Of a stretch of 64,000 nucleotides of DNA, positions 1 to 64,000 are shown in pieces (the stretch's first letter is position 1; every line of letters begins with the position of its first letter). The position numbers and the translations under genes are program-made. The DNA is from Planctomycetales bacterium (GTDB lineage: Bacteria; Planctomycetota; Planctomycetia; Isosphaerales; Isosphaeraceae): NCBI GenBank assembly GCA_027451885.1, contig DAIDHX010000015.1, positions 1-64,000 on the forward strand, read 5' to 3'. The notes beneath the pieces were generated by a model. The model made no database searches and was not told where the DNA came from. It saw nothing but the letters and a program-made list of their open reading frames with translations.

Positions 1-602
1 GCGGCATCGCGAGTTCGAAGCAGCCCTTTGCACGCCGGCGCCCCTCAAGGGTTCACTTGCGATACGAAACTTATCTCGTCTCGTAAAAATTGGCTGACGA
101 ATACAATCGACCAAATTGTCAAGGAGCATCCGACCTGGGCCTGCCCACGGACGATGCCGGAGTCAAGGCGAGGTCGGGATCAGCTTGTCGAACCCACCGA
201 CGCTGTCGGCCGGATCAAACCGCCTTGGCGATTCGTTCCGGCCGCTTGTGACGTCGTTTGATCGTCAAGGCAAGGGTTATCCTACCGTGCCTCCGCCGAA
301 CGTCAACACCCCACCACCAAAAAATCTCGGAATCCTGGTTTCACCTCGCCCATGTGGATGGACGGCTCAGTCCACTAAATTGCCTAACTTTTGCATCTCC
401 CATTAGATCGAGTCTGCGGAATGGTTGTTCCTGGGCGAGGGGAATCGAGCTTTTACCGGGCGGGAGGCATTTTGCTGTTTGGCTTTCCGTCGAAAGCGCG
501 CGTAGAATGGGACGAGATGCAAATGAGCGTCTACCCCGGGAGCTGGACGTACACTCGGGCATTTTTAAATCAAGGCGGATGAAATCTCGGGAGACGTGCT
601 CC
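1..602. other. No recognisable gene
   Basis: Short overlapping open frames occur on both strands, but none has a convincing ribosome-binding site, domain or low-bias composition typical of a gene. The last 50 bases carry the Shine-Dalgarno sequence of the next gene (GGGAG about nine bases before its ATG). I see no repeat, tRNA or attachment-like site here. It may be the upstream part of the accessory module that follows. Confidence 0.5.
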
Positions 603-944
603 ATGGCTGTCGCCCTGACGCAATCCACTGCCGACGATTGGGTGAAAACCGTCCTGTTCGATCGGGGATACCTCTCGCTGATCCGTGGCGAGGCGATCAA
701 GATCTATCTGGCGATCATTCAGGCCTGTGGCGGGGAGCCTGACCGAAGTGTCACAATCAGTCTGGCGCGGCTGGCGAAGCGAACGCAGCTTTCCACGCCG
801 ACCGTGATTGAAAGCCTGGCACGGCTGGAAAAGCTAGGACTTGTCGTATCGACGACCCGGCACAAGGGCAAGGTGAGCACCTACTACGTATCTGCGCCGC
901 CGCCTCGCGCGGCGGTTGCCGAAGTGAAAAGCTCTGTCGGCTAA
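603..944 (+). CDS. Winged helix-turn-helix protein
   Basis: A 113-residue protein that is almost entirely a winged-helix domain. The segment REGEAIKIYLAIIQ is followed by a helix pair around TISLARLAKRTQLSTPTVIE and a wing-like GLVVSTTRHKGKVSTYYV. This layout is usual for the HTH_36/MarR-like DNA-binding domains of replication initiators and transcription regulators. The open frame extends upstream to 258, but the ATG at 603 has a GGGAG box and is where similarity-bearing sequence starts. The next gene carries a related domain at its N-terminus (compare GEAIKIYLAI with GSAVKVYLVL), so the two look like paralogues. Function is probably DNA binding; the target is unknown. Confidence 0.7.
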   Translation: MAVALTQSTADDWVKTVLFDRGYLSLIRGEAIKIYLAIIQACGGEPDRSVTISLARLAKRTQLSTPTVIESLARLEKLGLVVSTTRHKGKVSTYYVSAPPPRAAVAEVKSSVG

Positions 945-1085
945 CCAGCCGGAGACCCGGCTGCTGGTCGTTCTGCGCTCGACCTGACGGTCTGTTTTGA
1001 GCTGGTGAGTGCCGGGCTCGGCTTTCGCTCTCGCCCTTGATGCTACCAAGGCATCTCTTCTCTCCCTTGCGATTCACCGAGGACC

Positions 1086-2117
1086 ATGAGCTCGTACTTT
1101 TTCCGCGTGGAGCATGACCTCCTTCGATCCGAGGCCTTCAAGAGCCTGGGAGGTTCCGCGGTCAAAGTTTACCTGGTGCTTGGCCTTTACTCGGACTTTG
1201 GGACGGACTGGGCTTATCCCAGCGTTCGAACGATCGCCCGCCAGGCTGGGCTGAGCCGGCAAACTGTCCTCACCGCGATCGATCAACTGGTCGAGGCCGG
1301 GTTACTGGCAACCACCAAGTCGGTCGGCCGATCGACGGCCTATCGCCTGATGCGTCCAGCTCCCGCACGCCCGCCAAGAACGAGCCAGTCCAGGAAAACG
1401 ACGGGGAACCCGGCTACCGATCCAATTTCTTTCCTGGTTAGTGAGAATACCGGTCAAAAATCTTTAGTGGATGACCAGGATTCTGGTCCAGAAGCTGGAC
1501 CACTGGCGGTCCAGAACGCGCGTGCCTCTGGCCTCGGCAGTGGGCCTAAACGAGAAACATCTCCTCGAGAAAACACGACAACCTCGATCCCACTTGCGGG
1601 AACTCCCTTTCGTGTCACGGCGACAGGGCTTGAAGCTGCTGTGTCGGATTTGCAAGAAGTGTTTCGGACACTGGGGATCACCGAGAGAATCGCTTCCCAA
1701 CTTCTGGAGCGATACCGGGAGCCTGATCTCGCGCGGATTCTCCTGAATGCACTCTATCTGCGCGAGCAGGGCAAACTACGTAACGGCGCGGGGTATGTCC
1801 GAACTGCCATGGAAGAGGGGTACGATCTCCTGCCCCAGGTCGCCAGTCGTCTGGAAAGTCGTCGTCGAGAATTGCTCGCGATTCAGGAACAGACCCGCAT
1901 GGCGCTGGAGCGCGCACGCGCTCAACAACTTCAGGAAGAAGAACAAACAGCGATCCAATATGTCCTCGAGCGACTCCGTCCAGAAGAGCTGGAAGAGCTC
2001 GTCGAGCAGGCACTCAAGACGCTGCCAGATGGAATCGCTCGTCGGAATCCCACGCTGTCCAATCCCTTCGTTCGTGCCAAGGTATACGAACTAGCGTGCG
2101 GCGAGCCTTCAGCCTAA
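1086..2117 (+). CDS. Helix-turn-helix protein, replication-initiator-like
   Basis: A 343-residue protein. Residues ~1-90 form a winged-helix domain of HTH_36 type, with the recognition region near AYPSVRTIARQAGLSRQTVL and a wing ending STAYRLMRP. A Ser/Thr/Pro-rich linker (~95-190) follows, then an alpha-helical, Arg/Glu-rich C-terminal part (~200-343) with charged heptad-like stretches. HTH_36 proteins are common in plasmids, phages and integrative elements, where they act in replication or regulation. The ATG follows an ACCGAGGACC stretch. The 141-base gap from the upstream paralogue and the ParB-methyltransferase fusion downstream suggest one accessory module. Exact role is not known. Confidence 0.7.
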   Translation: MSSYFFRVEHDLLRSEAFKSLGGSAVKVYLVLGLYSDFGTDWAYPSVRTIARQAGLSRQTVLTAIDQLVEAGLLATTKSVGRSTAYRLMRPAPARPPRTSQSRKTTGNPATDPISFLVSENTGQKSLVDDQDSGPEAGPLAVQNARASGLGSGPKRETSPRENTTTSIPLAGTPFRVTATGLEAAVSDLQEVFRTLGITERIASQLLERYREPDLARILLNALYLREQGKLRNGAGYVRTAMEEGYDLLPQVASRLESRRRELLAIQEQTRMALERARAQQLQEEEQTAIQYVLERLRPEELEELVEQALKTLPDGIARRNPTLSNPFVRAKVYELACGEPSA

Positions 2118-2167
2118 GTCCATGCTGCATTGAACCTTGAGTCATTCTCGCGGGACGAACTACGCCT

Positions 2168-2194
2168 GCCGTTTTGGCATCATGCCAGAACGGC
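2168..2194. terminator. Hairpin between convergent genes
   Basis: An 11-bp stem (GCCGTTTTGGC with GCCAGAACGGC, one G-T wobble) closes a five-base ATCAT loop. It lies between the stop codons of the converging helix-turn-helix gene and ParB-methyltransferase gene. No long T tract follows on either strand, so efficient intrinsic termination is not certain. Confidence 0.55.
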
Positions 2195-2237
2195 ATGATC
2201 ATTTGCGGGCATCGGTGCTGGTTTGCGAATTCGCAAG

Positions 2238-3701
2238 TCAACGGCTTTGCGAGAACAGGAGTTCGCCTTGTTTGGGGTCGACCCTCTGTTCCCCTTTTTG
2301 AAAGATAAGAAGGTCTCGGACCTGGCCCAGGAGGCGGCCTTCGAGACGCGCCCGTCGAACCTGCTGCGGCGTGTAATTGCTCGACATGGGACAACTGATT
2401 CGCCGCAGGGGAAGAAAGCCCGCGCGCACGCCGGCTTGATAGCCAAAAAAAGCGTGATCGAGGTATCCAAGTCCAGTGGGAAGATCCTTTTCGGTCTGGG
2501 GAGCAAGGAGAAGCGCAAAGTGGCCTCCCGTCTTCAGACGCAGGTACGCTGTAGCTGCGAGCTGGTGGAGAAAGCGAATCCAATCGGGTAATGAGCAGGT
2601 AGCCACACCACTTCCGTACTGGCTCGCGAGCATGGTGTGATAGGGAGGATCGCAGAAGATCAGGTCGCAGTCTTTCGTCTCGGCAGGCAGGCCATGGCGG
2701 ATATCATGTTGTTGAATATCGGGACGGGACGGATGAACGTCATACGCGAGACAGGTTCGCCCCATCGTCTCGCAGACGTCGATCGTCGTACCACCTCCAG
2801 CCATGGGATCGACCACCAGAGCGCCTGGGTTTGTGAAGTAGTGAAGCGCGTGGGCAACGATTCCAGGTGGGATCGAGCCGGGATAGGGGATGCCGAAGGC
2901 CCGATCGTGTCGAAACGCCCAGATGTCGTAAGGGGTCGGCCGAAAGCCCGCAGCGTAGCGAGTCCGTCGCCGTAAATCCTTGTACGCTGCGTGAATGGTT
3001 TTCGTCCCAGCGTCGAGTTCAGCAACAGCGCTTTGAGCCCGGACATCACCCTCGCATGCCTTTTTCCAGATCGTTCGTGCCTGTCGATAGCGGTCCTTTT
3101 GGCCCATGCCCAGGTATTGTGCTATCGCTGTGTCCGTTCTGCCTCTGCGGCCTTCACCCGGCCCTAACCCTGGATCCATGCCGGCGACCGCTTCATACCC
3201 GCTGGAGAAGTTTGCACTCGCCTCGCGTTCGTCGGAATTCCGACGAACGGGGAGATTGGTCGAATCGTTGCGCTCATGACCTAAGGCACTCATGCGTCTG
3301 CGCTTTGCAGCGCTCGACCAGAGGTCCTCAAGTGCGTCGGCTTCCCGCATGAGCTGGCTAAAGACCTTATTTCGCTGCTGGTTATACGCAATGACGAGTT
3401 CTTGAACGACCGTTCGCGAGCGCACTTCAAGGATCTGGCAGGGGATTGACTCCAAATTGAGCGTAAGTGCACAAGCATAACGTCGATGGCCCGAGACGAT
3501 CTCGTAAGCGGAGCCCGTTCCATGTTTGAGAACAACGAGCGGCACCAGGATGCCTTGTTCTCGGATACTCGCGAGTAGATCCGCGTTTTGATGTTGGGCG
3601 TTGCCGTAGATCGAAACGCTAAACGGATTGGGCTTGAGCCGTTGTGGAGGGATGGCCATGATGCGGCCCTGGACTGACTCGGCCGCGTGAGTAGATTTCA
3701 T
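2238..3701 (-). CDS. ParB-domain / DNA methyltransferase fusion
   Basis: A 487-residue two-part protein. Residues ~15-95 match the ParB/sulfiredoxin-type N-terminal domain, with LKPNPFS near the start and the GHRRYA motif (GxxR). The middle (~100-260) is charged and helical, like a ParB helix-turn-helix region. The C-terminal half is an S-adenosylmethionine-dependent DNA methyltransferase: motif I DPMAGGGTT, an acidic residue after the next strand (AYDVHPSR), and motif IV DLIFCDPPYHTM, the DPPY form of N6-adenine or N4-cytosine enzymes. Motif I precedes motif IV. Such fusions occur in phages, plasmids and integrated elements. No restriction endonuclease is adjacent, so an orphan methyltransferase role is more likely than restriction-modification. 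The ParB domain may be a nuclease or a CTP-binding module; this cannot be decided here. Confidence 0.85.
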   Translation of the reverse strand: MKSTHAAESVQGRIMAIPPQRLKPNPFSVSIYGNAQHQNADLLASIREQGILVPLVVLKHGTGSAYEIVSGHRRYACALTLNLESIPCQILEVRSRTVVQELVIAYNQQRNKVFSQLMREADALEDLWSSAAKRRRMSALGHERNDSTNLPVRRNSDEREASANFSSGYEAVAGMDPGLGPGEGRRGRTDTAIAQYLGMGQKDRYRQARTIWKKACEGDVRAQSAVAELDAGTKTIHAAYKDLRRRTRYAAGFRPTPYDIWAFRHDRAFGIPYPGSIPPGIVAHALHYFTNPGALVVDPMAGGGTTIDVCETMGRTCLAYDVHPSRPDIQQHDIRHGLPAETKDCDLIFCDPPYHTMLASQYGSGVATCSLPDWIRFLHQLAATAYLRLKTGGHFALLLAPQTEKDLPTGLGYLDHAFFGYQAGVRAGFLPLRRISCPMSSNYTPQQVRRARLEGRLLGQVRDLLIFQKGEQRVDPKQGELLFSQSR

Positions 3702-3870
3702 GGGGCGTCCTTCCCCGGTTTAAACTTGGCTGGAGAAACCAGGCGTTTGGGTAGCAGAGGCGCTTCAGCTTGTCCAGGCGAGTTGTGAGTCTGAGGATGG
3801 CATGGCGCAGTCGATCTGCAGACGCATTTGTCCCACGCTATGACGCTCCCAGGTTGGGCAAGGAGGCCCA

Positions 3871-4788
3871 ATGGCTGGTTCCTGGTCCGCGGAACCTCGT
3901 GCTCGCAGGTATGATCCTGGGCATCGCGCGCTGGGTTTCCCCCTTCATGCATTCGACCAGATAAGAGCGGCCGGTGAAGGAAACCGTCGATCTGAGAGCA
4001 TTTCGGTTGTGATCCCAGCTCACAACGAAGAGCAGAGCATGGGAGAGCTTCTGGGTGAAACAAACCAGGTGCTGAGTGAGATGCAGGCACTCCCAGGCTT
4101 CTGGGCCCTGGGCAATTACGAGATTATCGTGGTGAACGATGGTTCGAGCGATCGAACCCGAGAGTGCCTGAACGCGTTATCCGCCCGTTATAGCGCTCTG
4201 CGTGTGCTCGAACTTGAGGAACGTGCGGGGCAATCCGCTGCTCTTCTGACAGGTCTACGGGCTGCTTGTGGGGATTGGATTGCGACCCTGGATGCCGACG
4301 GGCAAAACGATCCGGCTGATCTGAAGCATCTCTGGTTAATGCGACCCGCTCGAGGCGCAGTACTGGGTTTTCGCAAGGATCGTCAGGATCCGTGGCTTCG
4401 GTGTGTGCTCGGTAGGCTGGCAAATTGCGTGCGAAACGTCGTCCTTGGTCAAAGCATTCGTGATACCGGCTGCTCGATGCGGCTCTTTCCTCGAGAAATT
4501 GCTCTGCTGTTACCGGCGTTTCGTGGGTTTCACCGGTTTCTCGGACCGCTACTGCTACGTGAAGGCTGTTCTCTTGTCCAGGTTCCGGTCCGACATCGGC
4601 CTCGTCGTTTCGGGAAGTCGCACTACAGTGTGTGGAACCGGTCGCTCAATGTGCTTATTGACCTGGCGGGCGTGGCATGGCTGATGCGCCGTCCAATCGC
4701 GACCTCTCCATTTCCGTCCATCGAATCAAAATCGCACGTTCAATTGACCACAGTTGGCTGGTCAGTGGGGTCCAGGTTTAAGCGGTAG
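3871..4788 (+). CDS. Family 2 glycosyltransferase
   Basis: A 305-residue GT-A fold glycosyltransferase of the dolichol/undecaprenyl-phosphate sugar synthase type. It shows VVIPAHNEE (~residue 46), IIVVNDGSSDRT (~88) and the metal/nucleotide-binding LDADGQNDP (~138), then DTGCSMRLF and the late basic motif FGKSHYS typical of this group. No transmembrane pair is evident at the C-terminus, so it probably works at the cytoplasmic membrane face. The start is supported by AAGGAGG four bases before the ATG, although conserved sequence begins only ~40 residues later. It lies 15 bases before a small lipid-A-synthase N-terminal-domain membrane protein. The two probably work together, transferring a sugar to a polyprenyl phosphate; the sugar is unknown. 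Confidence 0.85.
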   Translation: MAGSWSAEPRARRYDPGHRALGFPLHAFDQIRAAGEGNRRSESISVVIPAHNEEQSMGELLGETNQVLSEMQALPGFWALGNYEIIVVNDGSSDRTRECLNALSARYSALRVLELEERAGQSAALLTGLRAACGDWIATLDADGQNDPADLKHLWLMRPARGAVLGFRKDRQDPWLRCVLGRLANCVRNVVLGQSIRDTGCSMRLFPREIALLLPAFRGFHRFLGPLLLREGCSLVQVPVRHRPRRFGKSHYSVWNRSLNVLIDLAGVAWLMRRPIATSPFPSIESKSHVQLTTVGWSVGSRFKR

Positions 4789-4803
4789 CGCGGGGAGGGC
4801 CTG

Positions 4804-5103
4804 GTGTCGCATACTGTTTACTGGTTCACGCTTGGTTTTACCGGCCAGCTACTCTACAGCGCCCGTTTTGGGCTGCAATGGATTGCTTCAGAGCGAGCAC
4901 GAAAGTCAGTGGTTCCACGGGCATTTTGGTGGCTGAGTCTTGCGGGGGGGACCATCCTTTTCGTGTATGCCGTGGGACGGGGTGATCCTGTGATTGCTCT
5001 TGGGCAGGGCTTTGGCCTTGTCGTTTACGCTCGAAATCTATGGTTGCTAGGCAACGGCCAACGGCCAGTTGCGTCCATCATCAGCGCCGATCCTGTTTCC
5101 TGA
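4804..5103 (+). CDS. Lipid-A-disaccharide synthase N-terminal-domain membrane protein
   Basis: A 99-residue membrane protein with three hydrophobic segments. It matches the small LABN (lipid A biosynthesis N-terminal) family: YWFTLGFTGQLLYSARFGLQW, then SVVPRAFWWLSLAGG, then GFGLVVYARNLWL. The family resembles the membrane part sometimes fused to LpxB, but here it stands alone without a glycosyltransferase domain. The GTG start is supported by GGGGAGGG five bases upstream. In many bacteria this protein sits beside a GT2 enzyme, as here, and is thought to help present or flip a lipid-linked sugar. That role is inference. No lpx genes occur in the window. Confidence 0.85.
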   Translation: MSHTVYWFTLGFTGQLLYSARFGLQWIASERARKSVVPRAFWWLSLAGGTILFVYAVGRGDPVIALGQGFGLVVYARNLWLLGNGQRPVASIISADPVS

Positions 5104-5238
5104 GAGAGCAAAAATCCCAATCCTCGCCTCTGTTCGAGGGTGGGCGAGATGTGCTAGGCTACGCCAACCCTGGGTATGGAACCCACTCTGCCAAGAGAGG
5201 GAGGGCCTATGGAGAGGCAAGCGCGGAACCGCGCCAAG

Positions 5239-6075
5239 TCACTTGCGCTGATCAGGTCTTTCGCGAGAACTCAGGTCTTTCGCATCGCGGTTCCGGCCGA
5301 GGAGCTGGTCGACCGCCAGGCCGATGTCTTCGCCTCGCAACAACGATTCGCCGACCAAAATTGCAGCAACGCCCGCAGCTTCGAGCAACTCGACGTGGGT
5401 TCGCTTGCTAATGCCGCTCTCGCTGACGAGCAACGCCGTTCTGGGGATCTGAGCGCGGAGCTCGAGGGTGTGATCGAGCGTCGTGGTGAATGTCTTGAGA
5501 TCGCGGTTGTTGATACCGATCAAGCGTGCACCCGAATCAACAACCCGATTAAGATTCGTGGCGTCGTGGAATTCCACGAGTGCAGCCATGCCGAGCTCGG
5601 TAGCCAGGGCCTGGAACCGAGCAAGAGACTCGTTATCAAGAATCTCGGCGATCAGCAGAATGGCATCCGCGCCGGCTGCTCTGGCCTCAAAGATCTGGTA
5701 CTCATCAATAATGAAATCCTTGCGGAGAACTGGCAGCGAGACGTGCTGCCGTACCAGCCTCAGATTCTCGAGGGAGCCCTGGAAGTAGGGGGCGTCAGTG
5801 AGGACACTCAAGCAAGCAGCGCCATGATCTTCGTAGATATGTGCAATCGCAACAGGGTCGAAATCCTCTCGGATCACCCTGGCGGAGGGGCTGGCTTTTT
5901 TTACCTCGGCGATGAGTTTGATCGGCCCCGGCACAGCCAAAGCCGCGAAGAAATCGCGAGGGGGGGATGCCAGGCGAGCTTTCTCCATCAAGTCGAAAAG
6001 CGGCAACCGCAGCCGGGCCTCGGCGACTTCCACTCGTTTCGATTGTGTGATTTCACCCAGAATACCGTCTGTCAT
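5239..6075 (-). CDS. trpC: Indole-3-glycerol phosphate synthase
   Basis: A 278-residue TIM-barrel enzyme that closes the indole ring in tryptophan synthesis, converting CdRP to indole-3-glycerol phosphate with loss of CO2. Family motifs are clear: LIAEVKKASPSA (active-site Glu and Lys), PVLRKDFII (general-acid Lys), ALVEFHD (Glu), LIGINNRDL (Asn) and LLVSESGI (Glu, Ser phosphate site). The usual SPSKG is SPSAR here, a small departure. Length is typical for a monofunctional enzyme. ATG 6075 is preferred over 6090 because the conserved N-terminus begins MTDGILGEI and GAGG lies upstream. No other trp gene is adjacent, so the gene is dispersed, as is common in planctomycetes. Confidence 0.93.
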   Translation of the reverse strand: MTDGILGEITQSKRVEVAEARLRLPLFDLMEKARLASPPRDFFAALAVPGPIKLIAEVKKASPSARVIREDFDPVAIAHIYEDHGAACLSVLTDAPYFQGSLENLRLVRQHVSLPVLRKDFIIDEYQIFEARAAGADAILLIAEILDNESLARFQALATELGMAALVEFHDATNLNRVVDSGARLIGINNRDLKTFTTTLDHTLELRAQIPRTALLVSESGISKRTHVELLEAAGVAAILVGESLLRGEDIGLAVDQLLGRNRDAKDLSSRERPDQRK

Positions 6076-6497
6076 TCTCCGAAGCCTCACCCAGACCTGC
6101 GCGGCTCGTATCCACAGTCATTTCACGATAGCAATTCCATCTTATCCGAGGCTTACCCAGTCAAGGCAACCGAGCCCAGGCAGTCAATCGGGTGGGATTG
6201 TACGAGAGAATTGGGTTGTGTGGTCTCTGCCGAAAGCAGCGATTTTGTGAATCAAGCCACTTGTTCCCTAAAAAAGTGATTGATGGACGATTGACGTGCG
6301 GCGATGTTAAGCGATATCACCAGATGATGATCAGCAAACATAGCTCTATCACCTTGTCACAGCATGACTTTAGTCGCGGATCCAGTGCTTCCTATTTTGG
6401 ATGCGAGAACGCGTGCAGGGTTGAAAGAGGTGACTGGCTAGGAGAACGTCTCTAACGGCTCGACGAGATTTGCAGCAAGGAAGCAGGAGAGGAGCTC
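6076..6497. other. Divergent intergenic region
   Basis: This 422-base stretch separates trpC from the divergently read kinase gene and is more AT-rich than its neighbours. No gene is supported. It contains one sigma-70-like promoter candidate (6291-6320) and, at its right end, the Shine-Dalgarno GAGAGGAG of the kinase gene. Confidence 0.5.
6291..6320 (+). promoter_or_regulatory. Possible sigma-70 promoter
   Basis: TTGACG (6291-6296) is followed after 18 bases by TATCAC (6315-6320), a fair match to the -35 and -10 consensus. It would give a leader of about 170 bases before the kinase start at 6498. This is a pattern match only. Confidence 0.3.
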
Positions 6498-7766
6498 ATG
6501 ATGACGATCGTGCCGTGTCCAAACTCCGGGTGCCGATGCGTGTCCCGGCTGGCGGAAGATCCCCTGGGGCGAATTTTTCGGTGTCCACGATGTTCAGCCA
6601 AGTTACCGACGATTGCCTGTACGGCGGCGGATGCTGGGTGGACGAAGGTGAGCGCCGCACGAGCGGGGAATCGAGACCTGGTCAAGGTGTCGCGATCTCA
6701 GCTTTCTCATCATGCGCTGCTTGGCAGCGGTGAAGTTCGTGTGGGGGCATTGGGCTGGGAGTGGGAGGAAGACGAAGACAGCCAGTGCGGTGAATTCGCG
6801 GCTTCAGAGGACGCTTACGTCGCGGCACGATTTTCCGGCGCGAGCGGAGCCTACGTGGGCTTGAGCCAGTCAGATTCGGAGCTCCTCGCGCCTGGGTCGT
6901 CGATTCTGGGGACGCTCGGGCGTTTCCAACTCCTTGGCGTGCTGGGCGAGGGGCGTCACGCCAGGGTCTACCGGGCGTTTGATCCGCTCCTCGAGAGAAG
7001 CCTCGCACTGAAAGTAACCCGTCCTGAAGTGAAGGGGACACCGCGCGCGCTCGAGCGATTTCTGGGTGAGGCGAGGGCGCTTGCCCGACTACGGCATCCC
7101 CGGATCGTACCGATTTTTGAGGCGGGCCAGATGGGCGACGCCTACTACATCGCGATGGGACTCATTGAGGGGGAGAGCCTGGCTGATCGGCTGACGCAAG
7201 GTATTCCAACCCCGCATGAGGCGGCCACGATGGCAGTGGAGATCGCGGAGGCGCTGGGGTATGCCCACAGCCAGGGTGTTATCCATCGTGACATCAAGCC
7301 TGCGAACATCCGCCTGGATAGTCGTGGCTCAGCCCATGTAATGGATTTCAGCGTGGCGTATCGCACTGAATCCAGTGAGCTTGTGAGTTTACCGCCCGGA
7401 TCGATTGTGGGAACACCCGCCTATTTGGCCCCCGAGCAGGTTGAAAATAGCCAGCTCCAGGGCTCACCTGCCAGTGATCAATATAGCCTTGGGGCCGTGC
7501 TGTACGAGCTCCTGTGCGGTCGGCCCCCATTTTCTGGTCCACCGTCATATGTACTTTTCCATGCGGTTCACGTTGAACCACCCTCACCGCATCAGGTGTC
7601 CTCGAGTATTCCTTCTGCACTGGCTGCCATTTGTTTGAAGTCGTTGGCCAAGGAGCCAGAACGTCGCTACGGCGATTGTGTGGAGCTGGCTTCGGATCTG
7701 CGGCGCTGGCTTGAGGGTAAAACGCCGATCGCATCACGGCGGAGCTGGGCGCTTTCACGCGGCTAG
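6498..7766 (+). CDS. Serine/threonine protein kinase with N-terminal zinc ribbon
   Basis: A 422-residue soluble kinase. The first ~35 residues hold paired cysteines (C7, C12, C14 and RCPRC at 29-32) that look like a zinc ribbon. The kinase domain begins ~140 with LGVLGEGRHARVYRA, then LALKV (ATP Lys), the catalytic loop VIHRDIKPANI and APEQ. The usual DFG is DFS (~residue 284); the metal-binding Asp is kept but the Gly is lost. No transmembrane segment is visible, unlike many planctomycete kinases. GAGAGGAG upstream supports the start. Next downstream on the same strand, after 110 bases, is a HerA-type ATPase; a functional link is unproven. Confidence 0.88.
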   Translation: MMTIVPCPNSGCRCVSRLAEDPLGRIFRCPRCSAKLPTIACTAADAGWTKVSAARAGNRDLVKVSRSQLSHHALLGSGEVRVGALGWEWEEDEDSQCGEFAASEDAYVAARFSGASGAYVGLSQSDSELLAPGSSILGTLGRFQLLGVLGEGRHARVYRAFDPLLERSLALKVTRPEVKGTPRALERFLGEARALARLRHPRIVPIFEAGQMGDAYYIAMGLIEGESLADRLTQGIPTPHEAATMAVEIAEALGYAHSQGVIHRDIKPANIRLDSRGSAHVMDFSVAYRTESSELVSLPPGSIVGTPAYLAPEQVENSQLQGSPASDQYSLGAVLYELLCGRPPFSGPPSYVLFHAVHVEPPSPHQVSSSIPSALAAICLKSLAKEPERRYGDCVELASDLRRWLEGKTPIASRRSWALSRG

Positions 7767-7876
7767 GAGCGTTACAATACCTCGGCGGCCAATCAATGCC
7801 TGCCTGGCCAGGGATCGCCAGGTGAAAGGCTTTGGGAAAAGTCTGCGCTCACAAGGCGCTCGAGGTTCCAGGATCG

Positions 7877-10357
7877 ATGCGAGACTACGAAAAGCTGGGC
7901 GTACTCTACCTGGGCAAGGAATACGATATCACCCAGCGCGCTGTCACGAACGATCTCCTGCTTTACAAGTCAAAGCATCTCACCACACACGCGGTTTGCG
8001 TGGGAATGACCGGAAGTGGCAAGACAGGGCTGGGAATCGCCCTGCTCGAAGAAGCCGCGATCGATGGCATCCCGGTGATCGCGATCGATCCCAAAGGTGA
8101 CCTGGGTAATCTACTTTTGGGTTTTCCCGACCTCAGGCCAGGAGATTTTGCTCCCTGGATTGATGCCGAGGAAGTCTCTCGCCGTGGCGAGACGCTCGCG
8201 GCCGCGGCAACCGAGACCGCCGAACGCTGGTCGAAGGGGCTGGCGGACTGGGGGCAAGACGGCAAGCGGATTGCTCGTCTTCGGGAGGCGGTAGACCTGT
8301 CGATCTACACTCCAGGGAGCAATGTCGGCCGCCCGCTTTCCATTTTGGCGTCATTTACGGCACCCGCGGAAAGCTTGCTGGAACAGGATGAGCTTTACCG
8401 CGAGCGAATCTCTTCCGCCGTTTCGGGTCTGCTTTCCCTGGTAGGAATCGCAGACGACCCAATTTCAGGTCGCGAACATATCTTGCTATCAATGATTTTG
8501 GACAGCGCCTGGAGAGGTAGGCGCGATCTTGATATGGCCGGGATCATCCAGGCTGTGCAATCGCCGGGGTTTGAAAAGGTCGGAGTTCTTGATCTCGAGA
8601 CATTTTTTCCGGGCAAGGATCGTCTTGCGCTCGCGATGAGGCTAAACAACCTGGTCGCATCGCCCAGGTTTGCTGGTTGGCTTTTGGGGGAGAGACTTGA
8701 GATCGATCGTCTGCTCTCAGCGCCCAATGGGAAGCCCAGAGTGTCGATTCTTTCGATTGCGCATCTCGCGGACACGGAGCGAATGTTTTTTGTGACAATT
8801 CTGCTCAATGAGATTTTGAGCTGGGTGCGTTCCCAGTCGGGTACATCGAGCTTGCGGGCGGTGCTGTACATGGACGAAATTTTTGGGTACGTACCCCCAA
8901 CGGCGAACCCGCCTTCGAAAGTACCAATGCTAACGCTGCTCAAGCAGGCCCGGGCGTTTGGTCTGGGCGTGGTACTGGCGACGCAGAATCCGGTCGATTT
9001 GGACTACAAGGGACTGTCGAATGCGGGCACATGGTTCCTGGGGCGATTGCAGACCAAGCGCGATAATGATCGTGTGCTTGACGGGCTCCAGGGAGCGGCA
9101 ACGGCAGCCGGTAAGGGCTTCGATCGAGGCAAAATGGACAGGCTTTTATCTGGGCTGGCAAGTCGCGTTTTCGTGATGAGCAATGTCCACGAGGATGAGC
9201 CTGTCGTCTTCCAGGCGCGCTGGACGCTGTCGTATCTGGCTGGACCTCTGAGCCGGGAGCAAATCGGGCGTCTGATGGCGCCTCTCAAGGCTCAGGACGA
9301 GGCTGAATCTCGGGATCGAGAGTCGTTTGACCAACCTGATTCAGGTGAAGCGCGGACCGGTCCAAAAGTAGACAGTGCACAGGAGTTGCCGGCGTCAAGC
9401 CTGACGGTGCGTTCGAGTCAACCCGTGGGGCCCGTTGATGTATCCGTTTTCTTTGCGGCCTTGAGGGACTCCAGCAACCCTGCGGGGTCGATTGTCTATC
9501 ATCCCGCGGTGATTGGATCAGCCAGGCTCCACTACGTCGATCGTAAAGCGGCGGTTGATCTATGGGAGAGGGCGGTTTTCCTCGCGCGAGGCGACCAGAG
9601 GACTGCGAGCGAAATCTGGGTGGATAGCGAGCCGTGGATGGGGGCTCTTTCAGGCGAGGGGCCGCTCGCGGATGCGCAATTTCATGATTTACCCGCCAGG
9701 CTCTTGCGAGCGAAGAATTACTCGACGTGGGCGAAGTCGTTCAAGAATTATTTGTACCGCGAGCGGGGGCTCACGTTGCTCCGCTGCGAGGATCTCAAGG
9801 CGTGGTCGCGCCCGGGAGAGAGCGAGCACGCATTCCGGCTGCGGTTGGGGCAGGTCTCGCGCGAGGAGCGCGATCGCAAGCTTGAAAAGCTCGTGGCCAG
9901 GTACAAGCCGAGGCAGGCTGCGCTTGCTGAGAAGATCCGCAAGGCGCAGGATCAGCTAGCGCGAGAACAGGCACAAGCCTCGCAATCGACCTGGAATGCC
10001 ACGATCTCGTTCGGCGGAACAGTGCTGGGCGCGCTCCTGGGGAAAAAAACGCTGAGCCGGGCGACCGTCTCCAAGGCGTCCACTACAGCCCGGGCGGTCA
10101 CGAAAGCGGCTCAATCGCGCGGCGACGTCGATCAGGCCGCGGCAACCCTTGACCAGCTTCGGCAGGATCAGTTTGATCTGGACCGGCAATTCGAGCTGGA
10201 AGTGGAGCAGGAATCCGTCCGTGCCCACCCGGAAGCATTGATCATCGAACCAACGTCGCTCGCGCCTCGCAAGGCGGATATCGAGGTCGAGAACATCGGC
10301 CTCGTGTGGCTCCCTTATCGGCTGAACGCGGATGGCTCAAGTGTGCCTGGTTATTGA
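7877..10357 (+). CDS. HerA/DUF87-type ATP-binding protein
   Basis: An 826-residue protein with an additional-strand P-loop ATPase core of the HerA/FtsK/VirB4 type. It has Walker A GMTGSGKTG (~residue 43), IAIDPKGDLG just after, Walker B VLYMDEIFGYV (~330) and the sensor-like VVLATQNPVDLDY (~368). The C-terminal third (~600-780) is rich in Arg, Glu, Lys and Gln and is predicted coiled coil, with a short Gly/Ala-rich hydrophobic stretch (~710). Such proteins act on DNA or as membrane-associated motors; nothing here decides which. No nurA-like nuclease or conjugation gene is near. ATG 7877 is chosen over a TTG 45 bases upstream because the conserved sequence starts MRDYEKLGVLYLG. Confidence 0.8.
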   Translation: MRDYEKLGVLYLGKEYDITQRAVTNDLLLYKSKHLTTHAVCVGMTGSGKTGLGIALLEEAAIDGIPVIAIDPKGDLGNLLLGFPDLRPGDFAPWIDAEEVSRRGETLAAAATETAERWSKGLADWGQDGKRIARLREAVDLSIYTPGSNVGRPLSILASFTAPAESLLEQDELYRERISSAVSGLLSLVGIADDPISGREHILLSMILDSAWRGRRDLDMAGIIQAVQSPGFEKVGVLDLETFFPGKDRLALAMRLNNLVASPRFAGWLLGERLEIDRLLSAPNGKPRVSILSIAHLADTERMFFVTILLNEILSWVRSQSGTSSLRAVLYMDEIFGYVPPTANPPSKVPMLTLLKQARAFGLGVVLATQNPVDLDYKGLSNAGTWFLGRLQTKRDNDRVLDGLQGAATAAGKGFDRGKMDRLLSGLASRVFVMSNVHEDEPVVFQARWTLSYLAGPLSREQIGRLMAPLKAQDEAESRDRESFDQPDSGEARTGPKVDSAQELPASSLTVRSSQPVGPVDVSVFFAALRDSSNPAGSIVYHPAVIGSARLHYVDRKAAVDLWERAVFLARGDQRTASEIWVDSEPWMGALSGEGPLADAQFHDLPARLLRAKNYSTWAKSFKNYLYRERGLTLLRCEDLKAWSRPGESEHAFRLRLGQVSREERDRKLEKLVARYKPRQAALAEKIRKAQDQLAREQAQASQSTWNATISFGGTVLGALLGKKTLSRATVSKASTTARAVTKAAQSRGDVDQAAATLDQLRQDQFDLDRQFELEVEQESVRAHPEALIIEPTSLAPRKADIEVENIGLVWLPYRLNADGSSVPGY

Positions 10358-10375
10358 TCAGGCGGGCGCATCGCA

Positions 10376-11308
10376 TTAACCTCTGTGTTTTTTGTTACGT
10401 CCCATCTTACCCTCGTTTTCGAGCTGCGTGATTGCCCTGGCAATCGTGGCTTGATGGATTTCGTCGACATCTGGGTAGCGTAAATCCAGTGAATTCAGGG
10501 TATGCGTAATAATACGGGCCACGAGTGCTCTTGTAACCCATTTGTGATCCGCGGGGATGATATACCAGGGCGCATGCTTGGTGCTCGTGGCCTCGATCGC
10601 TTCCTCAAAGGCGTGCTTGTAATCGTCCCAGAGCTCGCGTTCCTTGAGATCAGCCTGGGAGAACTTCCAGTGTTTGCGCGGATCGACCAGCCGCTTGAGA
10701 AATCGCTTGCGCTGTTCATCCCTGGAAAGGTTGAGAAAGAACTTGAGAATGCGGGTGCCGTTGCGTGAAAGGTGGTGTTCGAAGGCATTGATGTCTGCGT
10801 AGCGATCTGCCCAGAACTTTCGATCAATCGAGACGTCGGGAATGCGTCTGCTTTCAATGAGTTCAGGATGCACTCGGACCACGAGGACTTCTTCGTAGTA
10901 GGAGCGGTTGAAGATGCCGATCCGCCCGCGCTCGGGCGTGGCCCGCGAATAGCGCCAGAGGAAGTGGTGGCTGAGCTCCTCTGCGGAAGGCTGCTTGAAG
11001 CTAAAGACCTGGCACCCCTGCGGATTGACCCCGGACATCACATGTTTGATCGTGCTATCCTTACCGGCTGCATCCATGGCCTGGAAGATGATCAGAATGG
11101 ACCAGCTCGCTGACGCGTAAAGGCGATCCTGTACCTCCGCGAGCTCGGTAACATCCTGCGTGAGGACCTGGTTGGCGAATTCCTTGCGTCTGGCCTTGGA
11201 ATCGTTGGTGTCACCGGCCCAGTCGCTGGGGTATTCGTGAAGCTGGACTTTTTGTCCAGGCGAAACACGCCATCGCTCAGCAAGCTGCTCGAGGTTGATC
11301 TCGATCAT
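10376..11308 (-). CDS. Polyphosphate kinase 2 family protein
   Basis: A 310-residue PPK2 enzyme that transfers phosphate between polyphosphate and nucleotides. It shows Walker A FQAMDAAGKDSTIK, the GVNPQGCQVFSF segment, the Walker B-like RIGIFNRSYYEEVLVVRVHP and the lid region RDEQRKRFLKRL followed by DPRKHWKFS. The single-domain length fits class I/III enzymes, which phosphorylate nucleoside mono- or diphosphates; the class cannot be fixed from motifs alone. An in-frame GTG at 11419 would add 37 residues without family resemblance. ATG 11308 is preferred because the body starts MIEINLEQLAERW. Its stop is 18 bases from the convergent ATPase gene. With the H+-pumping pyrophosphatase at 51-54 kb it points to active phosphate-bond energy metabolism. 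Confidence 0.88.
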   Translation of the reverse strand: MIEINLEQLAERWRVSPGQKVQLHEYPSDWAGDTNDSKARRKEFANQVLTQDVTELAEVQDRLYASASWSILIIFQAMDAAGKDSTIKHVMSGVNPQGCQVFSFKQPSAEELSHHFLWRYSRATPERGRIGIFNRSYYEEVLVVRVHPELIESRRIPDVSIDRKFWADRYADINAFEHHLSRNGTRILKFFLNLSRDEQRKRFLKRLVDPRKHWKFSQADLKERELWDDYKHAFEEAIEATSTKHAPWYIIPADHKWVTRALVARIITHTLNSLDLRYPDVDEIHQATIARAITQLENEGKMGRNKKHRG

Positions 11309-11490
11309 GTACCTCAGCCCCAAATCGGCATTCGGCGGAACAGGGATCGTGGGCAGGATCAGCGTCGACTCGCCGTTCGATTCTAGTGGGGCAGGGATGT
11401 GCGTAACAGGCTTCAGCACGCAGTTGCGTGGGATTGAATGCCTTTAACCTGAAAGTGCGGCCTTGCGTGCAATCATGGTGAAAAATGCTG

Positions 11491-11515
11491 GCAGCCGGGC
11501 TGATTGCCCGGCTGC
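11491..11515 (-). terminator. Intrinsic terminator
   Basis: A perfect 10-bp stem GCAGCCGGGC / GCCCGGCTGC with a five-base loop lies ~30 bases past the PEP-CTERM gene. Read on the minus strand it is followed within five bases by a TTTTT run. It should end transcription of that gene before the PPK2 gene on the same strand. Confidence 0.75.
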
Positions 11516-11543
11516 GTGGTGTTTCGAGTGATTATGGGAGAAC

Positions 11544-12683
11544 CTAGGCAATCCGACCGCGGCCTTGGAATCTCCATATGCCCGCGAGCGATCCCATGCC
11601 GATCAGTCCGAGCACGAAGGAGCTGGGTTCAGGGACCACGGCGAGAGCTCCGAAGAGGCCTCCTTTACCACCTGCGAGTCCGGCGTCGAAGTAGAGGGTA
11701 TTGCTTGCACCTCCGTGGCCACCGTTCCCAAATGAAAGGCCCCAAAGCTCCTTTTCACTGAAGTAGGAACCGTTGGCGAGTTGAAGGGCGCCTTCCCATG
11801 TACCAGTGAGGGAGTAGGCGTTGATCCAGCCATTCCCTCCATTATTACCCACGAGCAAGTCGCCGCTGAATTGTCCGAAATTAGTAGGCGCGAGTGCCAT
11901 GCCCCAGGGAGTCTGGAGAGTTGCCCCGCCTGTGTCATTGACGAGGGTCTTGATAAAAGTTCCATCGGTATTGAATTCGGCGATAACTCCGCCGAGTTCA
12001 TTGTGTGGGTTCACGAAGGTCGCGAACACAGTGCCATTGATATTCTGCACATTGTAAGCGACGTAACCCGAAGGCAGATAGGGATCTGAGAAACTCTTGA
12101 TCAAATGCCAATTGCTATCATAGACGTCGATGTTGCCGTTATTCTGGTTTGCGGCGTAGATGTAGGCGTTGCCGCCCGAATTGCCAATGGCCAGTCCCGT
12201 GTAGGAAGCTGTGGTGTTCATGGCCACGATCGAGGCTTGTGAGCCGCCATTCCAGGCTGAAATCGATCCATCGAGGTTGGCGAAAATGAAAGCTGCTTCC
12301 TTGCCGTTGACCTGAAAGTCGGTAGAGCTCGTCATGATACCAGGGGCGAAGGGACTCACCTGACCTGTTGGGCCGTTCATACTGCCAGATGCAGCACCGC
12401 CGAGGTTTGGAATGGTGACCGTCAACGCCGTGCCCGATGTTGTTGTACCCGAGACGGGATAGACCGTTGTTGTGCCGCTGCCCTGGTTGGAGACCCAGAA
12501 CGGCGATTTCGTTGTGTAAGAAATCCCCCAGGGATTGATCAAGTTTGCATCTGTCGTCTCAGCCATTCCCGCCTGATTGGAGACGAGATTCGTCTGGAGA
12601 TAGGTACTTCCAGCCCTGGCGGAGCTTGTAAGGCCAACCGCGACCAACAGGGTCGCCAAACCCACCCGTACGAGCGCCGGCAT
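11544..12683 (-). CDS. TIGR03118-like PEP-CTERM exported protein
   Basis: A 379-residue exported protein. The N-terminal signal peptide (VRVGLATLLVAVGLTSSARAG) is followed by repeats of NHL/beta-propeller type with many Gly, Asn and Thr, for example NLINPWGISYTT, FANLDGSISAW and ANQNNGNIDVYDSNW. This matches the conserved TIGR03118 family. The C-terminus has the exosortase sorting signal: VPEPSSF, a hydrophobic helix (LGLIGMGSLAGIW) and a basic tail (RFQGRGR). It is presumably processed by an exosortase outside this window and displayed at the cell surface or in exopolysaccharide. ATG 12683 has AAGGAGAG eight bases upstream, whereas the longer frame has no signal peptide at its start. A strong terminator follows. 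Confidence 0.88.
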   Translation of the reverse strand: MPALVRVGLATLLVAVGLTSSARAGSTYLQTNLVSNQAGMAETTDANLINPWGISYTTKSPFWVSNQGSGTTTVYPVSGTTTSGTALTVTIPNLGGAASGSMNGPTGQVSPFAPGIMTSSTDFQVNGKEAAFIFANLDGSISAWNGGSQASIVAMNTTASYTGLAIGNSGGNAYIYAANQNNGNIDVYDSNWHLIKSFSDPYLPSGYVAYNVQNINGTVFATFVNPHNELGGVIAEFNTDGTFIKTLVNDTGGATLQTPWGMALAPTNFGQFSGDLLVGNNGGNGWINAYSLTGTWEGALQLANGSYFSEKELWGLSFGNGGHGGASNTLYFDAGLAGGKGGLFGALAVVPEPSSFVLGLIGMGSLAGIWRFQGRGRIA

Positions 12684-13207
12684 CGTACTCTCCTTGGATT
12701 GCATCCTGATGAAAAGAGCGTGAGTTCTAGAACCGGAGAAAACCACGGAAATCCGTGGACGAACAGACTCTCTCACGACCTGGCATGACCACGTGCGCTG
12801 CTCGGATGTCGGGATCAAGACGAACGCCAGAGGCCGTGATGAGGCTCTGGTGGAGCGCAATCAGAAAAACCGCGAAGGTATCGACGTATTCAGTTAAGAG
12901 CGAGCAAACATCCCTGAATCAGTCGCTACTAATTTATACCGGGGGCAAGAGTACGGACGTTGAAATCTGCTTCAAGGCTGCAACGAAACTGGGGACATGA
13001 TTTGAAGAAGCCCAGGTTTCGGGTTTCTTTTGCCCGTGATTCGGTACCCGGTGATGCTTGTGGGGGATGGTGTGAGCGGTGTTCGAGGGGTCGCTGGCTT
13101 GGCTCGAGTGGATCGCTTCATTACAATTAGAAAAGTCAAACCTGGGAACGGGATACGCCCGATTTGCATGGATCGGCGGCCTTCATTCGCAGGTCGCTTT
13201 GTGGGTC
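12684..13207. other. Intergenic region with an isolated hairpin
   Basis: No gene is convincing in these 524 bases. An open frame of 81 codons (12755-13000) has no ribosome-binding site or recognisable sequence, though it ends just before the hairpin at 13004-13031. The rest should contain the promoters of the PEP-CTERM gene (leftward) and of rlmN (rightward), but no clear consensus was found. Confidence 0.45.
13004..13031 (+). terminator. Terminator-like hairpin without an assigned gene
   Basis: AAGAAGCCC (13005-13013) can pair with GGGTTTCTT (13021-13029) across a seven-base loop, with one G-T pair, and TT follows. The stem is moderate and the T tract short. No identified gene ends upstream, so it could close a small RNA or be a chance structure. 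Confidence 0.35.
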
Positions 13208-14356
13208 ATGAAGACGAGGAGAATGTGGGTGGAGACCGATTCGAGGCGTCCTGTGCTTGAGTTGGATCTACCGGGCTGGCGTGGCTGGATGCGCGAGCAG
13301 GGCCAGCCAGCCTACCGAGCGGATCAGGTGCTTGACTGGATCGTTCGCCGCCGCGCGACGAGCTTCGGCGGTATGACTGACGTGCCAAAGCGGCTGCGCG
13401 AGGAACTCGAGCGCGACTGGACCCCTTTTGCGCTTGGTGTGGCGGCTCGTGATGTGGCGCCGGATGGCACGATCAAGCTGGTGTATGTGTGCCAGGACGG
13501 CCGCAGGATCGAATCGGTGCTGATGGCCGAAGGGCCCCGGCGGACGGTGTGTATTAGTACACAGGTCGGCTGCGCCATGGGGTGTGTTTTCTGCGCCAGC
13601 GGCCTGACTGGTGTTGAGCGTAACCTGAGCGTTGCGGAACTGATGGAGCAGGTCATTCAGGCTCGCAATGCACTCCCGGAGGGCGAAACCATCACGCACA
13701 TCGTCGTGATGGGGATGGGAGAAAGCCTTGCCAATCTTGACAACCTGATCCCTGCGCTCGACCGGCTGTGCTCCAATCGCGAGGGGCTTGGCATCAGCCA
13801 ACGACGGATCACGATTTCCACCGTCGGCCTGCCGCGGCGGATGCGCGAACTGGCTGAACTTGACCGGCGGTATTCGCTGGCCGTTTCGCTTCATGCTCCC
13901 ACCGAGACGCTTCGGGATCAGCTTGTACCGGTCAACCATCGGATTGGCCTGGGGGCGGTGATGGAGGCCGCGGATGCCTATCATGCGAGGACCGGGCGAC
14001 AGGTAACGTATGAATACGTTCTCCTGGCCGGACTGAATGATCGGGCAGAAGACGCGCGTGCGCTTGCGGAACTTCTTGAATCGCGGCAGGCTCACGTCAA
14101 TCTGATTCCGTACAATCCGGTAAGCGGCTTACCATATGGCCGTCCATCAGCGAGCGCGGTGGCGCAATTTCGGGGGATTCTGGCGGACCGGGGCATTAGC
14201 GTGACGATCCGCAAGACCAAGGGACGTGCGATCGACGCGGCCTGTGGACAGCTCCGGCGAAGGCTGGCTGGGGAAGGGCAAGAGCGCCTGCTATCGTCGG
14301 AACAGGTCATGATTGGGTCGCGGACCGCGAGCGGGGAGCCTGCCGATGAGTCTTGA
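13208..14356 (+). CDS. rlmN: Dual-specificity RNA methyltransferase RlmN
   Basis: A 382-residue radical-SAM methyltransferase that makes 2-methyladenosine at A2503 of 23S rRNA and A37 of some tRNAs. The Fe-S motif is CAMGCVFC in GCAMGCVFCASG; VMGMGESLAN, RRITISTVG and SLAVSLHAP follow in the family order, and the C-terminal IRKTKGRAIDAACGQL carries the Cys that holds the methyl intermediate. The start is uncertain: ATG 13208, ATG 13223 and GTG 13226 are all possible. It is first in a tight run with an ECF sigma factor (11-base overlap), comF and hemC. Confidence 0.93.
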   Translation: MKTRRMWVETDSRRPVLELDLPGWRGWMREQGQPAYRADQVLDWIVRRRATSFGGMTDVPKRLREELERDWTPFALGVAARDVAPDGTIKLVYVCQDGRRIESVLMAEGPRRTVCISTQVGCAMGCVFCASGLTGVERNLSVAELMEQVIQARNALPEGETITHIVVMGMGESLANLDNLIPALDRLCSNREGLGISQRRITISTVGLPRRMRELAELDRRYSLAVSLHAPTETLRDQLVPVNHRIGLGAVMEAADAYHARTGRQVTYEYVLLAGLNDRAEDARALAELLESRQAHVNLIPYNPVSGLPYGRPSASAVAQFRGILADRGISVTIRKTKGRAIDAACGQLRRRLAGEGQERLLSSEQVMIGSRTASGEPADES

Positions 14357-14975
14357 AGACGACAAGCTCGAGCAGCAGCTTATCGCCCGTGATCCGGACG
14401 TTCGCCTGATGGTTCAGGTGCGAGGCGACGTCCCAGGCGCGTTTGAGACTTTGCTGGAGCGCTATCAGAATCGGCTCGTGACAATTCTGTATCATCTGGT
14501 TGGCAACCAGGATGAGGCGGAAGATTTGTGCCAGGAAGTGTTTCTGCGAGTCTATCGAGCACGCAGGGGTTATCGGCCCAGGGCGAAGTTTTCAACCTGG
14601 CTATTCACGATCGCGAACAACCTGGCGATCAATCATTTGCGGGGTAAAGGACGCAACCCCAGCGTCTCTCTTGGCACGGGGACGGACTCGCGCGCAAACG
14701 CCGTGGGTGCCTCACTTTTGGGTCGTGAAGGAACGCCATCATCGCAGATGCGTCAAGCGGAGCTGGCGGATCTGGTCAAGGATGCGCTCGGCGTGCTTAA
14801 TGAGGATCAAAAAATGGCGGTTCTGCTCAACAAATTCGAGGAGATGAGCTACGCCGAAATCGCCGACGTGATGAGCCGATCACCAGCGGCCGTGAAATCT
14901 CTGCTCGCGCGTGCGCGAAACCAGCTTCGTGAACAGCTTGAGCCATATCTCCTGGCGGGCGAGCGCGGATCCTGA
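14346..14975 (+). CDS. ECF-type RNA polymerase sigma factor
   Basis: A 209-residue sigma-70 family protein with region 2 (residues ~30-95: FETLLERYQNRLVTILYHLV, then DLCQEVFLRVYRA and FSTWLFTIANNLAINHLR) and region 4 (~145-195: LNEDQKMAVLLNKFEEMSYAEIADVM, then SRSPAAVKSLLARARNQLR). A Ser/Gly-rich linker joins them. It directs polymerase to an unknown regulon. ATG 14346 has GGGGAG eight bases upstream and overlaps the rlmN 3' end by 11 bases, so translation is probably coupled. No anti-sigma gene is adjacent; comF and hemC follow, which is unusual company for a stress sigma factor. Confidence 0.88.
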   Translation: MSLEDDKLEQQLIARDPDVRLMVQVRGDVPGAFETLLERYQNRLVTILYHLVGNQDEAEDLCQEVFLRVYRARRGYRPRAKFSTWLFTIANNLAINHLRGKGRNPSVSLGTGTDSRANAVGASLLGREGTPSSQMRQAELADLVKDALGVLNEDQKMAVLLNKFEEMSYAEIADVMSRSPAAVKSLLARARNQLREQLEPYLLAGERGS

Positions 14976-14987
14976 TCGCGACCCATC

Positions 14988-15740
14988 ATGCTCCAGTTGC
15001 TCCGAGCCGAGATCATCCGTGCCATCGACGCCCTGATATTTCCGTGGGCGTGCGTGATCTGTCATGGAGCCGGGGAACAGGGTCCATTTTGTGAGCCATG
15101 CCGCCAGAAATTGCTGGAGGCGTCCCGGGATTTTGGTAAGGCATCGTGCCCGCGGTGTGGTCTTCGGGCCGGTCCATTTGCTGATCTCCACGACGGCTGC
15201 AGCGCGTGCCGGAGTCGTCGCCTGGGCTTCGATGCCACCATTGCTTTTGGCCGCTACGAGGGCGCCTTACGCGATATTTGCTTAATGCTCAAGCAGGATC
15301 GAAATGCGTGGTTAGGCCCGTGGTTGGCCGATCTGTTTGTCGAATCATGCCGCGATCGACTTGAAGCGGCCGCGGGAGACGCAATTGTGGTTCCCGTGCC
15401 GTTGCACTGGCGGCGGCGGTGGGAGCGAGGCTACAACCAGGCCGAGGTTCTGGCGCGTCGGCTTGCGTTACGGCTGAAACGGCCCTGCCATCTTGCCCTG
15501 AAACGCGTGATCGCGACATCAAAACTCGCTCCCATGGCGGCAACCACGCGGCGAGCGACGCTGCGTGATGCATTTGCCGTACGTTCAAGCCGCTTGATTG
15601 CAGGACGCGCTGTCATCCTGGTGGACGATGTCATGACGACAGGCGCAACCTGTGCCTCCGCTGCGCGAATCTTGAAGCGTGCCGGGGCTCACGAGGTTCG
15701 CATCGCCGTCATGGCACGCACGGATCGGCCGCGATACTGA
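14988..15740 (+). CDS. comF: ComF family phosphoribosyltransferase-like protein
   Basis: A 250-residue ComF/GntX-type protein. The N-terminal part has a double zinc ribbon (CVICHGAG, FCEPCRQ, CPRCGLR, CSACRSRR). The C-terminal part is a type I phosphoribosyltransferase fold: VVPVPLHWRRRWERGYNQ, and the PRPP loop VILVDDVMTTGATCASAA. ComF proteins are linked to DNA uptake in competent bacteria but occur far more widely; the substrate is not known. It starts 12 bases after the sigma-factor stop and 17 bases before hemC, consistent with one transcript. Confidence 0.88.
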   Translation: MLQLLRAEIIRAIDALIFPWACVICHGAGEQGPFCEPCRQKLLEASRDFGKASCPRCGLRAGPFADLHDGCSACRSRRLGFDATIAFGRYEGALRDICLMLKQDRNAWLGPWLADLFVESCRDRLEAAAGDAIVVPVPLHWRRRWERGYNQAEVLARRLALRLKRPCHLALKRVIATSKLAPMAATTRRATLRDAFAVRSSRLIAGRAVILVDDVMTTGATCASAARILKRAGAHEVRIAVMARTDRPRY

Positions 15741-15757
15741 AAAGAAGGTGTTTGTCG

Positions 15758-16732
15758 ATGAGTTCGCATTCCACATCTCGCAGGATGATCCGCATCGGTA
15801 CGCGGGGGAGCAGACTGGCACGATGGCAGGCAGATTGGGTAGCCGAGCGGCTACGTGAGCTCGAGTCCGAGGCGGAGATCGTGATTGTCGAGATCAAAAC
15901 CCAGGGCGACCAGGATCGATCGAGTCCGCTAGCGGCAATTGGTGGGACAGGATTGTTTACCAAGGAGATTCAGCGGGCGGTGATTCGGGAGGAAGTGGAT
16001 CTTGCGGTTCACAGTCTGAAGGATTTACCGACGCGAACTCCCGAGGAGCTCGTCCTTGCCGCCATTCCGGAACGCGAAGACCCAGGCGACGCACTTGTTG
16101 CACCAAAATACAAGACACTCGCCGGCTTGCCTAAGGGGGCCAGGGTGGGCACAAGCGCACCCAGGCGGCGTGCTCAACTGGGGCATCTTCGGCCTGACCT
16201 GATCGTTGATTCGATTCGTGGCAACGTTGAGACACGGCTGGATCACGCACGTGCAGGGCGGCTTGATGGCGTTGTGCTCGCATTCGCGGGGCTCAAGCGG
16301 CTTGGGCTCGAGGGGGAGGTAACCGAGCTCTTACGCCCGCCTGGTTTTCTTCCTGCAGTTGGGCAGGGGGCCCTGGGCATTGAGTGTCGCCGCGAAGACG
16401 AACCGTTGCAGGAACTTCTCGCAAAACTCGAGAACGCCCAAACCCGCAGGGCCGTGATCGCTGAACGGGCCTTACTGAGCGCGCTTGAAGGTGGATGTGC
16501 GTTACCCCTGGCGGCCTGGGCGCGCGATCTTGACGCTCCAAACTCCATGCGTGATGCGGTGGCAGAAGACTCCCGGCAACTCGCGATCGACGCCGCCCTT
16601 TTTGCTCAAGATGGCAAGATTCGGATTGCTGCATCTCTCTCTGGACCAGCGTCAGATCCGGAGAACCTGGGCCGCAATCTGGCGCAACTCTTGCTCAATC
16701 AAGGTGCAACAGAGCTGCTTGGATCCAGGTGA
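15758..16732 (+). CDS. hemC: Hydroxymethylbilane synthase (porphobilinogen deaminase)
   Basis: A 324-residue enzyme that joins four porphobilinogen units into hydroxymethylbilane for heme synthesis. It shows IRIGTRGSRLARWQA at the start, VEIKTQGD, GGTGLFTKEI, the catalytic AVHSLKDLPT (Asp), VGTSAPRRRAQL, IRGNVETRL, and the dipyrromethane attachment Cys in ALEGGCALPLAA. ATG 15758 has AAGAAGG upstream; a TTG six bases earlier is in frame but less likely. It is the last gene of the rlmN - ECF sigma - comF - hemC run. No other heme gene is in the window. Confidence 0.94.
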   Translation: MSSHSTSRRMIRIGTRGSRLARWQADWVAERLRELESEAEIVIVEIKTQGDQDRSSPLAAIGGTGLFTKEIQRAVIREEVDLAVHSLKDLPTRTPEELVLAAIPEREDPGDALVAPKYKTLAGLPKGARVGTSAPRRRAQLGHLRPDLIVDSIRGNVETRLDHARAGRLDGVVLAFAGLKRLGLEGEVTELLRPPGFLPAVGQGALGIECRREDEPLQELLAKLENAQTRRAVIAERALLSALEGGCALPLAAWARDLDAPNSMRDAVAEDSRQLAIDAALFAQDGKIRIAASLSGPASDPENLGRNLAQLLLNQGATELLGSR

Positions 16733-17037
16733 GACGAGGGGCGCTTCGCGAAAAGCTTCCGTGAACGATCCTAACAAGGCGCAAAGCGACGGTCGATCAA
16801 CCCATCTGATACGTTCCTTCATCTGAGTATCCAGCCCTCTGAAAACGCCGATCAGCCTGTTTGCGAAGGCCGATATAACCTTGAGGAGAAACGCTCGGCG
16901 ATCTGCGGCGCAGAGCGCATGAACGCTTCTTCACTCGGTGGACGAACCCGGTATCACATGCTGGGCGTTGGTCTGGGCCAAGCTGGCGGATCCCGGGGTT
17001 TAACGGTTGAGCGAGTGTCGCACAAGGTGGACCGTTC
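16733..17037. other. Intergenic region
   Basis: Three hundred and five bases between hemC and the next gene. Nothing coding is supported on either strand. The right end carries AAGGTGG eight bases before the TTG start of the next gene. No clear terminator for hemC was found. Confidence 0.45.
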
Positions 17038-18381
17038 TTGATCAAGACCTCGCGTGCAAAGTTTGTGAGTCGTTTGCCGCTTCATTGGAAGCCGCTACGG
17101 CTTGAGCTTGCCGCGGTCGCGCCGCGCTCAAAAGGGCTGCAGGCGCGATCGGTCGCCGCTGGCATGGTTGTCGCCGCGTTCGCGTGCGTGACGGCCTGGG
17201 CCGCGACCACGGTCTCAATGGGCCTTGTGATCGCCTATCTCGTGATTCTGGCTGTGATTTACCTGGCGCCGGATCGAAGTCGCCCCGCGATTTCGCTTCA
17301 GCCAGGCGAGTCCACGACGACCGAGATCAGGCAGGGAAACAGTGTGCTAATCGCGCACAACCCCGTGAGTGAATCTCGCGAGGTCGTGAACGAGCCCGCT
17401 GCATCCCTTGACGCGGAATCTTCGAAGGACATGGCGGAAGAAAACGACGCTCCTGGCGCGGACGCGGCCTTGCCTCGTTCTCGCCGTGGGCGCGTTCGTG
17501 CGCGGAAGCTGGCCCGTCCAGTGGAAGCCTCGAACCAGGGTACTCCCGCTGTGTCCTGGATCCGCGTTGGGCCAGGGCGCTTTGTTCGTGCTGATGCAGG
17601 CGAGTCGTTACCCGCTGCCGCCCACGCGACGGCCAGTGATTCAACGATCCATGATCCTCCGGTTACGGAAGATCAATCGAGCGACCTTTTCATCGAATCA
17701 GCACCGGCTGATCCGATTGAGCCGCTTGAGATCGGCGAATCCAGCGAGCTGGTTGGACACAGCCTGGAACCTGTGGATGTGGTCGGTGGGTGTCCGGAAC
17801 GCCCCATCGCCAGAGAGTACGGTAACGCACCCTCTGCCTCTGAATCGCATCCGCACATCGACTCGATTGAAAGCCCCCCACATGACCTCGACGACTGGGA
17901 TCCCCTGATCATCGCGAGTGAAAGCCCAGGGCCAGCGGCAACCACCATTTCGGTGGGCTTGACCGCCCATCGTCCGCTGCAACTCGATCGGCAAACGCCA
18001 TTGGCGTGGGGCGATTCCGCTCCACCGCCAGGGCGATCCGTCGGTCTCCGGGGTTGGATGACGTCACGGTCCGTGGTCTGCTACCGCAACCGCTCGCCGC
18101 CGGTTCTATTGGGAAGCAGCCGCCCGAGCGCGGCCGCGACGCCGAACAGGGCTGGGAGACCGCGATTCGTCTGGGGCAACACCCGGGCATCTCGCGCGGT
18201 TGCCCAGCCCTCGGCCATCCTGGGGGTAATCGACATTAGAGAATCAGCATCGCGTCGCCGTAGCTATAGAATCGATAGCGGCAGTCGACAGCCTGGCGAT
18301 AGGCTTCACGGATCAGCTCGGTTCCGGCAAGCGCGGAGACCAGAACCAGCAAGCTGCTTCGCGGCAGGTGAAAGTTGGTGA
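17038..18381 (+). CDS. Membrane-anchored hypothetical protein, possible frameshift near 18000
   Basis: A 447-residue open frame with a TTG start backed by AAGGTGG. Residues ~40-80 form two hydrophobic segments (AAGMVVAAFACVTAWAA and VIAYLVILAVIYLAP). After that it is a long Pro/Ser/Ala/Glu-rich, disordered region with VSWIRVGPGRFVRAD in the middle (~178-192), the only segment that looks like a conserved motif. The last ~125 residues change character to basic and Ser/Arg-rich and overlap the convergent queA by 146 bases. A shift to the neighbouring frame near 18000 would end the protein at 18239, overlapping queA by only four bases, which is more natural. I do not recognise the family. Confidence 0.6.
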   Translation: MIKTSRAKFVSRLPLHWKPLRLELAAVAPRSKGLQARSVAAGMVVAAFACVTAWAATTVSMGLVIAYLVILAVIYLAPDRSRPAISLQPGESTTTEIRQGNSVLIAHNPVSESREVVNEPAASLDAESSKDMAEENDAPGADAALPRSRRGRVRARKLARPVEASNQGTPAVSWIRVGPGRFVRADAGESLPAAAHATASDSTIHDPPVTEDQSSDLFIESAPADPIEPLEIGESSELVGHSLEPVDVVGGCPERPIAREYGNAPSASESHPHIDSIESPPHDLDDWDPLIIASESPGPAATTISVGLTAHRPLQLDRQTPLAWGDSAPPPGRSVGLRGWMTSRSVVCYRNRSPPVLLGSSRPSAAATPNRAGRPRFVWGNTRASRAVAQPSAILGVIDIRESASRRRSYRIDSGSRQPGDRLHGSARFRQARRPEPASCFAAGESW

Positions 18382-19309
18382 TCAGGGCATCGACCGCATG
18401 AAACGTATGCCCCGGTTTGATGTAAAGCGACGTTTCACCTTGAAAGGCTTCAAGCCGACCGGATTGTGCGGCGGTTTCAAGCGCCCGTGTTGAAGTCGTG
18501 CCAACCGCGACGATGCGTCCACCACCTGTTTGTCGTTCAAGAATCCGTGTGGCGGCCTCCGGCGTCAGCTCAGCCCATTCAGAATGCATCGAATGGTCCT
18601 CGATCCGTGCGGCCTGAATGGGCCGAAAGGTTCCGACGCCAATATGCACTGTGACATCGACCCAGGTTAATCCACGAGCGGCAAGCTTCTCGAAAAGCCG
18701 CGCGGTGAAGTGCAAGCCTGCGGTCGGCGCGGCGACTGCGCCTGGACGCATGGCGTAGATGGTCTGGTAATCCCCAGTATCTCCAGGTTCTGCCCGGCCG
18801 CCGCGAATATAAGGTGGCAATGGCGTCTGGCCATGGCGCTCCAGGAGGGCGAGCGTTTCCCACGGTTGATTCAAATCCGGATGCGGTCGAACGAGCCAGC
18901 CCCCGTCGGATCGGCGTTCGATGAGCTCAAGCTCCAGGCCTTGACCGACCAGGATCCGCTCTCCAGGCCTGGGATGACCCCGCGTTGTGGCCAGAATCTC
19001 CCAAAGGCCGTTGGCACTCTCTCCCAGGAAGAGTCCTTCCCATTTGCCTCCTGTTCGCATGCGCTGGCCTAGCAGGCGCGCAGCGAGCACCCGAGTGTTG
19101 TTGCGTACAAGCACATCGCGCGGGTCAAGCAACTCGGGAAGATCAGCGAAGGTGCAGTGTCTTATCGCGCCTGTGCAACGCTCCACGACCATGAGTCGCG
19201 CAGAGTCGCGCGGATTGGCGGGATAACGGGCAATCAGCTCATCCGGTAGGTCGAAATCCAGATCCGACGTGAGCAAGGCACCATCTCTCCAGGCCGGCGA
19301 AAACCACAT
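18236..19309 (-). CDS. queA: S-adenosylmethionine:tRNA ribosyltransferase-isomerase
   Basis: A 357-residue QueA enzyme that transfers and isomerises the ribosyl group of SAM onto 7-aminomethyl-7-deazaguanine in tRNA, giving epoxyqueuosine. Family landmarks are DLPDELIARYPANPRDSARLM, DVLVRNNTRVLAARL, LPPYIRG, PGAVAAPTAGLHFT, VDVTVHIGVGTFRPI, HSEW and DALITNFHLPRSSLLVLVSA. The ATG at 19309 lies 15 residues before the conserved start, so a downstream TTG is possible. No other queuosine gene is in the window. Its 3' end meets the convergent membrane-protein gene. Confidence 0.93.
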   Translation of the reverse strand: MWFSPAWRDGALLTSDLDFDLPDELIARYPANPRDSARLMVVERCTGAIRHCTFADLPELLDPRDVLVRNNTRVLAARLLGQRMRTGGKWEGLFLGESANGLWEILATTRGHPRPGERILVGQGLELELIERRSDGGWLVRPHPDLNQPWETLALLERHGQTPLPPYIRGGRAEPGDTGDYQTIYAMRPGAVAAPTAGLHFTARLFEKLAARGLTWVDVTVHIGVGTFRPIQAARIEDHSMHSEWAELTPEAATRILERQTGGGRIVAVGTTSTRALETAAQSGRLEAFQGETSLYIKPGHTFHAVDALITNFHLPRSSLLVLVSALAGTELIREAYRQAVDCRYRFYSYGDAMLIL

Positions 19310-19396
19310 CGCATTCTAGAAAGCATGGCCACACTTCGTCGAGTTCGGCTAAACTCGCCTGGAGAATCGGGAAGTTCTGAAATCGAGGAGAAGGGA

Positions 19397-19795
19397 TTGG
19401 GAGAACACGATCAAGCCAGTGCGAGGGGCCTGCTGCTGAGCAGGGATTTAATCTTCACGACGAAGATTCGCGACACCGCAGCGCTGCTGGGTAAGCGCAT
19501 CGACGTGGTGGGAGATGCGGGAAAGGTCGAGGCGATTCTCGAAGCCCAGCCGCCTGCGCTCGTGCTGGTGGATCTGGCTGCTGGCGATCTGGTTGACCCA
19601 GGGAGACTCAGCGGATGGATCGAGCAGGCAGGACCGCAGGTCCATTTTCTAGCATTTGGCTCACACGTTGATCGCGAAGGAATGGCGGCAGCGCGTGCTG
19701 CTGGGTGCCACACAGTCTTGCCGCGGAGTCGTTTCGCGGCAGAGCTGCCAGAGCTGATTAGACGGCTGCTGGGAAGTGAATGTACTGCCTTGTAG
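19397..19795 (+). CDS. Receiver-like hypothetical protein
   Basis: A 132-residue protein with a pattern like a degenerate response-regulator receiver: LLLSRDLIFTTKIRDTAALLG, then IDVVGDAGKVEAIL, then the strand ALVLVDLAAGD where the phospho-acceptor Asp would lie, and HFLAFGSHVDREGMAAARAAG. The early acidic pair that binds Mg in true receivers is absent, so phosphorylation is doubtful. TTG 19397 is preferred because GAGGAG lies six bases upstream; ATG 19325 adds 24 residues of weak character and would leave only 15 bases to the divergent queA. A strong hairpin follows the stop. Confidence 0.65.
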   Translation: MGEHDQASARGLLLSRDLIFTTKIRDTAALLGKRIDVVGDAGKVEAILEAQPPALVLVDLAAGDLVDPGRLSGWIEQAGPQVHFLAFGSHVDREGMAAARAAGCHTVLPRSRFAAELPELIRRLLGSECTAL

Positions 19796-19825
19796 GCAAG
19801 GTGAATGCTGGAGCGCAAAGGAATA

Positions 19826-19855
19826 GCCGCCCAGGCTCCGGGGAACCTGGGCGGC
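19826..19855. terminator. Bidirectional hairpin terminator
   Basis: A perfect 10-bp stem (GCCGCCCAGG / CCTGGGCGGC) closes a ten-base loop between the convergent receiver-like and XRE genes. Neither side has a long T run, but position and stability suggest it serves both genes. Confidence 0.65.
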
Positions 19856-19873
19856 TCATCCTGGCGATCCTCG

Positions 19874-20359
19874 TTATTCAGCGCGGCTCGCAGAGCGACT
19901 TCGATTCCGCTGACCTTCGAATTCTATTCCGCTCCCGAAGCCTGAAGCGTCACCCGCCAGTGTCGGCGGGATGATTGGGAGCAGCCGATAGGATTCCTCG
20001 ACAATGCGGGCAACCCCTTCGGCCATCGGTGAAGCCAGAAGCAGGCGGAATTTCTCAATCAACTCTTCAGCACGGTCCGACGACGTACCACGCACGGAAA
20101 GCGCGGCCCCGATCGGCGCCTCGGTCACATCTCCGGCAACCTCGTGAGATGAGGACACCGGAGTTGATTCGAGTAGAACCTCGAGCGGTACGCCCAGCGC
20201 GCGAGAAATTCGCCGAAGCGTTCCCGCCTGAGGCTTGCTCGTGTTGCCACGCTCGATCTGATAAAGAGCCGTCCGGGAAATCTTGGCACGACTCGCCAAC
20301 TCGTCGGGTCCCCAGCCCTTCGCATAACGAAGATCTCGGATCCGCCTCGACAAGTTCAT
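19874..20359 (-). CDS. XRE-family transcriptional regulator
   Basis: A 161-residue protein with an N-terminal helix-turn-helix of lambda-Cro/XRE type (residues ~1-62): IRDLRYAKGWGPDELASRAK, then ISRTALYQIERGNTSKPQAG and LRRISRALGVPLEVLL. The C-terminal part (~90-150) is unassigned and helical; it ends in a basic Arg/Ser tail. No peptidase or cupin domain is attached. GAGG lies near the start. The 1.1-kb AT-richer gap upstream, with several palindromes, may include its operator, which is inference. Confidence 0.85.
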   Translation of the reverse strand: MNLSRRIRDLRYAKGWGPDELASRAKISRTALYQIERGNTSKPQAGTLRRISRALGVPLEVLLESTPVSSSHEVAGDVTEAPIGAALSVRGTSSDRAEELIEKFRLLLASPMAEGVARIVEESYRLLPIIPPTLAGDASGFGSGIEFEGQRNRSRSASRAE

Positions 20360-21471
20360 CTCTCGCCTCGTTTCACTAGGGTGGGATCTCAGGACAAACT
20401 CACAATCTCCATTCGCCCAAAGTCACCACGCGAATCTGTAAAGTTTCGGAATCCGCCCCACGAGCGAAATCGCCCCCAGGGATGTCTTCTCACTGACCCT
20501 CTTCGAGCCTCGTTACACAATGAGGATTCCTGATCCCCCTCACGCGAATCTGCCCGTCACGAAGCCCTTGCGTTGGACGAAAAATAAATGATTCAAAACT
20601 AACCGTCGTGTCAAAAATTAGCTAGGAAGTGACTGCATAACAAGCCCAAAGCCATCGTACTGCCGCCGATTTGCCACGAAGATTCCGCCCCAGAACATCC
20701 ACCCTGTAACTGCGATTCGGACGGGAATCTACACATCCTGCTCGAAGTAATCCGAGGTACCATGGATTGTTGCACCAGTCGGTCCTCCGATGACTTCGAA
20801 ACTCATCGGTATTCGGCGATGCTCATGAGGCATGAAACGCTACGGCACGGGAAATCGGCTAAAACACGACGCTTGTCACAAGTTCGAGTTGATCACGCCA
20901 GGCATTGTTAACAAAGGTATGATAAAGAAGTAGAAATCAAGAGTCAAGGGTCACTCCTATATGGTTCAGACTGATCCGATTGGGATGTGTGTTGTTTTTC
21001 GGAAACATCGCCCTTGAAAGTCTGGGGCCTCCGAGACTACCCTTCATGACGCCACTTTTGGATGAATCTGGATTTGATCAGCTACCCCCATGGAAGCGGG
21101 TTGGGTGATGTCCGCGTCCTGAACGCGGCCCTTGCCTGTGAACGCCACCAATGGAGGGCTTCCCCTGTCACTTTGATTCGATCTCAGGCTGGCCCAGGCG
21201 ACTTCTTCGATCAGCAGCCTGTCGCGATACAAAAATTTACACGGGACAACACTGTCCTTTTCTGATGATTGAGTGCCGTTACGATTGAGAGCCGCACGCT
21301 CAGAGTGTCATATTGCGTGCGTGGATGCAAGGTGTGATTCATGCATTTCACTGAACTCGCCACGTCGCGACGGCGTGGCCAGGGAGGATGATTCGAATCG
21401 GAGGACGGCTGAATTGGTCCCTCGGATGGCGACCGATATCGTTTGAGTGACCTGTGAATTCGGGAGTTACG
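20360..21471. other. Long AT-richer intergenic region
   Basis: This 1.1-kb gap is the longest in the window and is visibly less GC-rich. Two short opposing frames (21044-21265) lack support. Four small palindromes cluster at 20787-20914 (listed separately). Nothing else structured, such as a tRNA or terminator, was seen. Confidence 0.5.
20787..20914. promoter_or_regulatory. Cluster of palindromes, possible operators
   Basis: Within 128 bases lie CCGATGA-N9-TCATCGG (20787-20809, its centre containing TTCGAA), CTCATGAG (20822-20829), CTTGTCACAAG (20872-20882) and TTGTTAACAA (20905-20914). Such symmetric sites are typical for dimeric regulators. They lie ~430-550 bases upstream of the XRE gene start, so a link to that regulator is only a guess. 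Confidence 0.35.
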
Positions 21472-22089
21472 ATGAAGTCTACCCAGAACATCCAGCCTCC
21501 TCATCGCGCAGGTCTAGGGAAGGGCCAGGGAGCATCTGAGCGTGCGTGCGTGCCTCGTTATCGAGTTGGGGAGCTTTTTCGTCGAGGTCGGACTGAGTGG
21601 CCGGCCGGTACGCAGTTTCGTGTGGGCGATTCGATAGACGAGTTGACGTTGTTTCGGCGTGAGATCGGTCATGAACTGGTTCAGGCCGTACAGCGGGGCC
21701 GTTTTGAGTTCGCCCTCCTCGTTGAGCAATCGTTCATCGTTCTCGCATATCAGGTGCCGGGAGTAATTCCCTGGGAAGAAGCGCCGTTCTGCTGGCATCT
21801 GCAGCATCTTTCCGAGCGCGTGATTCCGATGCTCGATTCCTCACCTGAAGCGAGGGCGTTGCTTTGGATCTCACTCGTGAGTGCCACTGATGGCGTGGTG
21901 CAGGCTCAACGTGGTGTCACCCTTTCACCCTCGTTTACGCGAGCGATCCGTGATACGGTGCGCCGCCAGGCCCAGGTCAGGTTCCGTCCGGAAGCGTGTA
22001 CCGACGGCCTTTCCAGGATGTACCTGGGTTTCCCCACGACTGACGATCGCCTTTCGCTTGCCGTCGCGCGAAGTGCAGGGAATGAGTGA
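21472..22089 (+). CDS. Hypothetical protein
   Basis: A 205-residue protein I do not recognise. It has no signal peptide or membrane segment. The middle has a hydrophobic strand pair (RFEFALLVEQSFIVLAYQVPG) and a helical part RALLWISLVSATDGVVQAQRG; the C-terminus is Arg-rich. The ATG at 21472 has GGGAG about six bases upstream; a GTG 18 bases before is also in frame. Its stop is 14 bases from the end of the convergent glycosyltransferase gene. It may belong to a planctomycete-restricted family. Confidence 0.6.
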   Translation: MKSTQNIQPPHRAGLGKGQGASERACVPRYRVGELFRRGRTEWPAGTQFRVGDSIDELTLFRREIGHELVQAVQRGRFEFALLVEQSFIVLAYQVPGVIPWEEAPFCWHLQHLSERVIPMLDSSPEARALLWISLVSATDGVVQAQRGVTLSPSFTRAIRDTVRRQAQVRFRPEACTDGLSRMYLGFPTTDDRLSLAVARSAGNE

Positions 22090-22102
22090 TTTCCAGTAGG
22101 CT

Positions 22103-23293
22103 TCAGCTTGTCAGGGCCGCGTGCTCATCCGGAATTTTGTAACCGAGCACGTTGGCCCAGACTCGCTCGTACGCACGAATGGCCGCGGCCTGACTGTAGG
22201 TGTCCTCGACTCTGCGTCTTGCCGCTTGACCGAGGAGACGAAGGCGTTCTGGGTTTTCGCAGGCCTGCAAGAGAGCCTGGGCCAATGCCAGTGGATCACG
22301 TGCGGGTACGAGCCAACCGGTTACTCCTGGTAGGACCAGTTCACGCGATCCTTCGACATTTGTAGCTACCACGGGTCGGGAGGCAGCCATCGCCTCGAGG
22401 ATCGCATTTGGCATCCCTTCCCAACGGGAGGGGAGTACAAGGTAGTCGGCTGTTTTGAGAAGTTGGGGAATGTCATCCCTGCGCCCGAGCAAATGCACGT
22501 GCGCGCCGAGGTCTCGATTGCTCGCGATCCGCTGCTGGATCAGGTTTCTTAGGGGGCCCTCGCCGGCGATGGCGAGATACCAGTCGGAACGGTCGGCCAG
22601 GACGATGGAAGCCGCGTCGAGTAGCTCCTCGAGGCCTTTCTGAATATCCAGACGTCCCACGAAAAGGACGATGGGTCCAGGCCCAGTAATGCCAAGGGCC
22701 GTGCGATCGAGAGGATGGGCCTGGTCGTAAGGCGCGGGATCAATGCCATTGGGAATCACCGTGAGCCGGTTGGGATCCAGGTGTGCGACCTGACGACTGA
22801 ACAGGGCGACATCCTCGGAAACGCAGACCGAGCCCGAGGCAAGTCGTTGCGTGAGCCAATCGAGAACGAGATGCCAGCGTTTCTCCCGTTCTGCAACACG
22901 AGTTCCTCCGAGGAGCCAGGGTCGGCGAGCGAATGGGGCCGCAAATCGGCAGGCCACATTGGCGTGAAAAAGAAAACTCTGGATGAGCTCGGGCTGAAAT
23001 TGGCGGAGAGATGATGCGAGCCGCCAGATCGCCTGAATGGGACGGCGGCGAGATACGCCAAGGCATTCACAGGCAAGACCTGACTCGATGAGCGTATCCG
23101 CAAGTGCGCCCGGTGCGGAAAGGCAAAAGACCTTGATCTGCCATCGGCTGGAGTCGAGTCCCATCGCCAGTGAGACAAGTGCCTTCTCCGCGCCGCCGAC
23201 ATCCAGGTCGGTGATCACGAGCGCGAGCCGCACGGGACGATCCGGCCAGGGTTTCAGAGGCGCGAGGAAACGCTGCCGGAGGCTCGTTTGCAT
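22103..23293 (-). CDS. Family 4 glycosyltransferase
   Basis: A 396-residue GT-B enzyme. The N-terminal Rossmann domain starts LALVITDLDVGGAEKALVSLA, a typical GT4 acceptor-side motif. The C-terminal domain has VIPNGID, IVLFVGRLDIQKGLEELLDA, VHLLGRRDDIPQLLKTADYLVLPSRWEGMP and the E-x7-E region of GT4 enzymes (EGMPNAILEAMAASRPVVAT). It probably adds a sugar to a lipid-linked or surface polysaccharide, donor unknown. The HAD gene on the same strand, and the P-II gene before it, end 18 bases upstream, so the three may be co-transcribed. Confidence 0.88.
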   Translation of the reverse strand: MQTSLRQRFLAPLKPWPDRPVRLALVITDLDVGGAEKALVSLAMGLDSSRWQIKVFCLSAPGALADTLIESGLACECLGVSRRRPIQAIWRLASSLRQFQPELIQSFLFHANVACRFAAPFARRPWLLGGTRVAEREKRWHLVLDWLTQRLASGSVCVSEDVALFSRQVAHLDPNRLTVIPNGIDPAPYDQAHPLDRTALGITGPGPIVLFVGRLDIQKGLEELLDAASIVLADRSDWYLAIAGEGPLRNLIQQRIASNRDLGAHVHLLGRRDDIPQLLKTADYLVLPSRWEGMPNAILEAMAASRPVVATNVEGSRELVLPGVTGWLVPARDPLALAQALLQACENPERLRLLGQAARRRVEDTYSQAAAIRAYERVWANVLGYKIPDEHAALTS

Positions 23294-23311
23294 GCTGGCG
23301 AATCAGGGCGT

Positions 23312-24019
23312 TTAAGAGCCGAATTGTTCCTGGATCCAGTCGTGGGTGAAACGGGAAAGGGAGTCGATGATGGCATCGGCGCCGGCTTCACGGAGATCGT
23401 TGGCGGAGTAGGTGTTGGTAATTCCCACCGCACGCATCCCAGCTCCCTTGGCGGAGATTACACCAGCCAGGCTGTCTTCGATGACAAGACAATCTGAAGC
23501 TGCGAGAGGCGAGTGGGTGGATAGCCGGCCGTTACGGCGGGCCTGGAGCGCTTCGAGGGCGAGCAGATAGCCCTGGGGATGGGGTTTGCAATTGGGAGCG
23601 TCCTCGGCCGAGATAATGGCTGATACACGATCAAGCCGAGCGAGTCGGGTCAGGCCATACTCGATCTCGGCGCGGAGTGCACCCGAGCAGATGGCGATGG
23701 GGCAGAGTGCCGCGGTTCTTTCCAGGGTTTCAGCAGCGCCGGGGAAAAATCGAAGCCCGCGCTCAGCGGCGGCGACATATCGGACCGCCTTGCGCGCGAC
23801 AAGCTCGTCAAGCCGAGCACCATTGGCGGATTGCCCGGCGTCGAGGAGCGCAGCCTCAAAGCAGCGGCGATCGTCGTAGCCCAGATAACGCTCGTGGTAA
23901 TCCTGCGGCGTGATCATCACGCCTTCCTCGGCGAGCACCTCCTGGAACAGCGAAAAATGCACAGATTCATCATCAATGAGCACGCCGTTGAAGTCAAAGA
24001 TCACCGCTCCCAAGGCCAT
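23312..24019 (-). CDS. HAD-superfamily hydrolase-like protein (DxN variant)
   Basis: A 235-residue protein of the beta-phosphoglucomutase-like HAD group with an alpha-helical cap. Motif I is IFDFNGVLIDDE: the nucleophile Asp is present but the usual second Asp (acid/base) is Asn. Motif II is PIAICSGA, the Lys of motif III lies in APNCKPHPQGYLLA, and motif IV is VIEDSLAGVISAKGAGMRAVG. The Asn should impair normal phosphatase or mutase chemistry; some HAD members tolerate changes at this site. Its ATG overlaps the TGA of the P-II gene (ATGA), giving translational coupling. Substrate is unknown. Confidence 0.85.
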   Translation of the reverse strand: MALGAVIFDFNGVLIDDESVHFSLFQEVLAEEGVMITPQDYHERYLGYDDRRCFEAALLDAGQSANGARLDELVARKAVRYVAAAERGLRFFPGAAETLERTAALCPIAICSGALRAEIEYGLTRLARLDRVSAIISAEDAPNCKPHPQGYLLALEALQARRNGRLSTHSPLAASDCLVIEDSLAGVISAKGAGMRAVGITNTYSANDLREAGADAIIDSLSRFTHDWIQEQFGS

Positions 24020-24366
24020 CAAATCGCCTCCGGTCCGCGCTCGCCTGTTCGGATTCGGATGCAATCCTCGAGCGGGAGAATGAATATCTTACCATCACCG
24101 ATCTTACCATCAGGCCCGCCGCGTCCCGCCTCGACAATGGCATTCACCGTGGGCTCGACAAAGTCTTCGTTGACCGCGATCTGAAGCTCGATTTTGCGAA
24201 GCAAGTTGACCGTAACTTCGTGGCCTCGGTAGACCTCGGTGTAACCCTTTTGCCGGCCGAATCCCTGCACATCCATTACTGTCAAGCGGAAGACCTCGAC
24301 CTTCGAGAGAGCCTCCTTCACGGCCTCGAGCTTCGTCGGCTGGATAATCGCGATGATGAGCTTCAT
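24019..24366 (-). CDS. P-II family nitrogen regulatory protein
   Basis: A 115-residue P-II signalling protein, which senses 2-oxoglutarate and ATP/ADP and controls nitrogen proteins by contact. It begins MKLIIAIIQPTKLEAVKEAL, has the T-loop GFGRQKGYTEVYRG, and the C-terminal GKIGDGKIFILPLEDCIRIRTGE. Residue 51, the uridylylated Tyr of E. coli GlnB, is Val here (RGHEVTV), while Tyr46 is kept. It is therefore unlikely to be modified by GlnD at the usual site. An in-frame ATG 21 bases upstream is possible but atypical. No glnA or ammonium transporter is adjacent; it is coupled to a HAD protein instead. Confidence 0.92.
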   Translation of the reverse strand: MKLIIAIIQPTKLEAVKEALSKVEVFRLTVMDVQGFGRQKGYTEVYRGHEVTVNLLRKIELQIAVNEDFVEPTVNAIVEAGRGGPDGKIGDGKIFILPLEDCIRIRTGERGPEAI

Positions 24367-24506
24367 CGTTTGTAGCGGCCAATCCATTCAGAGGATGACA
24401 GGCCCAAGATCAGATCTCTCCTGCGAGTTCTTATTCTTGTTGGACATGGTTCGTAGCGTCAACCCAGGCTGCGCCAGGAGCGGCTCTGGAGCTTGATTCG
24501 GTTCAA

Positions 24507-27278
24507 TTAGTGAGTTCGCCCCGGTCCGACCCGGGCTGGATTCGCGCCTGTGTTTGCTTCACCCTGGATGGCGAAATCGGCTGCCTCAAGCGGATCGATT
24601 CGGGATCGCGGCTCGGTTTTGAACTGAATCTTGGAACGGACGATTTGCTCCTCGCGCGCAGCGGTTTTGAGCCAGGAGTCCAGATCGACAACGGCCTTGG
24701 AGAGTGCGGCGGTTCCTCGTTCCGCGGAAACGAGGATCCAGGATTTCCCGGTGATATCAAGCTGATTTCCCGAGCCAAACCAGCGAATACGCTCAATTGC
24801 GGCCTGGCTGGGATTGTTCGGGGGGCCAGGGCAAGCGAGGAGTGCCTCAGCATGGATTGCGCAGTGTGCCGCATCGATCTGCAGAACAGACTGGCTTGTG
24901 CCTGAGGCGAGCTCAAGAAAGCCAACCTGGTCGATCGTGCAATGATCGAGTACCAGCCTGTGGCCCGGTGCGTTGGGCTGGGCGGCGACCGAGGAAAGAA
25001 TATCGACTCGGAGCGCCCATCCATACCAGTCGGGCGCAGCCGTGGTGGAGGGGACGAACATCGTTTCCTTGATCTGGATCGGCGTGGAGTTCACTGCGCG
25101 GATTTCGATCCCACGATCGAAGCCTTCAAGGAAGCAGCCGGTGACGTCGAGGACACCCTCGCATGAGATCGCTCGCGAGCCCTTGACCGTTCCTCCCTTG
25201 AGGCTCAGGCGTGAGTTGCGCATCCGGAGTTTACCGGCTGCAAAGATCAGGGCAGGTCCATTGCTTGCGGGCCCAGCGCCCGCCTGGGCCAGAAACGTGA
25301 CGCCTTCGATTTCGAGCGTCAGGTTGGAACCGGCTGAAAAGAGGGGTTTGGTCCGGCCGCTTTCGATCTCGAGCACCGGCCGCATCCCGGGCGCAGCTCG
25401 CACAGTCAAACGATCTGTGCCGCGCGTGAAATCAAAGACTTGATTTCGGGCGATCTTGATTGGCTTTTGGTTGCGAAGTTCAACCCACCAGCCCCGATTA
25501 CCCATTGCGGCCTGGAGCGCAGCCTCGAGAGTCTTGGGCGTTCCCTCGACCTCCTCCGCGAGCGAATCTCCCGTCTTGAGAACGAAGTCCAGATTCTTCG
25601 TGAGATCGACTTCTTGCTCCGACTTCTGTTTGCTTTTGCCGGTTGTTTTCCCGGATTCGCGTCGTGCCTTCTCTGGCTCAGGCGCGGGCTTACCGCCCAC
25701 GAATGCGAGAAAGACAACGACCGTCAGGATGGCCAGGAGGACTCCAGCGGCCATCCACAGCGACGGCGATCCTGGCTGAGCAAGTTGGGCGCACTGTTGC
25801 TTTAACTTCGCGACCAGGCCGACGAGGCCAGGCCCAGTCCATGAATTCTCGTTCGCCGGTGTGACGGAGGTCCGTGATTTTGGTCGGGGTAGGTTGTCGG
25901 TGAGTGAAGGTTCTGGTCCAAAATCGAGCGAGAGCGGGAAGTCGGGATCGCTGCTGGGCGGCGGCGGTTGTGGAGCCTGAGTTGCGTTGCTTGCTTCGGT
26001 CGGGATAGGAGGAGATTGCGGTTCAGCGGCGGCAACGACGGGCTCGGTTGGAACAGAAGGCTGGGTGAACTCCACGGCGGATGCCACGGCAGGCACGGGT
26101 TCGGCCGAAGGATTGTAGGCCGAGAGCGAGACCCCCTGGCGGATTGGCGGCGTGCGATCGTCTTCCAGATAAAAGGGGTTTGGCCGCGGGGGACTTTCAG
26201 TAGCCTGATCGCCGCTCGATGTCTGGGCGCTATCCAGATCCGCGGCGGCGAACCCCCCTTCAGCGAAAGGCTCAAGCGCCTGGGACACCTCGAGCGGAGT
26301 GGCGAAGCGCTCCTGGGGATCCTTGCGCATCATCCGAGCGACTACCCGGGCAAGTGCGGGCGGGATTCCAGGCGCCTCGCCTTCCATGGGCTTCGGTTCG
26401 AGGGTCTGGTGTGCGTAAAGCTTCTCAGGCAGGCTCGGAGTCGGAAACGGAACGTGACCCGTGAGCATATGATAAATAGAACATCCGAGCGAATAGATAT
26501 CGCTCCGGATATCCGCCGCATGCGAGTGCCGCGCTTGCTCGGGTGCAACGTAGTCGAAGGTGCCCACGGTTGCGCCTTCGCGGGTGACGTGATCATCGTC
26601 GGCCAGATCAATCGCCAGGCCAAGATCGGCGAGCTTGGCCGTGCCATCGTGGGTGACCATGATGTTGTAGGGGTTCACGTCGCGATGAATGAGCCCCTTG
26701 CGATGCGCATGCTCGAGCCCAAGCGCAACCTGTCGCACAAGTTTCACAGCGGCCTGGGCTGGGATTGGGCCTCCCTCAGCGATCATGGCGCCGATGGTTT
26801 TGCCCTCGATGTACTCCATCACCAGATAGTAGCGCCCGTTCGACTCGCCGAAGTCGTAGATCCGAACCAGGTTTTCGTGCTGAAGCTGAGCGCCCACCCG
26901 CGCCTCGCGCTGAAAGCGCGCGATCGCGCGGGGGTTATTGATCCGCTCCGGTGAGAGAATCTTGAGGGCAACCCGGCGGTTCAGCCGCGTATCGCGGGCC
27001 AGGTAAACCCGCCCCATCCCTCCCTGGCCGATCATCTCCAGGAGCACGTAACGGTCGACCTTGTAACCGCTTGTGCGCCCAGCCATGAGCTGTTGCGCCT
27101 GCCAGAGCGTGAGCACCTGAGAAAGCACGGCCTGCCGTGCCAGGCGGCGATCGATGTGATCCAGATCATCACGCTTGGAAGGTGAAATGGCTTCATAGCA
27201 GGCGGAAAGCGCTTGCGCGTCCAGCAAGCCGCTTTGCAGCGCTGCCCGCCAGAAACGCGATGATTGCGGGTCCGCCAT
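24507..27278 (-). CDS. Membrane serine/threonine protein kinase with beta-helix-like sensor
   Basis: A 923-residue protein. Residues ~75-335 are a kinase domain: LEMIGQGGMGRVYLARD, VALKIL and APEQ are present. The catalytic loop reads HRDVNPYN, so the Lys of HRDxKxxN is Asn at residue 202, and DFG is DLG (~218-220). A Pro/Ala-rich linker leads to one transmembrane segment (~505-530: AAGVLLAILTVVVFLAFVGG), then a C-terminal domain (~560-900) with repeats such as LTVRAAPGMRPVLEIESG, LTLEIEGVTFLA and LDVTGCFLEGFDRGIEIRAVN, the pattern of a right-handed parallel beta-helix. That part should lie outside the cytoplasm. AGGA precedes ATG 27278. Whether it still transfers phosphate is open. Confidence 0.88.
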   Translation of the reverse strand: MADPQSSRFWRAALQSGLLDAQALSACYEAISPSKRDDLDHIDRRLARQAVLSQVLTLWQAQQLMAGRTSGYKVDRYVLLEMIGQGGMGRVYLARDTRLNRRVALKILSPERINNPRAIARFQREARVGAQLQHENLVRIYDFGESNGRYYLVMEYIEGKTIGAMIAEGGPIPAQAAVKLVRQVALGLEHAHRKGLIHRDVNPYNIMVTHDGTAKLADLGLAIDLADDDHVTREGATVGTFDYVAPEQARHSHAADIRSDIYSLGCSIYHMLTGHVPFPTPSLPEKLYAHQTLEPKPMEGEAPGIPPALARVVARMMRKDPQERFATPLEVSQALEPFAEGGFAAADLDSAQTSSGDQATESPPRPNPFYLEDDRTPPIRQGVSLSAYNPSAEPVPAVASAVEFTQPSVPTEPVVAAAEPQSPPIPTEASNATQAPQPPPPSSDPDFPLSLDFGPEPSLTDNLPRPKSRTSVTPANENSWTGPGLVGLVAKLKQQCAQLAQPGSPSLWMAAGVLLAILTVVVFLAFVGGKPAPEPEKARRESGKTTGKSKQKSEQEVDLTKNLDFVLKTGDSLAEEVEGTPKTLEAALQAAMGNRGWWVELRNQKPIKIARNQVFDFTRGTDRLTVRAAPGMRPVLEIESGRTKPLFSAGSNLTLEIEGVTFLAQAGAGPASNGPALIFAAGKLRMRNSRLSLKGGTVKGSRAISCEGVLDVTGCFLEGFDRGIEIRAVNSTPIQIKETMFVPSTTAAPDWYGWALRVDILSSVAAQPNAPGHRLVLDHCTIDQVGFLELASGTSQSVLQIDAAHCAIHAEALLACPGPPNNPSQAAIERIRWFGSGNQLDITGKSWILVSAERGTAALSKAVVDLDSWLKTAAREEQIVRSKIQFKTEPRSRIDPLEAADFAIQGEANTGANPARVGPGRTH

Positions 27279-27685
27279 GGGACGTCCTGAAGCCGTTCGA
27301 TCCGACCCAAACACCGATACAGCAAAAGCCTGGAATTCCCTACTCTATCAACATTTCCAGCGCCTCTCAATCAGCCTGTGTACACAGGAACATAAAGTCC
27401 GCCACGAGAGGCTGCCGCTGGCAATTGTGCGTATTGAACGCCCGCAGGCGCAAGGAAGAGCGGCGAGAGATTCGGCCAAGAAGGGTGCATCGCTGCGGAT
27501 TTCAGCTTGGCGTGCACGATGATCGCCTGGTGTGATCGCGCGATGTTGATTTCTCGCCACATACGAGGCCGGCTTGAGCTTGGGACGTCACTGGGTCGTC
27601 CATCGAGCGTTTATTAAGACGAGTTCGAAACCCATTGATTGATGGAGACGAGCGCGAACCGCTCGGAGAGGCTTCATGCCGGGGA
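27279..27685. other. Divergent intergenic region
   Basis: About 400 bases between the divergent membrane-kinase gene and the small zinc-ribbon-like gene. Short frames exist on both strands but none has supporting features. No clear promoter consensus or hairpin was found. Confidence 0.4.
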
Positions 27686-28021
27686 ATGGTGATCACGATG
27701 GTCTGGTCCCAGATTATTTTGCCCAGGGCGGATGCCCGCTGCGGCAAGATCTTTTACGCTGATCGAAAGGCTGCCCAGGCACACCGGGTCGCCCTCCAGT
27801 TCTGGCATCAGGCAGGCGGACGCCCTCGAGACGGGTACCGCCTCGCTGTTTATCGCTGCAAACGCTGCGGCGGATACCATGTCGGTTGGCGCACCATGAC
27901 CAGCCGCCGAGGTTTATCCTCGGCCGCGGTGGGAAAATCATCCCCTCTCGAGAAAACATGCAGCGCGGCCGCAATCGAATCAGACTTACGGATGTCCCTG
28001 TTCCAGCTCGCTGATCGTTGA
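27686..28021 (+). CDS. Small zinc-ribbon-like hypothetical protein
   Basis: A protein of about 111 residues. The core reads DARCGKIFYADRKAAQAHR, then YRLAVYRCKRCGGYHVGW: a single Cys, a CxxC pair and nearby His that could bind one zinc. It starts either at ATG 27686 or at ATG 27698; neither has a strong Shine-Dalgarno. The C-terminal 40 residues are low-complexity. No family is recognised, and function is unknown. The compact Cys/His pattern is the main reason to call it a gene. Confidence 0.55.
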   Translation: MVITMVWSQIILPRADARCGKIFYADRKAAQAHRVALQFWHQAGGRPRDGYRLAVYRCKRCGGYHVGWRTMTSRRGLSSAAVGKSSPLEKTCSAAAIESDLRMSLFQLADR

Positions 28022-28213
28022 AAATTTCGCGAGCGCGGAGGGAGAATCCAGCGCCTTGGTCTTAGCTTGCTGGCTGATAGAGCCTACGCTAGCATCACCC
28101 GAGCGCACCGAGGCTGAATCCACGGCTGGATGAATCCTCATGAAATCGAGCTCGTTGCTCTGAAGAGCGGCTTGACCTCGGTGCATTTCGAGGCCCTAGC
28201 CCGAGTCAGCTCC

Positions 28214-29023
28214 ATGAGCACGAATACCACCATCGAGTGGACTGACGTCACCTGGAACCCGGTCCGTGGCTGTACCAAGATCAGCCCAGGCTGCGCACAC
28301 TGCTATGCCGAGACCTTCGCTGAGCGATTCCGGGGCGTGCCCGGACATCCTTACGAGCAGGGTTTCGATCTCCGGCTGGTGCCCGAAAAGCTCTCAGAGC
28401 CCCTTTCTCTTCGCCTTCCCAAGATGATTTTTGTGAATTCCATGAGCGACCTCTTTCATGAATCCGTAGCCGACGATTACATCGCCCGTGTGGTGGAAGT
28501 GATGGAACTGGCGGACTGGCACACTTACCAGGTGTTGACCAAGCGCTCGGAGCGGATGGTGAATATGCTTGCAACAAGGCTGCGCACCGCGGCCGAGAAG
28601 CCGTGGATCTGGTGGGGTGTAAGCGTTGAGAACCGCCGCGACGGCCTGCGACGTATTGAACACTTGCGCGCTGCGCCAGCACGAGTACGTTTTCTTTCGG
28701 TTGAGCCCCTCCTCGAAGATCTGGGCCAAATCAATCTCGAGGGTATCCACTGGGTCATCGTTGGCGGCGAAAGCGGCGTACGGGCGCGGCCGCTCAATCC
28801 TGACTGGGTACGTTCAATCCGCGACCAGTGTGCGCACGCAGGCGTCCCCTTTTTCTTCAAGCAGTGGGGCGGCCCTCGCAAAGGGAAAGCCGGGCGCTTG
28901 CTGGACGGTCAAACTCACGACGAAAAACCGGCCCTCGTACCCCGACCTGTTCTCGACGATAGTCGCAGGAAGGCGTTCGCGGCCGAGATCCATCGCAGAG
29001 CGATTTCAAGACCTGGTGTCTAG
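28214..29023 (+). CDS. DUF5131 (phage Gp37/Gp68-like) protein
   Basis: A 269-residue protein of the DUF5131 family. It has the signature [14 protein letters not shown], then C-x6-C-x2-C ([14 protein letters not shown]), a spacing like a metal or Fe-S site related to radical-SAM proteins. Further family landmarks are [43 protein letters not shown] and WVIVGGESG. The family was named from phage proteins but is widespread on chromosomes; its reaction is not established. ATG 28214 starts the conserved part. Its stop codon overlaps that of the convergent Fe-S gene by four bases. Confidence 0.88.
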
Positions 29024-30702
29024 ACCGAGATCAGGTCCTGGGCCTCACCCTCAACCAGTCCCAGCAGTAGCGAACGGCTCTTTTCTCGCGTCTCGCCGAT
29101 CGCGGTCACATACACGGCGGGATCGTCCTTCACAGGGCACTCGTGCTCGCAGATACCGCAACCGATGCACCGGAAGGGGTCGATGAACGGGCGCTTGAGC
29201 TCGATCACTCCACCCCATCGGCTGGTGACTTCGACATTGCGGGTGAAGATCGCCTTGGGGCTGACAGGGCAAACCTCCTCGCAAACAACGCAGCTCACGT
29301 CCATTGACCAGGGCAAGCAGCGGCCGCGGTTGTAGAACGCGGTGCCTGTCCTGATCGGGCCCTTGCTTTCGAAGGGTCCAACGCCCAGTTTCTCGGCGAG
29401 TGAGATCTCACGAATCGCACCCGTGGGGCAGACCTGGCTACACAATGTGCAGTTGAGCTCGCACCAGCCCATCTTGGAGATCATGATCGGCGTCCAGAGC
29501 CCCTCGAGCCCGGCCTCAAACAGAGCTGGCTGGAGCACATTCGTGGGGCAGACGCGGATGCACTGGTCGCACTTGATGCAGCGCCTGAGGAATTCATCTT
29601 CCGCAACGGATCCCGGCGGCCGGATGACCGTTCGTTGAAAGTTCTTGCGGACGCCGCCGGAAAGCCGGGTCATTGGGAAGAAGTAGAGCCCGAACAGGCC
29701 GGAGAGAAAGAGTGCGCGGCGATTGACGGCCGGCAGGGCGATTTCGCTGGCCTTGCGCGGCAGAAAGCGGAACGTGAGCGCATCGTGGGGGCAATCTTCG
29801 ATGCAATTCAGGCAGACGAAGCACTCGCTTTTACGCAAATCCGCCTGGGGATCGGATGCACCTTCGCAGCTCTTCAAGCAGAGGTCGCAATCGGTACAGC
29901 GCACTGGGTCGCGATCGATCCGCCACAGCGCGAACCGGCTAAACACGCCGAGAAGGGCGCCGAGCGGGCAAACCACGCGGCAGAAAAAGCGGGGAATCCA
30001 CCAGTTCGCGAACAGAAAGCCCAGGAAAATCAGGCCCACGATCCACGCTTGCCAGTACTCGCGGGGCTCGGTGTAAACGCTCTCCGTCGCTTTGTGGACC
30101 GTCGGGAGTACGCTTGTGGTCATCGACCGCACCGTAAGTGCGATTGGGTCAAGAAGACCAATCTGTAACGTGCCATTCGAGAGCTTGTGCATCTCCGCCG
30201 AACGCGAGATACCCGCGCCAACAGCCGCGAAGACGCGCGACACGCCCGTCTGAGGAAGCTCGCTACCGCGGTAGGCTTGCAAAATCTCGCCTGGGGCGTC
30301 GATCACTGTGGGGACGATCCACAGCGACGCCATGACCAGCATCGCCGTCAGAATGTAATACTTGATGGAATAGATCTTGCGGTACCGATTGACCTCGATC
30401 ATCTGCTTGGTGTTGCGGCGGTTGCCGATCCAACCAAAAAAGTGATGGAGGATGCCAAAAGGGCACATCCAGTTGCACCAGACTCGCCCGACCATCATCG
30501 TGACCGCGATGATCACGAGACCCCAGACCAGGTTTCGGTAAATGGTGTGGGTTGTAAGCGCGGTTGCCACAGCGACCAATGGAGTCGCCTCAAGAAAGAG
30601 CGAAACCGGCCAGCCCTTCAGATAACGAAGGTCGGTAATAAAGAGGAAGAACAGAAAGAGCCCAAGAAAGAGGACTTCATAGGCACGGCGGATCTTAACC
30701 AT
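29020..30702 (-). CDS. Multi-cluster 4Fe-4S membrane protein, NapH/NosR-like
   Basis: A 560-residue membrane iron-sulfur protein. The N-terminal half has about five or six transmembrane segments with the CxxxCP motifs typical of NapH/NosR proteins (CNWMCPFG ~75 and CRVVCPLG ~247). From ~270 on it carries several ferredoxin-type Cys motifs: [41 protein letters not shown] and [11 protein letters not shown]. It probably passes electrons between the quinone pool and a periplasmic partner. GGAGGG precedes its ATG. It is third on the strand after DUF6599-like and DUF362 genes, with a degenerate frame between, and those are the likely partners. Confidence 0.9.
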
Positions 30703-31036
30703 CAGTCCCTCCAGCGGGGGGCGTGGGCTTCTGTGCTTTGCGGGCGGTGGTCCTGGCGTCGGCCCTGGCCAGGGAATCTGCGAGCGGAAGCGTGAATCGG
30801 GGCAAAAGCAAGGTTAAAGACGTTTGCGTCTCGAGGCCAACCAGCCTGGGCATGTCCGGGCGATGGGCGGTCATGTCGCCTCGAAACTGGTCGACAACCC
30901 AGTATTCCCTGACGCCTGCCGTGAGAGACTCCGCGGGTTTGACTCGATGTACGCTGGAAAGCCCGGCGGCGGCCAGGGCAACTCCAGTGCCACGAGTTCC
31001 AATGCAGCGGCAAGGTTGTGAGGAAAGACACGCCAT
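30695..31036 (-). pseudogene. Uma2-like nuclease fragment
   Basis: A 113-codon frame between the DUF362 and Fe-S genes. The middle segment AGVREYWVVDQFRGDM followed by [18 protein letters not shown] resembles the C-terminal end of Uma2-type (PD-(D/E)xK) proteins, which have GVREYWIVD and end with a LPGF-like motif. The ~100 residues that should precede it, including the catalytic residues, are missing, and the other frames do not restore them clearly. It overlaps the start of the Fe-S gene by eight bases. Low confidence: it could be chance similarity in spacer DNA. Confidence 0.35.
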
Positions 31037-31238
31037 CGATTAAACCTGATCAATTCCCGGCGACTCTCGCTCTCGAACGTGTCCTCAAGCGAAGGTCCAG
31101 GCGGAAGACTCGCTTTGTCCGGCAAAACCTCTCGAAGTCTTCTTCTGTAGTTTACGAATCAAGATCTGAGCGAATCGCGAGGCGCCGCGCCCCTTGTCAC
31201 TCTTGATCATGCTTGCATGACGGCGAGGCGGTGAGCGC

Positions 31239-32339
31239 TCATACCGTGATTTCCTGCGTCCACTGCGGGCGCCAGTCTTGCCCAAGCCCGCGTTTGATGA
31301 CCTTGTCCAGATAAATGATGTCGCTCCGTGAGCGTTCCAGGAGCTTGGAGACGCACCAGCTATCAACGGCCGTATGGTCGGTGCCCACGACCATGGTGTC
31401 GCCCCGCTTGACGTCGTTCAGGCTGCCGCCGGTGGGACCGTTGCGCATGAGCAGCTTGCGGCCGTCCGCGATGACGAGCGTCGGCTTCATCATGAGCGCG
31501 AAGTCGGAGATGATGCCGTGGATGTTCTGGTGAAACTGGTTGCGGGGATTACCAAGCAAGCCGTACCAGTTTTTCATGGTAACGGTTGCCTTGCAGAGGT
31601 TGTGATCCTTGACGGGTGAGATGCCGATGACCTTGGTTGCCTCGCGGAAGGGGCGATAGAGCATGCGCCAGGTGCCGGTGATGGTCTCGCCGCCGACATA
31701 GAGGTCCTCGAAGTAGCTGTCCTTCGGCAGCATGAGCTCGGCCCCCGCGCGGATCGCGGCCTCACCCACCTTGGTCTTGAAGAAGCAGCTTTCGGGGTTG
31801 TTGATCGGATTGTCGCACACGATGACCTTGCGCGCCCCCGCGCCCAGGCACAGACGGGTGACAGCCGCGACGGTATCGGGCTGGGTTGTGGCGGCAAGAT
31901 CGGGATTCTTATCAAAGGCCACGTTCGGCTTGATGACCACCACGTCGCCGCGGGTGATGAAGTGGTCAACACCCCCCATGCTCTCGAGGGCCGCCTTGAC
32001 CATGCCGAAGGCTTGATCCTCACGTGCCTGAAGCTCGAGCTCCTTCGACGTGAATTGCTCTGCCAGCACTGGTGCAGAACGGACAACGACAAGGCTCGGC
32101 TTGCTGACCGGCACGGCCACGGAGTAGCTCTTGAGACGGACGGGGGGCGGCGGTTTGACCCCTTCCATCCCCCACTTGTCGCGGAGAAGCAAACCTCCGG
32201 CGACAGTCCCACCGGCCAGGAGCGCATAACCCCCCACCTGGGTCGCGAATTGCCGCCGGGAGAACGGTTCGTCGGCGGGATTCACGCCCCCAAATCGTTC
32301 CAGGTTCTTCAGTTGCGTTCGCGTTAGCTTTTCGCCCAT
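31239..32339 (-). CDS. Tat-targeted DUF362 protein
   Basis: A 366-residue DUF362-family protein. The N-terminus has a twin-arginine-like motif (SRRQFATQ) followed by a hydrophobic stretch (GGYALLAGGTVAGGLLL), suggesting folded export by Tat. The body shows DVVVIKPNVAF, ATTQPDTVAAVTRL, ARKVIVCDNP, VKDHNLCKATVTMKNWYGLLG and LVIADGRK, the usual DUF362 landmarks. No ferredoxin motif is fused. The reaction is not known; the family often lies near Fe-S proteins. GGGGAG lies eight bases upstream of the ATG. It sits 104 bases after the DUF6599-like gene on the same strand. Confidence 0.88.
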   Translation of the reverse strand: MGEKLTRTQLKNLERFGGVNPADEPFSRRQFATQVGGYALLAGGTVAGGLLLRDKWGMEGVKPPPPVRLKSYSVAVPVSKPSLVVVRSAPVLAEQFTSKELELQAREDQAFGMVKAALESMGGVDHFITRGDVVVIKPNVAFDKNPDLAATTQPDTVAAVTRLCLGAGARKVIVCDNPINNPESCFFKTKVGEAAIRAGAELMLPKDSYFEDLYVGGETITGTWRMLYRPFREATKVIGISPVKDHNLCKATVTMKNWYGLLGNPRNQFHQNIHGIISDFALMMKPTLVIADGRKLLMRNGPTGGSLNDVKRGDTMVVGTDHTAVDSWCVSKLLERSRSDIIYLDKVIKRGLGQDWRPQWTQEITV

Positions 32340-32443
32340 CGTGCAGCTCCCCAGTCAGAACCAGGAACTTCGGCAGCCACCGACATTATTCTAATCGACT
32401 TCGAAGCGATACGTCAGGCTGGAATCCTTCGGACTGGACTCTC

Positions 32444-34114
32444 TTATTGAGCGCTATCCAGGCTGGAAACGGCCTTGGGCAATTTCTTCGCGAGGCTACG
32501 CGCGTACTCCTCGGCCAGGGATTGCTTGGACGCGCCATTTGCACCCGCCAGGGTATTTCCCTTGCGGAAGACGACGTCAACCATCCCGATATTGGTGCTG
32601 ATAATCATCTCATCGGCACCTTCAGTGGTTGCCGTCTTCACCTGTGCGCCGTCCTTCTTGACGCCCTCGATGTATTGCTGGAAGACCTTCTTGGCCTCCT
32701 CTGGGGTCTTGTACGGTCGCAGGAAACCCTGCCAGGTATCTTCACCTTTTTTGTAGTCAGCCATGAAGACGTCCGAGAGGAAGCTGTAGCCAAAGACGTC
32801 CTGGGCGACGTACTTGGCATCGCCCTCGCGGTTATCGGCGGGCAGGAGGGCGAAGAATGCCGCGGGATCGTTGTTTGCAGGGGCAGCGCCCTTCGATTCA
32901 CCATTGGCCGCGGCGGCCTGAGATTTCTCAGCCGCAGGCGTTCCCGCTTGCCTGGCGGCTACCTTTTTGGCGATTTCCAGCGCAAACGCGCTGAATTTGG
33001 GATCGTCGAGCGTGGAGACGATCTGGGTGTAATATTTTCCCGAATAGAACAGTAAGCTCCCCGCACTTGAGTAGCCTTGCGACCCAACTGAGACTGGGCT
33101 TACTTCCTCGGGCTTTTCCGAGCCATATTTGCCAAGCGCCTTGAGCGGGTCGGCCATTTCAAAAACGTAGAGCTGGAGCTCGTTCGAAGGATCGCCCGTG
33201 GGGTGAAAAAAGGCGTAGGCCATGCCCTTCACGCCGTACTGAATGAAGCTTTCGGCCCGGCCGTCGATTTTTTCGTAAAGATTGTCTGCATTGAAGGTTT
33301 CGAGATGGCGCTCGCCCAGTTTGCCGACGGTCCACTCGGGGGGCAGTCCAGCCAGCGGGAGCATGGCGGCGAGTGGCTTCTGGGGTTCGGGAACGGTCTG
33401 GAGCTCTGCGGTAATCTCGGCCGGGCTTAATCCCGATCCCGTGGGTGGGACGGGGGCTGTTGGCGCGGCGGGTGTTCCCACGGGCGCAACGGGGGCAGCG
33501 ACGACGGTGATGGGCACATTGCCAGCCAGGCCGCGCAGGTCGAGCGGAGGGGCGGTCTCGTCGGCAAGCTGCTGCGGACCGTCGACGCCCACGCTTTCAC
33601 GTACCTTGGCGAGTGCCTGCAGCACGGCCGGGAATCGCTTGGTGGTCTCGGTGGGAGACGCGGCGGAAGCCCGCAGGGCGAGCATCGTCTCGTCGAGCTT
33701 CTTCACCGCGTTGACCAGGTTCTTGCGCTCGGTGGCAAGCCGTACCATCTCGGCTCGCACCGCGTCGTCGGCGGTCTTGAGATTTTCGTAAGCGCGCCCC
33801 TGGTCGAGCACGGAGAGCGTTTTGTTGGGGTCGAACTCGTAGCGGTCGCGATCGAAGGACCTGCTCTTGAACACGAGTGCGGCGAAAATGGCAGGGATGC
33901 TCATGACAAGCATCATGCCGACCACGATCGACGCGAATGCGGGTTTCTGGAGCACGCGCCCCCGTCTGGCCTTGAACCAGTCGATCCGACCGAGCACCAG
34001 AAACGCGATCGGCGTGGTTGCAATTGCGATCAGGGCTGCCACTAGACCGAGGACCAGAAGAGGGTCTGACGCCAGCTCGTTTTGCAGTCGCGGCCAGTAG
34101 GTCGACGCGGTCAT
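32444..34114 (-). CDS. DUF6599-like membrane-anchored protein
   Basis: A 556-residue protein with two N-terminal transmembrane segments (LLVLGLVAALIAIATTPIAF and IVVGMMLVMSIPAIFAALVF), a helical stretch (~100-160), a Pro/Ala-rich linker and two domains matching what I know of DUF6599: LYEKIDGRAESFIQYGVKGMAY and, later, KYVAQDVFGYSFLSDVFMADY with PEEAKKVFQQY. A Lys/Ala-rich spacer separates them. The large part should face the periplasm. A GTG 30 bases upstream (34144) is an alternative start. It is the first of a set with DUF362 and the Fe-S membrane protein, about 230 bases downstream of ftsY. Confidence 0.75.
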   Translation of the reverse strand: MTASTYWPRLQNELASDPLLVLGLVAALIAIATTPIAFLVLGRIDWFKARRGRVLQKPAFASIVVGMMLVMSIPAIFAALVFKSRSFDRDRYEFDPNKTLSVLDQGRAYENLKTADDAVRAEMVRLATERKNLVNAVKKLDETMLALRASAASPTETTKRFPAVLQALAKVRESVGVDGPQQLADETAPPLDLRGLAGNVPITVVAAPVAPVGTPAAPTAPVPPTGSGLSPAEITAELQTVPEPQKPLAAMLPLAGLPPEWTVGKLGERHLETFNADNLYEKIDGRAESFIQYGVKGMAYAFFHPTGDPSNELQLYVFEMADPLKALGKYGSEKPEEVSPVSVGSQGYSSAGSLLFYSGKYYTQIVSTLDDPKFSAFALEIAKKVAARQAGTPAAEKSQAAAANGESKGAAPANNDPAAFFALLPADNREGDAKYVAQDVFGYSFLSDVFMADYKKGEDTWQGFLRPYKTPEEAKKVFQQYIEGVKKDGAQVKTATTEGADEMIISTNIGMVDVVFRKGNTLAGANGASKQSLAEEYARSLAKKLPKAVSSLDSAQ

Positions 34115-34344
34115 CGAGATTGCTCGCCCAGAGGATCCGAACACAAGGCCCTGGCCGGAGCAGACGCTCCGCGCGCAGCGGCGCTGGAAGGTAAAACCAA
34201 TGTCTACCGATTATAGTGCCAGCTCTGGGGATCCGGCAATGCACCGATCTGGAAGATCCCTCCGACCATCTGTCGTGGTACGCAAGGACGCACGATTTCC
34301 ACGCGACCACGGCGCCTTGGGAGGACTCAGTGCCGGATTCGCTC

Positions 34345-35250
34345 TCACGCAAAAAGCGATTCGACGAACTGCGGGGCGTCGAAGGGCTGCAGGTCGTCGA
34401 TACCTTCGCCGATGCCTATGAACTTGACTGGCAAGTTGAGTGTTTGGCGGACACCGACGACGGAGCCACCTTTGGCGGTACCGTCGAGCTTGGTGAGGAT
34501 CACACCAGTGCACTGGATGCTTTTGGTGAAGACGTCGGCCTGGCGGATCGCATTCTGGCCGTTGGTGCCGTCGATGACAAGCAGGACCTCGTGGGGTGCG
34601 CCTGGGATCTGGCGGCTGACGACGTTTCGGATCTTTTCGAGCTCGCGCATCAGATGCGTCTGAGTATGCAGGCGGCCGGCGGTGTCGACGATGAGCACCT
34701 GGGCGTTTTTGGCTAGCGTGCGCTGGCAGGCGTCGTGAGCGACGCTGGCGGGATCTGCGCCTTCGGATCCGCGGACAATGTCGCAGCCTGCGCGTTCAGC
34801 CCAGATGGCAAGCTGGTCGGCGGCTGCCGCGCGGAAGGTGTCGCAGGCAGCGAGCACGATCGAGCGGCCCTCGTTCTTGAGCCGCTGGGCCAGCTTGGCG
34901 ATCGAGGTGGTCTTGCCCGAGCCGTTAATCCCCGCGACCAGATAAACGCTTGGGCCCCTGGCGGCGCTCGTGAGCTCCGATCCGCGCGGGTCTTCCATGA
35001 GGGTGACGAGCTCGTGCTTGACGAAATCGAGCAGATTTTCGTCGGCGATCTTGTCGGCGAAGGCGTCTCGCACCTTGTCGAGGATGCGTCCCGCGGCGGT
35101 GACGCCAACGTCGGCCTTGATCAGGCGGGCTTCGAGCTCGTCGAGAAACGACTGGTCTACCTTGCGCCCAAACCAGGCGCGAAGGTTGAGGAGCTCAGCA
35201 GTTCTGGCGAGCCCCTTTTTGAGTCGATCCATCCAGCCAGAGAGAGCCAT
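34345..35250 (-). CDS. ftsY: Signal recognition particle receptor FtsY
   Basis: A 301-residue SRP GTPase that docks ribosome-SRP complexes at the membrane for co-translational insertion. It has an N-terminal four-helix N domain (~1-85) and a G domain with GINGSGKTTSIAKLA (P loop), DTFRAAAADQL, VLIVDTAGRLHTQTHLM, TKLDGTAKGG and GIGEGIDDLQPFD. The acidic A domain found in E. coli is absent, as in many bacteria. GGAG lies about 13 bases before the start. It follows nusB by five bases on the same strand. Confidence 0.95.
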   Translation of the reverse strand: MALSGWMDRLKKGLARTAELLNLRAWFGRKVDQSFLDELEARLIKADVGVTAAGRILDKVRDAFADKIADENLLDFVKHELVTLMEDPRGSELTSAARGPSVYLVAGINGSGKTTSIAKLAQRLKNEGRSIVLAACDTFRAAAADQLAIWAERAGCDIVRGSEGADPASVAHDACQRTLAKNAQVLIVDTAGRLHTQTHLMRELEKIRNVVSRQIPGAPHEVLLVIDGTNGQNAIRQADVFTKSIQCTGVILTKLDGTAKGGSVVGVRQTLNLPVKFIGIGEGIDDLQPFDAPQFVESLFA

Positions 35251-35255
35251 GGCGG

Positions 35256-35741
35256 TTACGCTTCTCCGCCGGGTGCAGACTCGGGTTCGGATTCAGGAGC
35301 TGGTATGGGCGTGGATTCCGCGGCTTCGCCTTGCGTGCGCTGCTGCAGGATACGGTCAAGGATGCCGTTGACGAAGCGGCTGGATTGCGCGGTGCTGTAA
35401 CGCTTGGCGAGCTCGAGCGCCTCGTTGATCGCCACCTTGGGCGGAATGTCGGACCGGTAGAGCATCTCGTAGACGCCCAGGCGGAGAATGTTGCGATCGA
35501 TGGCGGCCATGCGGTCGATGCGCCAGTTTTCGGCGACTTCGGAGATCAGGGCGTCGATCTTTGCCTGGTGATCCTTGACGCCCTGGGTCAACCCTTCGGT
35601 AAATTCACGGAGGGCCTTGTCGCCGAGCAATCTGCGGTCGATGAACCGGCGGATTTCGGCGGGCGAGGTGCCACCGTTTTGCTCAACCTGGTAAAGAACC
35701 TGGAGGGCGACTTCGCGGCCTCGAGATCGTCGCGTGATCAT
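35256..35741 (-). CDS. nusB: Transcription antitermination protein NusB
   Basis: A 161-residue NusB, which binds boxA RNA with S10 (NusE) in rRNA antitermination. The start TRRSRGREVALQVLYQVEQ and the segments WRIDRMAAIDRNILRLGVYEML and PPKVAINEALELAKRYST with FVNGILDRIL are diagnostic. The last ~25 residues are a Pro/Glu/Ser tail not found in most NusB. It is first in a two-gene unit with ftsY. No ribH is upstream. Confidence 0.94.
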   Translation of the reverse strand: MITRRSRGREVALQVLYQVEQNGGTSPAEIRRFIDRRLLGDKALREFTEGLTQGVKDHQAKIDALISEVAENWRIDRMAAIDRNILRLGVYEMLYRSDIPPKVAINEALELAKRYSTAQSSRFVNGILDRILQQRTQGEAAESTPIPAPESEPESAPGGEA

Positions 35742-35848
35742 GGATCGGCATCACCCTCCCGGCCGCCTGCGCTGGCACACGGCGAGCCCCTTCATGGCCG
35801 GCTAGCCGATGATACAGAAGCGCGGGTCGACCCGAAAAGAGAAGTCTC

Positions 35849-37603
35849 ATGACGAATGCGCCCGAGCAGGGTCGGGCAGGGGACCTGGCGATGGTCGAAA
35901 CCGGGGCGAAGCAGGCTCGGAACCAGGTTCGTTGGCGGTTCGTTCCAGTACTCGCGGTAGTTCTACCCGTGGGGTTGATTGCCGCGGGCTATGGCGTCAG
36001 CAAGCTTGAACCATTGGGTTCGCCACAGGCGTTTCACGGGCGGCTGGCCGCAGCCTGTCTGGTGGGTTTGCTCGCGGGGTACCCCATACTCGTGCTCGCC
36101 GCTGCGCTTGGCCTGGTCGCGGCGTTGCTGCTCGCCGTGATTCCACAAGGAAATGGCCTGAGAACGCGAATCTGGCGATTGCGGATCTCAGCCCTGGCTG
36201 TGTCGCTGCTCCTTGCGATTGGATTCGCCGAGCTCTCCGCATCGGTCTGGCTTGAGCGCAGGCATCGCCTGCCTCGGCTCGATTTCTGGCCTGCGCCCAT
36301 CGAGGCAGCCGAGAAGCGTGCGGAATTGGTGGTGATCGGTGGCTCAAGCGCGCTTGGCTGCCCGTATGAGGACTGGCTTTCTGTGGGCGCCATCGTGGAG
36401 CGGACGCTCGCTGACGTCTTGCCGGATCGACGGGTTCGGGTGCGCGTGCTGGCGGAGCGGGGGGCTGCGCTGGAGGCGCAGCATCAAAAACTGGCCCAGC
36501 TCAGGGAACGCCCCGATGTGGTGATTGTCTATTCCGGGCACAACGAGTTTCTGGCTCGATTCTCCCTCGAGGCGCGCACCTACTACTATGACGACGAGCG
36601 GACCGATTCCCGAGCCTGGGCGCTTCTTGAGCACGCGGGAGGGGTATCCGCCCTGATTCGCCTGGCGCGGGAGAATCTCGAGCGGATCCGCGTGGGAATC
36701 ATCCCAGCGCGGTCGTTTGGGTCGCTCGAGCGCACGATTGGCCGACCCGCGGCCACGGCTGTGGAAACCCGCGCGGTCTACGCGGATTTTGAGCGTAGGC
36801 TGGAGGCGATCGCTCGCGATTGTGCACGGCTCCACTGCGCGGTGATCTTCGTGATTCCTCCGGGGAATGACGCAGCCGATCCCAATCAATCGTGCGCGCT
36901 GCCAGCGACGACTCAGCGCGAGCGGGCCAGCCTTTACAAAAAACTGCTCGAGCTTCGTGCGCTCGAGATCGCTGCGCCTGACCTGGCGATTGTGGGCTAT
37001 CAAGCCATGCTCAAGAAACAGCCCACTCTGGCGATCGCCCATCATCGGCTGGGGCGGCTGTTTGATCGCAACGGGGCGATTCCTGAGGCCAATCAGCACT
37101 ATCGGCTTGCCCGAGACCTGGACGGGCTCCCGCTGAGGTGTGTGACCCCTTTGGAAGAGGCGTATCGCCGCGTGGCCACGCGCTATCCCGGGACGGTGGA
37201 ACTCATCGACGGCCCTGATCTGCTTCGCAGCGCGAGCCGACGCGGGATTCTAGACGATGAGCTCTTTCACGACCTGGTCCATCCCACACTCTCCGGACAC
37301 GTCTTGCTCGCGAATGCGGTGCTGGTAGCGCTCAGGGGCCGGGGACTTTGGGACTGGCCGGAGTCAACGCCCGTGCCTGCGATCGACGCGGCCTGGGCCG
37401 CTCGGACGTTTCATCTCGATGCCGCGGCCTGGTCGACGGTCTGTCGCCGCTCGGCGGCTCAGTACGAGATGATCGGGTTCTTCACGCCCGACCCTTCTGA
37501 ACGCATGTCCAAGCGAGATCGCTACCTGGAAGGTATTCGCCGCATTCAAGACGGCGAGCTTCCTTCGCGGGTTGGAATACCCGGCGTGGGGGTTTCCGAC
37601 TGA
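35849..37603 (+). CDS. SGNH-type hydrolase-like membrane protein
   Basis: A 584-residue protein. The N-terminal ~140 residues carry about four hydrophobic segments (for example FVPVLAVVLPVGLIAAGYG and LLAGYPILVLAAALGLVAALLLAVI). The soluble part resembles an SGNH/GDSL esterase: VVIGGSSALG (Ser at ~165), IVYSGHNEF (~229) and, near the end, HDLVHPTLSGH (~474) with the Asp-x2-His pair. Between them lies a tetratricopeptide-like stretch (LAIAHHRLGRLFDRNGAIPEA). Such proteins often modify surface polysaccharides, which is inference. It is divergent from nusB. A lipoprotein gene follows after 139 bases. Confidence 0.78.
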   Translation: MTNAPEQGRAGDLAMVETGAKQARNQVRWRFVPVLAVVLPVGLIAAGYGVSKLEPLGSPQAFHGRLAAACLVGLLAGYPILVLAAALGLVAALLLAVIPQGNGLRTRIWRLRISALAVSLLLAIGFAELSASVWLERRHRLPRLDFWPAPIEAAEKRAELVVIGGSSALGCPYEDWLSVGAIVERTLADVLPDRRVRVRVLAERGAALEAQHQKLAQLRERPDVVIVYSGHNEFLARFSLEARTYYYDDERTDSRAWALLEHAGGVSALIRLARENLERIRVGIIPARSFGSLERTIGRPAATAVETRAVYADFERRLEAIARDCARLHCAVIFVIPPGNDAADPNQSCALPATTQRERASLYKKLLELRALEIAAPDLAIVGYQAMLKKQPTLAIAHHRLGRLFDRNGAIPEANQHYRLARDLDGLPLRCVTPLEEAYRRVATRYPGTVELIDGPDLLRSASRRGILDDELFHDLVHPTLSGHVLLANAVLVALRGRGLWDWPESTPVPAIDAAWAARTFHLDAAAWSTVCRRSAAQYEMIGFFTPDPSERMSKRDRYLEGIRRIQDGELPSRVGIPGVGVSD

Positions 37604-37742
37604 TCTAGCCGGCGTTGTGATCGTGACTTTCGGCAGAATCCGGATCTTTGAGCTGATCCTGGCGTCTCGATCTGGCCGATATCAGGGAAACGCAGGCGGG
37701 CAGGAAGCCCACGACGGGAACGAAGGTCGAAAGGATATCGAC

Positions 37743-38075
37743 ATGGCAAGGATCGGCCGGATCCTGGGCGCGGGTGTTCTGGGGCTTTGCTTGGCGGGAT
37801 GCACTGCGCATCACTCGCTGTTCCATTGCTCCGAGTGCGACGACTTTCCGCTGCCGGGACCGCTTTCGAACGCGTCTGGGATACCGGGAACGTACACGGG
37901 CCCCCCTGCGCGGGACTACCTTGGAACGACCGAGCCGATCCCGACGCGGACATCGATCGGCGGCGAGGCTGAGCCCGACAGGCCGGTGGAGACTGCACCT
38001 CCACCCGCGGAAGTTCCCCAAACCCCTGCGCCTCCGCCTCCGTCTGGTGCTTCGCTACCACCGTCCGCCTCCTGA
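37743..38075 (+). CDS. Proline-rich lipoprotein
   Basis: A 110-residue lipoprotein. The signal peptide ILGAGVLGLCLAGC ends in a lipobox (LAGC), and the mature part starts CTAHHSLFHCSECDDF with a further Cys pair, then becomes Pro/Ala/Thr-rich and ends in a run of prolines and serines. The ATG at 37743 has AAAGGA upstream; the open frame extends to 37572 but that part lacks a signal and overlaps the SGNH gene. Lipid-anchored and probably periplasmic. Family not recognised. Confidence 0.78.
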   Translation: MARIGRILGAGVLGLCLAGCTAHHSLFHCSECDDFPLPGPLSNASGIPGTYTGPPARDYLGTTEPIPTRTSIGGEAEPDRPVETAPPPAEVPQTPAPPPPSGASLPPSAS

Positions 38076-38156
38076 TCACCAGTCCTCCTTCCGCAACATT
38101 CCCCTCCCAAGCCGGTGCCGCTGATTGCCGGCTTGTAAAACTCCGAGGAGCTTCCC

Positions 38157-38324
38157 ATGCGCGCGCTTGGCCGCATCTTGCTTCTGGTCATGATGGCCGC
38201 GGTGAGCCTGGGCGTCGCTGGCTGCATTCACACCTGGACTCAGACGTACCACGACTATCCGCCGGAAGCGTATACCACGCCTGGGCATGCGAACGAGCAA
38301 GGGCAGCCGCATTTCCGTAACTGA
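38157..38324 (+). CDS. Very small lipoprotein (55 residues)
   Basis: ATG 38157 is preceded by GAGGAG six bases upstream. The 55 codons encode a signal peptide (ILLLVMMAAVSLGVAGC) ending in a lipobox VAGC at Cys23, then a short mature part with IHTWTQTYHDYPPEAY, several Tyr and His residues, ending PHFRN. It is below the usual size cutoff for gene finders. It lies 81 bases after the larger lipoprotein gene on the same strand, so the two are probably co-transcribed. The mature part is only ~33 residues and matches nothing I recognise. Confidence 0.72.
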   Translation: MRALGRILLLVMMAAVSLGVAGCIHTWTQTYHDYPPEAYTTPGHANEQGQPHFRN

Positions 38325-38338
38325 GTCGGAAGACGCGT

Positions 38339-39577
38339 TTATGCCCTGGGCATCTGGGCCAGCAATGCCTTGAAGGCATGCCGCAGCTCTGCCATCGATT
38401 GGTAGCGATCGAGCGGCTCTTTCTTGAGACAGCGCTGAACGATCGCGTCGACGGGTTTGGCGTAGCGGGCATAGCGATGCGGTATTGCCTTCACGACCGA
38501 TGGGGGCGGTTGCAGCGAATGCTGGTCGTCGAGAACGTCAAGCGATCGCCCCTTGAACGGCAGATGCCCCGTGAGCATCTCGAAGAGCACCACGCCGAAA
38601 GAATAAATATCGGCACGAACATCGACCGAGGCGGGGTCGCGAAATTGCTCGGGAGCCATGTATGCGCCCGTGCCCAGGCGTGCGCCATCACGTGTGAGCC
38701 GTGCGCCCTTGATGTCGTAAGGTGAAGTATAGTCACTGGTTTCACGATCGACCGTGGTCGCGCCATCGAGCCCCATGCTTGAACCGTCGAGTGGGATGGC
38801 GTTGCTGGGCACGCGCGTGCGGGGTGTTCGAGTAGAGGCGGCTCGATCGAGCCGGGGCGATTGCAGTCCGCCGTTCGGCCGGCTGGTGCTTTTGACCGTG
38901 GCCTCTCGTGAGCTCGCGACCCGGGGGCGGGCAGGAGCGGGCGTTGTCTGCGCCCCGTCGCCGGGTTGCGCCGGGGGGCGATCGCGGGGATCGATCCAGA
39001 TGATCTCATGACGTCTGGTCGGCTCGGAGAGGGGAATCGAGCCGTCAGGCAGTTCCGGCCGGACCGCGACCATTTCCTCGCATACCCGCGCGAGGCCGAA
39101 ATCGGTGATCTTGAGCGTGCCTTCCTGGGTGATGAGCAGGTTGCCTGGCTTGACGTCGCGGTGACAGTTCAGCCCTTGCCGGATCGCGTGCTCCATTCCC
39201 TGGCAGAACTGGTAACCGAACCGAAGTGCGTGCGGTAGGTCAAGTCTAGGTTGACCGATCCAGCGATTGAGATCGCCGCCGGGAACCAGTTCGAGCATTA
39301 CGTAAGGCCGGTCATCGATGACCTCCACGGAGTGCGCGTGCACCACATTGGGGTGAGCACCAAGCTGTACCCAAAGCCGGCATTCCGCCGCAAATCGGCT
39401 GACACGGATTTTGCTGCGTAGCAAATCTTCGCGTAACGTCTTTAGAGCGAATATCTTGGAGCTCGATTCCGCTAGATGGTCGTTCACCACGTAGACGAGG
39501 CTCATGCCGCCTTCGTGGATATCGAAGACCTGAAACCGGCCACCGATCCAGTCACCGACTGCAAAGGCCCCCGTCAT
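38339..39577 (-). CDS. Serine/threonine protein kinase with long activation segment
   Basis: A 412-residue soluble kinase. It has a loose P loop (IHEGGMSLVYVV ~20-31), ATP Lys (FALKTL ~46), catalytic loop NCHRDVKPGNLL (~139) and ITDFGLARV (~158). APEQF does not follow until ~308, so about 145 residues separate DFG from APE, against the usual 20-35. The insert is Pro/Arg/Ser-rich and probably disordered, with several Thr/Ser that could be phosphorylation sites. DIYSFGVVLFEMLTG completes the C lobe. No transmembrane segment. AAAGGA lies eight bases before the ATG. Its stop faces the small lipoprotein gene 14 bases away. Confidence 0.9.
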   Translation of the reverse strand: MTGAFAVGDWIGGRFQVFDIHEGGMSLVYVVNDHLAESSSKIFALKTLREDLLRSKIRVSRFAAECRLWVQLGAHPNVVHAHSVEVIDDRPYVMLELVPGGDLNRWIGQPRLDLPHALRFGYQFCQGMEHAIRQGLNCHRDVKPGNLLITQEGTLKITDFGLARVCEEMVAVRPELPDGSIPLSEPTRRHEIIWIDPRDRPPAQPGDGAQTTPAPARPRVASSREATVKSTSRPNGGLQSPRLDRAASTRTPRTRVPSNAIPLDGSSMGLDGATTVDRETSDYTSPYDIKGARLTRDGARLGTGAYMAPEQFRDPASVDVRADIYSFGVVLFEMLTGHLPFKGRSLDVLDDQHSLQPPPSVVKAIPHRYARYAKPVDAIVQRCLKKEPLDRYQSMAELRHAFKALLAQMPRA

Positions 39578-39864
39578 CGACGGATTCCTTTCAGGCTTGG
39601 GGTGGAATCGAGGGTCACGAATGGGCGCCGCGGGGTGGGTATACGGCGATCGCGGAACGCCCAGGCCTGCACACTCCCAGTCATTATACGGCCTTTCTCG
39701 GAATTTGATCGGACTTTCATCTCGCCGATGCCGAAAAAGGCATTCTTCGCGGCTAGTGGACCCAGCGCAGTTGGGTCGGATTCGTAACCCATTCCCAGAG
39801 AGACAGGGGATTTGGTACGGTCACGGCCATCGTGAACAAGGTTCCATTTCACGGAGGTTGATCC

Positions 39865-40347
39865 ATGCCGACGATTTCCAGGCCGGGCAGCCCGGCGCCT
39901 CGATTTTTCCTGGCCGTCATGGCGACGGCTCTCGCGGCGGCCTCGATCCCGGTCGCCACGGCGCTTGCAAGCCAGGACGCCAAGGAAAGCAAGAAGATGA
40001 TCAAGACCCAGAGCGGGCTTCAGTACTCGGACGAAAAGGTCGGCGAAGGTGATTCGCCAAAGGCCGGTCAAACGTGCGTGATGCACTACACCGGCTGGCT
40101 CTGGGTGGACGGCCAGAAGGGCAAGAAGTTCGACAGTTCTGTCGATCGCGGCCAACCCTTTTCGTTCACCCTCGGGGTTCAGGAGGTCATCGCGGGCTGG
40201 GATGAAGGCGTGGCCACGATGAAGCCAGGCGGCAAGCGGCACCTGCTGATCCCACCCAACCTGGGTTATGGAGCGCGGGGCGCGGGGGGCGTCATCCCGC
40301 CCAATGCCACGCTGTTCTTCGAGGTCGAGCTCCTGAAGGTCAAGTAG
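39865..40347 (+). CDS. Secreted FKBP-type peptidyl-prolyl isomerase
   Basis: A 160-residue protein with a signal peptide (FFLAVMATALAAASIPVATALA) followed by a single FKBP domain: VMHYTGWLW, KKFDSSVDRGQPFSFTLG, QEVIAGWDEGVATMKPGGKR, LLIPPNLGYGARGAGG, VIPPNATLFFEVELLKVK. It catalyses cis-trans isomerisation of proline bonds in exported proteins. GGAGG seven bases upstream fixes the start. A hairpin follows the stop. Confidence 0.93.
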   Translation: MPTISRPGSPAPRFFLAVMATALAAASIPVATALASQDAKESKKMIKTQSGLQYSDEKVGEGDSPKAGQTCVMHYTGWLWVDGQKGKKFDSSVDRGQPFSFTLGVQEVIAGWDEGVATMKPGGKRHLLIPPNLGYGARGAGGVIPPNATLFFEVELLKVK

Positions 40348-40384
40348 TCCCTGTCGAGCTCCAGGAGATTCCGCTTCTCGCATC

Positions 40385-40420
40385 CGGCCGCCCGGTGCAC
40401 CAAAAGTCACCCGGCGGCCG
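40385..40420. terminator. Hairpin after the FKBP gene
   Basis: CGGCCGCCCGGTG pairs with CACCCGGCGGCCG (one mismatch) across a ten-base AAAA-containing loop, 38 bases past the FKBP stop. The stem is very GC-rich. No strong T tract follows. Confidence 0.5.
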
Positions 40421-40627
40421 TTGCCCAAGTGTGATTCGTTCCCAGCCGGTCGAGATTGACCCACGTCGGATTATCGGTATACCTGTCGCCTCACTTGAGC
40501 TGTTTTTCAGCTCGCATCTCTTGAATCCTCTCTGAAGACGCCTCGCGAAGCTGCAAAAGCCCCAGGAAATCGGGGCGAAGGGCTCGTGCGCGTCTCGAGC
40601 TAATCCCATGCTGGGAGGTACGCCAGG

Positions 40628-41596
40628 ATGGCGGCAGTTTTCCGTTCTGATTCCAGAGCCCACGCGAACGATGGCAGGGCCGCGCTTCATATGCAAGGCC
40701 CCGACTCACGGACACGGCTTTCCCGTGGGATGTTCGCCGCTATCCTTGGTGCACTTCTCTGGTTGACCGCAACGACGCCCTGCCAGGCGGAACGATTAAG
40801 CCAGGTGCTCACCCCGAAGGATCTTTCGCGGCCGATCCTGCTTGATCAGAACGGCCAGGAGCTGATGCTGCCGTCAACCTTTGATCCGCATCCGGTGCCG
40901 CCGGTCGGGTCAACACCTACCTATATGATCTTTGGGCTTCACGGCGGTGAGCATCTCCCTGCTGGAATCACAACCATTCCTGTGAACCCTGCCGATTCCA
41001 CGGGAGCGGTTGGGCCGCTCGATTTCAATCGCACGATCCAATCAGAGCTGACTGCGACGCTTTCTCGCTCCGGCATGGCGCTCGTGAAAACACCCGGAGA
41101 GACCTATTTTGTGGAGTTCGTACCGAGCCAACGCCCCAGTACGGCCGCAGCAGCAGATGGCTCGGCGCTTGGCGCGATCACCAATCCTCTTGCAGCCTAT
41201 CCTGGAATCAACCACTGGCTGGCAACGCTTGGGCTAGCGAGCACCGGGGGAGGCGCCGGCGCCTCGAGTGGATCCAGCACAACCGCGACGAGCAGCGCGA
41301 CCGTTACAACCAATTCGGTCACAAACTGGATCAACAGCGTGCCCAGCAAGCTCCTCTCCTGGACGAACAACGGCCTCTCCGATCTCGAGAAAATGCTTGG
41401 TTTAAAGCACTCCTCAGCCGTGGCGCACCGCCGGGCAACAGCCTCAAAACCAAGTCTCAATCTCGAAGCGCAAGTGCTTGGCCCGCCTCCCACGCCGATT
41501 CCTGAACCCGGCACCTGGTTGTGTTTTGGCATCATTCTGGGTGGAATCGTGGCCCGGCGAATCCAAATTCGCGATCGCACGAACCAGGAGGAGTAA
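40628..41596 (+). CDS. PEP-CTERM exported protein
   Basis: A 322-residue exported protein. An N-terminal extension precedes a signal peptide (~35-54, MFAAILGALLWLTATTPCQA). The mature region is rich in Pro, Ser and Thr, with a Gly/Ser/Thr spacer (~205-225). It ends with the exosortase signal PIPEPGTWL, a hydrophobic helix (CFGIILGGIV) and the basic tail ARRIQIRDR. It is otherwise unlike other families I know. GGGAGG eight bases upstream supports ATG 40628. The sorting enzyme is not in this window. Confidence 0.82.
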   Translation: MAAVFRSDSRAHANDGRAALHMQGPDSRTRLSRGMFAAILGALLWLTATTPCQAERLSQVLTPKDLSRPILLDQNGQELMLPSTFDPHPVPPVGSTPTYMIFGLHGGEHLPAGITTIPVNPADSTGAVGPLDFNRTIQSELTATLSRSGMALVKTPGETYFVEFVPSQRPSTAAAADGSALGAITNPLAAYPGINHWLATLGLASTGGGAGASSGSSTTATSSATVTTNSVTNWINSVPSKLLSWTNNGLSDLEKMLGLKHSSAVAHRRATASKPSLNLEAQVLGPPPTPIPEPGTWLCFGIILGGIVARRIQIRDRTNQEE

Positions 41597-41733
41597 ACGT
41601 ATTTATTGATACCGGGCCATGCGAATAATAGGTTAAGGGCAGACGCAGGCCAGGACGAAACCAAAGCGAGGCGTCGTGCCCTTCCCGCTCGGCCCCCCGG
41701 TCCAGCACGGGACTCACCCGAGAAGAGGCCGTC

Positions 41734-42582
41734 ATGAGTCTCCTGGTTCTGCGCGAGCCCGCAAGCGCTTTGACGCATGGCGTGGGCTTGATTCTGGCGA
41801 TTGCCGCCGCGAAGCATCTGTGGACGCGTTCCCTGAGCGATCCAGTTGCCAGGGTGGGCGAGGTGATTGACACGCATCGCTACCGCCGCGGCCGTTCGTT
41901 TTCTTTGTTCATTTTTGGAGCGACGCTCGCATTTTGCTACGCCGCGAGCACGCTGTTTCACGCCGCGCCCGTTTCGGGGGTAACGCTTCACAGCCTGCAC
42001 AGAATCGACCACGTCGGGATCTACTTGCTCATCGCAGGAACCTACACGCCCATCGCCTGGTCGCTCTTCCGCGGTCCCTGGCGCTGGGGCACCTTGGGCA
42101 CCGTGTGGAGTATCGCTCTTCTGTGTTCGATCCATATTCTGGACGATGGCACTCCGCCGCTGTGGATTTCAACCTCGTGTTACCTCGCGCTGGGTTGGGG
42201 TGCGCTTTTTTGTTACCGCGAACTCCGTCGAACCTACTCGCACGCGATGCTGGCATCGCTTCCGCTCGGTGGCGTTTTCTATAGCGTGGGAGCCCTTTTC
42301 AACGCATTGCACTGGCCGACCCTTGTGCCCGGCGTATTCGGTCCGCACGCCGTGTTCCACCTGTTTGTCATCGCCGGCAGTGCGTGCCATGTCTGGTTCA
42401 TGTTGCGAATCGTGATTCCGGCCCGCGAGCCCAGTTACACCCCGCCGCGACTGGAATGGAAAACGCCTTCATTCGCGCTCGTCCGAATTCCAGCCGACCC
42501 CCAGGCGCGAGCCACAACCACCCAGGCGAGTTACGGTCTACGCGCCGGCGTTGCTCCCAGACCCGAGCCGCAGGAACGCTAG
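41734..42582 (+). CDS. Hemolysin III (YqfA/PAQR-like) family membrane protein
   Basis: A 282-residue seven-helix membrane protein of the HlyIII/PAQR superfamily. It shows REPASALTHGVGLILAIAAA, the FCYAASTLFHAAP motif, LHRIDHVGIYLLIAGTYTP and HAVFHLFVIAGSACH. The conserved Ser, Asp and His residues form a zinc site in related PAQR proteins. Despite the family name, haemolysis is rarely its role. GAAGAGG lies six bases upstream. The C-terminal ~45 residues are a hydrophilic Pro/Arg tail. An ArsR-type gene follows after 88 bases. Confidence 0.88.
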   Translation: MSLLVLREPASALTHGVGLILAIAAAKHLWTRSLSDPVARVGEVIDTHRYRRGRSFSLFIFGATLAFCYAASTLFHAAPVSGVTLHSLHRIDHVGIYLLIAGTYTPIAWSLFRGPWRWGTLGTVWSIALLCSIHILDDGTPPLWISTSCYLALGWGALFCYRELRRTYSHAMLASLPLGGVFYSVGALFNALHWPTLVPGVFGPHAVFHLFVIAGSACHVWFMLRIVIPAREPSYTPPRLEWKTPSFALVRIPADPQARATTTQASYGLRAGVAPRPEPQER

Positions 42583-42670
42583 CGCCTCTTCCCACGCGGA
42601 TCGAGAGACTGGACCTCCGGGTCCGGAATGCTAAAATAATCGATGGACACAAAAATAACTGATCCGGCAT

Positions 42671-43045
42671 ATGGTTGATTGGACGATGTCAGCGTCGCTC
42701 ACAATTCCGGACGAGTTTCTCGACTTGATGGCCGAAAAGTTCCGCATGCTGGGGGACACCACGCGGCTTGCGATCTTGCGATCGCTCATGGCTGGCGAGC
42801 GGAATGTCACCCAGGTTGTGGCTGAGACAGGGCGCGGCCAGGCCAACGTGTCAAAACACCTTAAGCTCCTGGCGGAGGCGGGGTTGCTCACGCGCCGCAA
42901 GGAAGGGCTCCAGGTGTTTTATCAGCTCAGCGATCCGGTCGTGGAACGGCTCTGCCGGCTCGTCTGCGAGACGATAGTGGAAAGTGCGGCGAGCGAGGTG
43001 AAACGAAACCAGAGCCTGCTTGTGGGCTGGAGTCGTAAACCCTGA
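42671..43045 (+). CDS. ArsR-family transcriptional regulator
   Basis: A 124-residue winged-helix protein: FRMLGDTTRLAILRSLMAG, then NVTQVVAETGRGQANVSKHLKLLAEAGLL, wing RRKEGLQVFYQLSDPVV. The metal-binding ELCVCDL motif of ArsR/SmtB is replaced and no Cys pair is near helix 3, so metal sensing is unlikely. Upstream Shine-Dalgarno is weak; ATG 42686 is an alternative start. It may regulate the preceding HlyIII gene or itself; this is not shown. Confidence 0.85.
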   Translation: MVDWTMSASLTIPDEFLDLMAEKFRMLGDTTRLAILRSLMAGERNVTQVVAETGRGQANVSKHLKLLAEAGLLTRRKEGLQVFYQLSDPVVERLCRLVCETIVESAASEVKRNQSLLVGWSRKP

Positions 43046-43079
43046 ACCGCTGGGATTTGAGCTCGGTTCAGTCCTCAAG

Positions 43080-43151
<72 letters not shown>

Positions 43152-43455
43152 TTGTTCCCTTGCCTATCCGTTTTCGTCCTTCCTCATTTCGACTCTCAAA
43201 TCTATCCGCCAACCCGCCTTTAGACAATGCCTCCGAGGCTCGTGTTCGGACGCGGTCACGGCCTTCGTATGCGAATTGACAGCTTAAAAAGCGTGTTCTA
43301 GGTTTCGGTTAGCGCCGAGACGTGTCTTTCTGCACGCTGATTGACCGCTCCGATGAGCACTCCCGTGCAACCGCGTTCCTTGAGTCGCAGGATCCAGGAT
43401 TTCACCCCGGGAGCGAGCCCGAATGAGTCTCCGAAGGACTGAACGAAGGGATGTC
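43152..43455. other. Intergenic region with promoter
   Basis: This stretch between the tRNA and the sigma-factor gene has no supported coding. It holds a good sigma-70 promoter candidate at 43276-43304. AAGGGA near its right end is the ribosome-binding site of the sigma-factor gene. Confidence 0.5.
43276..43304 (+). promoter_or_regulatory. Probable sigma-70 promoter for the sigma-factor gene
   Basis: A perfect TTGACA (43276-43281) and TAGGTT (43299-43304) are separated by 17 bases. The -10 is a weak match; the -35 and spacing are ideal. The leader would be ~145 bases. Confidence 0.45.
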
Positions 43456-44283
43456 ATGACGACTTCGCCCTTGCAAATCTATCTCCAGGATATCAACGAC
43501 ACGCCGCTTCTCACCGCGGCCGAGGAACGTGCGCTGGCGGATCGTGTCGCCGCGGGCGACCCCTACGCTCGCGAGCACATGGTGAAGGCAAACCTGCGCC
43601 TGGTGGTGAATATCGCACGCGGATATTTGGGAAAAGGGTTGAGTTTGGAGGATTTGATCGAAGAGGGCAATCTGGGCTTGATGCGCGCGGTCGAGGGGTT
43701 TGATGGAACTCTGGACACGCGTTTTAGCACCTACGCGAGCTACTGGATCAAGCAGTCGATTCGTCGAGCTGTGATGAATAGCGGCAAGGTGATTCGGCTG
43801 CCTGCGTACATGGTGAGTTTGCTTGCCAAGTGGCGGCGGGCGACGGCGGTGCTGTCGGATCGGCTGGGGCGAGCGCCCACGCATGAGGAAGTGGGCAAGG
43901 CGCTCAAACTTTCGAAGAAGAAGATGGGGATCGTGGCCAAGGCGATCCGGGTGAGCAATCTCACGCAGCACAATGAGAATTCGGATGAAGACGGGCCGGC
44001 GATCGATGAAATGCTCACCGACGATCGCGGTAAGGGAGTCGAATCCGCGCTGATCGAGGCGGACGATCTCGACCAGATTTTCTACCACCTGGACACGCTC
44101 GAGGAGCGTGAGGCAGCCGTGATTCGAATGCGGTTCGGCCTTGATGACGAGGGCCCTCGGACGCTCCGCGAGGTGGGCGAAAACCTGGGTCTGACGCGCG
44201 AGCGGGTCCGCCAGCTTGAAAACCAGGCGCTTCAGAAGCTCATGCACGCGCTCGTGCAAACCAGCGGCTCGATCGGCGACTAG
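43456..44283 (+). CDS. RpoD/SigA-like sigma-70 factor (short)
   Basis: A 275-residue sigma-70 factor with regions 1.2 (PLQIYLQDINDTPLLTAAEE), 2 (LRLVVNIARGYLGKGLSLEDLI, then FSTYASYWIKQSIRRAV), 3 and 4 (REAAVIRMRFGLDDEG, then TLREVGENLGLTRERVRQLE). It lacks region 1.1 and the long spacer of a primary E. coli sigma, so it is a group 2 type or short SigA. AAGGGA lies upstream of ATG 43456; the frame extends 33 bases further. A strong terminator follows. No anti-sigma gene is adjacent. Confidence 0.9.
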   Translation: MTTSPLQIYLQDINDTPLLTAAEERALADRVAAGDPYAREHMVKANLRLVVNIARGYLGKGLSLEDLIEEGNLGLMRAVEGFDGTLDTRFSTYASYWIKQSIRRAVMNSGKVIRLPAYMVSLLAKWRRATAVLSDRLGRAPTHEEVGKALKLSKKKMGIVAKAIRVSNLTQHNENSDEDGPAIDEMLTDDRGKGVESALIEADDLDQIFYHLDTLEEREAAVIRMRFGLDDEGPRTLREVGENLGLTRERVRQLENQALQKLMHALVQTSGSIGD

Positions 44284-44312
44284 ACTGCGATCTCCATTTC
44301 GAGACTGATCCA

Positions 44313-44351
44313 GGGCGTTATTCCGGCCTCGGCTGGAATGACGCCCTTTTT
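44313..44351 (+). terminator. Intrinsic terminator
   Basis: GGGCGT-TATTCC and GGAAT-GACGCCC form a long stem with a GC-rich loop region, followed directly by TTTTT. It lies 29 bases past the sigma-factor stop. One of the clearest terminators in the window. Confidence 0.85.
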
Positions 44352-44590
44352 CATTTCCGCGGGGATGGGCTCCGTGGGCCAGGGTCGAGCGAGGCAACCT
44401 GGCACGATACGGCCAGGAGGGGCTGTTCTTGACCCAGGTCGCGTCCAGGCCCTCCCAATATTAGGCCACCTGGCTCGAAGTACGTTTGTGGCGTGGTGGA
44501 ACACGGGAGCTTGCCCGATCGACCGCCACTCGAAAACGTCCGGGGCAGACAAGTTTGACCACTGGGTCTCGGGGAATGAGGAGAATCCGC

Positions 44591-45412
44591 ATGGTGTGCT
44601 CGATGATGAAAAAGGGCGTGGCGGCCGCCGTGCTTGCCGCCGGGGGGTTGTTTCTGGCCTTTGGGACGCATGCCCCCAGCTACGTCCGCACGGCGTTCCA
44701 CAAGGTGCGCCAGCACGCGAAGGACGCTGTTGATCCGCAGTTCGACATCGATCGCGCTCGCGAGGAGATCACGAACCTCAAGCCGATGATCGAGAAGAAT
44801 ATCGAAATCCTGGCCCGTGCCGAGGTTGACGCTGAGCACCTCGAGCGTGAGACCACTGCCATCCAGGCCAACCTTGCGACCGAGAAGAAGGACATCATGG
44901 CGCTGCGGGACCGGGTGGCGAGCGGCGTGCGCGTGACTTCGCACGGCGAGGATACGGTCACAGAGCTCAAGGGAGATCTCGCCCACCGGCTTGATCACTA
45001 TCAGTATGTGACGCAACTTCTTGAGGAGAAGCAAACCACGCTGAAGGCCAAGCGCAAGATCATCAAGGCCGCGCACGACCAGCTTGAGAATCTGCGGACC
45101 CAGAAGTCGACCCTGTTGGCGAAGCTGGCAAGCATTGAGGCCCGGCTGCGGATGATCGAGGCCACCAGCGCCAAGAACGAGTTCCACTTCGACGACTCCG
45201 CGCTTTCGCGTGCCAAGGAGACGGTGAACGAGCTTGAGGAGCGGCTGGACGTGCTGGCCCGGCGTGCCGAGATGGAAGGCCGCTATGCGGAGGGTGAGGC
45301 CTCGGCTTCGTCGAGGTTCGTCGACCCGGGTCGGGATGTGGTCAAGGAGGTTGACAAGGTGTTTGGGTCCGATTCGCGCGGCGACTCGAAGCCGGGCGAC
45401 AAGACGCTCTGA
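44591..45412 (+). CDS. Coiled-coil membrane-anchored hypothetical protein
   Basis: A 273-residue protein. The N-terminus has a signal-anchor (KKGVAAAVLAAGGLFLAFG), and residues ~40-240 are long amphipathic helices with repeated Glu/Lys/Leu, for example EITNLKPMIEKNIEILARAE and LLEEKQTTLKAKRKIIKAA. This is a coiled coil facing the periplasm. The tail is charged. ATG 44591 has GAGGAG seven bases upstream. Family not recognised; it may be structural in the envelope. It stands before the FHA protein gene on the same strand. Confidence 0.72.
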   Translation: MVCSMMKKGVAAAVLAAGGLFLAFGTHAPSYVRTAFHKVRQHAKDAVDPQFDIDRAREEITNLKPMIEKNIEILARAEVDAEHLERETTAIQANLATEKKDIMALRDRVASGVRVTSHGEDTVTELKGDLAHRLDHYQYVTQLLEEKQTTLKAKRKIIKAAHDQLENLRTQKSTLLAKLASIEARLRMIEATSAKNEFHFDDSALSRAKETVNELEERLDVLARRAEMEGRYAEGEASASSRFVDPGRDVVKEVDKVFGSDSRGDSKPGDKTL

Positions 45413-45534
45413 CAGGTAATGGGGAAAAGCGCCACCGCGAGCCGCTTGCCTTTGGCGTCATCTCTGAATGGACGGCAAGGGCGAGGACTGGCTCGCGGTG
45501 GACGTTTCGGGCGTTCAATCGAAGTGGGATCCTG

Positions 45535-47004
45535 ATGGTCAACCCAGGCGGCGAGTTATCCATGCTGGGACAATGGCGGATCGTGCTGCGGCAGGCGGAG
45601 GAAGCGGCGCGACAGGGACGGTACGCCGAGGCGTACGACCTGGCGAGCCGCCCCGAGGTCGCCGACCATCAACAAGCTGTGCAATTTCGGGGAAAACTGG
45701 CTCTGGATCTGATTGCCCGGGCGACTCGCCGCGGCGGTGTTGATGACCTCGAAGGGGCGATCGATGATCTGGACCTGGCGGAACGCATTGGCGCGCCGCC
45801 GGATTCGCTGGCGGCGGCCCGGTTAAACCTGGCCGATCGTTCGGCCCAGGAAGTCCGCCGATATCTCGACGGTGGCGATCCCGAACGCGCACTCGAGCGG
45901 ATCGAGGTCCTTCAGCGCAGGAAGATCAGCGGTCCCGCGCTTCGCGGTGCACGCGAGATCGCCGAGGCCTGGCGGCTGGCGACGAGCGAAGGCCGCCGTG
46001 GTGAATTCGGCCGCGCCTTCGAGCAGCTTGAACGCGCGGAACGGCTCGCGGCCGGCATGGGATCCCATCAGGCGGAAAAGGCAGTCGCTGCCGCCAAGGT
46101 TGAGCTCGAAAATCGCCGCAAATCGTCCGTGAACCTCGTCGAGACACTGTACCTGGCCCTGGCCGATGAATCGTGGCCCAGAATCCTCACCGCGGCCGAG
46201 GCGGTGCTCGGCGCAATTCCTGAACATCCCGCAGCCCGCCAGGCACGTACCAACGCCTGGCGCAAGATCGCCGCCATGAGCCCGCAGGGAGCCATTCCGC
46301 CCAGGGCAACCCCCAATCTCGTATCCGCCGTTCCCCCGGCCGAATTCCCCAGGGTCGCAACCGAACGCAGAACACCCAGTTTCTCTCCGCGGCACTTCGA
46401 TGAACCCAATCGCCGCTTCTTGCTCTGGGTCGACGCCGTCGGCGGCTTCCTCGTTTGCCTGGGCGATCGCGTCATCCTCGGCAGAGCCGGCGACGAAAGC
46501 CAGGCCGATGTTCCCTTGCTGGGAGATATTTCACGAAATCATGCGGAGCTTGTTCGCGACGGCGACGCCTATCTGCTCAAGCCAAATCACGCCACTTTCC
46601 TCAACGGCAAGCAGGTCATTGGCCAGGCGATCGTCAGGCACGGCGACGTCCTTCGGCTGGGCTCGACGGTGGAGCTTGAATTTCAGCGCCCGAGTCCGAT
46701 GAGCACCACGGCGAAGCTGGTTGTGGTGAGCCGGCACCGGCTTTCTCTGGCGGTTCAATCGGTATTGCTCATGGGTGAAACGTGCATCATTGGCCAGAAT
46801 GCCCAGTCTCACATCGTTGCCCGGCAGATTTCGAAGCCGGTTGTGCTCTATCGTCAGGCCGGCGGGCTATGGTGCAGGGCGGAAGGGGCGTTCGAGGTCG
46901 ATGGGCGGACGCGTGCGTCACGAGCCCCGTTGACATTGACTTCCAGCGTTCTCGGCGATGGATTTTCGTTCAGCCTGGAAACTCTCGGAGAGCAGCCGGT
47001 GTAA
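45535..47004 (+). CDS. FHA-domain protein with helical repeats
   Basis: A 489-residue cytoplasmic protein. The first ~250 residues are helical, TPR-like repeats (AEEAARQGRYAEAYDLAS, YLDGGDPERALERIEVL, ERRGEFGRAFEQLERAERL-like). At ~310-385 lies an FHA domain: RVILGRAGDESQADVPLL, DISRNHAELVRDGDAYLL, NHATFLNGKQV, which contains the Arg, Ser and Asn of phosphothreonine binding. A second, FHA-like C-terminal part lacks those residues. FHA proteins usually bind phosphothreonine on kinase targets; a kinase gene begins 35 bases downstream, suggesting a pair. ATG 45535 or 45562 may be the start. Confidence 0.85.
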   Translation: MVNPGGELSMLGQWRIVLRQAEEAARQGRYAEAYDLASRPEVADHQQAVQFRGKLALDLIARATRRGGVDDLEGAIDDLDLAERIGAPPDSLAAARLNLADRSAQEVRRYLDGGDPERALERIEVLQRRKISGPALRGAREIAEAWRLATSEGRRGEFGRAFEQLERAERLAAGMGSHQAEKAVAAAKVELENRRKSSVNLVETLYLALADESWPRILTAAEAVLGAIPEHPAARQARTNAWRKIAAMSPQGAIPPRATPNLVSAVPPAEFPRVATERRTPSFSPRHFDEPNRRFLLWVDAVGGFLVCLGDRVILGRAGDESQADVPLLGDISRNHAELVRDGDAYLLKPNHATFLNGKQVIGQAIVRHGDVLRLGSTVELEFQRPSPMSTTAKLVVVSRHRLSLAVQSVLLMGETCIIGQNAQSHIVARQISKPVVLYRQAGGLWCRAEGAFEVDGRTRASRAPLTLTSSVLGDGFSFSLETLGEQPV

Positions 47005-47039
47005 GATAGATGCCCTGGCGACGAAGAATAGGTGAAACG

Positions 47040-48968
47040 ATGAACGCTACGGCGGAAGCGAAAGACGTCTCCAGAGTGGAGCTCGACGTGGGCAGCGACA
47101 TCAACGAAACAGCGATCCACGAACCGAGGGATTCGTCTGGAACCGATCCAAAGGGTTCCGACGTGGTCCAGGCCGGCTCACGCACGCCCGGCGGGCGCTA
47201 CATGTTTGCTTCCGGCGCCCGGCCGCTTGAGGGATATACCATCAAGCGTGCGATTGGCCGCGGTGGCTTTGGCGAGGTCTACTTTGCAACCTCGGATTCC
47301 GGCAAGGAAGTCGCGCTCAAGCTGATTCTGCGGAATCTGGAGATTGAGCGCAGGGGCGTCATGCAATGCATGAATCTCAAGTGCCCAAATCTGCTCTCGA
47401 TCTTCGATCTGAAGACGACCGATGAGGGCGACACGTTTGTCGTGATGGAATATGTCTCGGGCCCGAGCCTTTCGAACGTGCTGGCCCAGCATCCCAATGG
47501 GCTTCCGATTGAGGAAGTTCGGCGCTGGATGCGCGGGCTGATCGACGGCGTGTCGTATTTGCACGATCACGGCATTGTGCACCGCGATCTCAAGCCGGCG
47601 AACCTCTTCATGGAAGAGGGGATTGTTAAGATCGGTGATTATGGCCTCGCCAAGTTGATCAGTGCCTCGCGTGGCAGCGACCATTCCGAGAGCATCGGCA
47701 CCTGCCATTACATGGCGCCCGAGATCGGCACTGGCAAGTATCACAAACCGATCGACGTTTACGCCATCGGCGTGATTCTCTACGAGATGCTCACGGGCTG
47801 TGTGCCGTTTGAAGGCGAAACGGTGGCCGAGGTCTTGATGAAGCACCTGACTGCGCGGCCCGATGTTTCCGTACTGGCGGAGCCCTATCGCTCGATCGTG
47901 GCCCGGGCTCTGGCCAAGGATCCGAACGACCGCCCGAGCCGGCTTCGCGATCTCTTGCCGGCAGAGGACGCACCTTTGGATCCCGAGGTGCGGATCATTG
48001 GCGAGCCATACCGCGGCGCCGAGTACGCGGCGGTTCACCAGGCTGGGGCGGAGTCTCGGGCCGAGGAGATTTTTTATATCGGCCCTGATACGCGGCCGGC
48101 GGATGCAGCCGGACCTCGCACCCGCGCACAGGATTGGCGGGCGCGGCGTTCCGCGGCCCGGGATGCGTTGCGGGCTCGAATCCGCGCGAATCTCGACGCG
48201 CTCACCCGGCCGCCGCGCTATCAGACGCCTCCCGCGGCTCAGCCGCAGATGCAGGCCTTTGTCGAGCCCGTGGCCGCGCAACCTTTTCGGCTCCAGGCTG
48301 CGGCCCAGCCCGTCCAGGCCGTGCCCGAGCCGCCGCCGAAACCCACGCGACGCATGATCGTGGCCGAGCTCACCGGCTCCATGCTCGCCTCAGCGCTTCT
48401 GGTGGCGCTCTTTTCGGTTCCGGCAATGGTGCTGATGCGCATCGATCCTTCCAGGGATCCGGCCCTCTGTGCCTATTTCGCCCTCCTCTCCTTGCTGGGC
48501 ACCTGGGTTGCTCTCGTGCCCAACAAGCTGCTCGAGCGGACCTCGATCGATCTCGTCTATCGGCGGCTCGTGGGGCTCGTGGGAGGGATGGCCACAGGCG
48601 CTGTCGCCATCGTTCTTTTCCATGCTCTCAAGCTGGAATGGCCTTTGAGCGATCAACGCGTCACCGAGCCTCAGAACTTCGAGGTCGTTTACTTCGGCCT
48701 GCTCTATACGCTGACAACCGGCTGGTTCTCAGGCAGCGAACGCACGCGGTCAGCACGCTTTCGCATGCGGCCCGTGGTCTGGACTGTGATCGCCGCCGCA
48801 GTCCTCGCCTCCATGGCCTGGCCGTACCAGAGCACCGCGATGCCGATCGCAATCGCGACTGTGATTCCAATCGTCATTCAGCTTGTTAGCCCCTGGGATG
48901 AAACCGCGGCTGCATACCGAAGATATCTGGCCACGGCGACCAAACGCGGTCGCAGGCTAAGAATCTGA
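47040..48968 (+). CDS. Membrane serine/threonine protein kinase
   Basis: A 642-residue kinase. The domain at ~62-320 has IKRAIGRGGFGEVYFA, VALKLI (ATP Lys), VHRDLKPANLF, IGDYGLAKL (DYG for DFG) and YMAPEI, so all key residues but the Phe are normal. After a Pro/Ala-rich linker about six hydrophobic segments follow (from ~445, starting GSMLASALLVALFSVPAMVLM), an unusual multi-pass membrane part for a kinase. AGGTGAAACG precedes ATG 47040. The preceding FHA protein is its likely reader. Confidence 0.9.
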   Translation: MNATAEAKDVSRVELDVGSDINETAIHEPRDSSGTDPKGSDVVQAGSRTPGGRYMFASGARPLEGYTIKRAIGRGGFGEVYFATSDSGKEVALKLILRNLEIERRGVMQCMNLKCPNLLSIFDLKTTDEGDTFVVMEYVSGPSLSNVLAQHPNGLPIEEVRRWMRGLIDGVSYLHDHGIVHRDLKPANLFMEEGIVKIGDYGLAKLISASRGSDHSESIGTCHYMAPEIGTGKYHKPIDVYAIGVILYEMLTGCVPFEGETVAEVLMKHLTARPDVSVLAEPYRSIVARALAKDPNDRPSRLRDLLPAEDAPLDPEVRIIGEPYRGAEYAAVHQAGAESRAEEIFYIGPDTRPADAAGPRTRAQDWRARRSAARDALRARIRANLDALTRPPRYQTPPAAQPQMQAFVEPVAAQPFRLQAAAQPVQAVPEPPPKPTRRMIVAELTGSMLASALLVALFSVPAMVLMRIDPSRDPALCAYFALLSLLGTWVALVPNKLLERTSIDLVYRRLVGLVGGMATGAVAIVLFHALKLEWPLSDQRVTEPQNFEVVYFGLLYTLTTGWFSGSERTRSARFRMRPVVWTVIAAAVLASMAWPYQSTAMPIAIATVIPIVIQLVSPWDETAAAYRRYLATATKRGRRLRI

Positions 48969-49065
48969 CCGGCCGAACGAAGAGCTTCTGTCGCCGATCG
49001 TCCCTATCAGCGCACGGAATGGAAACCGCCGAAGTCGGAGCAGCCTGCTCGAGGAAGAACGACCC

Positions 49066-49902
49066 ATGAAGCGTTTCTTCATTGTGTTCTTGATCGTGTT
49101 CCTGGTAATCGTCGCGGTACGCAAATCGCATCGGATCGAGATCCGCCGAGACGTCGACGCTCACCACCGGGCGGAGCGTGGGCTGCGCGAGGCCCATCAC
49201 GCACTCAGGAAGGCCGGCGACGAGGTGCGTGATTCACTTCGCGAGGCGCGCGACGATCTCCGCCGCACCTATCATGATTTGCGCGATGAAATGCACGATG
49301 CGTTCCGCGCGAACGATTCCGACCTTTCGGACGAACGAATTGAAACCGACGATCTGCCTGTTCCAATCCTGAAGGGCACCCACACGACCGAAGCCGCCGC
49401 CGTGAATGAGCCCCGGCCACGCGCTGACGAGGCGGCCGTGGAAGGGTCAAGCAAGAGTGTCGAGGGCCTCTTAAGCGCGACTCAAGAACGCGCGCAGACC
49501 GAGGCTCGCACTGCGCTTAACCGCTTCGTGACCGAATGGCTGAGCCCCGAGATTCCATCAACCTGGACGCCTCCTCAGAGCCTGGTCGATTCCGTGATTG
49601 AAGGCACAAAAACCACCGCCATCAAGAAGGAGTACGGCGAGGTATTCCTGACCACGCTCAGGATCGATGCGTCGCCCGAGCGCAGAACGCTCTTCACACG
49701 GGAATACAACCGCGAACTGGTCCATCGCCGGCTCGTGGTCATGGGGGGCGGGTTTGCTTTTTTGCTCGTCTGTCTCGGTGCGATCTCAAGCTATATCCGG
49801 GCGGATGAGGCCACGCGCGGTTACTACACCCAGAAGCTGCGGTTGCTCGCGGCCGCGGGAGTGGGCGCGGCGGGAGTGCTCATCTATCAGTTCACCGCAT
49901 GA
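49066..49902 (+). CDS. Hypothetical membrane protein
   Basis: A 278-residue protein with an N-terminal transmembrane segment (FFIVFLIVFLVIVAV), a highly charged helical region (~40-85: RDVDAHHRAERGLREAHHAL and EARDDLRRTYHDLRD), a soluble middle and two C-terminal membrane segments (VVMGGGFAFLLVCLGAISSY and LLAAAGVGAAGVLIYQF). Its stop codon lies inside the following terminator stem. No family is recognised. It is on the same strand as the kinase block and 97 bases after it. Confidence 0.65.
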   Translation: MKRFFIVFLIVFLVIVAVRKSHRIEIRRDVDAHHRAERGLREAHHALRKAGDEVRDSLREARDDLRRTYHDLRDEMHDAFRANDSDLSDERIETDDLPVPILKGTHTTEAAAVNEPRPRADEAAVEGSSKSVEGLLSATQERAQTEARTALNRFVTEWLSPEIPSTWTPPQSLVDSVIEGTKTTAIKKEYGEVFLTTLRIDASPERRTLFTREYNRELVHRRLVVMGGGFAFLLVCLGAISSYIRADEATRGYYTQKLRLLAAAGVGAAGVLIYQFTA

Positions 49903-49939
49903 TGCTCGAATCAGCAATCTCATCTGAGCATCATGTTTT
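49899..49939 (+). terminator. Intrinsic terminator overlapping a stop codon
   Basis: ATGATGCTC pairs with GAGCATCAT across 18 bases, followed by GTTTT. The TGA stop of the upstream gene lies in the 5' arm. Confidence 0.6.
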
Positions 49940-50068
49940 CATGGTAGCGACCGGAAGGATAGGCAAGGGCCTGCGATTCGGGGTAAACTGGGGATAGCGG
50001 CGAGATCGGCGTGAACGGGGGTATTCTGCTCCGGCCGATTTCGAGACCCCGGTCGGGGCCGATTCACC

Positions 50069-50698
50069 ATGGCAAAGAGCGAGACGGATGCTCTCCTGGT
50101 GCGCCAGGTGCGCGCGGGGGACGCCGAGGCGTGGCGGCAGATGATTGAGCGGTTCGAGGGGCGTTTGCTGGCGTTCGTCGAGAGCCGGCTGCACGACCAT
50201 GCCGCCAGTGAGGACGTGGTTCAGGAGACGTTTGTCGGCTTCCTGACGAGCTTGCCGCACTACGACGAGAATCGGGACATGGAAGCGTACCTGTTCTCGA
50301 TCGCTGCGCACAAATTGACCGACCATCTGCGCAAACAAGGTCGGCGGCCGATTGATCAATTTGGCTCGGACGATCACGGCCGGCCCCTTGACGAGGTGGC
50401 TGGCGGTGCCCGCGCGGCATCGAGCATCGCGCGTAGCGGTGAGCGCAAACAGGCCGAGGAGCGGCTACTGGCCGATGCCATGGGTCAGCTTGTGCGGGAA
50501 TGGCAAGCGCGGGGGGATTACGACCGCCTCCGTTGCCTTGAGCTCCTTGTCGTCAAGGGCTGGGCCAATAAAGACGTCGCCGCGCACCTGGACATGACCG
50601 AGCAGGCGGTAGCCAGTTACAAATTTCAAACAATCGCCCGCCTGAAGGAGATGGCTCGCCGCGCGGGCCTGTCGCTCGAAGAGCTGGGTGAGAGCTAG
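50069..50698 (+). CDS. ECF-type RNA polymerase sigma factor
   Basis: A 209-residue sigma factor. Region 2 lies at ~10-90 (WRQMIERFEGRLLAFVESRL, ASEDVVQETFVGFL, AYLFSIAAHKLTDHLRKQGR), region 4 at ~140-200 (CLELLVVKGWANKDVAAHLD, then MTEQAVASYKFQTIARLKE). The region 4 helix-turn-helix is slightly irregular. The stop is 23 bases before a small gene with Cys/His motifs, a likely anti-sigma partner. The target regulon is unknown. Confidence 0.88.
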   Translation: MAKSETDALLVRQVRAGDAEAWRQMIERFEGRLLAFVESRLHDHAASEDVVQETFVGFLTSLPHYDENRDMEAYLFSIAAHKLTDHLRKQGRRPIDQFGSDDHGRPLDEVAGGARAASSIARSGERKQAEERLLADAMGQLVREWQARGDYDRLRCLELLVVKGWANKDVAAHLDMTEQAVASYKFQTIARLKEMARRAGLSLEELGES

Positions 50699-50720
50699 GC
50701 CCGGTCGTGGAGCCGAAACG

Positions 50721-51206
50721 ATGGCTGAGAAACCGAGTCCGGATCCTGAAACCAGGGCACGATCCCCGCGCGAGCCTGGACCCCTGCGCCCAATCGACGA
50801 AGTCGCGCTCAGGGATTATCTGGCTGACGCGCTGCCGCCGGGGGAGTCGGCCCGGGTTGAGAAGGCGCTCCGCGATTCCGCGGAGCTCCGCGCTCGGCTC
50901 GAGGATGTGCGCAGAAATCGCGCCGACGCCCAGCTTCATTCTCTGGGGGCAATCTGGCGCAGGGGACGGCTCACGTGCCCGGATCGGCAACAGCTTGGCA
51001 GCCTGTTGCTCGACGTGCTCGATCCGGATCTCACGGAATACGTGCAATTCCACCTTGAAGTCATCGAGTGCGCGTATTGCCGCGCGAATCTTGCGGACCT
51101 CAAGGCTCAGTCAGAGGCCGCGGGTGCCTCAAGGTCGCGCCAGCATCGCATTTTGCAGTCGAGCCGGCATCTTCTCCGCGAGAAAAATCAGCGCGCCAAG
51201 GATTGA
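50721..51206 (+). CDS. Putative zinc anti-sigma-like protein
   Basis: A 161-residue protein directly after an ECF sigma gene. The N-terminus is Pro/Arg-rich, then VALRDYLADALPPGESARVE and EYVQFHLEVIECAYCRANLADL. The latter resembles the anti-sigma zinc motif H-x3-C-x2-C, but here the spacing is H-x5-C-x2-C. No transmembrane segment, so it would be a soluble anti-sigma. The ATG at 50721 is preferred; an earlier GTG would overlap the sigma gene. Assignment rests on context plus the motif. Confidence 0.6.
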   Translation: MAEKPSPDPETRARSPREPGPLRPIDEVALRDYLADALPPGESARVEKALRDSAELRARLEDVRRNRADAQLHSLGAIWRRGRLTCPDRQQLGSLLLDVLDPDLTEYVQFHLEVIECAYCRANLADLKAQSEAAGASRSRQHRILQSSRHLLREKNQRAKD

Positions 51207-51223
51207 TCCCCAACACCAGGCCG

Positions 51224-51283
51224 AAAGAGCGACGGCCCTCCGTGGCCGTCCTGCGGCACGCGCACTCCGTTGCGCTCTTTTTC
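51224..51283. terminator. Bidirectional terminator
   Basis: An outer stem AAAGAGCG / CGCTCTTT flanks an inner stem (ACGGCC / GGCCGT). On the plus strand TTTTT follows; on the minus strand the opening AAAG gives a T-rich end. It separates the anti-sigma-like gene from the convergent pyrophosphatase gene. Confidence 0.65.
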
Positions 51284-51299
51284 GAGACGAGGGATCGGC

Positions 51300-53993
51300 T
51301 CAAGACGAGGCTGACAGCTCGGCTTCCATTTCCTTGAGCTCCTTGCTCTCGGTTTTGCTGCGCCAAACGGCCCAGGCCACGCCGCCGATCCCCAGCATCC
51401 CCACCAGGTAGACCAGCAGCATCTGAGTCTGGCCGAAGGTGAGAATGGGCATGATCGCCAGGAGTGAGACCATGTTCATGACCTTGATGAGCGGATTGAG
51501 CGCGGGGCCAGCGGTGTCCTTGAGCGGGTCGCCGACGGTGTCACCCGTGACGGCCGCCTTGTGTGCTTCCGACCCCTTGCCGCCGTAGAGTCCATCCTCG
51601 ATCGATTTTTTGGCGTTGTCCCACGCGCCTCCGGCATCGGACATGAAAACCGCGAGCAATTGCCCGACGATGATCATTCCCGCCAGAAAGCCGCCGAGTG
51701 CCTGCGATCCCAGGAAGATCCCCACCAGGATCGGCATCAAGATCGCCAGGAGCGCAGGGCCAATCAGCTCCGTCTGCGCGGCCGTCGTGCAAATGTTGAC
51801 GACGCGGCTGTAGTTGGGCTGCTTCTTACCGCTCCAGATGTCCTGGTCGCGAAACTGCACGCGGCATTCCTTCACGATGAGGAACGCCGCGCGGCCGACC
51901 GCCCGGATCAACATCGAGCTAAAGAGCAGAGGCACAACCCCGCCAATGAGCGCACCCACAAACACCTGGGGATAGGCGATCGAGAGCTTGCCGGCTTCTT
52001 CGTAATACTGGGCAACGGACATTTCACCGATCAGATCTTCCTTGCCGACCACGATCACCGCGATGAAGCTGGCAAACAGGCTCACGGCCGCGATGACTGC
52101 GCTTCCGATGGCAATGCCCTTGGTCTCAGCCTTGGTGGTGTTGCCCACGGCGTCGAGATCAGCCAGGATCTGGCGGGCGCGTTTGTAGTTTTCCTCGCCC
52201 ATCTCCGCGCGGTCGTACCCCATCTCGCCAATACCGTTGGCGTTATCCGCCACGGGGCCGAAAACGTCCATGCTAATCGTGTTGCCCGTGAGCGTCAGCA
52301 TTCCGATCCCGCACATGGCCACGCCATAGGCGATAAAGATCGGCGTCGCGCCTGAGTAGATCAGCACCGAGAGCAAAATGGCCACGGCGATGATCAATGT
52401 GGCAACGACAGCCGCTTCATAGCCGACGGCAAAGCCCTGGATGATGTTGGTGGCGTGGCCGGTCTGGCAGCTCTTGGCGAGCGATTTGACAGGGCCGTAC
52501 TGCGTGTGCGTGTAATAACTGGTGGCCTTGTTAAGTGCGATGGCCAGAATGATTCCGATCAGGCAGGTCCAGGCGGGCCGCATGTCGAGCCAGTCGGTGC
52601 CCAGGCTCGCCCAGAGCGGCAGTCCGCCCGCCGCGAAGTACGAAGCCCCGGCGTGGCTGCGCACGAAGGCGGAGAGCCCGGTCTTGTACTGACTGTGGTC
52701 GCTTTCGCGCTTGCTCTTGAGCAGATGGGCGTGGTCCGCTTCCCACTGGTGTTTTTGCCTGGCGAAGCTGGGTTCAAGTTCCGCGCCGCCGAGCGCCTGG
52801 GGATAGTCGGCGTAGTATGACCTGGGGAATTGCAGGTAGCCAAAACCGAGCAGCACAAAGCCCACGACGCTGAAAACCGAGCCTAGCAAGAACCCCCTGT
52901 GCACGGAATGAAGCGCCTCGTCGCTTGTGCTGCCTGGGCTTGCCTTGACGGTGGAGGTGCTCCAGATCGAGCCAACGACGCCGATCGCCCGCACAAGGAG
53001 CGGAAAGATCACGCCCTTGTGACCGAAGCTGGCGTAGCCCAGGATCATCGCGGCGACAATGGTGACCTCGTAGCTTTCAAAGATGTCGGCGGCCATGCCC
53101 GCGCAGTCGCCGACGTTATCGCCGACGTTATCGGCGATGGTTGCGGCATTGCGCGGGTCGTCCTCGGGAATCCCCGCCTCGATCTTGCCAACCAGATCCG
53201 CGCCCACGTCGGCGGCCTTGGTGTAGATACCGCCGCCGACGCGCATGAAAAGTGCGAGCAAGGTGCCGCCGAAGCCGAATCCCAGAAGGACCTCGTAGGC
53301 GTGCTCGCCATAGGTCATGAAGATGAGCGTGCCGCCGAGCAGGCCCAGACCGTCTGTGAGCATGCCAGTGATGGTGCCAGTGCGGTAGCCAAGCTGGAGT
53401 GCGCCTCCGTAGCTGGTGCGCGCAGCGGCCGCGACGCGCAGGTTGCCCCGCACGGCGAGGCTCATGCCCACGAAACCAACCAGCCAGGAGAAAAGCGCGC
53501 CGCAGAAGAACGCCGCGGCCCGGCCAAGCGCCACCGCGCCTGAGGTTTCCGCGGTCGCCCACAAGAGACCCGTCAGGATGACCATCAGGGGGAAAATCGC
53601 CCGGAACTGGCGGGCAAGATACGCATTGGCGCCCTGGCGGATCGCTGCGCCAATTTCGCGCATGCGCTCGGTTCCCTGGTCCGCGCCGATCACCTGGCCC
53701 ACCAGGCCGCCTGCGTAAAGCAGGCCCGCCACGGCCACCAGCAACACGATCCAGAGCGCAACCTTTTCGAGCAGGTTGTAGGCTGGGTCGTTCAAAAATG
53801 CGAAATAGGGAAACGCCCCGGGGCGCTCGCTCACATCCTGGACTGTCTCAAGAGACGGGGCGACGGCTAGCGCGGATGGCTGGGCGGGAGCGGCCTGGGT
53901 CTTCGCGGCTGAGTTCTCCTGTGCAACCGCCGCCCCCGTGCACAGCAGACCGATCGCGACCACAGCCAGGATTCGCAATGACTGCCGGACCAT
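51300..53993 (-). CDS. hppA: K+-independent H+-translocating inorganic pyrophosphatase
   Basis: An 897-residue membrane pyrophosphatase that pumps protons while splitting pyrophosphate. Active-site landmarks are KAADVGADLVGKIE, DDPRNAATIADNVGDNVGDC, TGDTVGDPLKDTAGPALN and the helices between. The motif DAVGNTTKAETKG has Lys where K+-dependent enzymes have Ala, so it should be K+-independent. A signal peptide-like start (ILAVVAIGLLCTGAAVA) and ~40 extra residues precede the first helix, and ~80 residues are inserted in a loop at ~385-465. Typical enzymes have about 700-800 residues. ATG 53993 has AAAGGAG nine bases upstream. Likely recycles biosynthetic pyrophosphate into membrane energy. Confidence 0.95.
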   Translation of the reverse strand: MVRQSLRILAVVAIGLLCTGAAVAQENSAAKTQAAPAQPSALAVAPSLETVQDVSERPGAFPYFAFLNDPAYNLLEKVALWIVLLVAVAGLLYAGGLVGQVIGADQGTERMREIGAAIRQGANAYLARQFRAIFPLMVILTGLLWATAETSGAVALGRAAAFFCGALFSWLVGFVGMSLAVRGNLRVAAAARTSYGGALQLGYRTGTITGMLTDGLGLLGGTLIFMTYGEHAYEVLLGFGFGGTLLALFMRVGGGIYTKAADVGADLVGKIEAGIPEDDPRNAATIADNVGDNVGDCAGMAADIFESYEVTIVAAMILGYASFGHKGVIFPLLVRAIGVVGSIWSTSTVKASPGSTSDEALHSVHRGFLLGSVFSVVGFVLLGFGYLQFPRSYYADYPQALGGAELEPSFARQKHQWEADHAHLLKSKRESDHSQYKTGLSAFVRSHAGASYFAAGGLPLWASLGTDWLDMRPAWTCLIGIILAIALNKATSYYTHTQYGPVKSLAKSCQTGHATNIIQGFAVGYEAAVVATLIIAVAILLSVLIYSGATPIFIAYGVAMCGIGMLTLTGNTISMDVFGPVADNANGIGEMGYDRAEMGEENYKRARQILADLDAVGNTTKAETKGIAIGSAVIAAVSLFASFIAVIVVGKEDLIGEMSVAQYYEEAGKLSIAYPQVFVGALIGGVVPLLFSSMLIRAVGRAAFLIVKECRVQFRDQDIWSGKKQPNYSRVVNICTTAAQTELIGPALLAILMPILVGIFLGSQALGGFLAGMIIVGQLLAVFMSDAGGAWDNAKKSIEDGLYGGKGSEAHKAAVTGDTVGDPLKDTAGPALNPLIKVMNMVSLLAIMPILTFGQTQMLLVYLVGMLGIGGVAWAVWRSKTESKELKEMEAELSASS

Positions 53994-54371
53994 CGTCGGT
54001 TGCTCCTTTGTTCGCAAGGGACGACAGCGCATGCGACGCGTGATTCTCTCGAGAGCGCGACGCCCGCCGCGCATCAAGGCGCATGCCCTGGTCCAGGCCG
54101 CCCGTTCCGTGCCCAGCTCGTGTGATGATCCGAGTGACGGTTCCTCGCGCCGTTCCACTTCGGAAGTGTTCGCACGCACCCAGGCCGAAAGCGCGGCCAT
54201 GCCAACCCTGACCATGGCGAGCACGTGGGATCTCGCGCGAACCATGTTGCGACCGCCCCGACCGCTCGAGTTCTCACGCTCCCGGATCGAGACCGTCATG
54301 AGGGAAATTATTAGACAACACCACGCGCGGGAGCGAAAGGGACTAGCTCGAAAAAGAGGCTGCGAAAAGCC
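53994..54371. other. Intergenic region upstream of hppA
   Basis: About 378 bases between hppA and the VWA gene, both on the minus strand. The hppA frame stays open upstream for ~100 codons, but lacks family sequence and has no ribosome-binding site, so it is not coding. No terminator or consensus promoter is clear. Confidence 0.45.
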
Positions 54372-55415
54372 TCAATAGCCCTTGTCCGAGCGCGGGAACT
54401 TGCTGACGTCGATGTAGAGATAAGCGCCACCGGTGGTGGTGGCGAGCCGGGCCAGGGGAGTTTGCTCGCCAAGGCTTGTTCCCATGCCGAATTCGATTGC
54501 CTGGATCCGCGTTGAGCCCACGCTGGTGAGAACCTTGTTGACGTCGGAGCTTGACATCATATCGGCGTCGGTCAAAAAGAAGATGACCTCGGGTTTGATC
54601 TCCAGGGCCTTGGCAAGCGCCCGCATGTGGTCGGTGCCGCCGTCGGCCTTGATGGAGGCAAGCTGGCTTTCGATCCAGCCCTTGTTGGCCCTGGTGGCCG
54701 CCATCAGACCTTCTCGGCCGCGGGGATCGCTGAGCATCACGGCCTGGAGATTGTAGAAGATCACGGCGACCGAGGCGTCCGGGGGAAGCTGGCCCACCGA
54801 CGCCAGGAGCTCGCGCTTGGCGATGTCGAGCGATCTTCGCGATTCCATGCTGCCCGAACAGTCGATCACATAAGCAAACGAGTGTGCATGATCCTGGGCG
54901 CCGAAGAACTGCGTGCCTGGCCCAATCCCTGGTCCAACCCCGCCGACCGAACCACCGCCGGAACCACCTCCACCTCCCGATCCTGTGCCCGGGAGAATCC
55001 CCTGGCCCACAGTCGCCGGGCCAGGCAATTTCAGGGTCTGCGTCTCTGACTTGTTCGGCGGCGGTGTCGGCAAGATCTCGTCGAGCAAGCTTTCAGCGAG
55101 CGGATCGCGGCTGATATCCTCCTCGGCCTGGGTCTTGTTTTCCACGCGGGGGAGCCGGCTCGTGCCGCCGACCTCGCCCAATCCGCCGCCCCCTTCGCCT
55201 GGGTGGGGGCGCGTCTTGTTCGCCTCGTCCTGGGGATTCTCGAGCTCGGCGTGGAGCGCCCTGGGGCTGCGGCTCTCCGCGGGGAGTGTGGCGTGAAAGA
55301 CCACAAGCGAGGCCGCCAACAGCAGGAGCCCGTGGAACAGGCCCGACGTCACCAGCGATCGTGGATCGGTGAGCGGCGTTCGGCCCAGGTTTCGCGCCTC
55401 GCCATTCGCGGACAT
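54372..55415 (-). CDS. VWA-domain membrane protein
   Basis: A 347-residue protein. One N-terminal transmembrane segment (LFHGLLLLAASLVVFHA) is followed by a Gly/Pro/Ser-rich linker with a long glycine stretch (~140-165), then a von Willebrand factor A domain (~178-345). The metal site is DCSGSM (D185-S187-S189) with GGTDH and FLTDADMM. No ferrochelatase or ATPase domain. The domain should be periplasmic and bind a protein partner via the metal site. It is last in the exbB-exbD-exbD-OB-like-VWA operon, 15 bases after the preceding stop. Confidence 0.9.
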   Translation of the reverse strand: MSANGEARNLGRTPLTDPRSLVTSGLFHGLLLLAASLVVFHATLPAESRSPRALHAELENPQDEANKTRPHPGEGGGGLGEVGGTSRLPRVENKTQAEEDISRDPLAESLLDEILPTPPPNKSETQTLKLPGPATVGQGILPGTGSGGGGGSGGGSVGGVGPGIGPGTQFFGAQDHAHSFAYVIDCSGSMESRRSLDIAKRELLASVGQLPPDASVAVIFYNLQAVMLSDPRGREGLMAATRANKGWIESQLASIKADGGTDHMRALAKALEIKPEVIFFLTDADMMSSSDVNKVLTSVGSTRIQAIEFGMGTSLGEQTPLARLATTTGGAYLYIDVSKFPRSDKGY

Positions 55416-55430
55416 GGAGGGTGCCTCGCG

Positions 55431-56207
55431 CTACTGGCCCGGCCCGGGTGGAGAATCCTCCGTCTGGGATTGGGGCTCAATAAATTGTATCGGTGGATCG
55501 CCGTGGGAGTCGTCGTCAATCCGTGCTTTTCTGGGTTTTGCGACCGAGCGCGACCACCATCCCCAGAGCACGATCACGCCCGCCGCGGGCAGCGCAATGA
55601 GCCAGCCAAGAGGCGTCCAGGCTGAAGGCGGCGGGCTCTGTGCGCGCCTGTCCGACCAATCCGCGGCAGGTTCGAGCCGCTCGGTCGGTCCCGGCCCCAC
55701 GATTAACGGAGCATGCCGCTCGCCGCGCTCGGAGGGATAGCCCACCTTGCGGAGAAACGTTCCCGTAAACCGTACAGTCTCACCAACCGGCGCAGCCGGA
55801 GAAGCTGTGCTTGCGGTCTGAGAGTCGGGGCAGACAACGCAGCAAAGATGCCCTTTGGGATCGGTGAGCCAGAGCTCGACCAGGGCAGGAAAGTCGCCCA
55901 GGGCCGGCTGGTGAAACGCGCGGGCAACGCGCCCTTCCACCACAACGCGTCTGCCCTGGTAACGGGGGGCGTTTTGCTCGAGCATCAACGCCGTGGCGGC
56001 GACGGGCAGCTCAAGGTCGTTGGCAAGCGTGGCGGCGGGTTTGCCCTGGAGCGCTTGACGGTAGGCGGCAAGCTCGTCGAGCCCCAGCCGGGGCGCTTGG
56101 GTCTGCTGATCCTGGGCAGCACGTGCTTGAGAATCCAGGTTGGATGAGGCAACAGCCCAGCCAACCACGAGCGTTGCGAGCCAGAAGTTGGCGGAGTAAG
56201 CAATCAT
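55431..56207 (-). CDS. Hypothetical membrane protein with OB-like segment
   Basis: A 258-residue protein. A signal sequence (FWLATLVVGWAVASS) leads to a periplasmic part with strand-rich GRRVVVEGRVARAF and VRFTGTFLRKVGY, which resemble an OB fold. A transmembrane helix (GWLIALPAAGVIVLWGWW) precedes a hydrophilic acidic tail. The start codon overlaps the exbD stop by four bases (ATGA). It appears only in this operon as far as I can see. It may connect ExbD with the VWA protein; that is inference. Confidence 0.75.
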   Translation of the reverse strand: MIAYSANFWLATLVVGWAVASSNLDSQARAAQDQQTQAPRLGLDELAAYRQALQGKPAATLANDLELPVAATALMLEQNAPRYQGRRVVVEGRVARAFHQPALGDFPALVELWLTDPKGHLCCVVCPDSQTASTASPAAPVGETVRFTGTFLRKVGYPSERGERHAPLIVGPGPTERLEPAADWSDRRAQSPPPSAWTPLGWLIALPAAGVIVLWGWWSRSVAKPRKARIDDDSHGDPPIQFIEPQSQTEDSPPGPGQ

Positions 56208-56743
56208 GGCCTGTTGCCGATTTCAGGAACGCTTCCAGGCTGGTTGAGCCTGACCGCGGTTGCGCCCGCGGCCTGGCACACAGCCACAATCTGAGCGACC
56301 GGCTCATAGCGCAGCGTCTCATCAGCCACGAGTCGAACCCGTAGCGGCTTTCCATCCAGAAGCGCGTCGTATTTTCTGAGCCGATCCCCAAGGGCAGCCA
56401 GGTCAGGCACGGGAGAATCGCCCAGATGAAGACTCTTGAGATCGCCCAGATCATCGGCCCGGGCACGGACGAGCAAGTCGTTCTCGAGGTCGGAATCCAC
56501 CTGCCTGGGCGCGCGCGACTCGTCGGCCTTGCGCTCAACCGACGGCAAGGCCGCGGGAGTGGCGGGCAGGTCGAGGTCGAGATTCATTTCGTCCGAGGGC
56601 GCCTTGAAGGTCAGGATGAAAAACGCCAGGAGCTGGAACGCCATGTCGAGCATGGGGGTGACAGGGAAAATAATCTCGCCCGCGCCGTCTGACCTGGTTC
56701 TGCGCGAGCGAGGGACTTCACTCGGTGCAAGGGAGCTGCTCAT
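56204..56743 (-). CDS. exbD: ExbD/TolR family protein (second copy)
   Basis: A 179-residue ExbD. The N-terminal membrane helix carries the proton-conducting Asp: FPVTPMLDMAFQLLAFFIL. The periplasmic part has the RVRLVADETLRYEPVAQIV segment and ends NQPGSVPEIGNRP. ExbD proteins form proton channels with ExbB. It starts at the TGA of the first exbD (ATGA overlap) and its own stop overlaps the next gene. A long charged insert (~60-110) precedes the conserved periplasmic domain. Two ExbD types imply a hetero-assembly. Confidence 0.9.
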   Translation of the reverse strand: MSSSLAPSEVPRSRRTRSDGAGEIIFPVTPMLDMAFQLLAFFILTFKAPSDEMNLDLDLPATPAALPSVERKADESRAPRQVDSDLENDLLVRARADDLGDLKSLHLGDSPVPDLAALGDRLRKYDALLDGKPLRVRLVADETLRYEPVAQIVAVCQAAGATAVRLNQPGSVPEIGNRP

Positions 56744-57219
56744 CGTGTTACTCGCTTGAGAACCACGAAGCGAAAGTGGGCGAACCCGCGGTCCTGCGCG
56801 GCAGCCAGCACACGTCTCAATGCGCCATAAGGCGCGTCACGATCCGCACGCACAATCACCTGCGTGGGCAAGACGTCGTTGCCAGCGGTTGCAGCTCCCA
56901 GCGCTTCCAGCCCAGCGCGACGCAGCTTGGCCTGATCGGCCCACCAGGCGGCCGTGCGGTTTTCCTCGATCGCGCCTGAGGCGCCGAGAATTCTACCCCG
57001 AGCGTCGAGCTCGACAATCATGCGATCAAACGCCATATCCTCGCCTGGAAGCGCGGCAGGGGCGACTGGCAGCCGCACCTCGCGGGTTGCCCCTTCAATC
57101 CGTGTGCCAAAATGCACAAGCATCATGAAGAACGTGATGAGCTGGAGCACCAGGTCAAGCAAGGGCGTGAGGTTGGGCGCGAGCGTGTTCGAGCTATTGC
57201 GTAAGCGCGGGCGCGGCAT
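56740..57219 (-). CDS. exbD: ExbD/TolR family protein (first copy)
   Basis: A 159-residue ExbD with NLTPLLDLVLQLITFFMML (Asp in the membrane helix) and the periplasmic TQVIVRADRDAPYGALRRVL. It is the closer match to canonical ExbD. GGAG lies nine bases upstream. It starts 18 bases after exbB and is coupled to the second exbD by an ATGA overlap. It should work with the ExbB protein in proton-driven energy transfer. Confidence 0.92.
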   Translation of the reverse strand: MPRPRLRNSSNTLAPNLTPLLDLVLQLITFFMMLVHFGTRIEGATREVRLPVAPAALPGEDMAFDRMIVELDARGRILGASGAIEENRTAAWWADQAKLRRAGLEALGAATAGNDVLPTQVIVRADRDAPYGALRRVLAAAQDRGFAHFRFVVLKRVTR

Positions 57220-57237
57220 GAGTGGAGACTCCGCGGC

Positions 57238-58191
57238 TTAGCCGTCGGAAGGTTCAACCGGCGGTAAGGCCGAGCGAGGCGTGCCGGCAGCCTGAGCCGC
57301 AGCGAGCGCCGCACTGACCGCAAACGGATGCGGAGGCGCCACGGGACCCTGCGCGGGCGCCTGCTGCCGAACCCCAGGCGCAAAACGCTCAAGCCATTGC
57401 TCCGCCATGGTCTCAATCTGCAGCGATAGCCGCGCGATCCGATTGCGAAACCACGAATGGAAGTAAATCGCCGGGATCGAGATCGCAATCCCCTCGAGCG
57501 TGGCGAAAAGCGCCGTCGAGATCCCCGCCGCAAGCTGGCTTGCCTGGGGCGTCGCCCCCGCAGTTGCAATAACGCGAAACGACATGATCATGCCATAAAC
57601 CGTTCCCACCAGCCCGATCATCGGCCCCAGCGTGCCCACCGTCGCCAGGTAGGTCGTGCGGTGCTCCATCTCCATGACCATGTCTTCGTTGGCGAGCTCA
57701 AGCGCCCGCCGGGCTTGCGCTTGCCCGAGCGGGAGCTTGCGCACCCCCGCGGCCAGAACCCTGGCGAATGGCGAGGGATCTGTGATCAGGCGATTGTAGG
57801 CGTCGGGGAAACGCGACTGGTCGAGCAATTCGGCCAGCTCACTTGTGAGCCGTTCCGGGATCGCAACGGTGAGGCGATAATTCATGGCCATCCAGGCCAC
57901 AAGCGCGATCAGATAGAACGACATGAGCGCGATGACGAGCCCAATCGGTCCCGACGCGCGGGCCATCCAGGCGAGGAACGATTCTTGGGCATCGACCCGC
58001 GGCTCTTGCGCGTCGTTCCTGGAGACGCGTCCCGCGTCATCATCGCGGGGAGTGGATGACGTCACGCCCGAACCCTGAGCCCGGGCGCGCGCGGGCAAGA
58101 TCGCCAGGGTGGTCGCCACGGCGATCACGATCAAAAAAAGCGCAGGCCAGGCCCTTCGAACCAGCCGGCCAGCGGAGATCGATGCAGTCAC
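57238..58191 (-). CDS. exbB: ExbB/TolQ family protein with signal peptide
   Basis: A 317-residue MotA/TolQ/ExbB-type protein. A cleavable-looking signal (ALFLIVIAVATTLAILPARARA) precedes an acidic linker and the three-helix core: GPIGLVIALMSFYLIALVAW, VGTLGPMIGLVGTVYGMIMSF and GISTALFATLEGIAISIPAIYF. Canonical ExbB lacks the signal. It would form the pentameric stator around ExbD. Start GTG 58191 has GGAGG ten bases upstream. No TonB or TonB-dependent receptor gene is in the window, so the driven partner is probably the VWA protein. Confidence 0.92.
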   Translation of the reverse strand: MTASISAGRLVRRAWPALFLIVIAVATTLAILPARARAQGSGVTSSTPRDDDAGRVSRNDAQEPRVDAQESFLAWMARASGPIGLVIALMSFYLIALVAWMAMNYRLTVAIPERLTSELAELLDQSRFPDAYNRLITDPSPFARVLAAGVRKLPLGQAQARRALELANEDMVMEMEHRTTYLATVGTLGPMIGLVGTVYGMIMSFRVIATAGATPQASQLAAGISTALFATLEGIAISIPAIYFHSWFRNRIARLSLQIETMAEQWLERFAPGVRQQAPAQGPVAPPHPFAVSAALAAAQAAGTPRSALPPVEPSDG

Positions 58192-58263
58192 GCGCGCGAA
58201 TCCTCCTTGAATTTAGCTTAGCCAGACCCGCGGCATCCGCCAACGGATCAATCGCGCGCGGTT

Positions 58264-58542
58264 TCAGGCAGGATCGTCTTCGAGCGTGCGCTCAAGCGCG
58301 CTGGCGTAGCCCGCGAGCCCATCCAGGTGCTGAGCCTCAAGCCGAGTGCGTAGATGCATGATTCGCCCGCGCAGGTCACCGTAATCAACTCGAGTCAGCC
58401 GAATGCGCCCACGAACCGCCCGGTGCGCCTCCTGTGCCAGCGCGCGAAGCTGGGCGCAAAGCTCGCCCGGATCGGGCTCATGCCTCGCATCCCGCGGCGC
58501 TGTGTACTCGCTGCTCATCAGTTGTGCCTTCGTCAGCAACAT
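58264..58542 (-). CDS. Small helical hypothetical protein
   Basis: A 92-residue protein, mainly alpha-helical, rich in Arg, Leu and Glu (ELCAQLRALAQEAHRAVRGR, HLRTRLEAQHLDGLAGY). No Cys or signal peptide. ATG 58542 has GGGAGG about seven bases upstream; the frame extends to 58635 without features. It lies 72 bases upstream of exbB on the same strand but is not obviously part of that operon. Family not recognised. Confidence 0.55.
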   Translation of the reverse strand: MLLTKAQLMSSEYTAPRDARHEPDPGELCAQLRALAQEAHRAVRGRIRLTRVDYGDLRGRIMHLRTRLEAQHLDGLAGYASALERTLEDDPA

Positions 58543-58722
58543 CGAGCGGTCCTCCCAGCCCGTTGAATCCACACTCCTACTGTAGGTCAGCGTGCTCGAA
58601 ACTGGGCCATTTCGAGACCGAATGACGCGCGGCAAGGAAGGTGAGGCTTCGCGCGCACGGCAGGACTCAGTCTTCAGTCCATCATAAGACGCAGAAGGTC
58701 GAATGATTGTTCGCGGGGATTT

Positions 58723-60330
58723 TCACGCCCTGCGCTGAGCTCGATCTTGCCCAGCACGCGAATTGAGCCAGGCTTCCACGACAGCGTGGTCATCGAAGGA
58801 GGTTACGCGGTTTGCGATGATCTGGTAAGCCTGGCGGCCTTTTCCGGCGACAAGCACGGTGTCGCCAGGCTGAGCATCGGCGAGGGTGGCTTCGATGGCG
58901 GTCTGGCGGTCGGGGAGAGCGCGGACACGGCCTGGTTGAATGAAGCCGGCGAGGAGGTCGTCGAGGATCTGATTTGGATCCTCGTCGCGCGGGTTTGTGG
59001 TGGTGAGGGTGACGCGATCGGCGAGGGCCTCGGCGACGGCGGCGATGGCCTGGCGTTCTGGGCGGTTGCCGTCTCCTTCCGCGGAAACGACGGCATGGAT
59101 GCGTCCGGCAGAGATGGCTCGCAGCGCGAGCAGTGCTTCCTTGAGGGCGAGAGCCGTCCGCGCGTCGTCGATGCGGATATCGAAATCCTGGCCGTGATTC
59201 ACCTGCTCGAGCGAGCCGGCGAGTGCGCGGACGCTTTCGAGACCTGCCTGCACGTAGTCGGCGGGGATCTCGAGTGCCCAGGCGAGGGCGGCGGCGGCTG
59301 TGGCAGCCGCGGCGGTGCGCGGGCCGATGAGCGGCAGAGCGACCTCAAGTGAGCGCTCGAAACCCGTGAGCGAAAGCCGGATGCCGCTGGCGTCGGATTG
59401 CGTAACGCGGCCCCAGACGTCGACGCCGCGATCAAGCGAGCTGGGATTCATCGCGAACGCCACGCGATGCGCGTCCAGATTGACGCCGCCCAGGATTTCG
59501 GCATTGGGGTCATCCGCGCAGACGATGACTACACCACCGGGAAGGACCTGGCGGGCAAGCCTGGCGAGAGTGCGGCGGCCGCCGCGAGCGACGTCGTCAG
59601 GATACCCCGGCAGGGTTCCCGAGTCGGCGGCGAGCAGGGCATGCAGCTCGATGCCCGCGAAAGCCCTGCGCTCGATGGCGGCCAGAGGCGCCTCGAGAAT
59701 CGCGCCTGAGCAACCCGCGCCCGCAAGCTCGGCCATGAGTGTGGCAAGCGCGGAGGCCGATGGAATGAAGTCGCCGGCGGGCGCGCCTAGCCTGCGCCCC
59801 AGTGTGCGTGCGTCCTGGCCGTCGTCAAAGCCAGCGCCCAGAGGACGCATCGCCGCACCGTCATGGAAGCCAAGCGCACCCACGAGCCCGGTGCGTTCGC
59901 CTGCCTCGGCCAGGATCGCTCGCGCATAGAGCGCTGTCAGGCCGCGACCCAGCATCCCAGCCACGCCGATCGTGGCGAGCTTGCGCGACGGATCACCCGC
60001 GAGCGCCTGGCAAATTTGCCCGAAGGCCGCCGCGCCGTCGTTCACCACAACTTGTAATCGCCCCGCGACATCGCTGGGACGCTCCAGAATCACCCCGGCC
60101 GCGCCCCGCCGCAGCGCGTCGGCCACGAAGTCATGGCCGTCGTAGCCAGCGGGCGTGCGGCGCGTGGCCACAAACACCTGTCCCGGCTCGAGACGCCTGT
60201 GATCGTCGGTGCATCCTGTCACTTGCCAGTCGGCTGCGCCGACAAACTGGCCCTCCGGAAAGAGCCGTCGCAAGCTGACCGAATGCATTCCACCACGCCG
60301 CGACGAACGGTCAACGAACCACCGCGCCAT
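58723..60330 (-). CDS. MurE-like Mur ligase with degenerate active site
   Basis: A 535-residue protein aligned along its length with UDP-MurNAc-tripeptide synthetase MurE. The N-terminal domain has LEPGQVFVATRRTPAGYDGHDFV. The central ATP loop should read GTNGKT but is GVAGMLGRGLT; the EVSSHA-type motif is EAPLAAI, and TNLxxDHLDYHG is ADSGTLPGYPDD. In the C-terminal domain YAHTP is DDARTA, DNPR is TNPR, while VLVAGKGRQAYQII and FDDHAVVEAWL remain. The fold is kept but ATP binding and ligation are probably lost, so it is a pseudoenzyme. ATG 60330 has AAGGAGG nine bases upstream. The open reading frame is intact, arguing against simple decay. A functional murE must be elsewhere. Confidence 0.85.
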   Translation of the reverse strand: MARWFVDRSSRRGGMHSVSLRRLFPEGQFVGAADWQVTGCTDDHRRLEPGQVFVATRRTPAGYDGHDFVADALRRGAAGVILERPSDVAGRLQVVVNDGAAAFGQICQALAGDPSRKLATIGVAGMLGRGLTALYARAILAEAGERTGLVGALGFHDGAAMRPLGAGFDDGQDARTLGRRLGAPAGDFIPSASALATLMAELAGAGCSGAILEAPLAAIERRAFAGIELHALLAADSGTLPGYPDDVARGGRRTLARLARQVLPGGVVIVCADDPNAEILGGVNLDAHRVAFAMNPSSLDRGVDVWGRVTQSDASGIRLSLTGFERSLEVALPLIGPRTAAAATAAAALAWALEIPADYVQAGLESVRALAGSLEQVNHGQDFDIRIDDARTALALKEALLALRAISAGRIHAVVSAEGDGNRPERQAIAAVAEALADRVTLTTTNPRDEDPNQILDDLLAGFIQPGRVRALPDRQTAIEATLADAQPGDTVLVAGKGRQAYQIIANRVTSFDDHAVVEAWLNSRAGQDRAQRRA

Positions 60331-60610
60331 CGGCCCAAGCCTCCTTGCCAAGCTCGCCCCGCCCGCGCCACGCAACGCCAGATGATCGGGATCGACCAGA
60401 AGCCCATCCCCATCACTCACGCCACGCCCCTGGCCGCAATCCACTCTCGATCGCGGCCCGCGGACGCAACATCCACCGCGTTCCCTCGCGGGGTGCTCGT
60501 CGTGTTCGCGGCGGCATTCTTGGTCATTCCCCAAAAAAAGGCAATGCCAAGCTCGATTTCTGCCGATCACTCACAAGATCCCCCTCGAAACACGCAGCGC
60601 ATCTCAAACG
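60331..60610. other. Intergenic region
   Basis: Region upstream of the MurE-like gene, between it and the terminator of the GT87 gene. Apart from the ribosome-binding site AAGGAGG (~60340) I see nothing definite. The longer frame of the MurE-like gene reaches into it but is not supported. Confidence 0.4.
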
Positions 60611-60649
60611 CAAAAGAGCCGCGGCCTGGCTGATCGACCAGGCGCGGCT
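60611..60649 (-). terminator. Intrinsic terminator
   Basis: Read on the minus strand, AGCCGCGCCTGG pairs with CCAGGCCGCGGCT (one bulged base) and is followed by CTTTTGCGTTT. It lies ~40 bases past the stop of the GT87-like gene and separates it from the MurE-like gene. Confidence 0.75.
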
Positions 60650-60690
60650 ACTTCGTTTACACCGTCTTGTTCAGACCCGCGGGCCTGCGC

Positions 60691-62319
60691 CTAGGCTTCG
60701 ATGGATGTGGCGGCGCGAGCGCGGTTGCCAAGTACATGCGGGGCCTGCTGTGTCTGCATCGAACGCGGCTCGCCGCTCTCCGGGGTAACACGCGTACCCT
60801 GGCGCCCCAGTCGCCTGAGCTCAAGCCCAAAGCCAATCAGCAAGATCAAGGCCGGCAAGAACAGGTTGCCGTAAGCCTGGGCAAGCTTGGGCATCACAAT
60901 CGCAGACGCCGGGATCAAAAGCACAGCGCCGATCCAGGCGCGGCGGAGCTTGAACAGGCGCCGATCCACGCTCGTGTCAAATGCGATCGCCAACCCCAGC
61001 GTCGTGGGATAAAGCAGCCAGACATAAGCATAATTAAACGAAAGTGGAGAGAACATGGTCGTGAGCAAGATCACGATGGCGTATTCCAGTGGCAGGGCCG
61101 CGCCGGTGCTTTGAGACTGCGCCGGCAAACACCAGAGCACGAAGCCGCAAATCAGGCCGATGGCAAGCAATGTGGCGAGCGTGACCGCGCGGAAGTTGAG
61201 GTCGGCCACGTTCACGCGCCAGGCCTTTTTCATATCGGTGCCGGCGTTTTCCAGGTTGTCATCCCAGCGCGTGGCTGAGCCGGCCGCTCCCGTGAGACGC
61301 GTGTCGGTAAGGTCTTTGGGCTGTGGCTTCTTCGGATTGACCGCTCCAGGATGACGTTTCAGGAAGCTCATCAAATCGTTCGAGGGGTCCACAACCGCCG
61401 TGGTGGTTCTGGCTCGTGCCGCCAGCACCGTTTCGCCATCGGCGGGCACGTCGCGCAAGAGCCTGTGCGCAAGCGCCATGATCGACTGGTTCTTGTAGCT
61501 GTATGACCGATAGGGGCGCTGGGCGATCCCGTGCGTGTTGTACGTGAAGAGCATTCCCTGCGACCAGACGGTCAGGTCGTCAACCGTCTGGGCGGGCGTG
61601 CGAAACGGCAGCGGCGCCAGGAAAAGCCAGGCGGCCAGAACGGCGACGGTCGACGCCGAGGCCGCCCACTTGCGGCGGTAAATGAAGTAGCCGATCACCA
61701 TGATCGGGAATGCCTTGATCGCGGCTGCCGTGGCCACAAGCGCGCCCGCCGAATATGGCCTCTCCGCGCGCAGGCAGAGCAACGATCCCAGCACAAGCGC
61801 GAGTAAGAGCAGGTTCGGCTGGCCGAGTAAGTAAATGTTGTGCACCAGCACAATCACAGACAGTGAGGGCAGCAAATACAGCAGCACGTGCGGGCGCTCG
61901 CCGGGCTTGAGCACAAGCTTCTGCGCCAGCAAAATCGAGACCAGCCACGCGGCCGAGTTGATCGCCACAAGCGCAAGCAGCGAGCCCAACGACCCCAGGT
62001 AGCTCACCACAGCCAGCATCGCCGCGGCCGAAGGCGGATACATGAACGGGAAAAGCCGCCTGGTCTCGGGGCGGGGATAAATGTCAAACCCGCGGCGGAT
62101 CGCCAGCCCCACCTGGTACCACAGACCGTAATCCTTGGTCGCGTAGCCCAGGAGATAGTTCGCGATCGGAAACGCGGAAAAGACGATCACCAGCACACCG
62201 AACACGATCCACCAGGCGCGTTCGAGCCGTTCCGGCGTCCAGCCGGTCCTTGTCCCTGTGTCCTTTTGCCCCGCGTCCTGAGACGCACGCTCGACCCGTC
62301 CCTGGTCCCGCGACGTCAT
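60691..62319 (-). CDS. GT87/DUF2029-type membrane glycosyltransferase
   Basis: A 542-residue polytopic membrane protein with about ten transmembrane segments. It resembles the GT-C mannosyltransferase group (DUF2029/GT87): an Asp in the first outer loop (GFDIYPRPETRR), FMYPPSAAAM, VLVHNIYLLGQPNLLLLALV and AAAIKAFPIMVIGYFIYRRKW. A soluble loop (~300-370) is inserted in the second half. Such enzymes use polyprenyl-phosphate sugars on the outer face of the membrane. GGGGAGG lies just before ATG 62319. The C-terminal tail is hydrophilic. It may act with the GT2 enzyme at 3.9 kb, which is only inference. Confidence 0.82.
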   Translation of the reverse strand: MTSRDQGRVERASQDAGQKDTGTRTGWTPERLERAWWIVFGVLVIVFSAFPIANYLLGYATKDYGLWYQVGLAIRRGFDIYPRPETRRLFPFMYPPSAAAMLAVVSYLGSLGSLLALVAINSAAWLVSILLAQKLVLKPGERPHVLLYLLPSLSVIVLVHNIYLLGQPNLLLLALVLGSLLCLRAERPYSAGALVATAAAIKAFPIMVIGYFIYRRKWAASASTVAVLAAWLFLAPLPFRTPAQTVDDLTVWSQGMLFTYNTHGIAQRPYRSYSYKNQSIMALAHRLLRDVPADGETVLAARARTTTAVVDPSNDLMSFLKRHPGAVNPKKPQPKDLTDTRLTGAAGSATRWDDNLENAGTDMKKAWRVNVADLNFRAVTLATLLAIGLICGFVLWCLPAQSQSTGAALPLEYAIVILLTTMFSPLSFNYAYVWLLYPTTLGLAIAFDTSVDRRLFKLRRAWIGAVLLIPASAIVMPKLAQAYGNLFLPALILLIGFGLELRRLGRQGTRVTPESGEPRSMQTQQAPHVLGNRARAATSIEA

Positions 62320-62501
62320 GGTGCCTCCCCGGGTTTTCCCATCCTTTGAGATCCGAGACTGCGTTTTAGCGATTTTGGCCCGTTCCGAAAACCACAAATC
62401 TCGGAAGGTTCCAAACGCAACGCGTCCTGCGCATACCTACCCTGATTTCCCACACTCTTTATTTTTCGGCAGTCTGCGCAAGATCGATGAACCAGCGAGG
62501 A

Positions 62502-64000
62502 TCAACGCCGGGCGAGTGCCCGGCTGAGACTGTCCGGGACTTCCAGGCCGAGTGTGAAAAGCTCGTGGTTCAGGTCGGCGGGATCGGTGAAGTTGAGCTG
62601 ATGCGCCCTGGGCGCATGCCAGAGGATGAAGCGGTCGTCGTTCATGAAGTCGAGGTGCGCGATCACGAGGCTGTTTTCAGCGTAAATCCATACGGCGATA
62701 AGGGGTTTGCCGCTTGATCCCTTGGTTCGAATCGGGGGCGTGGTGAGCTCGATCTGCTTGTTTCTCATCCCCTGGAAGACGACCTGGCCGGCTGCGCGGC
62801 CGCGAATCGAGGGGACGACCACAAGCCTGTAGGGACCAACCGGGACGTTGCGGTGGCTGGCGGGCCTGGATCCTGGGCGCGGAACGCCCTGGCTCTGGAG
62901 CGCCTGGACTGCTTCCTTCCAGAGCTCGTGGAGCTCTCCCTGGGTAAAGCGCAGCGGCTCGGGATCGATGAGCGGCACCAGCCCCGTCTCTCTTTCGGGG
63001 GCGGCCTCATCGGCGATCTCGGCCAGTTTATCGGGGTTGATGGTGAGCGTGCGTCCAGTTGGCTCGGATTCCTCTGGACCTTTTTCGAAGGGATCCACGC
63101 CGCCGTCGTCGATGGGGGGTTGCTCGATCATGAGCTCAAGCGATTCATCAAGCTGCTCGACCAGGGGCGCGGGCACCGCACGCGCCAGCGCCCGATCGAG
63201 CACGACTCCAGCGTCGGGCAGGTGCAACATCTTGCCCCAGATGTAATTCCAGAGCACCTCGGTGCGGCTGCGGATGCGCCTGTGCCAGCGGGCGCGCTCG
63301 ATCAGGGGATACACGACCTCGGGCCACAAAGCCGCGCTTGCGGGATCCTTGTGGGCCCTGGTGGTGGCGTATCGAAGGACGGCGTCGCGGAATGCGGGTT
63401 GATCGCGCCAGACGTCGGCGACGCGGTTCCAGCGCTCGACCAGCACGTCATCGACGGCGTCGCGTTCGGGGGCGAGCAGGCGCAGATCGTCGATTTTCTG
63501 GGGCAAGAGCCCTGGGTTGAGAATGCCTCGGGGATCGACCAGCTTTTTCTGGGCGTACGCGCTGGCCTCGGCGATGAGCTTGCGTGTCTGGCGGAAGAGC
63601 TTGCGCCTGCCCACGCTGGAGCGGCAGAGCAGATACTTCGCACTGACGACCGGTGAAAGATAGGGCCGCACGTCGATGCACTCATCGAGCAGGGTGGCGG
63701 CGTCCTTGATGGCGTGGTCGCTGGCCTCGGCGAGCGCGGCATAGGTGACAGCCAGGAGCACGCGCGCCCGGTCGGCGTTTCTGGCGTCCATCGGCCTGCG
63801 CAGGAAGAGCCCTTGCCGCCGCGAGCCTGAAAGCAGGTACGCAAGATAGTGCCCATGCAGATAGCGTTCGTCGGGCGAGAGCATCATGGGTTCGCCGAGC
63901 ACCAGCTCAAGCATTTTGCGAGGCAAAGGGCTGCGAATGAGAGCCAGCGCGCCGCCGGTTCCCGCGACAGTGGCCAGTTGGACCGCGGGGACGAGGGGGC
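62502..64000 (-). CDS. Hypothetical protein, 5' end beyond the window
   Basis: The frame is open to the right edge, so the start is not seen. The visible ~499 residues are helical and Arg/Leu/Asp-rich; examples are TRKLIAEASAYAQKKLVDPRG and ERWNRVADVWRDQPAFRDAV. An acidic Pro/Glu-rich stretch (~300-330 from the right end) separates this from a strand-rich C-terminal part (RLVVVPSIRGRAAGQVVF, AVWIYAENSLVIAHLDF). No catalytic motif or membrane segment is evident. Family not recognised. An in-frame TTG at 63926 could be a start, but conserved-looking sequence continues upstream of it. Confidence 0.6.
   Translation of the reverse strand, partial: PLVPAVQLATVAGTGGALALIRSPLPRKMLELVLGEPMMLSPDERYLHGHYLAYLLSGSRRQGLFLRRPMDARNADRARVLLAVTYAALAEASDHAIKDAATLLDECIDVRPYLSPVVSAKYLLCRSSVGRRKLFRQTRKLIAEASAYAQKKLVDPRGILNPGLLPQKIDDLRLLAPERDAVDDVLVERWNRVADVWRDQPAFRDAVLRYATTRAHKDPASAALWPEVVYPLIERARWHRRIRSRTEVLWNYIWGKMLHLPDAGVVLDRALARAVPAPLVEQLDESLELMIEQPPIDDGGVDPFEKGPEESEPTGRTLTINPDKLAEIADEAAPERETGLVPLIDPEPLRFTQGELHELWKEAVQALQSQGVPRPGSRPASHRNVPVGPYRLVVVPSIRGRAAGQVVFQGMRNKQIELTTPPIRTKGSSGKPLIAVWIYAENSLVIAHLDFMNDDRFILWHAPRAHQLNFTDPADLNHELFTLGLEVPDSLSRALARR

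Follow-up and report, generated by a model that had tools for sequence, protein, structure and literature searches.

MurE is the UDP-MurNAc-L-Ala-D-Glu:meso-DAP ligase (EC 6.3.2.13), and the planctomycete cell wall was disputed for decades, in part by counts of mur genes. According to the portions of Henriques et al. 2025 (PMC12283558) drawn on here, Pirellulales, Isosphaerales and Gemmatales lost murA, murC, murD, murF, murG, murJ and ftsW and kept murB; murE is not among the losses listed in those portions, and the loss of the pathway in Isosphaerales is already published. A comparative genomics study of four Isosphaeraceae scored Paludisphaera borealis as having murE and, in the sections used here, lists the gene among those for peptidoglycan with no remark on motif loss (PMC5352709). 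Dead MurE motifs are mentioned in the cited portions of neither paper (PMC12283558, PMC5352709), and our literature search returned nothing on Mur ligase pseudoenzymes in the context of peptidoglycan. Plants retained MurE in the form of PAP11, which belongs to the plastid RNA polymerase (PMC12681378).

The MurE-like gene described here is located in a window of 64,000 nt (the whole stretch of DNA that was analysed, from the start of contig DAIDHX010000015.1) and occupies positions 58723..60330 of the minus strand, comprising 535 codons plus a stop. The frame 58723-60330 is open on the minus strand only, the plus strand there holding stops, and translation of the minus strand from 60330 to 58723 gives a protein of 535 aa that begins with MARWFVDR. 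A Shine-Dalgarno sequence (AAGGAGG, 60340..60346, minus strand) precedes the ATG by 9 bases and is kept in the Isosphaeraceae orthologues, which supports the start at 60330; together with the conservation of the N-terminus, it excludes a wrong frame or start. The earlier note had described an intact frame with the landmarks of MurE, and this description was confirmed by the 535 unbroken codons and a match to the NCBIfam model TIGR01085 (MurE) with E=1.4e-65 and 222 bits, which is under the curated cut-off of 257.3; in the Pfam search, Mur_ligase_C alone was recognised. Structure prediction, proposed earlier as a check, yielded a confident three-domain MurE fold (AlphaFold2 with an input alignment of proteins from the window and related loci, mean pLDDT 84.6, pTM 0.83). 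The Foldseek matches of this predicted model were MurE structures along the whole length (TM 0.7-0.86), the best by E-value being 8r6s chain Q with a TM of 0.78, approximately equal to the bacterial MurE 4bub. The window protein thus has the three-domain Mur ligase fold and the family-level sequence match of a MurE, and resembles canonical MurE further in its full-length homology and its place on the tree next to planctomycete murE.

All parts of the protein are given on the minus strand. It starts with an N-terminal tail of the pattern M-x-R-W-F-x-D-R (residues 1-16, 60283..60330), of which residues 1-14 are predicted to be disordered, followed by domain 1, the UDP-binding domain of MurE (residues 17-118, 59977..60282), by domain 2, the ATPase or central domain (residues 119-372, 59215..59976), and by domain 3, assigned as Mur_ligase_C by Pfam and alignment (residues 373-535, 58726..59214).

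The difference from canonical MurE is in the active site. With MurE of E. coli K-12 from NC_000913 as the motif reference, the P-loop TGTNGKT reads AGMLGRG, the degenerate motif GMLGRG being placed by motif alignment at residues 125-130 (59941..59958), and the GxxGK[ST] pattern required for ATP is missing. EVSSHG became EAPLAA with only the E kept, TNLSRDHLDYHGD is replaced by ADSGTLPGYPDDV, where the alignment position of the lost HLDYH stretch is loose, YAHTP by DARTA and the carbamylated Lys by Leu. The metal and substrate residues of MurE, i.e., the carbamylated Lys and those of SSH and DHLDYH, are therefore not found (Leu, EAPLAA and ADSGTLPGYPDDV stand in their places). In domain 3, the motifs of amino-acid specificity are partly retained: DNPR became TNPR (residues 445-448, 58987..58998), with NPR retained here and in most orthologues, and GKGHE became GKGRQ (GKGR at residues 496-499, 58834..58845), with GKG retained and the Arg common to 21/27 orthologues. 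The proposal that every active-site motif has been replaced is correct for the P-loop, SSH, HLDYH, YAHTP and GHE but goes a little too far, since NPR and GKG are retained. Among the canonical MurE sequences compared (8 planctomycete and 11 other), all these residues but one were present in every sequence, and the sole exception, the SSH histidine, is Gln in 2/11 non-planctomycete sequences; this near-invariance excludes a chance loss of the motifs.

A full-length orthologue was found in 32 of the 45 Isosphaeraceae genomes searched, with Singulisphaera acidiphila, Paludisphaera soli and Aquisphaera insulae among the carriers, whereas 13/45 have no full-length copy and six genera (g6, g9, g11, g12, g13 and g20) show none. 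The orthologues form one clade with 100/100 support and are vertically inherited within the family, and their frames are intact at identities down to 35-40%. The murE counted in P. borealis (PMC5352709, in the sections used here) very probably belongs to the same family, as Paludisphaera-type orthologues fall in this clade. Its nearest relatives on the tree are MurE-like orphans from families f5 and f7 of the same class (support 89/80), and next out is the true murE of families f2 and f6. Like the window protein, the f5/f7 proteins are orphans without PBP, MurG and FtsW, but their P-loop is intact and HLD/H partly so, DNPR and GKGHE being lost instead; judged by these residues, they appear to represent an earlier or different stage of decay. 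Orphans of the f5/f7 type were seen in the wall-gene-poor families in G040, G045, G049 and G057 (L028, L029, L046 and L047).

The erosion of the motifs can be followed across the 32 orthologues. The SSH histidine, the last His of HLDYH and the Tyr and His of YAHTP are retained in none of them. GxxGK[ST] is kept in 13/32, the carbamyl-Lys in 17/32 and both in 9/32. With the P-loop columns left out of the tree building, at least six changes of the P-loop Lys were required, indicating that the loss of this lysine was repeated and tolerated; the window genus has R at this position (GMLGRG, GIMGRT, GLAGRT), while the relative G006 still has GSFGKT. The earlier note had held that relatives with an intact P-loop would speak for recent decay, and this applies in part: the window lineage lost its P-loop fairly recently, because 13/32 relatives keep the motif, but the loss of SSH, DYH and YAH is family-wide. 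The persistence of P-loop and carbamyl-Lys leaves room for residual nucleotide binding in a minority of orthologues. One might accordingly ask if the protein has remained catalytically active, with the altered chemistry of a ligase or ATPase that acts on a different nucleotide-sugar, as the nine orthologues with both features, the NPR and GKG of domain 3 and the MurB with a retained active-site motif in these genomes could suggest. We regard this as improbable, since the SSH, DYH and YAH residues are missing from 32/32, the window protein has additionally lost the P-loop lysine and the carbamyl-Lys, and there is no MurA or MurC to provide the normal substrate. Amide-bond formation is presumably no longer performed by the window protein, and its lineage probably does not hydrolyse ATP.

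Selection on the gene is evident from pairwise Nei-Gojobori estimates. Between closest orthologue pairs, dN/dS is 0.08-0.28, and loss of the P-loop does not raise it: the lowest values include 0.08-0.09 in three pairs without the P-loop lysine (G018-G031, G011-G028 and G023-G004), and the window gene versus its genus mates gives 0.20-0.24; these comparisons share branches and the values are not independent. Domain 1 exceeds domain 3 in identity in 321/325 Isosphaeraceae pairs, compared with 2/55 pairs of canonical MurE and 10/21 pairs of f2. In 13/13 pairs, domain 1 has accumulated less amino-acid change than domain 2, usually about half as much, and domain 2 is the least constrained in most pairs, while synonymous divergence is roughly alike across the domains in these 13 pairs. 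A constraint at the DNA level as the cause of the domain 1 conservation was rejected, because synonymous changes are as common there as elsewhere in most pairs, the first 16 codons being too few for such a judgement. The tail M-x-RW[FY]-x-DR is present in 30/32 orthologues, despite the predicted disorder of residues 1-14. The constraint has thus shifted towards domain 1 and this conserved tail with its predicted disorder. With catalytic residues lost, the fold predicted to be intact, purifying selection and presence in most of the Isosphaeraceae, the selected pseudoenzyme postulated in the earlier note is supported.

These data also bear on the possibility of a slow relic, a gene without purpose since the loss of peptidoglycan that is turning into a pseudogene. 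Such decay would fit the stepwise erosion of the motifs, the absence of the gene from several genera and the situation in the near-complete genome G022 (L021, C1:3521267-3522742), where the gene start is intact and approximately 60 residues of domain 1 cannot be aligned, as if the frame had shifted out and back. The scrambled domain 1 of G022 is possibly a recent decay, and together with the loss in some genera it means that the gene is dispensable in places. For the family as a whole we give the relic little credence, because frames remain intact across it at 35-40% identity, dN/dS remains far under 1 even where the P-loop has gone, and both the ribosome-binding site and the tail are conserved.

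The earlier note had further suggested a regulator or scaffold of peptidoglycan synthesis and a search for a canonical murE elsewhere in the genome. In the own genome, a draft of 316 contigs that is 98% complete, no canonical murE was found by searches with P0001, PF08245 and PF02875; the MurE-like gene is the single MurE homologue, and the only other Mur-type matches are two pieces of FolC. A hidden canonical murE was rejected as well, the sole PF08245 match being a FolC split over two contigs. Among murA, murC, murD, murF, murG, mraY, SEDS polymerase and transpeptidase, none in this genome passes its family model, so that MurC, MurD and MurF, with which a MurE works in the same cell, are missing. 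The same absence was observed in complete or near-complete Isosphaeraceae genomes (G025, G028, G029, G036 and G021). In 36/36 searched Isosphaeraceae relatives, MurG, MurA, MraY, FtsW/RodA and transpeptidase PBPs were absent at the family level, with PBP matches in G005 as the only exception, and MurC, MurD and MurF were absent at that level from the searched Isosphaeraceae too. Among 59 relatives, matches at or near the family standard for MurG, MraY, FtsW/RodA and transpeptidases were confined to f2 and f6 (8 genomes), apart from the PBPs of G005, and those for MurA to f2, f6 and one f4 genome just below the cut-off. Judged by score, the weak matches to the MurA and MraY models in other families are probably AroA and other sugar-phosphate transferases. 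G005 has three PBP matches, one adjoining a foreign canonical murE on contig C163; this murE was rejected as a family member, as it shares the contig with the PBP, comes from a bin that is 5% contaminated and differs from the Isosphaeraceae copies, and both genes are probably contamination from another phylum. Loss of catalysis with a kept fold would suit a pseudoenzyme with a regulatory or scaffolding part in the cell's own peptidoglycan synthesis, but no such pathway remains, which is consistent with the losses given in the portions of PMC12283558 used here, and, barring an unrecognised peptidoglycan pathway, this function is very unlikely. The window gene instead appears, from the homology searches, to be the only surviving murE descendant in an Isosphaeraceae genome stripped of the peptidoglycan pathway.

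MurA makes the MurB substrate. MurB, with its active-site motif QxSGCxFKNP retained, was nevertheless found in 58/59 genomes (own copy at C228:4-519) and may itself have another role, being kept though MurA is missing in most genomes. In 11 Isosphaeraceae genomes (L179-L189, e.g., G030 C454:13377-14783) we also observed a MurC homologue in which the P-loop is fully replaced (GTHGKT became forms such as GGREAS) and the ESD and DHxD motifs are gone, apparently a second Mur pseudoenzyme with the same fate as MurE. The adjacency of this dead MurC gene to murB, which is direct in almost all cases, and the near-universal MurB raise the thought of a repurposed relic set with a joint role in peptidoglycan-free envelope or budding-division biology. 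However, the dead MurC was not found in the window genus and the genes are unlinked, leaving such a joint role with a small probability. A more specific version, in which MurB, dead MurC and dead MurE were rebuilt into a non-catalytic envelope or budding module with MurE as the hub via domain 1 and the RWFxDR tail, is speculative and somewhat less improbable.

The genomic surroundings were inspected too. A small uncharacterised protein is encoded directly downstream of the MurE-like gene (58264..58635, minus strand), and its homologues adjoin the orthologue in several other Isosphaeraceae (cluster c2, 7 loci). Further downstream, at 54372-58191 of the window on the minus strand, ExbB/MotA-like and ExbD-like proteins are encoded with a VWA-type protein, an order also found in G002. 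No stable operon or partner was found, as the neighbours of the MurE-like orthologues differ between genera, and a conserved operon was dropped as a functional clue.

Taken together, we consider it fairly probable that this MurE descendant has been repurposed as a binding protein that is non-catalytic and works via domain 1 and the tail. Domain 1, with the face of the former UDP pocket, and the disordered RWFxDR tail would bind either a partner protein or a ligand resembling a nucleotide-sugar, and the role of scaffold would fall to domain 3 and the decayed ATPase domain. By analogy with the MurE-like PAP11 of plant plastids, such a protein would most likely serve as a structural component within a larger assembly. 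Both would be MurE proteins retained for work outside the wall, in organisms whose peptidoglycan gene set is incomplete, whereas PAP11 keeps most catalytic residues and works in plastids (PMC12681378). The likeness is an analogy of fold, seen in the Foldseek match to 8r6s chain Q, and gives no sign that the bacterial protein contacts RNA polymerase.

The 'murE' of Isosphaeraceae is probably dead as an enzyme and occurs in genomes that lack the remainder of the pathway, and its presence is therefore unusable as evidence for peptidoglycan. It provides a bacterial parallel to the second life of MurE in plants, and because culturable species carry the orthologue, the role of a MurE without a wall is directly testable.
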